A stretch of 36,443 nt of DNA from Actinomycetota bacterium (lineage in GTDB: Bacteria > Actinomycetota > Acidimicrobiia > Acidimicrobiales > Ilumatobacteraceae): positions 1-36,443 of the forward strand of contig JAUSLQ010000266.1 in NCBI GenBank assembly GCA_030645675.1. Reading direction: 5' to 3'. Of the stretch, positions 1-36,443 are shown piece by piece. Position 1 is the first letter of the stretch, and every line of letters starts with the position of its first letter. The notes under the pieces are model-generated. The model worked only from the letters and a program-made list of their open reading frames with translations. It was not told the DNA's origin and did no database searches. The position numbers were made by a program, and so were the translations under genes.

Positions 1-656
1 ACGCCGAGGTCGCGCCGCACCACGCTGAAGCCCCCGTTGTACGAGGCCCGGATGGGTTCGTCGCTGATCGTGGTGCGCAGCGTCGGCAGGTCGTCGAGCG
101 TGATGCCGGCGATGGTGCAGAGCCGGTCCCAGTATGCGTCGAGCTGGTCGTGCGGCCCGGCCGTCGCCGAGCCCTTGGAGTCCACCGGTCGCACGCCCAC
201 GTCGGCGCGCACGAACCTCGGCTCGCCGAGCATCATCATGTCGGTGTCGAGCACGACGAGGTACGGCTGCGGCAGCGTGGCTTCGGCCCACGCGCCGGCG
301 ACGATGCGGTTGATCGTGCCGTACGCGCTGCCGGTGGTGTTCAACGGCAGGTTCACGTGCGTCGCACCCAGCGCAGTCAGTTCGGCTGCCTGTCGGGGCG
401 ACAACGCAAGGTGCGGGCGGGGCGAGACGGCGACGATCGGTGCGTCGCGATAGCGGCCGCCGAACGTGCGGATGCTCTCGCACAACAGGCGGGCCTGCGG
501 CAGCAACTGGTTGGCCTCCACGCAGATGACGAAGGCGATCTCGTCGGCAGCCAGTTCTGTACGAGCCCCGTCGCCGGTGTTCGCGGCTACTGCGGGGTGG
601 CCGAATTCCGCCGCCGTGGCGCCGAGGCCCTGTCTGCTGCGTCGCCCGAACCGCAT
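1..656 (-). CDS. Glycosyltransferase-like protein, GT-A fold (partial, C-terminus outside window)
   Basis: The reverse strand is open from an ATG at 656 to the left edge, giving 218 residues without a stop. An in-frame TAG lies four codons upstream at 668, so 656 is the only good start. Residues 32-46 (TELAADEIAFVICVE) look like the first beta strand of a nucleotide-sugar fold. VVLDTD at about 134-139 gives a DxD-type metal motif, and a later SYNGGFSVVR stretch resembles the acceptor-side loop common in GT-A enzymes. The product would transfer a sugar from a nucleotide donor in the cytoplasm. Donor and acceptor cannot be told. Seen: the open frame and DTD. Inferred: the family. A TAGCAT box six bases before the ATG suggests a leaderless message. 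Confidence 0.6.
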   Translation of the reverse strand, partial: MRFGRRSRQGLGATAAEFGHPAVAANTGDGARTELAADEIAFVICVEANQLLPQARLLCESIRTFGGRYRDAPIVAVSPRPHLALSPRQAAELTALGATHVNLPLNTTGSAYGTINRIVAGAWAEATLPQPYLVVLDTDMMMLGEPRFVRADVGVRPVDSKGSATAGPHDQLDAYWDRLCTIAGITLDDLPTLRTTISDEPIRASYNGGFSVVRRDLG

Positions 657-662
657 CGGGCG

Positions 663-668
663 ATGCTA
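663..668 (-). promoter_or_regulatory. Putative -10 box (TAGCAT) of the glycosyltransferase-like gene
   Basis: Reads TAGCAT on the reverse strand and ends six bases before the ATG at 656, matching the actinobacterial TAnnnT pattern and implying a start of transcription at or next to the start codon. No clear -35 box is seen. Confidence 0.45.
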
Positions 669-781
669 TCCGTGGCGGCCCGGGGCCGGCCGTGGACCCG
701 CGCCGCGACGTCCGCGGCTGGACACCAAATCGCGCCTCCCGACGGACCCCGCACGGAGGCCGCCGGCCCCGACGCGCCGAC

Positions 782-1870
782 CTACACGTTGAAGCGGAAC
801 TCCATCACGTCGCCGTCGAGTGGGTGGTAGTCCTTGCCTTCGATGCGGATCTTGCCCAGCTCCTTCGCCTTGTTCCACGAGCCGATCTCCAGCAGTTCGT
901 CCCAGTGGATGGTCTCGGCCTTGATGAAGCCGCGCTGGAAGTCGGTGTGGATGCGACCCGCGCACTCGGGGGCGCTGGAGCCGGCGTAGAACGTCCACGC
1001 CCGGGTCTCTTTCTCGCCGGTGGTGAAGTACGTGCGCAGCCCCAGCAGGTGGTACGCCGAGCGCACCATGCGGAACAGGGCGCCCTCGCCCAGGCCGAAG
1101 CCTTCCAGCATCTCGGCACGCTCGACGGGGTCGACGATCGTCGCCGCCTCGGCCTCCAGCTGCACGCACATGCCGATGACCTCGACGTTGTCGCCGGCGG
1201 ACGTGAACTCGGCCCGAACGCGGGCCTCGACGTCGGGAATCTTGTCCAGCTCGCTCTCGCCGACGTTGACCACGGCCAGCACCGAACGGTTCGTGAGCAG
1301 GAAGTACGGCTTCAGCGTCTCCTTCCACTCGGGCTTGAGGCCGGCGCGGTACAGCGGAAGGCCCTGGCTGAGCGCGTCGTAGGCGGCCTGCAGCGCTTCC
1401 AGCTCGCCGGCCGCGCCCTTGTCCAGCTTGGCCTGGCGGGTGGCCTGGTTGAGCCGCTTCTCCACGGTCTCCAGGTCGGCGAGGGCCAGCTCGATCTCGA
1501 CTACGCGCAGGTGCTCGATGGGGTCGGACGGGCCGGTGACGTCGTCGTCGACGAACGCCCGCAGCACGAACACGATCGCGTCGACCTCGCGGATGTTGGC
1601 CAGGAACTTGTTGCCCAGACCCTCGCCCTTCGACGCGCCTTCCACCAGGCCACCGATGTCGACCACCTGCACCGATGCGTGCACGAGCACCTTCGTCTTG
1701 CTCATCGCGCCCAGCAGCTCCACCCGGTCGTCGGGCACCTTGGCCACGCCGATGTTGGGGTCTTTGGTGGCGAAGGCATACGGCGCCGCCAGCGCGCCCC
1801 CACCGGTGAGAGCGTTGTACAACGAGCTTTTGCCCGCGTTGGGGAGACCGACCAGGCCGAAGCGTTCCAT
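782..1870 (-). CDS. ychF: Ribosome-binding ATPase YchF (Obg-family P-loop NTPase)
   Basis: 362 residues, the usual YchF length. The G1 loop is GLPNAGKSS near the N-terminus, followed by the G3-like DIGGLVEGASKGEGLGNKFL. The canonical NKxD of GTPases is replaced by NVGE, the hallmark that makes YchF prefer ATP. A coiled-coil insertion sits around residues 120-170, and the C-terminal TGS domain carries the signature TGEKETRAWTF and ends in DVMEFRFNV. YchF binds the 50S subunit and 70S ribosome in the cytoplasm and is linked to stress responses. The P-loop has NAGKSS where NVGKST is commoner, which still satisfies GxxxxGKS. The gene diverges from the LPxTG gene, with a TAGCCT box ten bases before its ATG. 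Confidence 0.97.
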   Translation of the reverse strand: MERFGLVGLPNAGKSSLYNALTGGGALAAPYAFATKDPNIGVAKVPDDRVELLGAMSKTKVLVHASVQVVDIGGLVEGASKGEGLGNKFLANIREVDAIVFVLRAFVDDDVTGPSDPIEHLRVVEIELALADLETVEKRLNQATRQAKLDKGAAGELEALQAAYDALSQGLPLYRAGLKPEWKETLKPYFLLTNRSVLAVVNVGESELDKIPDVEARVRAEFTSAGDNVEVIGMCVQLEAEAATIVDPVERAEMLEGFGLGEGALFRMVRSAYHLLGLRTYFTTGEKETRAWTFYAGSSAPECAGRIHTDFQRGFIKAETIHWDELLEIGSWNKAKELGKIRIEGKDYHPLDGDVMEFRFNV

Positions 1871-1880
1871 AGCGCTGGTG

Positions 1881-1886
1881 AGGCTA
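1881..1886 (-). promoter_or_regulatory. Putative -10 box (TAGCCT) of ychF
   Basis: TAGCCT on the reverse strand, ten bases upstream of the ychF ATG. This leaves room for at most a few bases of leader. Confidence 0.4.
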
Positions 1887-1932
1887 CCGGCGGCGGGGTC
1901 GCGACGAAGTTTGCCGTTCCGGCGATCTCGCC

Positions 1933-3327
1933 GTGCCCAGTACAGGTGTGAAGCGGTTCCACGTCATCCCACTCGCCGTCCTCCTCGCCTGCGTGGCGGC
2001 CATCGCGCTGCTGGTGCCTCTCGCCGTCGCAGGCCCGTTGGGCACCACTCGCCCCCCGAACTGCGTGGCGCACTCCAGTTTCAACGGCGGTGCCAACGTG
2101 CCCGGCGACTACCGCTGTGCCGGCCTCGCGATCGCGTTCCACACGGGCGGGGTGGCTCGTTCGCCCTTCCCCATCTGGGCCGGCCAGTGGCTGTTCACCG
2201 ACCAGCAGGGCCAGTACCGCGTCGGGTACTGCACGTTCAACCGCGGCAACCACCCGACCACCGCCGTGCGTTCGCAGCTGGTCACGCAGGCGCTGCCCAA
2301 CGACCCGGGCGGCGCCCGCAGCGCCTACCTGGCCTGGAAGTATGGCGACACCCACGACAACCTCACGGCGGCGGCGCTGTGGGCCGTGTTCCACTACTAC
2401 GCGCAGGACGCGGCCGGCACGAACCGCGCCTCCAACGGCTACGCGCCGCTGGTACCGAGCCTGGACGGTGTGGCCACCGACAGCGGCCGCGCCGATCTGC
2501 AGACCTTGGCCCTCGAGCTGCACGACGAAGCCAACCGCTACGCCGGCGCCTGGGCGCTGACGATCACCCTCGCGGCTGTGGACACCGCGGAGGGCGACGG
2601 TGGCGCCGAAGGCATCGCCACCGTCACGCTGCGGTCGGGCACCACCCCGGTGCCCGGCCGCTCGGTCACCGTGCTCGTCAGTGGCAGCGACCTCCCGCTC
2701 GCTGCCACCACGGGCGCGGACGGCACAGCTGCGGTGACGGTGCCCCTCCCGTCCGGCACCGTCACCGTGGCAGCCACCACCGAATCCCCCGGCCCAGCGC
2801 TGATCTACCGAGGCGTGCCCGCAGCGCCCGACGCAGACGGCGCGCAGACGCTGCTGACCGGCGGCGTCCCGGTGGTGCTGCAGGCGATCGCCACGCTGGA
2901 AGTGGCGCCACCCACGACGACCGCGCCACCCACGACGACGACCGCGCCACCCACGACGACGGTGCCCGCGACGACGGTGCCGCCGACGACCGTGCAGGAG
3001 ACGACGGTGCCGCCGACGACCGAACCTGCGACGACCGAATCGCCGACGACCGAGGCGCCGACGACCGTGCCGGCCACCGAAGCGCCGACCACCGAAGCGC
3101 CGACCACCGTGCCGGCCGCAGCCGAGTCGACCACCACCACTCCCGTCGACACCACCATCCCGGTGGCCGACACCTTCCCGCCCGAGACGACAGCGCCCTC
3201 ATACCCCCCGCCGCTGCCGCGCACGGGCGGTGCCGGCGACGGAGGGGTCGCCTACCTCGCCACCGCCTTCCTGGTCGGCGGTGTCGGGTTGCTGGGCACC
3301 CTCCGTCGCCGCAGAACCGTGGCGTAG
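1933..3327 (+). CDS. LPxTG-anchored surface protein with thioester-domain-like head and Thr/Pro stalk
   Basis: 464 residues from GTG 1933; GTG 1948 (MKRFHVIP) is equally plausible and neither has a clear ribosome site. A signal peptide spans about residues 1-34. The head (35-215) has YRVGYCTFNRGNHP and TAAALWAVFHYY, which recall actinobacterial thioester (TED) adhesin domains, but the Gln expected to bond the Cys is not evident. An Ig-like or prealbumin-like module covers about 215-325. A TTTAPP/TTxAPT stalk covers about 325-420. The end is LPRTG, a hydrophobic helix and RRRR, a sortase signal. The protein should be linked to the cell wall and project outward; ligand unknown. Its stop codon TAG also forms the first half of the next gene's -10 box. 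Confidence 0.8.
   Translation: MPSTGVKRFHVIPLAVLLACVAAIALLVPLAVAGPLGTTRPPNCVAHSSFNGGANVPGDYRCAGLAIAFHTGGVARSPFPIWAGQWLFTDQQGQYRVGYCTFNRGNHPTTAVRSQLVTQALPNDPGGARSAYLAWKYGDTHDNLTAAALWAVFHYYAQDAAGTNRASNGYAPLVPSLDGVATDSGRADLQTLALELHDEANRYAGAWALTITLAAVDTAEGDGGAEGIATVTLRSGTTPVPGRSVTVLVSGSDLPLAATTGADGTAAVTVPLPSGTVTVAATTESPGPALIYRGVPAAPDADGAQTLLTGGVPVVLQAIATLEVAPPTTTAPPTTTTAPPTTTVPATTVPPTTVQETTVPPTTEPATTESPTTEAPTTVPATEAPTTEAPTTVPAAAESTTTTPVDTTIPVADTFPPETTAPSYPPPLPRTGGAGDGGVAYLATAFLVGGVGLLGTLRRRRTVA
2908..3160 (+). repeat. Low-complexity ACG/ACC/CCG repeat encoding the Thr/Pro stalk
   Basis: Irregular tandem copies of units such as CCGCCACCCACGACGACG and GCGCCGACGACCG encode the Thr/Pro-rich stalk. 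Slippage could vary its length. Confidence 0.7.
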
Positions 3328-3330
3328 ACT
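3325..3330 (+). promoter_or_regulatory. Putative -10 box (TAGACT) overlapping the upstream stop codon
   Basis: The TAG stop of the LPxTG gene is the first three bases of TAGACT, which ends seven bases before GTG 3338. It supports that start and a leaderless transcript. Confidence 0.45.
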
Positions 3331-3337
3331 TCAGCGG

Positions 3338-4345
3338 GTGACGCCCGTTGAAGCCCTCGAGCGTGTGGTCCACTGCCTGGATCGCGCGCACGACACCGGT
3401 TACAAGGCGAAGGCGTTCATCCGTGCGCTCGACGTGGCGCGGGCCCTGCCGCCCACGGAGCTGGCCGAACGCGCCGACGCCGGAACGCTGACCCAGCTGG
3501 ACGGCATCGGCGACAGCTCGGCGAAGGTGATCCAGCAAGCCCTTGCGGGCGGCGACGTCGCCTACTTGTCCGAACTGGAGGCGAAGACGCAGGTGCCCAT
3601 CACACCCGCCGGCGAGGTGTACCGCCAGGCGCTGCTGGGCGACCTGCACATGCACAGCCGCTGGAGCGACGGTGGGGCCACCATCGAGGCGATGGCTCGC
3701 ACGGCCGTTGCTCTCGGCCACGAGTACATGGTGCTCACCGACCACTCGCCGCGGCTCACGGTCGCGCACGGGCTCAGCGAAGAGCGGCTGCACCAGCAGG
3801 TGTCCGATGTCGCCACCCTCAACGGGCAGCTGGCCCCGTTCCGCATCCTCACCGGCATCGAGGTCGACATCCTGGAAGACGGCACGCTCGACCACGGCGA
3901 CGCCGTCCTCTCAGAGCTCGACGTCGTGGTCGCCAGCGTGCACAGCAAGCTGCGCATGGCCGGCAAGGAGATGACCGAGCGCATGGTGCGCGCGGTCGCC
4001 AACCCGCACGTCGACATCCTCGGTCACTGCACGGGCCGGATGATCGGCAAGCGCGACCCGTCGTCGTTCGACCCCGACTACGTGTTCGCCGCCTGCGCCC
4101 AGTTCCACACCGCGGTGGAGATCAACTGCCGCCCCGAGCGGCTCGATCCGCCGCGCCCGTTGCTGCAGTTGGCCATCGACTACGGCTGCTACTTCGCGAT
4201 CAACAGCGACGCACAAGCCACCGGCCAGCTGGAGTGGCAGCCGCACGGCTGCAACCGCGCCGCAGAGGTGGGCGTGCCGCTGGACCGCGTGATCAACGCC
4301 TGGCCGGCCGACCAACTGCTCGCCTGGACCGCCGGCGCGGCGTGA
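3338..4345 (+). CDS. PolX-like HhH plus PHP-domain phosphoesterase without polymerase domain
   Basis: 335 residues. GTG 3338 is chosen because the frame upstream only shadows the LPxTG gene and a TAGACT box sits seven bases before it. Residues 1-75 form a PolX-type helical domain with a helix-hairpin-helix (LDGIGDSSAKVIQQA). The PHP barrel follows: DLHMHSRWSDG (motif I), VLTDHS (II), GIEVDIL (III), VVASVHS (IV) and DILGHCTGRMI. The last motif reads NSDAQ where the family normally has SDAH, so one metal ligand appears replaced by Gln. Relatives remove 3' phosphates or act as 3'-5' exonucleases with trinuclear metal; here the nucleotidyltransferase palm is absent. A DNA end-processing role is inferred. 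Confidence 0.85.
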   Translation: MTPVEALERVVHCLDRAHDTGYKAKAFIRALDVARALPPTELAERADAGTLTQLDGIGDSSAKVIQQALAGGDVAYLSELEAKTQVPITPAGEVYRQALLGDLHMHSRWSDGGATIEAMARTAVALGHEYMVLTDHSPRLTVAHGLSEERLHQQVSDVATLNGQLAPFRILTGIEVDILEDGTLDHGDAVLSELDVVVASVHSKLRMAGKEMTERMVRAVANPHVDILGHCTGRMIGKRDPSSFDPDYVFAACAQFHTAVEINCRPERLDPPRPLLQLAIDYGCYFAINSDAQATGQLEWQPHGCNRAAEVGVPLDRVINAWPADQLLAWTAGAA

Positions 4346-4350
4346 CCCGG

Positions 4351-4402
4351 CGACACGTGAATTCACCGATCCGTACGTAGCCACCAGTGAATGCACGTGT
4401 CG
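4351..4402. terminator. 16-bp inverted repeat just after the PHP gene
   Basis: CGACACGTGAATTCAC at 4351-4366 pairs with GTGAATGCACGTGTCG at 4387-4402, with one mismatch in 16 and a 20-nt loop. It begins six bases after the stop codon. There is no U tract, so it could be a non-canonical terminator or an operator for the bL37 promoter downstream. Confidence 0.5.
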
Positions 4403-4403
4403 A

Positions 4404-4439
4404 GCGGCCGAACGCACGTCTGGGCGGCCGAACGCACGT
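4404..4439. repeat. Two direct 16-bp repeats upstream of the bL37 gene
   Basis: GCGGCCGAACGCACGT occurs at 4404-4419 and 4424-4439 with a 20-bp period, and a partial third copy (GCGGCCC) follows at 4444. The copies sit between the inverted repeat and the bL37 promoter. The two-turn period would place repeats on one DNA face; a binding role is inferred. Confidence 0.5.
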
Positions 4440-4478
4440 GCAGGCGGCCCATGCCTCCGGAATGGTTCGGTGGCGCCG

Positions 4479-4508
4479 TTGGGGCGCCGGGGGGTGGCCC
4501 GATAGGCT
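4479..4508 (+). promoter_or_regulatory. Putative promoter of the bL37-prolyl oligopeptidase operon
   Basis: A weak -35 (TTGGGG, 4479-4484), an 18-bp spacer and a good -10 (TAGGCT, 4503-4508) end eight bases before ATG 4517. Transcription would start at or beside the ATG. Confidence 0.45.
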
Positions 4509-4516
4509 CGAAAGCT

Positions 4517-4603
4517 ATGTCGAAGAAGACCAAGAAGCGCAAGGCGAAGATGCGCCGCAGCAAGGCCAACCACGGCAAGCGCCCCAACATGGGGCGTGGC
4601 TGA
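4517..4603 (+). CDS. Small basic ribosomal protein, bL37 type
   Basis: 28 residues, almost half Lys or Arg, too short for most gene finders. The C-terminal SKANHGKRPN closely matches the NHGKRPN end of actinobacterial bL37, the tiny protein found in mycobacterial 50S subunits near the peptidyl transferase centre; the basic N-terminal half (KKTKKRKAKMRR) also fits. ATG 4517 follows a TAGGCT box by eight bases, so the message is probably leaderless. The gene overlaps the start of the prolyl oligopeptidase gene by eight bases in another frame, so the two are likely translated from one message. The match rests on memory of the mycobacterial protein. Confidence 0.82.
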   Translation: MSKKTKKRKAKMRRSKANHGKRPNMGRG

Positions 4604-6695
4604 CGCACCGCTAGCCCCTGCGCCCGCCTCACGGCGCGGCGCCGAGGCCGACGTCTACCACGGCGTCACGGTGCCAGATCCGTATCGGTGGCTGGAAGAC
4701 GGGGAGTCGTCCGAAGTCGCCGAGTGGGTGGCGTCACACAACTCGAGAACCAGTCGGGCGCTCGCTGCCCGGCCCACCCGTGGCCGGTGGCACGAGCGCC
4801 TTTCCGCGCTCACCGCGCTGCCCACCGTGCTCAGTGCACAGGTGGCCGGCCCGCACCTGTTCGTGCTCGAGCGGCCCGCCGGTGCCGACCAGTTCACGTT
4901 GGTGCTGCGCAGTGCCCTTCATCGCGATGCACCCGTACGCACCCTGCTCGACCCTGCGTTGCTCGCCGCCGACGGGGCGATGGCCATCGACTGGTATCAC
5001 CCGTCGCACGACGGCAGCCACGTGGCGTACGGGCTGAGCGAGGGCGGCACCGAGAACAGCCTGCTGCACGTGCTGCACGTGGCCACCGGCACGGTGCTGG
5101 CCGACCGCATCCCCAACACGCGTGCGGCCAGCGTGGCCTGGCTGCCCGATCACTCGGGCTTCTGGTATGCCGTCTATCCAGAGGGCGACGAGTACCACCG
5201 GCACATCCGCTTCCATGCCCTGGGCACCGACCCGGCCGGCGACCCGGTGGTGTTCGACCGCCTGCCCACCGCCGAGTCGTGGCCCGATGTCAGCGTCAGC
5301 CGCGACGGTCGGCACCTGTTGGTGCACGTGATGGTGAAGTGGACGCAGGTCGACGTGCACCTGCTCGACACGGCTACCGGCCAGTGGGCCACGGTGGTGG
5401 AGGGTGTCGACGCCCAGAGCACCTTCCTCTTCGCCGGCGGCCGGCTGGTGGGCGTCACCACCCGCGACGCGCCCAATGGGCGCGTCGTCGCGGCCGAGCT
5501 GGCGAACCCAGATGAGTGGACCACGCTGGTGCCCGAGCGCCCCGACGCCGTGTTGGGTGGGCACGTGCGCTGTGCCGACGAGCTGCTGGTGGTGGCCAGC
5601 CGCGTGGGTGTCGACCGCGTCGAACGGTATGCCCTGGCAACCGGTGCCGCCACCGGAGTCATCGACCTCGGTGCCGCCAGCGTGACGGTGCTCGACGCCG
5701 ACGGCGGGCGGGCGTTCATCGGGCGCGGTTCGTTCGGCGCTCCGGTGGGCCTGCAGCGATTCGTCGCCGCCGAGCAGGATGTAGGCGAGCCTGAAGGCGC
5801 CGAACGGGAAGGCGGCGCACGGCCCGGCGCTGCCCAGCGACTGCAGCAGTGGACCGACCCGGCCGACTCCGCACTTCTGCCCGACCTCACCGTCACACAG
5901 GTGCAGTACCCGTCGCTCGACGGCACGATGATCCCGATGTTCGTCGCGCACCGCGCCGACATCACCCCGTCGCCCGACACGCCGCTGATCCTCACGGGCT
6001 ACGGCGGGTTCGCCATCACCGAGTCGCCGGTGTGGATGCCCAATCTCGCGGCGTGGTGCGCCGCCGGCGGCGTCTACTGCGTCGCCGGCCTGCGTGGTGG
6101 TTTGGAGCACGGCGAGGCATGGCATCACGCCGGTCGCCGGTCCAACAAGCAGCGCGTGTTCGACGACTTCCACGCCGCCGCCGACTGGCTGGTCGCCGAG
6201 GGCTTCACCAGCCGCGAGCGCCTCGCCCTGCATGGGGGCAGCAACGGCGGCCTGCTGATGGGCGCGGCAGTCACCCAGCGTCCCGACCTGGCGCCCGCGG
6301 TGTGGTGCGCGGTGCCCTTGCTCGACATGGTGCGCTTCCCACGGTTCCTCATCGCCCGCCTCTGGACCGACGAGTACGGCGACCCCGATGTGCCCGAGGA
6401 GTTCGGCTGGCTGCACGCGTACTCGCCGTACCACCACGTGCACGAGGGCCAGGCCTACCCGGCGGTGCTGTTCACCACCGCCGAGGGCGACACCCGCGTC
6501 GACCCGTGCCACGCACGCAAGATGGCCGCCGCGCTCACCGCCGCGTCGGCGAGCCAGGGCGAGCGGCCGATCCTGCTCCTGCAGGCCGGTCGCGCCGGCC
6601 ACGGCGTCGGCAAGCCCGCCGCGATGCGGGTGAACGAGGGCGCCGATGTTCTGGCGTTCTTCTGCTGGCAGCTGGGCGTGGAGACGATGGTGTGA
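4596..6695 (+). CDS. Prolyl oligopeptidase family serine peptidase (S9A)
   Basis: 699 residues from GTG 4596, the standard prolyl oligopeptidase length. The N-terminal segment has the family motif DPYRWLEDGES, and residues about 70-410 form the beta-propeller that gates access. The alpha/beta-hydrolase domain carries Ser549 in GGSNGG, a likely Asp632 in EGDTRVDP and His669 in AGHG. The enzyme cleaves after proline in short peptides and is probably cytoplasmic, as no signal peptide is seen. An acidic Glu/Gly/Ala-rich stretch (about residues 394-412) lies at the junction of the domains. It overlaps bL37 upstream by eight bases and the VOC gene downstream by four, so all three form one operon. 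Confidence 0.93.
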   Translation: MADAPLAPAPASRRGAEADVYHGVTVPDPYRWLEDGESSEVAEWVASHNSRTSRALAARPTRGRWHERLSALTALPTVLSAQVAGPHLFVLERPAGADQFTLVLRSALHRDAPVRTLLDPALLAADGAMAIDWYHPSHDGSHVAYGLSEGGTENSLLHVLHVATGTVLADRIPNTRAASVAWLPDHSGFWYAVYPEGDEYHRHIRFHALGTDPAGDPVVFDRLPTAESWPDVSVSRDGRHLLVHVMVKWTQVDVHLLDTATGQWATVVEGVDAQSTFLFAGGRLVGVTTRDAPNGRVVAAELANPDEWTTLVPERPDAVLGGHVRCADELLVVASRVGVDRVERYALATGAATGVIDLGAASVTVLDADGGRAFIGRGSFGAPVGLQRFVAAEQDVGEPEGAEREGGARPGAAQRLQQWTDPADSALLPDLTVTQVQYPSLDGTMIPMFVAHRADITPSPDTPLILTGYGGFAITESPVWMPNLAAWCAAGGVYCVAGLRGGLEHGEAWHHAGRRSNKQRVFDDFHAAADWLVAEGFTSRERLALHGGSNGGLLMGAAVTQRPDLAPAVWCAVPLLDMVRFPRFLIARLWTDEYGDPDVPEEFGWLHAYSPYHHVHEGQAYPAVLFTTAEGDTRVDPCHARKMAAALTAASASQGERPILLLQAGRAGHGVGKPAAMRVNEGADVLAFFCWQLGVETMV

Positions 6696-7375
6696 CCGCC
6701 GTTGGCGAGCTGGTGGTCGCGTCGGCCATCGAACCGTGGCAGGCGCTGGGCCTGTGCATCGAGGGCGGCGTGGCCCGAATCGGCGGCATCGCCCTGCGCT
6801 TCGTGCCCCCGCCCGCACCCGTCGCCGCACCCGTCGTCGCGCCCGGAGGGGTCGAACCCGTCGCCCCGCCTAGCGCGGTCGTACCGCCGTCAGGCCTGAT
6901 GTCGTGGGGGCTGGTGGGCGCGCCCACCGAGTACACGACGATCGACGGGTTGGCCACCCACCACCTCGAGGCGCCACCGGATGGCCCCGAGAACCATCCT
7001 CTGGGCATCGTCGGCTTCGACCACGTGGTGGTGATGACCTCGTCGTTGGAACGCACGTGCGGGGCCATCGAGGCCGCCACCGGCGAGCCGCTGCGCCGGG
7101 TTCGCGAAGCCGGTGCCGTGCGGCAGGGCTTCCACCGCCTGGGCGAACTGATTGTCGAGGTCGTGGAAAACGCCCTGGTCGCAGGGCCGCACGCGGCGTT
7201 CTGGGGCTTCGTGTGGAACGTGGCCGACGTGCACGACGCCTGCGACCGGCTGGGGCCTGGCCTGATCTCGCTGCCGCGGCCGGCGGTACAAGCCGGCCGG
7301 TTCATCGCCACCGTGCGCCAGGAGGCCGGTCTCGGCATGCCGCTTGCACTGATGACCCCGCCGTCGCGCCACTAG
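6692..7375 (+). CDS. VOC-superfamily (glyoxalase/dioxygenase-fold) protein
   Basis: 227 residues. GTG 6692 overlaps the peptidase stop in the sequence GTGA, a coupling arrangement. An N-terminal extension includes a Pro/Val-rich linker (about residues 33-70). The VOC part starts near residue 108 with GIVGFDHVVVMTSSLERTCGAIE, the first beta-alpha-beta-beta unit with His at the metal position, and continues with FHRLGELIVEVVE carrying a candidate Glu ligand. WGFVWNVADVHDACDRLG is a typical second half. Members bind a divalent metal or act as binding proteins; the reaction here cannot be named. The gene's TAG stop overlaps the -10 box of the next gene. Confidence 0.78.
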   Translation: MTAVGELVVASAIEPWQALGLCIEGGVARIGGIALRFVPPPAPVAAPVVAPGGVEPVAPPSAVVPPSGLMSWGLVGAPTEYTTIDGLATHHLEAPPDGPENHPLGIVGFDHVVVMTSSLERTCGAIEAATGEPLRRVREAGAVRQGFHRLGELIVEVVENALVAGPHAAFWGFVWNVADVHDACDRLGPGLISLPRPAVQAGRFIATVRQEAGLGMPLALMTPPSRH

Positions 7376-7378
7376 AAT
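7373..7378 (+). promoter_or_regulatory. Putative -10 box (TAGAAT) overlapping the VOC stop codon
   Basis: TAGAAT is one base from the TATAAT consensus and ends nine bases before ATG 7388. The first three bases are the VOC gene's stop. No strong -35 is visible. Confidence 0.55.
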
Positions 7379-7387
7379 CGATCTTGT

Positions 7388-8308
7388 ATGTCGCGCAGCT
7401 ACCGCACCCTCGGCGTCGTCCTGGTGGCCATGCTGGTGCTCATCGGGCTGGCCAAGCTGGCCGACCGCGACAAGTCGTCGGGCACCTCCGCCCCGCCGGT
7501 CACCCAATCCGTCACGGGCAGCACGGTCACCGGTGCCACCGTGCCGGATGGTGGCACGCCCGCGCCAGGCACCGACGGGGTGATCACCGACGAGGTCGAC
7601 GGCGATGCGGCCACCACCAGCTCGACCACCCCGCCCATCACCGCCAGCTGCACCATCACCACCGCGCTGAAGGTGGGCGCCTCGGGTGCCGAAGTGCAGT
7701 GCTTGGAGACGCAGCTCGTCGCGGCCGGCTACGCCACCACTGTCGACACCACGTTCGACAGCAGCACCGACACGGCCGTGCGTGCCTATCAGGCCGCGAA
7801 GAGCCTGGAGGTCGACGGCATCGTCGGCCGTCAGACAGCGCAGACCATGGGCATCTGGGCCGGCCCGCTGGGCCCGTTGCCCGCCACCGACGACGACTGC
7901 CCCGAGTCCGCGCATGGCGCCATCGTCGACCGTGCCAACCAGCGCGGTGCGCTGTGCGAGAACGGCCACATCACCCACGAGTTCCCCATCACCTCGGCCT
8001 GGAGCCAGCCCGACCCGGGCACGTACGACGTGTACGCGAAAGACCTGAACGCCAGCAGCAACCTGACCGGGCAGTACAGCACCATGACCCACTTCGTGGC
8101 CTTCACCAAGGGCAAGTACCGCGGTGCGCGCATCGCGTTCCACAGCATCCCGAAGTACAGCAACGGCGAGTACGTGCAGCCGCTGGACTCGGTGGGCACG
8201 GAGGCGATGCACGGCCAGTCGTCGGGTTGCATCCGGGTGCTGCCCGACGATGCGGTCACGATCTGGAACTGGCTGTCCATCGGCGATTCGGTGCACGTCA
8301 TCTCGTGA
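7388..8308 (+). CDS. L,D-transpeptidase (YkuD) with N-terminal peptidoglycan-binding domain
   Basis: 306 residues. A membrane anchor or signal (about residues 7-25) is followed by a Thr/Pro/Gly linker to about 90. A PG_binding_1 domain (about 95-160; LKVGASGAEVQCLETQL, DGIVGRQTAQTMGIW) precedes the YkuD domain, whose catalytic motif is MHGQSSGCIRV near the C-terminus with the nucleophile Cys and the conserved His and Arg. It would sit outside the membrane and make 3-3 cross-links between stem peptides or attach proteins to the wall. A near-consensus -10 box nine bases before the ATG implies a leaderless message. It is convergent with the TetR gene. Confidence 0.92.
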   Translation: MSRSYRTLGVVLVAMLVLIGLAKLADRDKSSGTSAPPVTQSVTGSTVTGATVPDGGTPAPGTDGVITDEVDGDAATTSSTTPPITASCTITTALKVGASGAEVQCLETQLVAAGYATTVDTTFDSSTDTAVRAYQAAKSLEVDGIVGRQTAQTMGIWAGPLGPLPATDDDCPESAHGAIVDRANQRGALCENGHITHEFPITSAWSQPDPGTYDVYAKDLNASSNLTGQYSTMTHFVAFTKGKYRGARIAFHSIPKYSNGEYVQPLDSVGTEAMHGQSSGCIRVLPDDAVTIWNWLSIGDSVHVIS

Positions 8309-8326
8309 CGTACCGGTAGGCGTCCA

Positions 8327-8351
8327 GGCGGGCGGCGGGCGGCGGGCGGCG
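8327..8351. repeat. Short tandem GGCGGGC repeat between convergent genes
   Basis: About 3.5 copies of a 7-bp unit, G-rich on the plus strand, fill the gap between the L,D-transpeptidase and TetR genes. Likely slippage-made filler; a weak G-quadruplex is possible. Confidence 0.5.
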
Positions 8352-8358
8352 AGCCGGT

Positions 8359-9018
8359 TCAGCCCGTCGGCTGTGCGCCCAGCGCACGCAAGCAGAACTC
8401 GTGCATGGCGGCGCGCGCGTCGGCCGACGGCGTCACGAGGTCGCGCGGCCAGGTCAGCCCGGCCGAGTTGAACACCACTGCCGTCACCATGTCGGCGTCG
8501 GCCTCCGGGTTGCGGCTGGTGAACGTGCCGTCGGCGGCTCCGGCCGCGATGGCCTCGGCAAGCGGTGTGACCAGCAGTGCCCGGCCGCGAGCCGAGACGT
8601 CGTCGGCGCCCTCCGCGCGGTTGACGAGGATGGAGCCCAGCACGTTGACGCGCTCTGCCTTGCGCCCCACCTGGGTGTAGCTGAGGATCTCGTCGATCCA
8701 CATCTCGACCGCCTGGCGCGGGTCGGCGGCCCGTGCCAGCCGCCGCACCATCCGCTCGGCAGCGCGCTCGGCGTCGCGCATGTACATCGCGCACAGCAGC
8801 TCGTCCTTCGAGCCGAAGTGACGGTAGAAGGAGCGCGTCGACACGCCGGCCGAAGTGAGGATGTCGGAGATGGTCATCGCCTTGTCGCCCCGGTCGCGCA
8901 GCACGGTGTACGCCGCATCGACGATGATCTCGCGTTCGGTCGCTTCGTCGTAGTGGCGCGGGCGGCCGACGGCACGTTTCGCTGTCGCTGCGTTGGGTGC
9001 CTCCGCCTTTGGGTTCAC
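8359..9018 (-). CDS. TetR/AcrR family transcriptional regulator
   Basis: 219 residues from GTG 9018. The DNA-binding part (about residues 20-75) reads TEREIIVDAAYTVLRDRG then ISDILTSAGVSTRSFYRHFGSKDELLCAMY, the canonical TetR helix-turn-helix. The C-terminal ligand domain is divergent (EMWIDEILSYTQ, LVTPLAEAIAAG), so the inducer is unknown. A TACCGT box ends six bases before the start. The alpha/beta hydrolase gene lies directly downstream in transcription order of its own neighbour, 116 bp away on the same strand, but has its own strong ribosome site. Regulation of that hydrolase is possible but unproven. Confidence 0.92.
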   Translation of the reverse strand: MNPKAEAPNAATAKRAVGRPRHYDEATEREIIVDAAYTVLRDRGDKAMTISDILTSAGVSTRSFYRHFGSKDELLCAMYMRDAERAAERMVRRLARAADPRQAVEMWIDEILSYTQVGRKAERVNVLGSILVNRAEGADDVSARGRALLVTPLAEAIAAGAADGTFTSRNPEADADMVTAVVFNSAGLTWPRDLVTPSADARAAMHEFCLRALGAQPTG

Positions 9019-9024
9019 ACCTCG

Positions 9025-9030
9025 ACGGTA
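9025..9030 (-). promoter_or_regulatory. Putative -10 box (TACCGT) of the TetR gene
   Basis: TACCGT on the reverse strand, six bases upstream of GTG 9018, supports this start and a leaderless message. Confidence 0.4.
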
Positions 9031-9134
9031 CCCGAGCAGCGACCGCCTTCAGGTCTCGGTGGGCGCGGGGCGGAGGGTCTGGGTGGCTGCGCGCACGCCG
9101 GCCGGAGTGGACTCGTGGGTGCCGTCGGCGCCGG

Positions 9135-10079
9135 TCATGCGTCGACGAAGTCTTCCAGCAGGGCCACCAGCGCGGCGGGCTGGTCGCTCTGCACCGCATG
9201 GCCCGCATCGGCCACGTGCTCCACCCGCACCGATGGCAGCCGGCGGCGGAACTCGTCGATGTCGGACGGCTGCACGTAGACCGAGGCCCCGCCCACCACC
9301 AACATGGTGGGTGCGGCGATGGCCTCGATGTCGTCCCACAGCGTGGTGAAGTCGCGCCACTCGGAGGTCTGGTCGGGTTCGTCGGCCCCACGGAACAGGT
9401 CGTAGCGCCAGATCCATTTGCCGTCGTCGCGGCGTAGCGAGTTGTGGCGCACGCCGCGGCGCACAGCATCGGGGGCGCGGTTCGGCGACATCGACACAGC
9501 CGCACCGGCCATCGCCTCGTACGACTCGTAAGTGGGCGGACCGCTGATCAGCGCCACCGAGCCGCGCTGCTCGGGCGTCCAAGGGCGCGTGGGGTCGTTC
9601 ACCTGCGGGGTCACGTCGATGATGACTGCGGCACGCACGACGTCGTGGCGGGTGGCCGCCAGACGGATGTTGCTGGCGCCGCCCAGCGACATGCCGACGA
9701 CGGCCTTCGCAGTGGGGGCACGCTCGGCGATGATCTCGGCGACGGCCTCGGCGTTGCTCCAGGGGCCGTAGTCGCGGTCGGCCCGCCGGTCGCTGTGGCC
9801 GTGGCCGGGCAGGTCGATGGCCAGCGCCGGCCGGCCCAACAAGAGCACCACCGCATCCCAGGTGTGCGCGTTCTGCCCGCCGCCATGCAGGAACACGAGC
9901 TCGGGCTCGCCCGCGCCCCACTGCAAGCAGCTCAACGACTGGCCGCTGGCCAGCGTGTGGCGCACGCGACGGCCGACCGGCACCGAGGAGGAGGGAAGGC
10001 CCATCTCGGTGGCGAGCTCGGCGAACAGGGCGAACTCGTCGTAGGGCTGGGTGTCGACGGGGGCAGGCGAGAAGGTCAT
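9135..10079 (-). CDS. Alpha/beta hydrolase
   Basis: 314 residues. ATG 10079 is chosen because AGGAGG lies four bases upstream, one of the best ribosome sites in the window; the longer frame has no support. The fold shows VFLHGGGQNAHTWD (oxyanion loop), AIDLPGHGHSD, the nucleophile elbow GMSLGGAS and the catalytic His in DAGHAVQSDQP. The acid is probably just after the strand TMLVVGG. No signal peptide is seen, so it is cytoplasmic. Such proteins act as esterases, lactonases, haloperoxidase-like or dienelactone hydrolases; the substrate is not predictable. The RecB-like nuclease gene lies upstream on the same strand with a 94-bp gap. Confidence 0.88.
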   Translation of the reverse strand: MTFSPAPVDTQPYDEFALFAELATEMGLPSSSVPVGRRVRHTLASGQSLSCLQWGAGEPELVFLHGGGQNAHTWDAVVLLLGRPALAIDLPGHGHSDRRADRDYGPWSNAEAVAEIIAERAPTAKAVVGMSLGGASNIRLAATRHDVVRAAVIIDVTPQVNDPTRPWTPEQRGSVALISGPPTYESYEAMAGAAVSMSPNRAPDAVRRGVRHNSLRRDDGKWIWRYDLFRGADEPDQTSEWRDFTTLWDDIEAIAAPTMLVVGGASVYVQPSDIDEFRRRLPSVRVEHVADAGHAVQSDQPAALVALLEDFVDA

Positions 10080-10173
10080 GGGTCCTCCTGAGGGGCAGAG
10101 GGGATGAAAACCGGGTGCACAGTCCAGCAGACCCGGAGCCGGTTCCGCCCACCGGAGCGCCGTTGAGCGTGGC

Positions 10174-11169
10174 TCAGGGCTCGACGTCGGGCTGGTCGTC
10201 GCCGTGGAGGAACGCCCGCCCTTCGGTGCACTCGTGCTGCAACGGGCACCAGCGGCAGGCAACGCCCACCCGCTTCACCGGCTGCCGGCCCTCGACCGTC
10301 AGCTCGATGTGCTTCTCGATGCCCTCCAGCGCGCGGTTCAGCCCCGACTGCAGCGTGCCCTCGGTGACGTCCTCCACCTCGCTCTCCGCGTAGTCGAGGT
10401 AGTACGTCACCAGTCGGCGCGGCGGCACCGCCTGGCGCAGCGTTTGCACCACGGCGTAGAAGCGCAGGTCGTCGCGATGGTGGTGCGAGCGGTAGCCGCT
10501 CTTGAAGTCGACGATCAGCAACCGGCTTTCGCGACCGGCCGGCTTGCCGATGACCAGATCGGCCTTGCTGGACAGCTCGATGGTGCCCGGCGGCCGCCAC
10601 TTCGCCGCAGCCTCCAGCACCGGCTGGGCCGACAGCGGCAGGGGCGGGAAGTCTTGCAGGAACTTGGTGCAGCGATCGACGGCACGACTGCGCAGCTCGG
10701 CCCAGTCGGCGTCGGTCAGCCCGGCTACGAACGACCCCTTGGCATCGGGCTGGTCGGCCAGCCGGGCCAACGCCTGGTCGACCACCTCGCTGGGTGCCGG
10801 CTCGCCGCGCCAGTTGAGCGCCAGCTCGATGGCCTTGTGGGCCACGAAGCCGGCGGCGGTGGCAGGGCGCCAGGAGAAGTCGTCGGGCTGCATGTGCTGC
10901 ACCTCGCACCCGTGCACGCGGGCGAGGAACGACTTGCTGACCCACAGCGTCTCGCCGCCCAACCGCTCGCTGAGCTCGGCGGCCGCCGTGGTGGCCTCGG
11001 CGCGCAGGTGCTCGACGAACGCCTCGGGGAACACCATCGGCTCGCCGCTGCGCCGTAGCAGTGCGAGCGTGCGCTCTTGCGCCGGCGTCAGTGCCAGCGC
11101 GGTCGGCTGGGCTGGCGTCGGCTGGGCTGGCGTCGGCTGGGGGAGGGGCTCGGCGCCGATCTCGTGCAC
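10174..11169 (-). CDS. Stand-alone RecB/Cas4-like PD-(D/E)XK nuclease with predicted Fe-S cluster
   Basis: 331 residues from GTG 11169, preferred over a TTG ten codons upstream because TAGTGT ends seven bases before it. After a PTPAQ-repeat tail (about residues 10-24), the nuclease core shows GFVAHKAIE (His111), SSKADLVIG (Asp204), LIVDFKSG (Asp221, Lys223) and a following Tyr-containing helix. One Cys at about 88 and a trio near the end (ACRWCPLQHEC; 305, 308, 314) match the four-Cys iron-sulfur staple of AddB and Cas4. It should cut single-stranded or end DNA. No helicase or CRISPR genes accompany it. Seen: motifs. Inferred: cluster and activity. Confidence 0.83.
   Translation of the reverse strand: MHEIGAEPLPQPTPAQPTPAQPTALALTPAQERTLALLRRSGEPMVFPEAFVEHLRAEATTAAAELSERLGGETLWVSKSFLARVHGCEVQHMQPDDFSWRPATAAGFVAHKAIELALNWRGEPAPSEVVDQALARLADQPDAKGSFVAGLTDADWAELRSRAVDRCTKFLQDFPPLPLSAQPVLEAAAKWRPPGTIELSSKADLVIGKPAGRESRLLIVDFKSGYRSHHHRDDLRFYAVVQTLRQAVPPRRLVTYYLDYAESEVEDVTEGTLQSGLNRALEGIEKHIELTVEGRQPVKRVGVACRWCPLQHECTEGRAFLHGDDQPDVEP
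11105..11140. repeat. 15-bp tandem repeat encoding PTPAQ units
   Basis: GGCTGGGCTGGCGTC repeats at 11105 and 11120 with a partial third copy, inside the N-terminal tail of the nuclease gene. It keeps frame, so only tail length would vary. Confidence 0.6.
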
Positions 11170-11176
11170 GCCGACG

Positions 11177-11182
11177 ACACTA
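11177..11182 (-). promoter_or_regulatory. Putative -10 box (TAGTGT) that decides the nuclease start
   Basis: TAGTGT lies inside the longer reading frame, seven bases before GTG 11169, arguing that translation begins at 11169. Confidence 0.4.
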
Positions 11183-11297
11183 GCCAGGGGGTGCGACAAC
11201 CTTCCTCGACGGCGGGCCGGCGCTGCCGTCGGGCCGCCGGGTCGCGCCGGACCGCGGCCAGGACTACTTCATCACACCCCTCTGTCACCATCAACTC

Positions 11298-11648
11298 ATG
11301 GCAGCCAACCAATCCCCGCTCGATTTCGCCTACGCCGCTCGCACGCTGGGTCGCGAGGCGCGTCGGCGTGGTCTGGTGGCGCCCGGCTACCGCTGCCCGC
11401 CGCGCATAGTGGGGGTCGATCGGTCGCTGCGCCGGGTGAAGGGCGGTGCGGTGGTCGCCGTGCAGCTGAAAGGGCGGCCGTGGTTGGCAGTGCTGGGCGA
11501 CATGATCGAGGGCGTGGTGGTGGCCAACCAGCTGCGCCCACCGCAGGCCGATCGGCTGCGTACCGAGCTGTGGCAGCTGATGTCGGGCGAGGTGGCTCGC
11601 CCCGCGCCGCCGCCCACCCAGTCAGCGCCGATGAAGAAGGTGGCCTGA
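11298..11648 (+). CDS. Small hypothetical protein
   Basis: 116 residues, not recognised. It starts MAANQSPLDFAYAARTLGREARRRG, then CPPRIVGVDRSLRR, then a compact beta-rich stretch (GGAVVAVQLKGRPWLAVLGDMIEGVVVANQL) and an Arg/Pro-rich tail. The codon pattern is typical of its neighbours and the middle is well ordered, so it is likely real. It is charged, basic at the N-terminus, without signal or membrane helix. It diverges from the nuclease gene with a 128-bp gap and converges on the peptidase gene with only 11 bp between, which leaves no room for a terminator. A nucleic-acid role would be a guess. Confidence 0.65.
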   Translation: MAANQSPLDFAYAARTLGREARRRGLVAPGYRCPPRIVGVDRSLRRVKGGAVVAVQLKGRPWLAVLGDMIEGVVVANQLRPPQADRLRTELWQLMSGEVARPAPPPTQSAPMKKVA

Positions 11649-11659
11649 GGTGCGGTGCG

Positions 11660-13639
11660 TCAGCTGGGCACGTAGAGGTAGATCACCACCGACTCGCCGT
11701 CGGGCACCAGCGTTTTGGCACTGCTCAGCTCCTCGGTGTCGAAGGCCTCCGGCCCCAGCACGATCACGATCAGCAGCTCGCTGTCGGGCGAGAAGTAGCG
11801 GTAGGTGGTCGAGCCGTCGATCTCCAGGTCGAACTCGTCCAGCATCTGGAAGTCGGCCGCAGCCATGCCGCTGTCCGCGGCTGCGGCCGCCGCGTCCAGG
11901 TCCAGCGGGGTGGTGTAGCTGCTGGCGAAGCCCAGCGTGTCGGAGATGCCCAGCATCGCGGTCAGCGCCGGCAACGAGGCCTCGCTGAACTCGGCCGGAA
12001 TCGGCAGGTTGCCCCACCATGCAGGCTCTTCCACCGCCGGGTCGGGGTCGCACACCGTGCCCTCGTCGGGCAGTTCCAGGTCGGTCAGCGTGGTGGCTTC
12101 CACGTCGGTCACGCAGGTGCTCCTCAGCATCTGGCCGTGGCCCTCACCCGTGAACGTCAGCATCACCGCGTTGGGGCCCAGCTCGGCGGTCATCTCCTCC
12201 GCCCAGCGGATGGGGGTGGCCGGGTCGTTGGTGCCGCCCACCACCAGGATCGGGCCGTCGCCGGCGTAGTCCAGCTCCACCACGTCGGTCTCGCCGACCA
12301 GCTCGGTGCACCCGTCGAGGTCGCCCTCTTCCGGCACCAGGTCCTCCAGGGTGATGTCACCACCGAAGCGGGGCGCCTGCTCCTTGATCTTGGCCAGCAG
12401 GCCTTCCGGGTCGTCGGCCGGCTGGGTGACGATGCCGCTGGCGCACTGGATGATGGCGTGCGACTGGAACAAGGATGCGAACGTGCCGTCGTCGCTGCGG
12501 CCCACGTAGTCGTCGGCCAGGCTCAGGATGCCGCTGGGGTCGCCGTCCTCGGCGCGCGCCAGCGCGTCGGCCAGCAGCGGCCACGCGCTCTCGCTGTACA
12601 GCGCGGCGGTGGTGGCGGTGTCCATCGTCGACTGGTTGCCGGGCCGGCCGTCCTCGTCGGTGAGGGGGTTCTCGTCCAGCTGCAGTCGCAACGCGTCCCA
12701 GCGGGCACCGACGTCGACCGCGGCGAAGGGGCACGCGGCGTCTTCCTCGCACCACGCCGCCCATTCGTCGAAGGCGTTCTCGAACCCCACCAGCTGGGTG
12801 AGGTACTGCTCTTCGACGGTGTCGCCGTTGGGTTCGTAGGCGCTGTCCAGCACCATCGCCCGCACCCGGTCGGGGAACAGGCTGGCGTACACGCCGCCCA
12901 GATAGGTGCCGTACGAGATGCCGATGTAGCTCATCTGCTCGTCGCCCATGCCGACCCGCATCGCATCCATGTCGCGGGCCGTGTACTCCGTGGAATAGAA
13001 CTTCAGCGTGTCGCCGTAGTTGGCCCTGCACCCGTCGGTGAAGCCCTGCTCGCTCTCGTCCAGCAGGGCCTGCTCCTCGGGGGTGTCGGGCGTGTCGTCG
13101 AGGTACAGGTGTGCGTCCTGGAAGGCGTCGTCGACACAACTGATGCCGCCGCTGCGGTCGACGCCACGGGGGTCGAAGCCGACGATGTCGAAGTTCTGCA
13201 GGCCCATCTCGCCCTGGATGGCAGTGCCGTTGTTGGCGATGAAGTCGAAGCCCGAGCCACCGGGGCCGCCGGGGTTGAACAGCACCGCGCCCTGACGGTC
13301 GCTCTCCGCCGGTACCCGCACGAGCGCGATGTCGATGGTGTCGCCGCCGGGGTCGGCGTAGTCCAGCGGCACGGTGAGCGTGGCGCACTCCAGCACCTCG
13401 TCGGTGGCTTCCTCGTCGTCGCACGTACCCCAGTCGATCGGGTCGATGTCGAGCACCTCGGTGGTGGTCGTGGCGGCGGTGCTGTCGGTCTGTGTCGAGT
13501 CGGTGGTGTCCGACCCGGAACCTGTGCTCGGCGTGGAGGTGCGGTCCTGCACCGTCACCCCACTGTCGCTGGTGCAGCCGGCGGCGATGACCGCCGTGAC
13601 CGCGATGACCAATCCCACAATCCGTCGCCTCGCTCGCAT
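11660..13639 (-). CDS. Tripeptidyl-aminopeptidase-like serine hydrolase, lipoprotein
   Basis: 659 residues. The signal peptide ends in a lipobox (VIAAGC, Cys22), so it should be anchored on the outer face of the membrane. A Ser/Thr/Asp linker follows. The hydrolase shows NPGGPGGSGFDF (oxyanion region), the nucleophile elbow GISYGTYLGG, an acid in GGTNDPATP and the catalytic His in GEGHGQM, with the TAP-like C-terminal lid typical of Streptomyces SlpD/SlpE and tripeptidyl aminopeptidases. About 160 extra residues after the His form a separate alpha/beta tail of unknown role. The protein is strongly acidic, fitting an exported enzyme. It would trim N-terminal peptides outside the cell. TACCGT lies six bases before the ATG. 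Confidence 0.88.
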   Translation of the reverse strand: MRARRRIVGLVIAVTAVIAAGCTSDSGVTVQDRTSTPSTGSGSDTTDSTQTDSTAATTTTEVLDIDPIDWGTCDDEEATDEVLECATLTVPLDYADPGGDTIDIALVRVPAESDRQGAVLFNPGGPGGSGFDFIANNGTAIQGEMGLQNFDIVGFDPRGVDRSGGISCVDDAFQDAHLYLDDTPDTPEEQALLDESEQGFTDGCRANYGDTLKFYSTEYTARDMDAMRVGMGDEQMSYIGISYGTYLGGVYASLFPDRVRAMVLDSAYEPNGDTVEEQYLTQLVGFENAFDEWAAWCEEDAACPFAAVDVGARWDALRLQLDENPLTDEDGRPGNQSTMDTATTAALYSESAWPLLADALARAEDGDPSGILSLADDYVGRSDDGTFASLFQSHAIIQCASGIVTQPADDPEGLLAKIKEQAPRFGGDITLEDLVPEEGDLDGCTELVGETDVVELDYAGDGPILVVGGTNDPATPIRWAEEMTAELGPNAVMLTFTGEGHGQMLRSTCVTDVEATTLTDLELPDEGTVCDPDPAVEEPAWWGNLPIPAEFSEASLPALTAMLGISDTLGFASSYTTPLDLDAAAAAADSGMAAADFQMLDEFDLEIDGSTTYRYFSPDSELLIVIVLGPEAFDTEELSSAKTLVPDGESVVIYLYVPS

Positions 13640-13645
13640 GCGGCA

Positions 13646-13651
13646 ACGGTA
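13646..13651 (-). promoter_or_regulatory. Putative -10 box (TACCGT) of the peptidase gene
   Basis: TACCGT on the reverse strand with six bases to ATG 13639; same arrangement as the TetR gene. Confidence 0.4.
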
Positions 13652-13689
13652 GTGGGCCGCGCCGCCCCGCAGGGCTCAGCCCGACCGAG

Positions 13690-14235
13690 TCAGACCGTGC
13701 GGCCGAGGAACTTCAGGAACTCGGTCTGCAGGTCGTCGCCTTCGGCGGCGTCGATCTTGGGGCCGAACACGCCGGGCATGCGGATCATTGCGTCCATCGG
13801 CTTCAGGCCGCTGTACGCCCCGGCCACCGCGTCGGCGTCGAGCTGCTCGTCGCCGCCGACGGCGCGGGCGAGGTCCCAGGTGTGCACCAGGATGTCGGTG
13901 CACATCAGGCGCCCGATCACCTGCTCGGCGGGCTGCGGGCCGAACGGGCCGGGGATGCTCTGGCTGAGGTCGCCGGTGGAAACGGCGCTCAGTGCGCGGT
14001 CGCGCGCAGCGTTCCACGTGCCGACGGGATCCGATGTGTCGGGCTCGACCTTCTCGCCACCGGCGAGGGCGGCGGCGACCCCGTTCATGCCACCGGCGAC
14101 GTGGCCGACGATGTCGGCTGCAGTCCAGCCCTCGCAGGGGGCAGGGTTGCCCCAGCTGTCGGCCGGCGCGGCCTGCACACGGGCGTCGAAGGCGTTGACG
14201 AGATGGGTGTAACGGGCGATCACTTCTTGGCTCAT
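13690..14235 (-). CDS. DinB/MDMPI-fold protein, TIGR03086-like
   Basis: 181 residues from ATG 14235; a longer frame exists, but TACCTT ends six bases before this ATG. The sequence starts with a helix (EVIARYTHLVNAFDARVQ), then WGNPAPCEGWTAADIVGHVAGGMN, the diagnostic region of maleylpyruvate-isomerase-like proteins with a His metal ligand, and later MCTDILVHTWDLARAVG with a second His. These four-helix proteins bind a divalent metal and some use mycothiol; the substrate is not known for most. It ends KFLGRTV. It faces the tRNA-Leu gene head to head. Confidence 0.85.
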   Translation of the reverse strand: MSQEVIARYTHLVNAFDARVQAAPADSWGNPAPCEGWTAADIVGHVAGGMNGVAAALAGGEKVEPDTSDPVGTWNAARDRALSAVSTGDLSQSIPGPFGPQPAEQVIGRLMCTDILVHTWDLARAVGGDEQLDADAVAGAYSGLKPMDAMIRMPGVFGPKIDAAEGDDLQTEFLKFLGRTV

Positions 14236-14241
14236 GCGAGG

Positions 14242-14247
14242 AAGGTA
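14242..14247 (-). promoter_or_regulatory. Putative -10 box (TACCTT) of the MDMPI-fold gene
   Basis: TACCTT on the reverse strand, six bases before ATG 14235; it decides the start over the 21-codon longer frame. Confidence 0.4.
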
Positions 14248-14377
14248 CACCAGTCGCGTCACGCGCCGCTGAGGCGGACGTTCGTGCGCGCCGCCCACGC
14301 TGGCCCGCCCTTCGTGTGCGCTTCATTGCGCCCAGCGACACGCAGCGCACGCGACGTGCGGTCCGGGCGCGTGGCAG

Positions 14378-14383
14378 TAGCGT
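14378..14383 (+). promoter_or_regulatory. Putative -10 box (TAGCGT) of tRNA-Leu
   Basis: TAGCGT ends nine bases before the mature tRNA 5' end, a normal distance for a tRNA promoter. No clear -35. Confidence 0.4.
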
Positions 14384-14392
14384 GCGCCCCGA

Positions 14393-14476
14393 GCCCGGGT
14401 GGCGGAATTGGCAGACGCGGGGGGCTTAAACCCCCCTTCCCGCAAGGGAGTGTGGGTTCGAACCCCACCCCGGGCA
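14393..14476 (+). tRNA. tRNA-Leu(UAA)
   Basis: An 84-nt class II tRNA. The acceptor stem pairs GCCCGGG (14393-14399) with CCCGGGC (14469-14475), then A73. The D arm contains GGAATTGGCAGACGC. The anticodon arm is GGGGG, loop CTTAAAC, CCCCC, giving anticodon UAA. The long variable arm is TCCC-GCAA-GGGA, and the T arm is GTGGG-TTCGAAC-CCCAC. CCA is not encoded (CCCA follows A73). Its 3' part, from anticodon loop to the end, is duplicated at 30891-30944. Confidence 0.95.
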
Positions 14477-14928
14477 CCCATTGTGAGCTGGTGGTATGTG
14501 ACCTCGGCCGGCTGTGGGCGGGTCTCGATCGAGGTTTGGTGTGCACGAAATGTGCACAGAATGTCGAAGGGGCTCTGTCCGGTTTGTTGTGCAGCCCATG
14601 CCCCAGCATTCCGCTCAGCCATCGACAGACGACGACGGCCGTGCGCGGCGACGGCGTTCACGTCTGCCGCTCGCCACGTGCATTCGGCTGATGGTGGGGC
14701 TGTGGTGATGACCCAACGACCGGACACAGGCGGACCAGGGATGGAAGCCCGATCAGACCCGGACGCTGCGGCGAACTCGTGCCGGTGCACGGTCTCGTCC
14801 TGCTCGTGAACATCATCGAAGGCGTGAATCAGCGGATGGCTCGTCTCTCGTCGGCTGATGGCGGTCTCCTACCCGCCGCCTCCCGGCGTCGGATGCGCGA
14901 CCGGGTGTCCGGTGCGCTGGGGGCGGCT
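14477..14928. other. 452-bp gap after tRNA-Leu without a supported gene
   Basis: No reading frame here looks like a protein; frames reaching into the tRNA are antisense artefacts. It holds GTGCAC-GAAAT-GTGCAC at 14541-14557, two copies of a palindromic hexamer, and GTGAGCTGG at 14483-14491, which recurs just beyond the tRNA fragment at 30950-30958. A hairpin lies near its right end. Confidence 0.6.
14895..14917. terminator. Hairpin downstream of the neocarzinostatin-like gene
   Basis: GCGC-(G)-ACCGG at 14895-14904 pairs with CCGGT-GCGC at 14909-14917 around a GTGT loop, with one bulged G. It begins 12 bases past the reverse-strand stop at 14929. There is no U tract, as is common in this GC range. 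Confidence 0.45.
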
Positions 14929-17571
14929 CTACCGGAAGTCGAAGATGGCGACGTGGGTCGTACCGTCATTGAGCTTCACCGTCAACTGGCGGCACCCTCT
15001 CCATGCCTTGTCGGTCTTCCACACGAACTGGTAGCGATCGGTACGCGCGTCGTAGGTGAGCACGCTCTTGCCCGCAATTGCGATGGTGCTCTCGATGGCG
15101 TCGCTCGGGGCCTGCGTGTCACAGGCGATCGCTCGCGACGTCGGGTAGCCCGCGGCGAAGATGTCGAGACCCTGGTCGCCACCGAGGCTGAACCTCACCG
15201 GGATGGCGCTTCCGGCCTTCACCCTGTTGCGCACCGGCGGGTTGTCCACCGGCGAGAAGAACCCGGCGAAGTCGAACTCGGAGGCGAACTGGATGGGGTT
15301 GTTGCTCGGGTCATCGAGCGCGATCGGGTACCCCACCATCGGCTCACCGGGCCAGACCACGCCGACCAGGCCACACGGTGTGACTCCACAGTCGACGGGT
15401 CCCGAGCCGGTGGCGAGTTGCCGCGCCACGGAGAAGGTGCTCCCGGCCGGGAGCGTCCCGTCCGGCTGGAGGGTGTAGATCACCTGCGTCGCGGGTGCGC
15501 ACGCTTCGAGGGAGAGGCCGATGTCGGTGCGACACTGGGTCACGTAGAGTGTCCTACTGGCCGGCCATCCCGTGGCCGTGAGCTGGATCAGCTGGCCGTC
15601 GACGAGGCCGGTGTCGGGTACCAGCCCCAGTGACGCCTGCGGCGGCGGTTGCCCGAAGTTGACGGTGTTCTGGCTGGGGAGCTCCATCATCTGCCACGGC
15701 TGCGTCGGGTCGTCGTTCGGGTAGACGGCGCCGCGGAGCCCACACCCGTTCGGGCTCGTGGTGCAGCTCCACGCTGTCGGGTTGTTCGGCCAGGTGATGT
15801 TCAGGGTCTCCTTGACCGTGAACTGCACGGGGGGCAGGCTCCCGTCGGGGTTCAGCGGGTAGGCCCGTTGGGTCGTGGGGTCACACGACTGGTTGCTGCC
15901 ACCGTCGCCGATGGCGCACTGGGTGACGAACAGGGTGCGCCCCGGGCTGCCGGCGGTGGTCGGCCATCCCGTGGCCGTCAGCTGCACCTGCTGGCCGTCG
16001 ACGAGGCCGGTGTTGGGCGTCACGACGATGTCGCCGGACTGCGGCGGCTGCTGCCCGAAGTTGACCGGGTTCTGGCCGGGGAGGTCCATCGTCTGCCACG
16101 GCTGTGTCGGGTCGTCGTTCGGGTAGACCGCGCCGCGGAGCCCGCAGGGGCTCGTGGTGCAACTCCATGCTGTCGGGTTGCTCGGCCAGGTGATGTTCAG
16201 GGTTTCCTTGACGGTGAACTGCACGGGGGGCAGGCTCCCGTCCGGGTTCAACGCGTACGACCGCTGGGTCGTGGGATCACACGACCTGTCGCTGCCACTG
16301 TCGCCGATGGCGCACTGGGTGACGAACAGGGTGCGCCCCGGGCTGCCGGCGGTGGTCGGCCATCCGGCGGCTGTCAGCTGCACCTGCTGGCCGTCGACGA
16401 GGCCCGTGTCGGGCGTCACGACCATGAGGTCAGGCGGTGGCGGGAAGAAGAGCATCGCGACCGAGTCCCGCTCGGGATCGATCACCCGCGCGCTCACCTG
16501 GTGCGTGGGCAGCAGGTCGAACGGGGCGAACGAGGCAGTCCACTGCCCGGAGCCGTTCGCGGTCAGCATCACGATCGCCGGCGACGGGCCGGGCACGTTG
16601 GGCACGATCACGGTCACGTCGCCGGTGGCGCCCGCAGGTGCCGTGCCGGTGACCGTGTCGGTCGTCGCGTTGACCGAGGTGATCGTCAGCGGGACGACCG
16701 TGACCTCCTTGGTCAGCCCGAACGCACTCACCCGCACCACGTCGCCAATCTGCAGCGGCGCGAGCTCGTTGGTGTTGGTGAGCTGTGGGAACCCGGTGAA
16801 CGTGACGGTCTTGTGCAGCAACGTGGTGGTTCCCCGGAGCACGTCGAGCGTCACCAGCGTGCCGCTGCGCCACCCACCCGTCTGCACGATCGCCTGGCCG
16901 CCACAGCAGTTGGGATACACGTTGACGACCGGGGTGTTGGCGGTGCGGCCGTCGCTGAGGGCATCACCGTCGGCGAGGGGACCGGTCTCGACGATCCGTG
17001 CGTTCACCTGTGCGGCCGGCGGGGCCGGGCGGGACGGGTCCTGCTCCTGGATGTCGAACACACCGGTGAAGTCGACCGTCCACGCGCCGCCCGTGGCGAC
17101 GACGGTCAACGTTCGTCCGCCCGGACCGGGGTTGGCCGTCACTTCGACCGTGCGCCCGTCGAGCGCCAGCCCGTGCACTTCGTCGGTGCCGGAGACGATC
17201 CACTCGATGCTGAGGGGCTCGACCACGAGGTCCTTGGTGACGCCGTCCACCGTCACGCGCACGACGTCACCGACGCCGAGCGTGCTCCCGATCAAGAAGC
17301 TCGTCGGCGTCGTCTGGGTCATGGTCAGGTCCACGTCACCGAGGGGCATGCGGTCGACCTCGAGGACGGCATTGAAGCCGTCTGGCCAGGCGCCGGCGAG
17401 GCCGACGGAGGCCCGATCGTCACCGCAACACATCGGTTGGACCTCGAGCCAGCGGTCACTGGGCGCCGCCGAGGCGGTCGGCACCGGTGGGGCGGTGGTG
17501 ACGATTCCTGCGGTCAGGAGCGCGAGCACTGATGCCACGGAGAACCGAGTGAGTGGGCGGAACCGTCTCAT
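14929..17571 (-). CDS. Secreted multidomain protein: three neocarzinostatin-like repeats plus PxKF domain
   Basis: 880 residues from ATG 17571, chosen because GGAGGTGA lies just upstream. A signal peptide covers about residues 1-35. Two N-terminal modules each open with a CCG motif (PMCCGDD, PNCCGGQ) and read as beta-sandwiches. Three repeats follow at about 383-506, 515-640 and 648-762, each with TGLVDGQ, GWP, VTQC and paired Cys (WSCTTSPCGLRG), the pattern of the neocarzinostatin/macromomycin apoprotein fold. The C-terminus (about 769-880) is a PxKF domain: FFSPVDNPPVRNRVKAG, FSLGGDQGLDIFAAGYP, FVWKTDKAWRGCRQL. The fold binds enediynes in Streptomyces; ligand here unknown. Seen: repeats and Cys. 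Inferred: surface adhesin or small-molecule binding role. Confidence 0.85.
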   Translation of the reverse strand: MRRFRPLTRFSVASVLALLTAGIVTTAPPVPTASAAPSDRWLEVQPMCCGDDRASVGLAGAWPDGFNAVLEVDRMPLGDVDLTMTQTTPTSFLIGSTLGVGDVVRVTVDGVTKDLVVEPLSIEWIVSGTDEVHGLALDGRTVEVTANPGPGGRTLTVVATGGAWTVDFTGVFDIQEQDPSRPAPPAAQVNARIVETGPLADGDALSDGRTANTPVVNVYPNCCGGQAIVQTGGWRSGTLVTLDVLRGTTTLLHKTVTFTGFPQLTNTNELAPLQIGDVVRVSAFGLTKEVTVVPLTITSVNATTDTVTGTAPAGATGDVTVIVPNVPGPSPAIVMLTANGSGQWTASFAPFDLLPTHQVSARVIDPERDSVAMLFFPPPPDLMVVTPDTGLVDGQQVQLTAAGWPTTAGSPGRTLFVTQCAIGDSGSDRSCDPTTQRSYALNPDGSLPPVQFTVKETLNITWPSNPTAWSCTTSPCGLRGAVYPNDDPTQPWQTMDLPGQNPVNFGQQPPQSGDIVVTPNTGLVDGQQVQLTATGWPTTAGSPGRTLFVTQCAIGDGGSNQSCDPTTQRAYPLNPDGSLPPVQFTVKETLNITWPNNPTAWSCTTSPNGCGLRGAVYPNDDPTQPWQMMELPSQNTVNFGQPPPQASLGLVPDTGLVDGQLIQLTATGWPASRTLYVTQCRTDIGLSLEACAPATQVIYTLQPDGTLPAGSTFSVARQLATGSGPVDCGVTPCGLVGVVWPGEPMVGYPIALDDPSNNPIQFASEFDFAGFFSPVDNPPVRNRVKAGSAIPVRFSLGGDQGLDIFAAGYPTSRAIACDTQAPSDAIESTIAIAGKSVLTYDARTDRYQFVWKTDKAWRGCRQLTVKLNDGTTHVAIFDFR
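15286..16425 (-). repeat. Three direct repeats encoding neocarzinostatin-like domains
   Basis: Units lie at about 16425-16054, 16029-15652 and 15630-15286 on the reverse strand. The first two are nearly identical over long runs, including synonymous positions, so they duplicated recently or are homogenised by conversion. The third is diverged and lacks most of the insert. Confidence 0.8.
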
Positions 17572-17886
17572 GACCGTCACCTCCACGGAGAGCACACGAA
17601 CGTGCAGCCCTCAACTCCACTTTGCTCCTCCGAAACCCGTTCCCACAAGTGGCGCCTGTCGCTGCCCGAGCCGGCGCCTCGAACGGCCGGTCGGCGTTGA
17701 CCTTGATGACGCGCCAGTGGCCGCCGTCGACCGCGATGCCACTGGGCGCGGCTCGGGTCTTCGAGCCTTCGAGCGGGGAGCCTCAGCGGCCGCGACCGGC
17801 AGCTTGGGCATTTGAGCGTCGCCTACGACGCGCCAGACCCGTTGCTGATGTTCTGACAACACACGCTGCCCACGCGATCGGTGGTA
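17572..17886. other. 315-bp gap between the secreted-protein gene and the DJ-1/PfpI gene
   Basis: It contains the Shine-Dalgarno and presumably the promoter of the secreted-protein gene. Around 17740-17690 the reverse strand reads AVDGGHWRVIKVNADRPFE, which looks protein-like, but it has no start, lies in a frame opened only by an upstream TGA, and matches no family I know. No other feature is visible. Confidence 0.5.
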
Positions 17887-18495
17887 TCAGATGCTGTCGG
17901 CGTATGGGGGCGCGGGGTCGTATTGGATGTAGTGCTGTGTGCCTCGCGCATGGTCGGGGGAGTAGATCTGTCCGATGAGCCAGAGGGCCATGTCGATGCC
18001 GGCTGAGACACCTTGGCTGCTCACGACGTTCCCGTCGACGGCCCAACGCTGATCGCGAACAATGGTGCAGCTCCCGCGTGCTTCGAGGGTGTCTTCGAAG
18101 CCCCAGTGGGTGCAGAGGCGTCGGTTGCGGCCGGGGCCGGCTTCGTGGAGCAGTAGTGAACCTGTGCACACGCTGGTGACCCAGTCGCATGAAGCCGCGA
18201 CGTTGCGGAGCCAGTCGATCAGCACTGGATTGCCGACTTCGGTGCGGGTGCCGAAACCACCGGGGGCGAGGACGACATCGAGGTTGGGATGGTTCTCGAA
18301 TGTGTGGTCCGCAAGCACCCGTAAGCCCTTGCTGCATCTCACTGGGCGGTCATGTTCGGAGATCGTGACGATGGTGTCGGCAGCTTCGCCGGTGTTCTCG
18401 CGCAGCATTGATGAGGCGGTGAACACCTCCCAGGGACCGACGAAGTCGAGTTCCTCGACGCCGTCGAACAACAGCAGACCAAAGGTGGTGGGCAT
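17887..18495 (-). CDS. DJ-1/PfpI family protein (isonitrile-hydratase-like)
   Basis: 202 residues. The class I glutamine-amidotransferase-like fold shows LLLFDGVEELDFVGPWEVF at the N-terminus with Glu14 and Asp17, VVLAPGGFGTR at about 74-84, and the nucleophile elbow SVCTGSLLLHEAG with Cys110. CTHWGFEDTLE follows, as in isonitrile hydratase and the amidase-like part of GlxA regulators; no AraC DNA-binding domain is present. It could hydrate isonitriles or act on glyoxals, but the substrate is not shown. It is the last gene of a reverse-strand series and is 126 bp from the PNPOx gene, so it may belong to that operon or have its own promoter. Confidence 0.88.
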   Translation of the reverse strand: MPTTFGLLLFDGVEELDFVGPWEVFTASSMLRENTGEAADTIVTISEHDRPVRCSKGLRVLADHTFENHPNLDVVLAPGGFGTRTEVGNPVLIDWLRNVAASCDWVTSVCTGSLLLHEAGPGRNRRLCTHWGFEDTLEARGSCTIVRDQRWAVDGNVVSSQGVSAGIDMALWLIGQIYSPDHARGTQHYIQYDPAPPYADSI

Positions 18496-18621
18496 GGGCG
18501 TATCGCTTTCAGTAGTGGTTGGGGAGTGCGGGTCCGTGCAGATGTCGGAATGCGGGTCAGTGGAAGGACAGGTCCGGGCGTGAGGTGCGAGGGCGATCGT
18601 GGAACGTCATCGTCGCTCCGT

Positions 18622-19278
18622 TCAGCCGTCGCCGTGGAGCAGGCGTTGGCCGTACTCGTCAACGGTGATCACGTCGTGTTCGGCCTCCGCGAGTCCTTGA
18701 AATCGTGAGGGCAGGAACGGCTGGAGTACATCGATCTTCTTCCACCCCGGCAGAGGTGCATTGCCGTCTGCATCGGGCACGTACTTCGACACTTCGCCGC
18801 GCGTGTGCGGCGTGATGTAGCGGGGGCAGTTGACGAAGACGTCGGTCACGGTGGCTCGGACGACGAGGTCGGCGCCCGGATACTGGCTCATCATCGGATC
18901 GTCACGGCTGACGATGGCGTGGGCGTGTGCGCGGACTCGGTGTGGACGCTCGAAGTCCATGAACAGCAGCCCGATGCGGCCGGCGCCGGCGATGTTGCCC
19001 ATGGAGAGGAACATGCCGTTGCCGTCGTAGCTGGGGAACACGATCGTCGTGCGGTCGATCACACGTACGAACCCAGCGGCACCTCCCTTGTGGGACACGG
19101 TCGGTTGGCCGTCGGCGTTGACGGTGCTGAGGAAGAAGAACGTGCGTGACTCGATGAAGGACTTGGCCTCGTCGTCGATCTCGGGCCGGACGATGACGGC
19201 TGCGAGCACGTCAGCGACTTGGCGGCTGTCGAACTGGTCTTGCAGCTTGCGATGCTGTTCTCCGTAGAAGGTGGTCAT
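18622..19278 (-). CDS. Pyridoxamine-5'-phosphate-oxidase-like flavin protein
   Basis: 218 residues. ATG 19278 has AAGGAG seven bases upstream; the longer frame does not. The split-barrel FMN-binding fold is shown by AKSFIESRTFFFLSTVNADGQPTVSHKGGAAGFV (about residues 38-71) and TIVFPSYDGNGMFLSMGNIAGAGRIGLLFMD (about 78-108), with HRVRAHAHAIV next. The C-terminal stretch contains NCPRYITPH. Members bind FMN, F420 or haem and reduce small substrates or handle peroxides; true pyridoxamine oxidase activity is unlikely given the short form. It follows the FAD oxidoreductase gene by 22 bp and so lies in the same operon. Confidence 0.85.
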   Translation of the reverse strand: MTTFYGEQHRKLQDQFDSRQVADVLAAVIVRPEIDDEAKSFIESRTFFFLSTVNADGQPTVSHKGGAAGFVRVIDRTTIVFPSYDGNGMFLSMGNIAGAGRIGLLFMDFERPHRVRAHAHAIVSRDDPMMSQYPGADLVVRATVTDVFVNCPRYITPHTRGEVSKYVPDADGNAPLPGWKKIDVLQPFLPSRFQGLAEAEHDVITVDEYGQRLLHGDG

Positions 19279-19300
19279 GGTGAGTCTCCTTGGTCGTGGG

Positions 19301-20191
19301 TCATCGATGAAGAGCGGGATGAACGGTCGCGGACCCGATCGAGTGTGCGACGAAGGCCTTGTGGATGGCAATGGCGGCGGCGGAGCCGTCGGCTGCAGCG
19401 AGCACCACTTGATGCGGTGCGGGCGGCGGGCGGCGTACGTCTCCGGCGGCCCACACGAGTGGATTGCTGGTGGCGCCGTTCTCGCTCGTGACGATGTAAC
19501 CGTCTCCGTCGATGTTGCAGCCGAGGGCGCGGGCGACAGCGCTGCGGGGTACGACAGGTGCCTTCACGAACGCAGCCTTCGCCGGGATCATGGTTCCGTT
19601 GCGGAGTTCCACGTGTGACAGCGACTGGCCTTCGCCGATGAGCCCGGCGATGTCGGACGCGGACACGACGGTGACATGCGACGTCCACGAGCGAACCATG
19701 TCCGCGAGGTGGTCGGCGCCGGGGGCGGCGTCGATGACGACGACGGGCTGGTCGCGATGCTCCCATCCGTCGCAGAACGGGCAGTTGAACACCGACTTGC
19801 CCCACCGACGGGCGAGGCCTGCAACCGGTGGCAGTTCGTCGCGAACGCCGGTGGCGAGCACCACGGCGTCACCATGGATCGTGGTGCCGTCGGCCAGGCT
19901 GAGTGACACGTTCGTGTCGGTACTCCGGGCCTCGGTCACCGCGCATCGAACGATCGATACGCCATACGCATGCAGCTCGGCCAGTGCATCGGCTCGGAAG
20001 CGGTTGGGGGCGGTCGCATCCCTCGTGGGGAAGCCGTGGAACTCGTCGACGGTTCCGTTCCGATGCGTCTGGTCGTCGAGCACGGTGACCCGGTGCCGGG
20101 CCCGGGCCAGCACGAGTGCGGCGGTGAGGCCGGCCGCACCGCCGCCGACGACGATCACGTCGCCGGCGACGGCTGCTGAGGTTCCGGTCAT
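19301..20191 (-). CDS. Thioredoxin-reductase-like FAD oxidoreductase with CPFC redox motif
   Basis: 296 residues. The FAD Rossmann motif VIVVGGGAAGLTAALVLARA is at about 12-31, the second FAD motif is WAAGDVRRPPPAPHQVVLAAADG near the C-terminus, and ATGVRDELPPVAG marks the domain hinge. The redox pair is Cys137-Cys140 in NCPFCDGWE. The place of the NADPH-binding GxGxxA holds VVVIDAAPGADH, which is degenerate. This profile resembles the TrxR-like dithiol oxidases (GliT/HlmI type), which form disulfides in small molecules using oxygen. Its ATG overlaps the stop of the exporter gene by four bases, so the two are translationally coupled. Confidence 0.85.
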   Translation of the reverse strand: MTGTSAAVAGDVIVVGGGAAGLTAALVLARARHRVTVLDDQTHRNGTVDEFHGFPTRDATAPNRFRADALAELHAYGVSIVRCAVTEARSTDTNVSLSLADGTTIHGDAVVLATGVRDELPPVAGLARRWGKSVFNCPFCDGWEHRDQPVVVIDAAPGADHLADMVRSWTSHVTVVSASDIAGLIGEGQSLSHVELRNGTMIPAKAAFVKAPVVPRSAVARALGCNIDGDGYIVTSENGATSNPLVWAAGDVRRPPPAPHQVVLAAADGSAAAIAIHKAFVAHSIGSATVHPALHR

Positions 20192-21849
20192 GACGGCGAC
20201 ACCTCCGTCGACGTTGCGGCCTCGACGGTCGCCACGTGCGGCAGTTGATGGCTATGGGCCACGGCGCCGTGGCTGCTGTGACTGCCGTGCCCCCCGTGAG
20301 CGGCGTGGTTCGCCGCCTGGCGGGGGAGCTGGGTGAAGGTCACGGCTGCCGCGCAGAACGCGAGGCCGACGGCGATCCACAGCGAACTGTGCATCGAGTC
20401 CACGAACGCGTCGCGAGCCGCGGTTGCGATCTGGCCGGCCTGGGCACCGAGGTGCTCGCCGGCGTGGATGGCAGCGCCGACGTTGTTCGTCAGCAGGGTG
20501 CGGTCGACGGCGGAGAGCGTCGGGAAGTCGGCCAGCTTGTCCTGCATCGATGTCGCGTAGCTCGTGGCGGCGACACTGCCGATAACGGCGACGCCAAGCG
20601 CACCGCCGAACTCGCGGACGGTGTCGTTGACCGCGGAGCCGACGCCGGCGCGTGCCGGCGGCAGCGTGGCCATGATCATCTCGGTCGCAGCGGGCATCGC
20701 GACACCCGCACCGAGCCCGAACAGCAGCAGCCCGATGCCGGTGGGCGCGTACGAACCACCGTCGACGAACGCAGCCTGGACGGCGACGCCGGCCGTGGCG
20801 ATCAGGGTGCCTGCGGTGACCGCGATGCGCCCACCGTGCAGCTGGGCGAGGTGCGCGCCGGCGCCGGTGCCCAGCAGCATCCCGATCGCTGCCGGCACGA
20901 GCGCGAAGCCGGCCGCGAGCGGGGTGTACTGCAGCACGAACTGCAGGTACTGGGCCTGCAGGAACACGGTGCCGGCCATGGCGAAGAACAGCAGGGCGAG
21001 GGCGATGCTGCCGGCGGAGAAGCTGCGATCGCGGAACAGGGCGATGTCGAGCATCGGGTCATCGCGCCGCATCTCCCAGCCGACGAACACGACCGCGAGC
21101 GCAGCCCCGACCGCGAAGTTGACGACCGATGCGGTCGACGTCCAACCCCGCTCCGGTGCCTGGATGATGGCGTAGACCAGTGTGCTGATCGCCGCAATGG
21201 ACAAGCCGGCGCCGATCGGATCCAGCCGCGTGGCATGCGGGTCGCGCGAGTCGGGCACCAGATGCAGCGCCCCGATGAATGCAGCGACGAGCAGCGGCAC
21301 GTTGATCCAGAAAACCGAGGACCACGAGAAGCTGCGCATCAGCGCGCCGCCCACGATGGGGCCGACGGCGATGCCGGCTCCGCTGGCAGCGGTCCAGCCG
21401 GCGATCGCCTTGGCGCGTTCGCGAGGATCGCCGAACACGTTGACCAGGATCGACAGTGTCGTCGGCATGATCAGCGCGCCGCCGACGCCCATCACACAGC
21501 GGCCGGCGATGAGCGCCGTCGTCGACCCTGCAGTCGCGGCGACGATCGAGCCGCCCAGGAACGTCAGGAGGCCGGCGAGCAGCGCATGGCGGCGGCTGAA
21601 GCGATCACCGAGGCTGCCTGCGGTGAGCAGGAGTCCGGCGAAGACGATGGTGTAGGCGGCGACGATCCACTGCAGCTGTGCCGAGCTGGCGCCGAGATCG
21701 CCGACCAGTTGGGGCATGGCGACGTTGATGATGGTGTGGTCGATGGAGGTGACGAGTAGGGCGAGCACGAGCACGGCGAGGATTCGCCAACGGTTGGGAT
21801 GGCTGGCGTGTGTGTCGCCGATGGATTGGGTGGTGGGACGGCCGTGCAT
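20188..21849 (-). CDS. DHA2-family MFS drug exporter with His-rich tail
   Basis: 553 residues from ATG 21849, which has AAGGAG five bases upstream. It begins with a short polar tail, then about 14 membrane helices. LVTSIDHTIINVAMPQL is the family D1 motif, LLLTAGSLGDRFSRRHALL is motif A, and WTAASGAGIAVGPIVGGAL is motif C of antiporters. This is the EmrB/QacA type that exports drugs in exchange for protons. The last 35 residues include HAAHGGHGSHSSHG and HSHQLPH, ten or so His that may bind metal in the cytoplasm. A C/A-rich, unstructured 56-nt linker separates it from the hydrolase gene upstream. It is the second gene of the left operon. Confidence 0.93.
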   Translation of the reverse strand: MHGRPTTQSIGDTHASHPNRWRILAVLVLALLVTSIDHTIINVAMPQLVGDLGASSAQLQWIVAAYTIVFAGLLLTAGSLGDRFSRRHALLAGLLTFLGGSIVAATAGSTTALIAGRCVMGVGGALIMPTTLSILVNVFGDPRERAKAIAGWTAASGAGIAVGPIVGGALMRSFSWSSVFWINVPLLVAAFIGALHLVPDSRDPHATRLDPIGAGLSIAAISTLVYAIIQAPERGWTSTASVVNFAVGAALAVVFVGWEMRRDDPMLDIALFRDRSFSAGSIALALLFFAMAGTVFLQAQYLQFVLQYTPLAAGFALVPAAIGMLLGTGAGAHLAQLHGGRIAVTAGTLIATAGVAVQAAFVDGGSYAPTGIGLLLFGLGAGVAMPAATEMIMATLPPARAGVGSAVNDTVREFGGALGVAVIGSVAATSYATSMQDKLADFPTLSAVDRTLLTNNVGAAIHAGEHLGAQAGQIATAARDAFVDSMHSSLWIAVGLAFCAAAVTFTQLPRQAANHAAHGGHGSHSSHGAVAHSHQLPHVATVEAATSTEVSPS

Positions 21850-21905
21850 GATGACTCCTTGGGTGTGATGTGTGGGTTGTGGTGGGTTGGTGTGTGATGG
21901 GCGGG

Positions 21906-22859
21906 CTAGGGGAGCAGGCGGGTGATCTCGTCGATCACGACACCCGGTTGGTCGATCTCGATGTGGTGGCTGGTGTGCTCGACCGACACCAGGTGTGAGG
22001 TGGTGGACAGCGCCATCCAGTCCTCTTGGCCCAGGTTCCACGCCTCGTTGAGGCGGTCGACTTCTGCTGCAGCCAGGTCGGCTGGAAGCCCGCGGCGGGC
22101 GGCAGTGATGACGGCCATCGGCAGTGAGCCGAGCGAGACGATCTGGGCCGCTTCGGCGAAGGCGGCAACGGCGTCGAGGCGCTCGCTGTTGCCGGTCGGT
22201 GCGAACATGCCGCACAGGCCCCCGAGCATCGCTGCGGCGTCGGACCCGTCGTTGGGGATCGCGCAGATGGCGGCCGGCCATGTGGTGGGGGAGGCGTCGA
22301 TGAGCACGAGCCCGGTGACCTCGTCTGCGTACAGCGACGCGAACGTGACCGCCTCGGCGCCACCGAAGGAGTGGCCGACGACCACGTAGGGCCCGGGCTC
22401 ACCGACCCTGCCCAGCAGGTCGTGCAGGTCCATCGCCTGAGTCGTGAAGGTGCCGGTCGAGGTCGCCGGGTCGCTCGTCCCCGTTCCGGGTCGGTCGTAC
22501 GAGCACACGCGGGCGCGGGCAGCGATGGCCGGCTCGACCAGCGCCCAGCCGGTGCTGTCGCCGCCGAAACCGGCGATGAGCACCACCGTCGTGTCGCCCC
22601 CGCCCACGCAGCGCACATGCACCCGCTCACCGGCAGCGCCGACCAACTCGTCGATGGTGCCGGTCGGCCGCGGCGCAGTGGTCGCGGTCACGATGGACGG
22701 CACGGCGGGGGTGCTCGGCGTCGTGGTGTGCGACGTGCTGGTGGAAGCGGTCGAGGTCGGGAGTGAGCCGGCCCGGGACGTCGTGTCGTTCCCACAGGCC
22801 GTGGCGGCGACCAGGGCCACGAGGACGAAGACGCCAAGGTGGCGAGGGGCCGGACGCAT
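21906..22859 (-). CDS. Alpha/beta hydrolase lipoprotein
   Basis: 317 residues from ATG 22859, which has GGAG seven bases upstream and gives a classic lipoprotein signal (LVALVAATAC, Cys22). An ATG at 22904 lies 11 bases from the conserved 46-bp element and could be a leaderless start. After a Ser/Thr/Pro linker the fold shows VVLIAGFGGDSTGW, CSYDRPGTGTSD, the nucleophile elbow GHSFGGAEA, and His in SHHIEIDQP near the end. It would act outside the membrane as an esterase-like enzyme. It is the first gene of the left operon and diverges from the LAL regulator. It resembles the membrane hydrolase of the right operon. Confidence 0.88.
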   Translation of the reverse strand: MRPAPRHLGVFVLVALVAATACGNDTTSRAGSLPTSTASTSTSHTTTPSTPAVPSIVTATTAPRPTGTIDELVGAAGERVHVRCVGGGDTTVVLIAGFGGDSTGWALVEPAIAARARVCSYDRPGTGTSDPATSTGTFTTQAMDLHDLLGRVGEPGPYVVVGHSFGGAEAVTFASLYADEVTGLVLIDASPTTWPAAICAIPNDGSDAAAMLGGLCGMFAPTGNSERLDAVAAFAEAAQIVSLGSLPMAVITAARRGLPADLAAAEVDRLNEAWNLGQEDWMALSTTSHLVSVEHTSHHIEIDQPGVVIDEITRLLP

Positions 22860-22915
22860 GGCGCCGCTCCAGAGGTTGGCGATCGTGTCGAAGATGTTGT
22901 TCATGGGCAACACGA

Positions 22916-22961
22916 TCGACCTAAGGGGTCGCGCGCCGCATCGGACACACCCCCTCAGATC
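22916..22961 (-). promoter_or_regulatory. Conserved 46-bp element, left copy
   Basis: Read on the reverse strand: GATCTGAGGGGG, 5 nt, CCGATGCGGC, 9 nt, CTTAGGTCGA. All 32 block bases and both spacer lengths are identical to the copy at 25914-25959. It ends 11 bases before ATG 22904. It is best explained as a shared promoter and operator, probably for the adjacent LAL regulator. The blocks can also be read as a ribosome site plus a six-codon leader (MRRATP) ending at the TAG. Confidence 0.75.
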
Positions 22962-22979
22962 TGTTCCCGGCGACCAGGT

Positions 22980-22993
22980 CGCGTGAACACGCG
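22980..22993. promoter_or_regulatory. Perfect palindrome CGCGTG-AA-CACGCG before the LAL gene
   Basis: It lies 15 bases before ATG 23009 and abuts GATACT, a candidate -10. CTGAGGGG follows at 22997-23004, a word shared with both 46-bp elements but here equally readable as a ribosome site. Candidate autoregulatory site. Confidence 0.4.
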
Positions 22994-23008
22994 ATACTGA
23001 GGGGCACT

Positions 23009-25900
23009 ATGCACGCCCGTCCGTCCGCCCCCGACTTCGTGGGCCGGCACGCGGAGTTGGCCGTCTTTGAAAGGGCCATCGCAGATGCACGCAATGGCCT
23101 GCCCTCGGTCGTGTTGGTGAGTGGCGACGCGGGGATTGGCAAGACCACCATCGTCAGCGAAAGCGCAGCCCGAGGTGGTGTGGCCCTGCACCTGGGGCGG
23201 TCCACCCACATCGGTGGTGAGATCATCCCATTGGCGCCGTTGGCGGATCTGCTTCGCCAGCTCCGCCGGTCGCGACCGGACCTGCTGTCCGAGACCCCGG
23301 CGCTCACCGCGTTGCGCGACTGGTTCGCGCCCCGCTCGGGCTCCTCGGCGCTTGACGGAGCGTCGCACGGAGGGCTGTTCGTCGCCGTCCTCGAGTTGTT
23401 CAGCCACCTCGCGGCTGATGCGGCGGTTGTGGTGGGGTTCGAGGATCTGCACTGGGCCGACACGGTGACGTGGGATCTGTTCGACTATCTGGCCCGCAAC
23501 CTCATCGATGAGCGGGTCGTCCTCGTCGGCACCTTCCGGGCCAACGAGGTCGCCTCTCGGCCGGCGCAGCGAGGCCGGTTGGCCGAACTCGCCAGGCTGC
23601 CGGCGGCACGTCGCCTGCACCTCGAAGGGTTGGAGCGCGACGAAATCGCCGAGCGTGTCTCGAAGCTGCTCGGTACGCCGGCGCCGAGCGCGCTCGTCGA
23701 CCAGGTCGTAGCGCGGGGCCGCGGCAATCCTTTCTTCACCGGTGAGCTCGTGGCCGCACACCTGTCGGGGGACGCCATCCCGCTCGTGCTGTCCGACCTG
23801 ATCTCCGCCGAGATCGCCGACCTCGACAACCGGGCCCGCCTCGTGTTGGGTGCAGTCGCAGCGATCGGGCGCGAAACCCCCCACGATCTGCTCGTCGCGA
23901 TCGTCGGCCTGGCGGAGCAGGAAGTGGAAGCGGCGTTACGGTCGGTCATCGATGCACGGTTGCTCGTGGTCAACAACGACGCCTACCGGTTTCGGCACCC
24001 GCTGCTCGGCGAGGTCGTCTACGCCGATCTCCTCCCGCCACAGCGGGCCCGCCTTCACCGCAGCATCGCGGCCGCGCTCGCGCAACAGCCAACCGATGCG
24101 CTGCGACGAGCGGATCGGGCCGGTGAGCTCGCACTTCACCTCGATCTCGCGGGCGACATCGAGGGGGCTTTCACCGCGTTGCTCGCCGCCGCCGACGCGG
24201 CCGAGACCATCGCCCCAGCGGCGGCGTTCAGCCATCTCGAACGTGCCTTCGAGTTGTGGGATGCGGCCGGAGCGAGCGCAGGCGCAGCCAATCGAGGACA
24301 CCGCCTGTGGCAGGCGGCCGACATCGCAACCTCCATCGTCGGCAACGAACGGGCCGTGCAGTTGGCGCGTGCTGCGTTCGAACACGGGCCGCCTCCGCTC
24401 GGTGTCGCGTGGGGCCATGAGCGGCTCGGGCGCTACCTGTGGGCCACCGGCAGACAGCAGGAGAGCAGCGCCGAGTTCGCCAAAGCGGTCGCACGGTTGA
24501 ACGACGACGGTGGCACTGCCGCAGCCGCGGTCTATGCCGGGCTCGGGCAGGCCGAGCTGATGGCCGGCAACTACGCTACCGCCGAGCGATGGTGCGCTCA
24601 GGTCTTCGACGTCGTCAAGGTGCCCGTCGACGATCCGTTGGCGTGGGGCATGGCGCGTCGTGTCTTGGGCATCGTGCGCGGCAATCAGGGCGATCCGGCA
24701 GCGGGTGTGGTGCTCTGTCGCGAATCGGCTGCGGCGGCCTACAGCGCTCTCGGTCGTACGTTCGCCAATGTCTACCTGTGCGTCGCGCTCGGTGATGCGG
24801 GCCACTATCAGGCGTTGCTCGATACAGCGCTCGACGCGGTCGCGGATGGGCAGCTCAGCGGAACCGATCGCGGTTTCGGCTGCTACTTGGATTCGCTTGC
24901 CGCCGAGGCTCTTGTTCGCCTGGGTCGGTGGACCGAAGTCGCCGGCGTCCTGGCACGCCAGCCCATTGCCGACACTCTTCCTGTCGGTCTCCTGCGACTG
25001 GCGCGGGTGAACGCGTTGCTCGCCGCCCGATGTGGCGAGACCGAGCGCGCCCTTGCCGAGCTCGCCATCATCGACGCGCTGCCGCTCGACGGATGGCACG
25101 TGACCATTCGAGACGCCACGACAGCCGAGGTCCACCTCGCGCTCGGCAACTGGGCCGAGGCCGCACAGGCGGCCGAGCGCGGTTGGGCCGCAACGGGTGC
25201 CACATCGGTGTTGTGGGCAGCCAGGTTCGCGATGTTCGCAACGGTTGCCGAAGTGGAGCAGAGGCTCGACCAGCGGGCGCGGCGTGAGCCCGTCGATGTC
25301 GACGCCGTGATCGCTCGTACGCAGCAGCGGCTCGATGCCGTTCGCTCGTTTGCGAACGGTGTGCCGGGCGGTCCCCAACGCGACACGGCAGCACACCTCG
25401 CACAGGCAGGCGCCAGCTTGACGCGCCTCACCGTGTCCGACGCGCCGGCATGGGCCGATGCCGTGGCCCGCTGGAGTGAGCTCGGTGATCGTTGGGCGAG
25501 CGCGGTGGCCCTGGTACGCGAAGCCGAGGCGGCGGCGCTGGCCGGTGCGGCGGATCGGGCGGCGTCATCGCTGCGACAGGGTCACGCGATCGCTGCTGAG
25601 CTCGGCGCCGGCCCGCTGTTGGCGGAGATCGATGCTGTGTCCAGCCGCACGCGGATCAGCATCGACGCCCCGACCCGCATCGCGCTCGACGAGACCTCCG
25701 CCGAGCGGCTCGGCCTGACGCCCCGCGAAGCGGAAGTGCTGGTACTGGTGGCCGCAGGCCGCACCAACCGCCAGATCGGCGACGAGCTGTACGTGTCGGA
25801 CAAGACGGCCAGCGTGCACGTGTCGAACATCCTGCGCAAGCTCGGCGTCAACAGCAGGGTCGACGCTGCCGCCGTCGCCCAGCGCCTCGGCATCAGCTGA
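23009..25900 (+). CDS. LAL-type LuxR family regulator (AAA ATPase plus LuxR helix-turn-helix)
   Basis: 963 residues, the usual size for large ATP-binding LuxR regulators. FVGRHAEL at residues 10-17 opens the AAA domain, Walker A is GDAGIGKTT (39-47), and Walker B is [12 protein letters not shown]. Alpha-helical repeats rich in Ala and Glu fill about 350-880 and probably sense the inducer. The C-terminal helix-turn-helix (899-963) has [18 protein letters not shown] and [19 protein letters not shown]. MalT is the model: ATP plus inducer lets it oligomerise and activate. It sits between two outward operons whose upstream regions share a 46-bp element, so it is the likely activator of both. Confidence 0.94.
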
Positions 25901-25913
25901 GCGGAGCCATCTC

Positions 25914-25959
25914 GATCTGAGGGGGAGCGCCCGATGCGGCACGGGCTGCCTTAGGTCGA
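25914..25959 (+). promoter_or_regulatory. Conserved 46-bp element, right copy
   Basis: GATCTGAGGGGG, 5 nt, CCGATGCGGC, 9 nt, CTTAGGTCGA on the plus strand, ending ten bases before ATG 25970. With the left copy it forms inverted repeats around the LAL gene. It lies 13 bases past the LAL stop. As a leader reading it would give MRHGLP. Confidence 0.75.
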
Positions 25960-25969
25960 CGATGCCCTC

Positions 25970-27058
25970 ATGCCCTCGCCGATCGACCCGACGAACCCAC
26001 GCTCGATACACGAGGATCTCGCCGTTCGCGGCGCGGTCCCGCTCGGGTTGTCCGGCCGTCTGGTGGGGATCGGCCGCGACGGCTTCGTCCACTCGCTGCA
26101 TTTCGACAGAGGCGGGGTCTCCTACCTCGCTCGCAACATCGGCGTGGGCGTGGGCGTCGAATGTCTGGTCACTTTCGACGGCACGATCCTTGCGTATGGC
26201 GACGATTCCTCGGTCCGCCAGCTGAGCCTCGATGCCGGCACGCTGCGTCGGGTCGATCTCGCCGGTCGCGGTCGCACGGTCGCCGCGTGTCCCCAGCTCG
26301 ATCCGGCCACCGGTGAGCTGCACTTCATCGCTCGCGACTGGGCCGGCGCGCAGCTGCACCACGTGGTGCCGGCCGGCGCCCTCACTCGGCGTAACCGGCT
26401 CATCGTCGAGGCGGGGGCGCGGATCCAGGGCCTGGCGGTCGGCCGTGATCACGTGGTCTTCGTCGCCGACGGTGTGGCTGGTGTTGCGCCCCGCGGCGGC
26501 GAGGTGCGCACCACGTGGATGCCGACCGATGTCGCCGCCCCGAGGCCCGTGCACACTCACCGCGCCGGCGACACCATCGTCCTGCTGGCACTCACGCCGT
26601 CGCTCGAGCGATGGATCCTGCACCCCGACCGGCGCATCGTGGAGCGCGAGGTGCTCGACCCGACGCCCCGGCGGTTCGCTCACCTCTGCGCCGGTGGCGT
26701 CAACGGCGCGCCGCGCCGGGTGTGGACAACGGGCGACGAGACGATCGGCAGTCACGATCTCGTCGGTTCCCGCCATTCGCACCACAGCCTCTTGCCGAGG
26801 CAGCCAGGCGACTTCGTCGTCGTTCCCGACGCGGCGCGACCCGACGACATCGACAGCGGCTGGTTCGTCGGGCTCGTCCACGACCCGTCGACCTCGACCA
26901 CCGACCTGCGCGTGAGCGACGCGACCGACATCGCTGAGGCCATCGCCACGCTCCGCCTCCCCCGACCAATCCCTCGCGGGCTCCGCTGCACCTGGGTGCC
27001 GGCGACCCCCGCCATGACGACACACCAATCACCATCACCAAGAACGGACGGATCATGA
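25970..27058 (+). CDS. Carotenoid-oxygenase-fold protein lacking most iron ligands
   Basis: 362 residues, shorter than the usual 450-500. Family landmarks are clear: LVGIGRDGFVHSLHF (31-45), GGVSYLARNI, DPATGELHF, LAVGRDHVVF, PDDIDSGWFVGLVHDP, DLRVSDATD and LPRPIPRGLRCTWVP. The four His that hold iron in this seven-blade propeller fall at Cys107 (CPQLDP for HPxxD), Gln153 (RIQGLAVG), His195 (PVHTH, kept) and Arg339 (GLRC for GFHG). With one of four left, normal iron chemistry is unlikely; a binding or regulatory role, or another reaction, is inferred. ATG 25970 follows the 46-bp element; its stop overlaps the next start by four bases. Confidence 0.75.
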   Translation: MPSPIDPTNPRSIHEDLAVRGAVPLGLSGRLVGIGRDGFVHSLHFDRGGVSYLARNIGVGVGVECLVTFDGTILAYGDDSSVRQLSLDAGTLRRVDLAGRGRTVAACPQLDPATGELHFIARDWAGAQLHHVVPAGALTRRNRLIVEAGARIQGLAVGRDHVVFVADGVAGVAPRGGEVRTTWMPTDVAAPRPVHTHRAGDTIVLLALTPSLERWILHPDRRIVEREVLDPTPRRFAHLCAGGVNGAPRRVWTTGDETIGSHDLVGSRHSHHSLLPRQPGDFVVVPDAARPDDIDSGWFVGLVHDPSTSTTDLRVSDATDIAEAIATLRLPRPIPRGLRCTWVPATPAMTTHQSPSPRTDGS

Positions 27059-28452
27059 ACACCATCCAGCACACCCAACCAGCCCCGGACGCTGTCATTG
27101 CCGACGCCACGCCGACCACCGCGCCCGATGAACCCCGGCGGGAACCCATCTGGCGCGTCGTCGGCGGATCGGTGGCAGCCGGCTTCATCGGAGCGCTCGT
27201 GCTCACGCTCGGCGTCTTCGGTGGCGCACAGGAGCACGTCATCTCCGGCTCGGCGCTGCTCGCCTTCGCGTTCGGCTGGGCCATGCTCGCCGCACTGTCG
27301 GCCCGCTTCACCAGCCAACCGCAGCGCTGGGCGCGGGTGCCCGCCGTCGGCATGGCGGCTTCCGGGTTGACCGTGCTGATCGCACAGCCCACCGATCACG
27401 CGCTCACCACGGCTGGATGGGTGTGGCCCCCGGTGGCGTTCGCGCTCACCGTGTGGACGGCCGTTCAGATCCGCCGCAACCTTGCAGGCCGCGTTCGGTG
27501 GCTGCTCTACCCGATCGTCGCCTCGCTCGCTGTCGGCTCCGTCGGTGGGATGTACGAAAGTGCCGTCACGGCCCGCGACGAGCACACCTATGCCGCTCCG
27601 GGCACCCTCTACGACGTCGGAGGTCGTCGACTGCACCTGGACTGCACCGGGACGGGCAGTCCCACCGTCGTGCTCGAGAACGGGCTCGGATCGACGTCGC
27701 CGAACTGGGCTCGAGTCACTGCTGGCGTGGGTCCCACGACACGTGTCTGCGCCTATGACAGGGCAGGTCAGGGTTGGAGCGACGACATCGGTGCACCGCA
27801 AGACGCTGTGGCCATCGCTGCCGATCTGCACACCCTGCTCGACCGTGCGGGCGAATCCGGCCCATACGTGCTCGTCGGTCACTCCGCGGGCGGCCCGTAC
27901 GTGATGACGTTCGCCTCCCGTTACCCGGACGAGGTCGCTGGCATGGTGCTGCTCGACTCGATGAGCCCGTACGAGTTCACCGATCTTCCGGGCTTCGCCA
28001 GCGAGCAGTCGATGATGCGCCGAGGCCTGGGCGTGCTCCCCAGCCTCGCCCGGCTGGGCGCCACTCAGGTGCTGCCCACGTCGGTCTGGTCGGACCTCCC
28101 CGAGCCGGCGGCATCTCAAGTGCAGGCGTTCGCGTCCAGCCCGCGCGGCATGCGCAACATGCGCGACGAGCAATCGATGTACCCCACGGTGTTCGAACAG
28201 GCCAAGGCGTTGACGTCGCTCGACGGCAAACCGCTCGTCGTCGTCACCGCAACCGAGTCGATTGATCAGCACAAGGAGTGGACCGACCTGCAGGACCGCC
28301 TCGCAGCAATGTCGACGAACAGTCTGCACCGAGTCGCCGACGCGACGCACCAGGGCCTGATCGAGGATGCAGAGAGCTACCAGGCCTCCGTCGAGGCCAT
28401 CCTGGATGTCGTCCAGTCGGTCCGGACCCAGCAACCCGTCACCGTCAGGTGA
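27055..28452 (+). CDS. Membrane-anchored alpha/beta hydrolase
   Basis: 465 residues from ATG 27055, overlapping the previous stop in ATGA. A polar tail is followed by four hydrophobic helices within about residues 33-175. The hydrolase domain begins near residue 185 (LYDVGGRRLHLDCTGTG) and contains VVLENGLGSTSPNW, CAYDRAGQGWSD, the nucleophile elbow GHSAGGPYVM and His in DATHQGLIED. The acid is probably in VVVTATESID. The domain follows the fourth helix, so its side of the membrane depends on the topology; outside is more likely. It is related to the left-operon lipoprotein hydrolase, suggesting both handle similar ester-like compounds. Confidence 0.88.
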   Translation: MNTIQHTQPAPDAVIADATPTTAPDEPRREPIWRVVGGSVAAGFIGALVLTLGVFGGAQEHVISGSALLAFAFGWAMLAALSARFTSQPQRWARVPAVGMAASGLTVLIAQPTDHALTTAGWVWPPVAFALTVWTAVQIRRNLAGRVRWLLYPIVASLAVGSVGGMYESAVTARDEHTYAAPGTLYDVGGRRLHLDCTGTGSPTVVLENGLGSTSPNWARVTAGVGPTTRVCAYDRAGQGWSDDIGAPQDAVAIAADLHTLLDRAGESGPYVLVGHSAGGPYVMTFASRYPDEVAGMVLLDSMSPYEFTDLPGFASEQSMMRRGLGVLPSLARLGATQVLPTSVWSDLPEPAASQVQAFASSPRGMRNMRDEQSMYPTVFEQAKALTSLDGKPLVVVTATESIDQHKEWTDLQDRLAAMSTNSLHRVADATHQGLIEDAESYQASVEAILDVVQSVRTQQPVTVR

Positions 28453-28489
28453 CGAGCGCTCGCATCGCCCAACCACCGAAAGGAACAAA

Positions 28490-29500
28490 ATGAACACCAC
28501 GCCACACACAACGCCGCCGGCACGCACGATGCGGGCCATCGTGCAAGACCGCTACGGAACCGGCGAGACCTGGCAACTGACCGACATCGACCAACCCGAG
28601 ATCGAACCGCATGAGGTGCTCGTTCACGTGCACGCCGCCGGCCTCGACCGCGGCACCTGGCACAACATGACCGGCCGCCCCTACCTGATGCGCCTCATGG
28701 GTTTCGGTCTCCGCGCACCGAAGAGCCGGGTGCCCGGACTCGCCGTCGCGGGGACCGTCGTCGCCATCGGTGCGAACGTCACCCGGTTCAGCGTCGGCGA
28801 TGAGGTGTTCGGCGTCAGCCGAGGAGCCTTCGCCGAGTACGCCGCTGCCCGAGAGGACAAGCTTGCTCCCAAGCCGCCGTCCCTCACCTTCGAACAGGCT
28901 GCCGCCGTTCCGATCTCCGCGACCACCGCCCTCCAGGGGCTGCGGCTCGGCCGGATCGAAGCCGGACAGCAGGTCCTGATCCTCGGCGCATCCGGGGGTG
29001 TCGGCAGCTACGCCGTGCAGCTGGCGAAGTCGTTCGGCGCCGAGGTCACCGGCGTGTGCAGCGCGGCCAAGGCCGATCTCGTGCGGTCACTGGGCGCCGA
29101 CCACACGATCGACTATGCCACCGACGACGCCACTGACGGATCCCGCCGCTACGACCTGATCCTCGACATCGCCGGCAACACTCCACTTCGCCGCCTGCGA
29201 CGCGCCCTCAACCCGAAGGGCAGTCTCGTCATCGTCGGCGGCGAGAGCAAAGGCAACATCACGGGCGGCTTCGGCAGAAGTCTGCGGGCGCCGCTGGTAT
29301 CGCTCATCGTGAGCCAGCGGCTGGCCATGCTCGCCTCCAAGGAGCACTACGCCGACCTGGTGCCACTGACCGAACTCATCGAGGCCGGCAAGCTCACGCC
29401 GAGCATCGACGCGACGTACCCGCTCGACGAGGCGCCGGACGCCATGCGCCAACTCGAAGCGGGCACGGTCCGCGGCAAGGTCTGCATCTCGGTGCAGTAG
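28490..29500 (+). CDS. NAD(P)-dependent quinone-oxidoreductase-like MDR enzyme
   Basis: 336 residues. ATG 28490 has AAGGA five bases upstream and lies 37 bp after the hydrolase stop. The medium-chain dehydrogenase fold shows MRAIVQDRYGTGETW, EIEPHEVLVHVHAAGLDRGTWH, GLAVAGTVVAIGANVTRFSVGDEVFG and the nucleotide-binding ILGASGGVGSYAVQLAKSFGAEVTGVCS. The structural-zinc Cys cluster and catalytic Cys are absent, so it is the zinc-free quinone reductase type. It reduces quinones or activated double bonds with NAD(P)H in the cytoplasm. Its frame and spacing place it as the third gene of the right operon. Confidence 0.92.
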   Translation: MNTTPHTTPPARTMRAIVQDRYGTGETWQLTDIDQPEIEPHEVLVHVHAAGLDRGTWHNMTGRPYLMRLMGFGLRAPKSRVPGLAVAGTVVAIGANVTRFSVGDEVFGVSRGAFAEYAAAREDKLAPKPPSLTFEQAAAVPISATTALQGLRLGRIEAGQQVLILGASGGVGSYAVQLAKSFGAEVTGVCSAAKADLVRSLGADHTIDYATDDATDGSRRYDLILDIAGNTPLRRLRRALNPKGSLVIVGGESKGNITGGFGRSLRAPLVSLIVSQRLAMLASKEHYADLVPLTELIEAGKLTPSIDATYPLDEAPDAMRQLEAGTVRGKVCISVQ

Positions 29501-29564
29501 AGACATCAGCCATTTCAACGATCAGGCACAGTCACATCCGTTTGCGGCAAGAGCGATCGAACCG

Positions 29565-29583
29565 CCTGCACAAATTCCTGCAC
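29565..29583. repeat. Paired CCTGCAC direct repeats, copy 1
   Basis: CCTGCAC at 29565-29571 and 29577-29583, a 12-bp period. A very similar pair with an 11-bp period is at 30756-30773. The two pairs flank the hydrolase gene between them. Confidence 0.4.
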
Positions 29584-29628
29584 GGAACTCGGCCGCACAC
29601 GCCCACCGGGGCGGCACTCCGAACTCAC

Positions 29629-29634
29629 TAGGGT
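29629..29634 (+). promoter_or_regulatory. Putative -10 box (TAGGGT) of the following hydrolase gene
   Basis: TAGGGT is followed by CGACGA, a run also seen after the TTAGG of the right 46-bp element. It gives a leader of about 40 nt. No -35 box is clear. Confidence 0.35.
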
Positions 29635-29645
29635 CGACGACAGCC

Positions 29646-29658
29646 GACCGGTACGGTC
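29646..29658. promoter_or_regulatory. Inverted repeat GACCG-GTA-CGGTC, possible operator
   Basis: A perfect 5-bp dyad between the candidate -10 box and ATG 29683, where a repressor could block the gene. Confidence 0.3.
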
Positions 29659-29682
29659 CTCGAACCGGACGAAAGGATCTGG

Positions 29683-30579
29683 ATGCCAAGGGCACTTCTT
29701 CAGGGCGGCACCGCCCTCGAGTACGAGACGTTCGGCGAGCCGACCGATCCGGCCATCCTGCTGATCGCCGGGTTCGGCGCTCAGATGCTCTCCTGGGACA
29801 GCGGCTTCTGCGAGGGCCTTGCCCGACGGGGCCGATTCGTGGTCCGTTTCGACAACCGAGACACGGGCTTGTCGACCAAGTTCGAGCAACACCCGGTCGA
29901 CCTGCACGACCTGATCGGAGCGGCGTCCATCGGCGATCTCGAGACGGTCCGATCACTTGCTCCCTACCGCCTCGCGGACCTCGCCGATGACGGCGCGGGC
30001 CTCGCCCGCGCGCTCGGCCTCGACCAGGTCCACGTGGTCGGGGCATCGATGGGCGGCATGGTCGCCCAGCTCGTCGCGATCCGTCACCCGGAGCTCGTGA
30101 CCACGTTGACCTCGATGATGTCGTCGACCGGCTCTCCTGACGTTGGGCAGTCGACCCCTGAGGCGTTCGCCGCGCTCATGAAGCCGATGGCGCCCGACCG
30201 CGAGGGCTACGCCGCCGACTCCGTTGCGAGCTCTCGTGTGTGGGCCTCGAAGCGCTACTTCGACGAGAGCGCTGCGTCCGCTCTCGCAGCCGCGAGCTAC
30301 GACCGGGGCCTCTGCCCTTCAGGAACGACCCGCCAGCTCGCGGCCGTGCTCGCGACTGGGTCGGTGGAGAGCGACCTCGCACGGCTACGGCTCCCGGTGC
30401 TGGTGATCCACGGCACCGACGACACGCTCATCACCCCAAGCGGCGGACAACGAACCGCCGAGGTGATCCCCGGTGCCGAACTCATGATCGTCACAGACAT
30501 GGGCCACGACCGACCCGAGCCGCTCTGGCCGATCCTTTGGGACGCGATCGAGACTCACACGGCCCGGGTTCGGGACTGA
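29683..30579 (+). CDS. Alpha/beta hydrolase (methylesterase-like)
   Basis: 298 residues; AAAGGA lies five bases before ATG 29683. Motifs in order: ILLIAGFGAQMLSWD (oxyanion), VVRFDNRDTGLSTKF, the nucleophile elbow GASMGGMVAQL, acid in VIHGTDDTLI and His in TDMGHDRP. FDNRDTGLS is typical of the RdmC/aclacinomycin methylesterase and related polyketide esterase group. It is probably cytoplasmic. A 182-bp gap from the MDR gene, with its own promoter signals, argues that it is a separate unit, although it shares the theme of the right operon. Confidence 0.9.
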   Translation: MPRALLQGGTALEYETFGEPTDPAILLIAGFGAQMLSWDSGFCEGLARRGRFVVRFDNRDTGLSTKFEQHPVDLHDLIGAASIGDLETVRSLAPYRLADLADDGAGLARALGLDQVHVVGASMGGMVAQLVAIRHPELVTTLTSMMSSTGSPDVGQSTPEAFAALMKPMAPDREGYAADSVASSRVWASKRYFDESAASALAAASYDRGLCPSGTTRQLAAVLATGSVESDLARLRLPVLVIHGTDDTLITPSGGQRTAEVIPGAELMIVTDMGHDRPEPLWPILWDAIETHTARVRD

Positions 30580-30755
30580 ACGACCAAGCCCATCAACGCC
30601 CAAGAGGACATCACCCAGTCCCGGCGCTCTGACGAGCTAGCGCGTCGAACACGAGCGGAAGAACGAGGTGTGCCATGCGGACCTTTTCGGTCGTGGCGTC
30701 GTCCCCCGTGTGCGCCGGTAGGGGCGCGGCGGTGCGTCAGCACCGGCCCCTGACG

Positions 30756-30773
30756 CCTGCACGATTCCTGCAC
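30756..30773. repeat. Paired CCTGCAC direct repeats, copy 2
   Basis: CCTGCAC at 30756-30762 and 30767-30773, an 11-bp period, within CGCCTGCACGATTCCTGCAC. It closely matches the pair at 29565. Confidence 0.4.
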
Positions 30774-30890
30774 AGGACCGGGCCGTACCTGTCGGACCCG
30801 GGCGGATCAGACGGACACGGGCGGACGTCGCCGGCAGACGTGAGCAGGGCAGACGGACTCAGCCGGACGCATCGGATGTGGGAGTGAAGT

Positions 30891-30944
30891 CTTGAACCCC
30901 CCTTCCCGAGAGGGAGTGTGGGTTCGAAACCCACCCCGGGCACC
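30891..30944 (+). pseudogene. tRNA-Leu 3' fragment, candidate attachment-site remnant
   Basis: Matches 14425-14478 at 50 of 54 positions. It covers the anticodon loop (CTTGAA), variable arm (TCCC-GAGA-GGGA, another GNRA loop), T arm (stem intact, loop ends A instead of C) and acceptor 3' strand. No 5' half precedes it, so no tRNA can form. Preserved stems suggest descent from a once functional gene end. Confidence 0.75.
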
Positions 30945-31088
30945 GTGTCGTGAGCTGGGCTGACGCGTACACGAGGTGTCGTGAGCGAAATCGGTGAACG
31001 CAGGGCGGGGATCGGTCGACGGTGCCGAGATGGATGCTGCCTACCGTCACCGACTCACGTGCGGTTCGGTGGGTGATCCGGCTCCTGG

Positions 31089-32033
31089 TCAATCGAAGCG
31101 CTGAGGGTCGTTGGCGGCTGAGGCGATACCGAACCCGAACCTGACGGCACCGCTGGACCACACCGGGCAGGGGCTCACATACGCGATCGGGCAGAAGTGC
31201 ACGCCGTCACCTCGAACCACGGTGGTCCCGTCAGGCGCACAGTCGGTGTCGAACTCGGCACACGGCAGACGGTCGGTGTACTGACCGTCGGGCGTTTCCA
31301 CGAACTGGCCGGCATCCACATAGGACACGTGCGGCATGGCCGCATACTCCCGGTACACCGCGTTGATACCGTCAACTTCGAGCTCGGCCTCGAAGCTGGG
31401 ATGATGCAGCGGCTGACCGACCAGCACGACCCAAGCACCAGCAGCCCTGGCATGGTCGATCAACACACCGACATCAGCGCGGTACTTCTCGACCAGCGGC
31501 TGATCGATCAAACGCGCGCCCGCGCTGTCGAGCATGCACGGCGTCATGTTGTTGCCGGTGAATGTGATCACCACCACCGTGGTCGCCGTCGCCTCCAGGT
31601 CGTCGTCGAGCCAGTCACACGGGGCGGTGCCACCGAAGAACTTCCTCACGAACGTCTTCCCCGGCGTCGCATACCGGATGATGGGTTCTGTCGCCTCGGC
31701 AAGCGAGTCGCCGATGACGACCAACCGGTCGAAGACAACCGGGGGCTCCTCGCGCAGTCGCCGGGCGGGTTCAGACGCGTTCACGATTGCCAGCGCCCGG
31801 GCAGCGCTCACGGCGGGTTCGACCACCGTGCCGAATCGAGCAGTAACCTCGACGACGGTCATGCTCGGGAGATCGGCGTCGATCGGCCGTGGTGCTTCGG
31901 CGATGACGGCCGGTAGCGCCGTCTCGACCGACCCATCACCGGCCGCTTGGGTGACGCCGATCAACCCGGCGACGAGAGCGGAGGCGACCCCGACGACGAT
32001 TCCCGTCCTGACTGGAACTCTCTTGCTGTGCAT
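31089..32033 (-). CDS. Secreted SGNH-hydrolase-like protein
   Basis: 314 residues; GGAGG lies six bases before ATG 32033. A signal peptide covers about residues 1-31. SGNH blocks: VVIGDSLAEATEP (Ser110), the Gly block in FFGGTAPCDWL, the Asn block in TFTGNNMTPC, and DGVHFCP near the end with the catalytic Asp and His. Cys pairs suggest disulfides outside the cell. The domain resembles the soluble SGNH half of OafA/AT3 acyltransferases, so it may move or remove acetyl groups from cell-surface sugars. It diverges from the lipoprotein gene with a 158-bp gap that holds the direct-repeat element. Confidence 0.82.
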   Translation of the reverse strand: MHSKRVPVRTGIVVGVASALVAGLIGVTQAAGDGSVETALPAVIAEAPRPIDADLPSMTVVEVTARFGTVVEPAVSAARALAIVNASEPARRLREEPPVVFDRLVVIGDSLAEATEPIIRYATPGKTFVRKFFGGTAPCDWLDDDLEATATTVVVITFTGNNMTPCMLDSAGARLIDQPLVEKYRADVGVLIDHARAAGAWVVLVGQPLHHPSFEAELEVDGINAVYREYAAMPHVSYVDAGQFVETPDGQYTDRLPCAEFDTDCAPDGTTVVRGDGVHFCPIAYVSPCPVWSSGAVRFGFGIASAANDPQRFD

Positions 32034-32100
32034 GGCCTACCTCCATCAGTTGGTTGCTGATGGGACAGTGCGCTCGCGGCGAGACAGCCCGTCGACAGGG

Positions 32101-32122
32101 CGTTGTTGACGTTCTGTGGACG
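32101..32122 (+). promoter_or_regulatory. SARP-like direct-repeat operator, copy 1
   Basis: CGTTGTTGACGTTCTGTGGACG. It contains 9-mers TTGTTGACG (32103-32111) and CTGTGGACG (32114-32122) with an 11-bp period. It lies 69 bp before the lipoprotein ATG. Copy 2 at 33172 differs at one base in 22. TTGACG could also be a -35, but no fitting -10 is seen. Confidence 0.6.
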
Positions 32123-32191
32123 TCTCATGCCGATGGTTGGGACGGAACAACTGCTCCATCAGCACGTCGGCACCAAGAAGGGGTCTCTGCC

Positions 32192-33046
32192 ATGTACACA
32201 TCCAACGTCGCACCGAACAGTGGTGGTCACCGTCGGTCATGCCGTCGCGTGATCACCTCTCTCATGTTGACCGCTGTGGTCCTCGCCGCCGCCTCGTGCG
32301 GATCGGACGACGCCGCGGCGCCTTCCACCCCGCCACCACCCACGACTGCAGCCCCCGTGGACGCGTCGGCCGGCACCACGACACAGGCCACGACGCCCGC
32401 CACGACGGAACCGCCCGCCACCGCCGAGTCGACGACGACGGTCGCGCCGCGAGACGATGCCACGATCGCCGCCGCTTCGTTGCTGACCGGCGAACTCATC
32501 GGTGATGCCCAGTTCGCTCCCTTCAACAACGGCCTCGACTATTCCGCTGGGATTGCGATCGAACAGCAGATTCCGGAATGCGCGGACAAGTACACCGCTG
32601 AAGGCAACGTGTGGGACACAGCCATGGGCGCCACCACAGGCATGGTGAGCGATCAACAACTCGTGTTCCAAACCGTGGAACTCTTCGCAACAGAGGAAGC
32701 GGCCGCAACCGCGCTGGCCGCGTACACGTCACCTGCCGGCCAAACGTGCAGCCTGACCGTCGACAGGGTGCTGGCGGCTCCGCCCCCTGCCACCGGAATC
32801 ACCGCGGAGCTTGTCGACGTCCCGTTACCGGCGCCGCACGGCGACCAGCAGGTCTCATACGGCTCCCAGGTCTCCAACGCCGGAGCACCGATGTTTGCCA
32901 AGCACACCGTGTGGGTTCAGGTCGACCGCGCCATCATGCAGGTCACCTTGGTGAACGGCCCAACGGATCCTGACCCGCTCGGGATCCTCGACACGGTTCT
33001 CAGCGCTGCAGTCGAATTGATCACCGCTGAACTCTCCGCCGGCTGA
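32192..33046 (+). CDS. Lipoprotein with possible PknH-like extracellular sensor domain
   Basis: 284 residues from ATG 32192, nine bases after AAGGGG. The signal peptide ends in a lipobox (LAAASC, Cys36). A Thr/Pro/Ala stalk (about 45-85) leads to a globular domain (about 90-284) with ASLLTGELIGDAQF, two well-placed Cys (PECADKY, GQTCSLTV) and FATEEAAATALAAY. The arrangement recalls the extracellular sensor domain at the end of mycobacterial PknH, but the match is weak. It would stand on the outer face of the membrane. Being next to a kinase gene and sharing its neighbour's upstream element, it could be the sensing partner; this is inference. Confidence 0.6.
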   Translation: MYTSNVAPNSGGHRRSCRRVITSLMLTAVVLAAASCGSDDAAAPSTPPPPTTAAPVDASAGTTTQATTPATTEPPATAESTTTVAPRDDATIAAASLLTGELIGDAQFAPFNNGLDYSAGIAIEQQIPECADKYTAEGNVWDTAMGATTGMVSDQQLVFQTVELFATEEAAATALAAYTSPAGQTCSLTVDRVLAAPPPATGITAELVDVPLPAPHGDQQVSYGSQVSNAGAPMFAKHTVWVQVDRAIMQVTLVNGPTDPDPLGILDTVLSAAVELITAELSAG

Positions 33047-33071
33047 AGCAACGACACCACTACCCATGCCT

Positions 33072-33101
33072 GAGCGGCCGTCACGCTGGTGGCGGCCGCT
33101 C
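33072..33101. terminator. Strong hairpin after the lipoprotein gene
   Basis: GAGCGGCCG at 33072-33080 pairs perfectly with CGGCCGCTC at 33093-33101; an inner T-G wobble and CAC/GTG extend it to 13 pairs around GCTG. It starts 26 bases after the stop codon. No U tract. It separates the lipoprotein from the cyclase transcription unit. Confidence 0.6.
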
Positions 33102-33171
33102 CCGCGTTCGGGTCGAAGCGACGGGACGCTGATGTAGGGCGTTGACCAGGGGTGTTTGGCATCCTGCGCGT

Positions 33172-33193
33172 CGTTGTTGACGTTTTGTGGACG
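33172..33193 (+). promoter_or_regulatory. SARP-like direct-repeat operator, copy 2
   Basis: CGTTGTTGACGTTTTGTGGACG. It contains TTGTTGACG (33174-33182) and TTGTGGACG (33185-33193) with an 11-bp period. It lies 21 bp before the chosen start of the FHA-cyclase gene and argues against the longer frame that would include it. Confidence 0.65.
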
Positions 33194-33214
33194 CCCGAGG
33201 AGACGATCTCCAAC

Positions 33215-34156
33215 GTGGAATCGCCCCTGGTCCAAGTCACCGAGCCCGGCAGGTCTCCGTTGCATCTGCGTGTGCTCCGGCCGATCGAGATCGGACGCGA
33301 CTGCGACGGTCTGCTCCTGACCGATGCGCTCTTGTCACGTCGGCATCTGCGGTTGAGCTCGGTCGGCGGGCGGGTGACTCTCGAGGATCTCGGGAGCATG
33401 AACGGCACGCTCGTCGATGGCGTCCCGGTGCAGCGGCCGACGCCGCTACTGCCGGGGCAGTTGGTCACCTTCGGTTCCTGCCAACTCGAAGTGATCTCGA
33501 GCCGCGACCGGGCAGAAGCGGCCGACGACGTTCGGCGAAGCTCGATCGACCTCGTGGCCGCCGCTGCCGTCGCCGATCGGGCCCCGATGATGCACACGGG
33601 CAGTGGCACGTTGACGATCGTGTTCTCCGACATCGAAGGCTCGACCCGCCGTGCGGAGCAGTTGGGCGACCTGGCTTGGATGGAGTTGTTGAGCTTCCAC
33701 AATCGTTTGGTGCGACGCCAGGTCGAGCGGGCGGGTGGGTCCGAGGTGAAGGCGCAGGGTGACGGGTTCATGCTGGCGTTCCCGAGCGCCCGGTCAGCGA
33801 TCGTGTGCTCGATCGAGATCATGCGGGCGCTTGAGGTACACGGTCGGTCGCGGCCCAAGGATGCGTTGCGGGTGAGGATTGGAATGCACACCGGCGAGGC
33901 GATCGAGGAGGACGGCGACATGTTCGGCAAGCCGGTCGTCTTGGCGGCGCGGATCGCGAACCAGGCGAACGGGGGAGAGATTCTCGTTTCTTCGCTCGTG
34001 CGCGAGATCGTCGAGTCGAGAGGCGACTTGGCGTTCGGCCCGTCACGCGAGGTCGTGCTCAAAGGCCTGGTCGGCGAGTACCTGTTGCACCCGTTGCTGT
34101 GGTCTGATCGGATTCACCTGACGCACGAGAAGCGCGAGGACGCACCATGGCGATGA
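33215..34156 (+). CDS. FHA domain plus class III nucleotide cyclase
   Basis: 313 residues from GTG 33215 (MESPLVQ), with GAGGAG 12 bases upstream; a longer frame from 33152 would run through the direct-repeat element. The FHA domain (about residues 15-95) has EIGRDCDG, SRRHLRL and GSMNGTLVDG, which bind phosphothreonine. The cyclase domain (about 125-280) keeps both metal Asp (FSDIEGST, QGDGFM) and the Arg of AARI, but VVLAAR has Val where the transition-state Asn usually stands. It would make cAMP or cGMP poorly or not at all. The stop overlaps the kinase gene start by ten bases, so the FHA domain probably reads that kinase. Confidence 0.88.
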   Translation: MESPLVQVTEPGRSPLHLRVLRPIEIGRDCDGLLLTDALLSRRHLRLSSVGGRVTLEDLGSMNGTLVDGVPVQRPTPLLPGQLVTFGSCQLEVISSRDRAEAADDVRRSSIDLVAAAAVADRAPMMHTGSGTLTIVFSDIEGSTRRAEQLGDLAWMELLSFHNRLVRRQVERAGGSEVKAQGDGFMLAFPSARSAIVCSIEIMRALEVHGRSRPKDALRVRIGMHTGEAIEEDGDMFGKPVVLAARIANQANGGEILVSSLVREIVESRGDLAFGPSREVVLKGLVGEYLLHPLLWSDRIHLTHEKREDAPWR

Positions 34157-36443
34157 CCGACGATCGAGGGCGAGACCGCTCCGTCCTCACTGACGTCGTG
34201 GACCCGGCCGCCACCTCCACGGCGCACGTGCAGTTCAGTGTGTTGCGCGGCGGGGTGAAGGTCATTCGTGACGGTGAACCGGTCGCGATCGGCGGGCCGC
34301 AACAGCAGCGCTTGCTGGCAGCGTTGCTGGCAGCACAAGGGGCGCCGGTGAGCGCCGATCGTCTGGCCGACACGATCTGGCCGGACGGGGAGGCTCCGGA
34401 GGGGGCACGTCGCAGCGTGATGACGTACGTGTCGCGCTTGCGGGCGACGGTCGGTGGTGACTACGTCGTGACCGGCGCCAACGGTTATCAGTTGGTCCTC
34501 GGGGATGCGTCGTATGACGTCTCGGAGTTCGAGGATCGTCTGCGGGTGGCGCGGGCATCGTCAGGTGAGGCCTCGATCGCGGCCTTCGAACACGCGCTGT
34601 CGTTGTGGTCGGGGCGGGCATTCGGCGACGATGCGTCGGAGTGGTGGTTGGCGCCGGTGGCGACGCGGCTGGAGGAACTTCGGCTCATCGCCCATGAGGA
34701 ACGCTGCGCACAGAAGATCGCGAACGGCCGCCACGGCGAAGCGGTCGCCGACCTGCAGGGGTTGATCGCCGACCAGCCGCTTCGCGAGCAGTTCATCGCG
34801 CTGGAGATGCGGGCGCTGTATCTGGCGGGTCGTCAGGCGGAAGCGCTGCGCACCTACCGCAGTTTCGCCGACTATCTCGCCGAGGAGACGGGACTCGAGC
34901 CGTCGAGGATGCTCGTGGATCTCGAACACAAGATCCTGATCGGCGACCCGTCGCTGGCGCCGACCAGTGCGGTAGCGGTCCCCGGCTACGAGCTCGGCGA
35001 CCTCATCGGCGAAGGCGCGTTCGGAGCCGTGTACCGAGCGGTCCAACCGAGCCTGGATCGCGAAGTGGCGGTGAAGGCGATCCGGGCCGAACTCGCAGAC
35101 GACCCGCGATTCGTGCAGCGGTTCGAGGCCGAAGCGCAGTTGGTCGCCCGCCTCGAACACCCGCATGTGGTGCCGTTGTACGACTACTGGCGCCAGCCGG
35201 GCGCGGCATTCCTCGTGTTCCGACTGCTGCGAGGTGGGTCGCTGGCGGACCGGATCAGCCCTGGCCCGCTCGATGTCGCCGAAGTGTCGAGGATGGTCGG
35301 CGAAATCGGTGGCGCGTTGGCGGCTGCGCACGCGCTGGGGATCGTGCATCGTGACGTGAAGCCGGCCAATGTGCTGTTCGACGAGTCGGGCAACAGCTAT
35401 CTGGCGGACTTCGGTATCGCAGACCGTCACGGTCACGCCGTCGACCCCGCCCTGCGTTCGGCTGGTTCGCCGCTGTATGCCAGCCCCGAGCAGGCCCGCG
35501 ACGGCGTGGCGGGGCAGGCATCGGACCAGTACTCGTTGGCAGTGGTGGCGTGGGAAGCGTTGACCGGGACGGCACCGTTCAACGGGTCGACAGCCACCGA
35601 GGTGCTGCGCGACAAGCTCGGCCGGTCGTTGCCGACGCTCGGCGTGCCGTCCGAGACGTACGCGGCGTTGGACGTGGTGTTGCAGAAGGCGTCGGCGCCG
35701 ATCCCGGTCGATCGCTACCGAGACGTCGGCGAGTTCGTCCGCGCCTGGGCCGTTGCGTGCGCCGGGTTCGACGTCGTGCGGACCACCGGCAGGTCGTCGA
35801 GCGAACCGGCCGCGATCCGCGCGGCAGGCACGTTGGCGAGCGTGTCGCTCGGGTCGGTCAACCCCTACAAAGGTTTGCGCGCGTTTCGTGAGGCCGATGT
35901 CGCCGAGTTCCAGGGTCGCTCCGGACTCGTCGACGCCCTCGTCGCACGCGTGGAACGCGACCCGCTCGTGTTGGTGGTCGGCCCGTCCGGGTCGGGGAAG
36001 AGCTCACTGGTGCACGCCGGTGCGGTGCCGGTGTTGCGTGAGCGCGGCGCTTTCGTGGTGTCGATGATGCCGGGTACCGACCCGTTCGTCGAGCTCGAGG
36101 CCGCGCTCCGGCGCGTCGCCACCTCCGAGGTCGGCGACATCGGAGCGCGCCTGCTCGAACCGGCCGGTCTCGCCGACATCACGGCCGAGATCGCCGGCCG
36201 CGACCACCCGCTCGTGGTGGTGATCGACCAGTTCGAAGAATTGTGGACGCTGGTCGCTTCCGAGACCGTCCGTGACCGCTTCGCTGACTGCATCGCCGCC
36301 ACCCTCGCCAACGGTGTCGACATCCGCATCATCGCAACGCTGAGAGCCGACCTGTACGACCGGCCGCTGCAACACCAAGTGTTCGGCCCGATCGTGCGTG
36401 ACACGACATTCGCCGTCACTCCCATGACATCGAGCGAGCTCCA
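34147..36443 (+). CDS. SARP/BTAD - Ser/Thr kinase - nSTAND NTPase fusion (partial, C-terminus outside window)
   Basis: 765 residues visible and open at the edge. ATG 34147 has GAGG seven bases upstream. Residues 28-118 form the OmpR-like DNA-binding domain of SARPs (PQQQRLLAALLAAQG, VSADRLADTIWPDG, VMTYVSRLR); 125-265 is the BTAD helical domain. A kinase spans about 280-540: GEGAFG, Lys310 in VAVKAI, HRDVKPAN (401-408), DFG (421-423), SPEQ. VNPYKGLRAFREAD (571-584) opens an nSTAND1 NTPase with P-loop GPSGSGKSS and Walker B VVVIDQFEE (691-699). WD40 or similar repeats usually follow. It combines functions that Streptomyces splits between AfsK and AfsR. All catalytic residues seen are intact. 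Confidence 0.92.
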   Translation, partial: MAMTDDRGRDRSVLTDVVDPAATSTAHVQFSVLRGGVKVIRDGEPVAIGGPQQQRLLAALLAAQGAPVSADRLADTIWPDGEAPEGARRSVMTYVSRLRATVGGDYVVTGANGYQLVLGDASYDVSEFEDRLRVARASSGEASIAAFEHALSLWSGRAFGDDASEWWLAPVATRLEELRLIAHEERCAQKIANGRHGEAVADLQGLIADQPLREQFIALEMRALYLAGRQAEALRTYRSFADYLAEETGLEPSRMLVDLEHKILIGDPSLAPTSAVAVPGYELGDLIGEGAFGAVYRAVQPSLDREVAVKAIRAELADDPRFVQRFEAEAQLVARLEHPHVVPLYDYWRQPGAAFLVFRLLRGGSLADRISPGPLDVAEVSRMVGEIGGALAAAHALGIVHRDVKPANVLFDESGNSYLADFGIADRHGHAVDPALRSAGSPLYASPEQARDGVAGQASDQYSLAVVAWEALTGTAPFNGSTATEVLRDKLGRSLPTLGVPSETYAALDVVLQKASAPIPVDRYRDVGEFVRAWAVACAGFDVVRTTGRSSSEPAAIRAAGTLASVSLGSVNPYKGLRAFREADVAEFQGRSGLVDALVARVERDPLVLVVGPSGSGKSSLVHAGAVPVLRERGAFVVSMMPGTDPFVELEAALRRVATSEVGDIGARLLEPAGLADITAEIAGRDHPLVVVIDQFEELWTLVASETVRDRFADCIAATLANGVDIRIIATLRADLYDRPLQHQVFGPIVRDTTFAVTPMTSSEL

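Follow-up and report, generated by a model that had tools for sequence, protein, structure and literature searches.

Outward-facing candidate promoter-operator elements on both sides of a LAL regulator gene

The regulator gene, its neighbors and the paired element

The window, i.e., the whole stretch of 36,443 nucleotides that was analyzed, contains a gene for a LAL regulator of 963 amino acids on the plus strand (23009..25900). The protein carries the AAA ATPase domain expected of the LAL family at its N-terminus (PF13191, AAA_16, E 3.7e-19, residues 10-172) and the likewise expected LuxR/GerE helix-turn-helix domain at its C-terminus (PF00196, E 2.3e-18, residues 903-957). The gene is bordered by two rows of genes that point away from it. 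The left row is located on the minus strand and begins with an alpha/beta hydrolase gene (21906..22904, PF00561), which is predicted to be leaderless and to start with the ATG at 22904. The remainder of this row encodes an MFS transporter, an FAD oxidoreductase, a PNPOx-like protein and a DJ-1/PfpI protein (17887..22281, minus strand; the coordinates are those of the open reading frames, and the frame of the MFS gene extends past its probable start). The right row is located on the plus strand and begins with an RPE65/carotenoid oxygenase-like gene (25970..27058, C-terminal match to PF03055), which is also predicted to be leaderless. It continues with genes for an alpha/beta hydrolase and a zinc alcohol dehydrogenase (27055..29500), and a further hydrolase gene at 29683-30579 may belong to it.

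Both rows are headed by one copy of a 46-nt inverted repeat (22916-22961 and 25914-25959), in agreement with the original prediction. A repeat search showed that it is the longest inverted repeat within positions 22000-27000, and that its two arms are 83% complementary. The left copy runs from 22961 to 22916 on the minus strand and the right copy from 25914 to 25959 on the plus strand, so that both face outward from the LAL gene. As had been noted before, the two copies share three blocks with 32 of 32 identical positions and with spacers of 5 and 9 bases in both copies. It had also been claimed that the spacers have drifted. This held true for the comparison of left with right copies, but among the relatives the first spacer hardly varied from one left copy to the next, and the same was true of most right copies. 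The likeness of the left and right copies could in part be due to duplication of one leader.

The assembly of 4,092,240 bases (79.95% complete) was searched with the gapped pattern of the three blocks at fixed spacing, allowing up to three mismatches. Exactly two matches were obtained, namely the two copies flanking the LAL gene; the reversed pattern yielded no match in the same assembly with the same tolerance, so that the pair cannot be attributed to chance. In a sample of 395 genomes of the class, the gapped pattern was found in this genome only. Within the window, no copy was found that is directed into the LAL gene, for which GATACT (22993..22998, plus strand), a sequence also present in the related contig L003, is a candidate -10 box.

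Conserved anatomy and promoter features

For the core alignment 18 elements from 11 genomes were used, and the copies of G514 and G452_C23 (near-duplicates) as well as G456_L (broken -10 box) were omitted. The originally proposed 46-bp unit is real, but in the alignment the conserved unit turned out to be four bases longer and to extend to column 50, where it ends with a -10 box. The left candidate promoter-operator element therefore comprises 50 bp at 22912..22961 (minus strand, column c = 22962 - c), and the right one 50 bp at 25914..25963 (plus strand, column c = 25913 + c). The -10 box became apparent only after relatives had been aligned beyond column 46; within the original three blocks, no -35/-10 pair with a sensible spacing was seen by eye.

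In the left element, block 1 (GATCTGAGG) is located at 22953..22961, block 2 (CCGATGCG) at 22937..22944, block 3 (CCTTAG) at 22921..22926 and the -10 box (GATCGT, type NANNNT) at 22912..22917, all on the minus strand. If column 57 represents +1, the three blocks would occupy the positions -56 to -48, -39 to -32 and -21 to -16, respectively. Block 2 would overlap the -35 region, and it also holds the start of a mini-ORF. Transcription is predicted to start at about 22904. The alignment of relatives placed the corresponding features of the right element on the plus strand at 25914..25922 (GATCTGAGG), 25931..25938 (CCGATGCG) and 25949..25954 (CCTTAG), followed by the -10 box GACGAT at 25958..25963 and a predicted transcription start at 25970, which is the A of the ATG.

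Over all 18 elements the letters T5, G9, C18, GATG at columns 20-23, G25, CTTA at columns 37-40, A46 and T50 were invariant. Thus, the motifs C-N-GATG-N-G, CTTA and A-NNN-T were kept throughout, and C-N-GATG ends at -34 in 18 of 18 cases under the assumption that column 57 is the transcription start. Box 1 (ATCTGAGG) was identical in all 14 elements of a narrower alignment; it was diverged, and one base nearer to box 2, in the four rows from f40 and Pseudonocardiales. The G after CTTA was replaced by C in three of the 18 elements. Two later model matches deviated in box 2 (CCAATG in L209 and CCGATT in L207), and the distance between boxes 2 and 3 was one base shorter in L208 and L210, showing that the spacing is not absolute.

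Of 16 full-length copies, 15 have the sequence GANNNT at columns 45-50. The one broken copy was G456_L, in which the homology stops at the -10 box and the downstream gene is gone. An ATG or GTG begins at column 57 or 58, 7-8 bases past the -10 box, in 12 of the 16 copies, so that the respective genes are probably leaderless. The start codon was found at column 58 in all four left copies that retain the hydrolase gene (G000, G432, G452, G506), and at column 57 in the right copies of G000, G432, G452 and G456. RPE65 relatives were present in L004, L151 and L153, and none was detected below 1e-8 in L003 (= G432), where the identity of the downstream gene is unconfirmed. The 10-11 bases between each 46-bp copy and an ATG, which had been observed at the outset, are accounted for by the -10 box and the leaderless start geometry. 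In Actinobacteria, a TANNNT about 12 bp ahead of the start codon marks leaderless genes, which represent more than 20% of the genes (PMC3160421). In both copies of the window an NANNNT precedes the start codon by about 12 bases, and in this respect they resemble the leaderless promoters described there; they differ from them in that the first base of the -10 box is G instead of T, and in that three further boxes are conserved. Leaderless use of the element is not general. Three copies in G613 have an A at column 57 and an ATG led by a Shine-Dalgarno sequence further downstream, and, with the exception of L207, the sites in f40 and Pseudonocardiales precede genes with a Shine-Dalgarno sequence of their own. 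In G036 the ATG at column 57 shares the reading frame of a DJ-1 gene, and an ATG led by a Shine-Dalgarno sequence follows 15 codons later.

Occurrence of the element with LAL genes

LAL orthologs of about 77% identity were found in the public MAG contigs L003 (= G432:C73) and L004 (= G514:C52), and a LAL search of 150 of the 221 genomes of the family revealed orthologs of 74-81% in G452, G456, G432, G514 and G506. As far as the contigs reach, the element was present at both ends of the LAL gene in G514, G432, G452 and G456 (with the left copy of G456 being broken at the -10 box) and at the left end only in G506. A sequence-only model of the element (R1) was run over all 221 family genomes. With at least 45 of the 46 columns and E < 1e-5, it matched 13 places in exactly six genomes, including the own genome, and these are the same six that have the own LAL or one of 74-81% among the 150 genomes searched for LAL. 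No element was detected at E 0.02 in two more of the genomes searched for LAL, G398 and G366, which have LALs of 34-35%. R1 also hit another 31 genomes of the family with E values of 8.4e-4 to 0.05; these matches were mostly partial and were disregarded, being judged to be at chance level. A partial match in G345 (columns 2-26, E 6.2e-4) was likewise attributed to chance, since the third block was missing at the expected position and a LAL search at E 1e-20 gave no hit in this genome.

Two of the 13 places are located on contigs other than that of the LAL gene. On G452:C23 a left-type copy precedes genes for PNPOx and DJ-1 proteins, the counterparts of which lie at the far end of the left row in the window, and on G506:C296 a right-type copy precedes an ADH gene that is 79% identical to the ADH of the right row of the window. 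The element stands before pieces of the gene set that have moved elsewhere.

The element was also found outside of the family. A search of 397 genomes with R1 led to G613, a member of another family of the order, in which a LAL of 47% was identified subsequently. Its four copies of the element lie within a stretch of 8 kb. One precedes a DJ-1 gene (identified with Pfam) that directly follows the LAL gene, another is located on the other side of the LAL gene before an MFS-like gene (assigned by eye) and an ADH gene, a third precedes a copper-chaperone-like gene (assigned by eye), and the fourth lies further out. A LAL search of the 395-genome class sample yielded G036, which belongs to a third family and has a LAL of 49% and one copy before a DJ-1 gene. 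Altogether, the element was present in eight of eight genomes that were seen to have a LAL of at least 47%, seven of which came from the element-independent LAL search. The element is thus shared by three families, whose gene sets all include a DJ-1 gene; two of these sets have an ADH gene and two an MFS gene (one of them assigned by eye).

More distant cases were found in f40 genomes and in one Pseudonocardiales MAG, which have LAL homologs of 31-37% with the core of the element (columns 18-50) about 280-320 bp upstream. Here a small gene that is equipped with a Shine-Dalgarno sequence lies between the core and the LAL gene. A model built from the 18-element alignment (R3) was run on 33 chosen genomes and matched 17 of them at E 0.02 or better, including seven of 13 in f40. 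Eleven of the genomes served as controls, nine without a LAL at the search thresholds and two with LALs of 34-35%; among these only G038 gave a match, which was partial (E 0.003). Nine of 12 places that had not been used for training were examined, and the remaining three were weaker. At five of the nine (in G170, G111 twice, G142 and G020) the site is followed downstream, at a distance of a few hundred bp and on the same strand, by a LAL homolog, and all five are among the seven examined places in f40. No LAL was found in the fetched stretch at the other four (L207, L210, L214 and L215, in the genomes G131, G203, G038 and G096), of which L214 and L215 also were without CTTA. The G203 site retains the small gene; at the G131 site an ATG occupies the position expected for a leaderless start, but GATG is replaced by GATT. 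Via the element model, five further LAL genes were thus reached in f40, a fourth family.

The region upstream of the diverged cores was enriched in the sequence ATCTRAG. Within 120 bp upstream of 11 such cores it occurred eight times, at distances of 15, 35, 37, 37, 38, 68, 68 and 88 from the core, compared to about 0.06 occurrences expected from the local density (in ten f40 stretches with 256,664 strand positions in total 12 were present, seven of them being among the eight). The eight include box 1 itself in one case, at the position where it is normally found, and they include one site twice because L208 is nearly a copy of L210; an extra ATCTRAG in reverse orientation in L208 was left uncounted. 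At the loci with several copies, L206 and L208, the copies are 20, 20 and 31 bp apart. This is near two or three helical turns and therefore fits a DNA-binding protein on one face of the helix.

The element belongs to a subset of LALs, because most loci with LALs of roughly 28-41% were without it: only two of 77 yielded an element at E < 0.01 (L036 and, weakly, L077). The Streptosporangiaceae loci among L005-L081 had no convincing element, the best being a partial match in L005 (E 0.39), and none was found at one LAL of G142 (L175) or at the additional LALs, two each, of G613 and G036 (L161, L162, L170, L171). A tree was calculated with 28 full-length LALs from 71 loci after removal of one duplicate locus; split or short frames, including those of the element-bearing L003, L153, L205, L209 and L036, were excluded. 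The distribution of the element-linked rows on this tree required two changes, compared to 8.4 with shuffled labels, and none of 500 shuffles was as low. The element-linked LALs may be of one origin.

Proposed mechanism, alternatives and known systems

Each element is proposed to be a regulated promoter that is fused to the operator of the LAL regulator encoded between the two copies, and we assign this reading, which is based on sequence comparisons, a probability of roughly 0.8. It corresponds to the two-sided LAL regulon with promoter and operator that had been predicted originally, and it is supported by the conservation of the element, its co-occurrence with LAL, the extra copies at relatives of operon genes that have moved, and the -10 box. 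We infer that the LAL regulator binds to the element, and that it acts by activation rather than by repression. Box 1 (ATCTGAGG) at about -55 to -48 would form the upstream end of the promoter-operator, and box 2 (C-N-GATG-N-G) at about -39 to -32 would be the seat of a MalT-type activator over the -35 region. Box 3 (CTTA) would be located at about -20 to -17, and the -10 box GANNNT at -12 to -7 would be followed by a transcription start that is identical with the start codon, resulting in leaderless mRNAs in the source organism. With its signal and ATP bound, the regulator would assemble on boxes 1 and 2, and possibly on box 3, and would recruit RNA polymerase to both gene rows. The signal might perhaps be a substrate of the oxidoreductases and hydrolases.

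Alternatively, the element could be the promoter of an alternative sigma factor, and the LAL gene would merely be one gene of that regulon. The near-fixed spacing to the -10 box, the conservation of CTTA within the spacer, and the location of the LAL gene downstream of the element via the small gene in f40 are in line with this explanation, but the -10 box is of the ordinary NANNNT type and no sigma factor was found among the neighbors scanned with Pfam. In addition, the ATCTRAG boxes at variable upstream distance resemble activator sites, and the element accompanied the LAL gene in all eight genomes mentioned above, seven of which had been found by their LAL. A sigma factor promoter is thus regarded as unlikely.

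Leader-peptide genes, which had been suggested as another possibility, would use GAGGGGG as ribosome-binding site and read ATG CGG NNN NNN NNN CCT TAG, and they would act via attenuation or coupled re-initiation. The frame from ATG via CCT to TAG is indeed kept in 15 of 16 full-length elements, but TAG is changed to TAC in three of the 18 aligned elements (G613_L, G020 and Pseudonocardiales), so that the stop codon is not conserved, residues 3-5 vary freely, the G run is lost in three of the four G613 copies, and for three G613 targets a separate Shine-Dalgarno sequence is present further downstream. Furthermore, due to the leaderless start geometry the mini-ORF would lie at -36 to -16, upstream of the inferred transcript, which makes this explanation very improbable. 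The case exemplifies that a conserved promoter before a leaderless gene can mimic a leader-peptide gene.

A structured RNA in the 5' leader, i.e., a hairpin with the stem GAUCUGAGG/CCUUAGGUC, has to be considered equally improbable. No pair out of nine was changed on both sides, i.e., compensatory changes were absent, and the 5' arm varies in its first base only, compared to four drifting positions in its partner. In favor of the hairpin, 92.9% of cells are paired and two left copies fold well (z -4.4 and -5.2), but two right copies fold less well (z -2.2 and -0.8), and no Rfam match was obtained at the gathering score, with the scan of the window revealing a tRNA only. The earlier suggestion that the copies, which are indeed in inverted orientation around the LAL gene, permit inversion of the central segment is the least probable of all, since gene order and orientation are alike in L003, L151 (both sides on one stretch) and the window, the copies are only 83% complementary, single extra copies occur elsewhere, and G036 has only one copy.

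LAL regulators have been called a poorly studied family (PMC3282765), and two known systems were compared with the proposed promoter-operator of the LAL regulator. For MalT of Actinoplanes sp. SE50/110, which is annotated as a MalT-like member of the LuxR family, PMC7567727 gives the motif TCATCC-5-GGATGA, which ends 34.4 bases before the transcription start, and for E. coli the MalT box GGGGA(T/G)GAGG. As in the Actinoplanes system, for which the transcription start is mapped, a MalT-like regulator is encoded here within the gene region that it would control, several targets share one motif, and a motif containing GATG would overlap the -35 region at almost equal distance from the start, with its end at -34 if the predicted start is correct. 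The difference is that C-N-GATG-N-G is joined here to an upstream ATCTGAGG and to a CTTA between -35 and -10. A CTTA at this place is unusual for a simple activator. By eye, the 18-element consensus contained neither the full MalT box GGGGA(T/G)GAGG nor TCATCC-5-GGATGA, as the TCATCC half was missing at the respective spacing. The protein was filed as a LAL, and the element as a new operator variant that by analogy would function like a MalT-type site without being a MalT box.

The second system is TpdR with the operon tpdABC of Rhodococcus jostii TMP1, for which PMC6099782 proposes a 15-nt direct repeat, TnnAAnnGCGGAnTC, as binding site and locates the transcription starts 45 and 52 nt ahead of the start codon, i.e., the transcript is not leaderless. 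TpdR is a LAL that activates a catabolic operon and has repeats at -35 and further upstream, in which it resembles the arrangement proposed here, and it differs in that the genes of the window are predicted to be leaderless.

The type of control is known, and the operator layout appears to be a variant for which no description was found in the open-access library searched; the search, which also covered LAL, MalT and Acidimicrobiia, yielded no description of a ATCTGAGG box together with LuxR and promoter. One subset of LALs thus seems to come with a promoter that can be recognized from its sequence, and the element represents a directly testable candidate operator. It is tempting to speculate that this LAL subfamily contacts the DNA not only upstream but also downstream of the -35 region, where CTTA is located, in a MerR-like remodeling of the promoter that in some lineages acts on leaderless mRNAs, but this extension is regarded as rather doubtful. 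If true, the LAL regulator would remodel the promoter, in contrast to the simple recruitment of polymerase by MalT.

Element and leader in front of the left genes

In genome G452, which belongs to the same family as the window, the PNPOx-DJ-1 part of the left gene row (window counterpart 17887-19371) lies on another contig (C23, stretch L149). An element resembling the left copy and a start codon stand ahead of it there, and over 66 bases these are identical to the leader of the hydrolase gene in L003, a relative with a LAL ortholog; a leader has apparently been exchanged between genes. In G456 of the same family the left element (L153:118-163) is intact up to about column 44, and the -10 box and the left gene are absent close to the contig edge.

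State of the LAL gene and its neighborhood

The LAL frame was broken across reading frames in three relative assemblies (L003, L153 and L004), as tblastn yielded pieces in different frames; these splits represent either assembly errors or decay. In genomes of the further family f40 a small gene separates the element from LAL (L204, L205, L206, L208, L209, L211, L212 and L213), and in L210 the element and the small gene are kept without an adjoining LAL. The one small-gene product tested had no match in Pfam.

Copies before other genes and further window features

In G613, from another family of the order, an element copy (L159:7935-7984) lies upstream of genes that by eye resemble those of a copper chaperone and a copper ATPase. 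The core-like site of G131 (L207:6043-6090) carries GATT in place of GATG and is followed, at the leaderless position, by a short frame that by eye looks like the C-terminal portion of AMP-binding enzymes; LAL was not found within the stretch examined. A Paractinoplanes LAL has a weak core-like site (L077:4740-4780, E 0.004) some 250 bp ahead of it, and here again a start codon follows the site. The window itself contains a tRNA-Leu (taa) gene at 14393-14478, its sole Rfam match, and, close to its right end, a DUF459/GDSL-like hydrolase gene (31089-32033).
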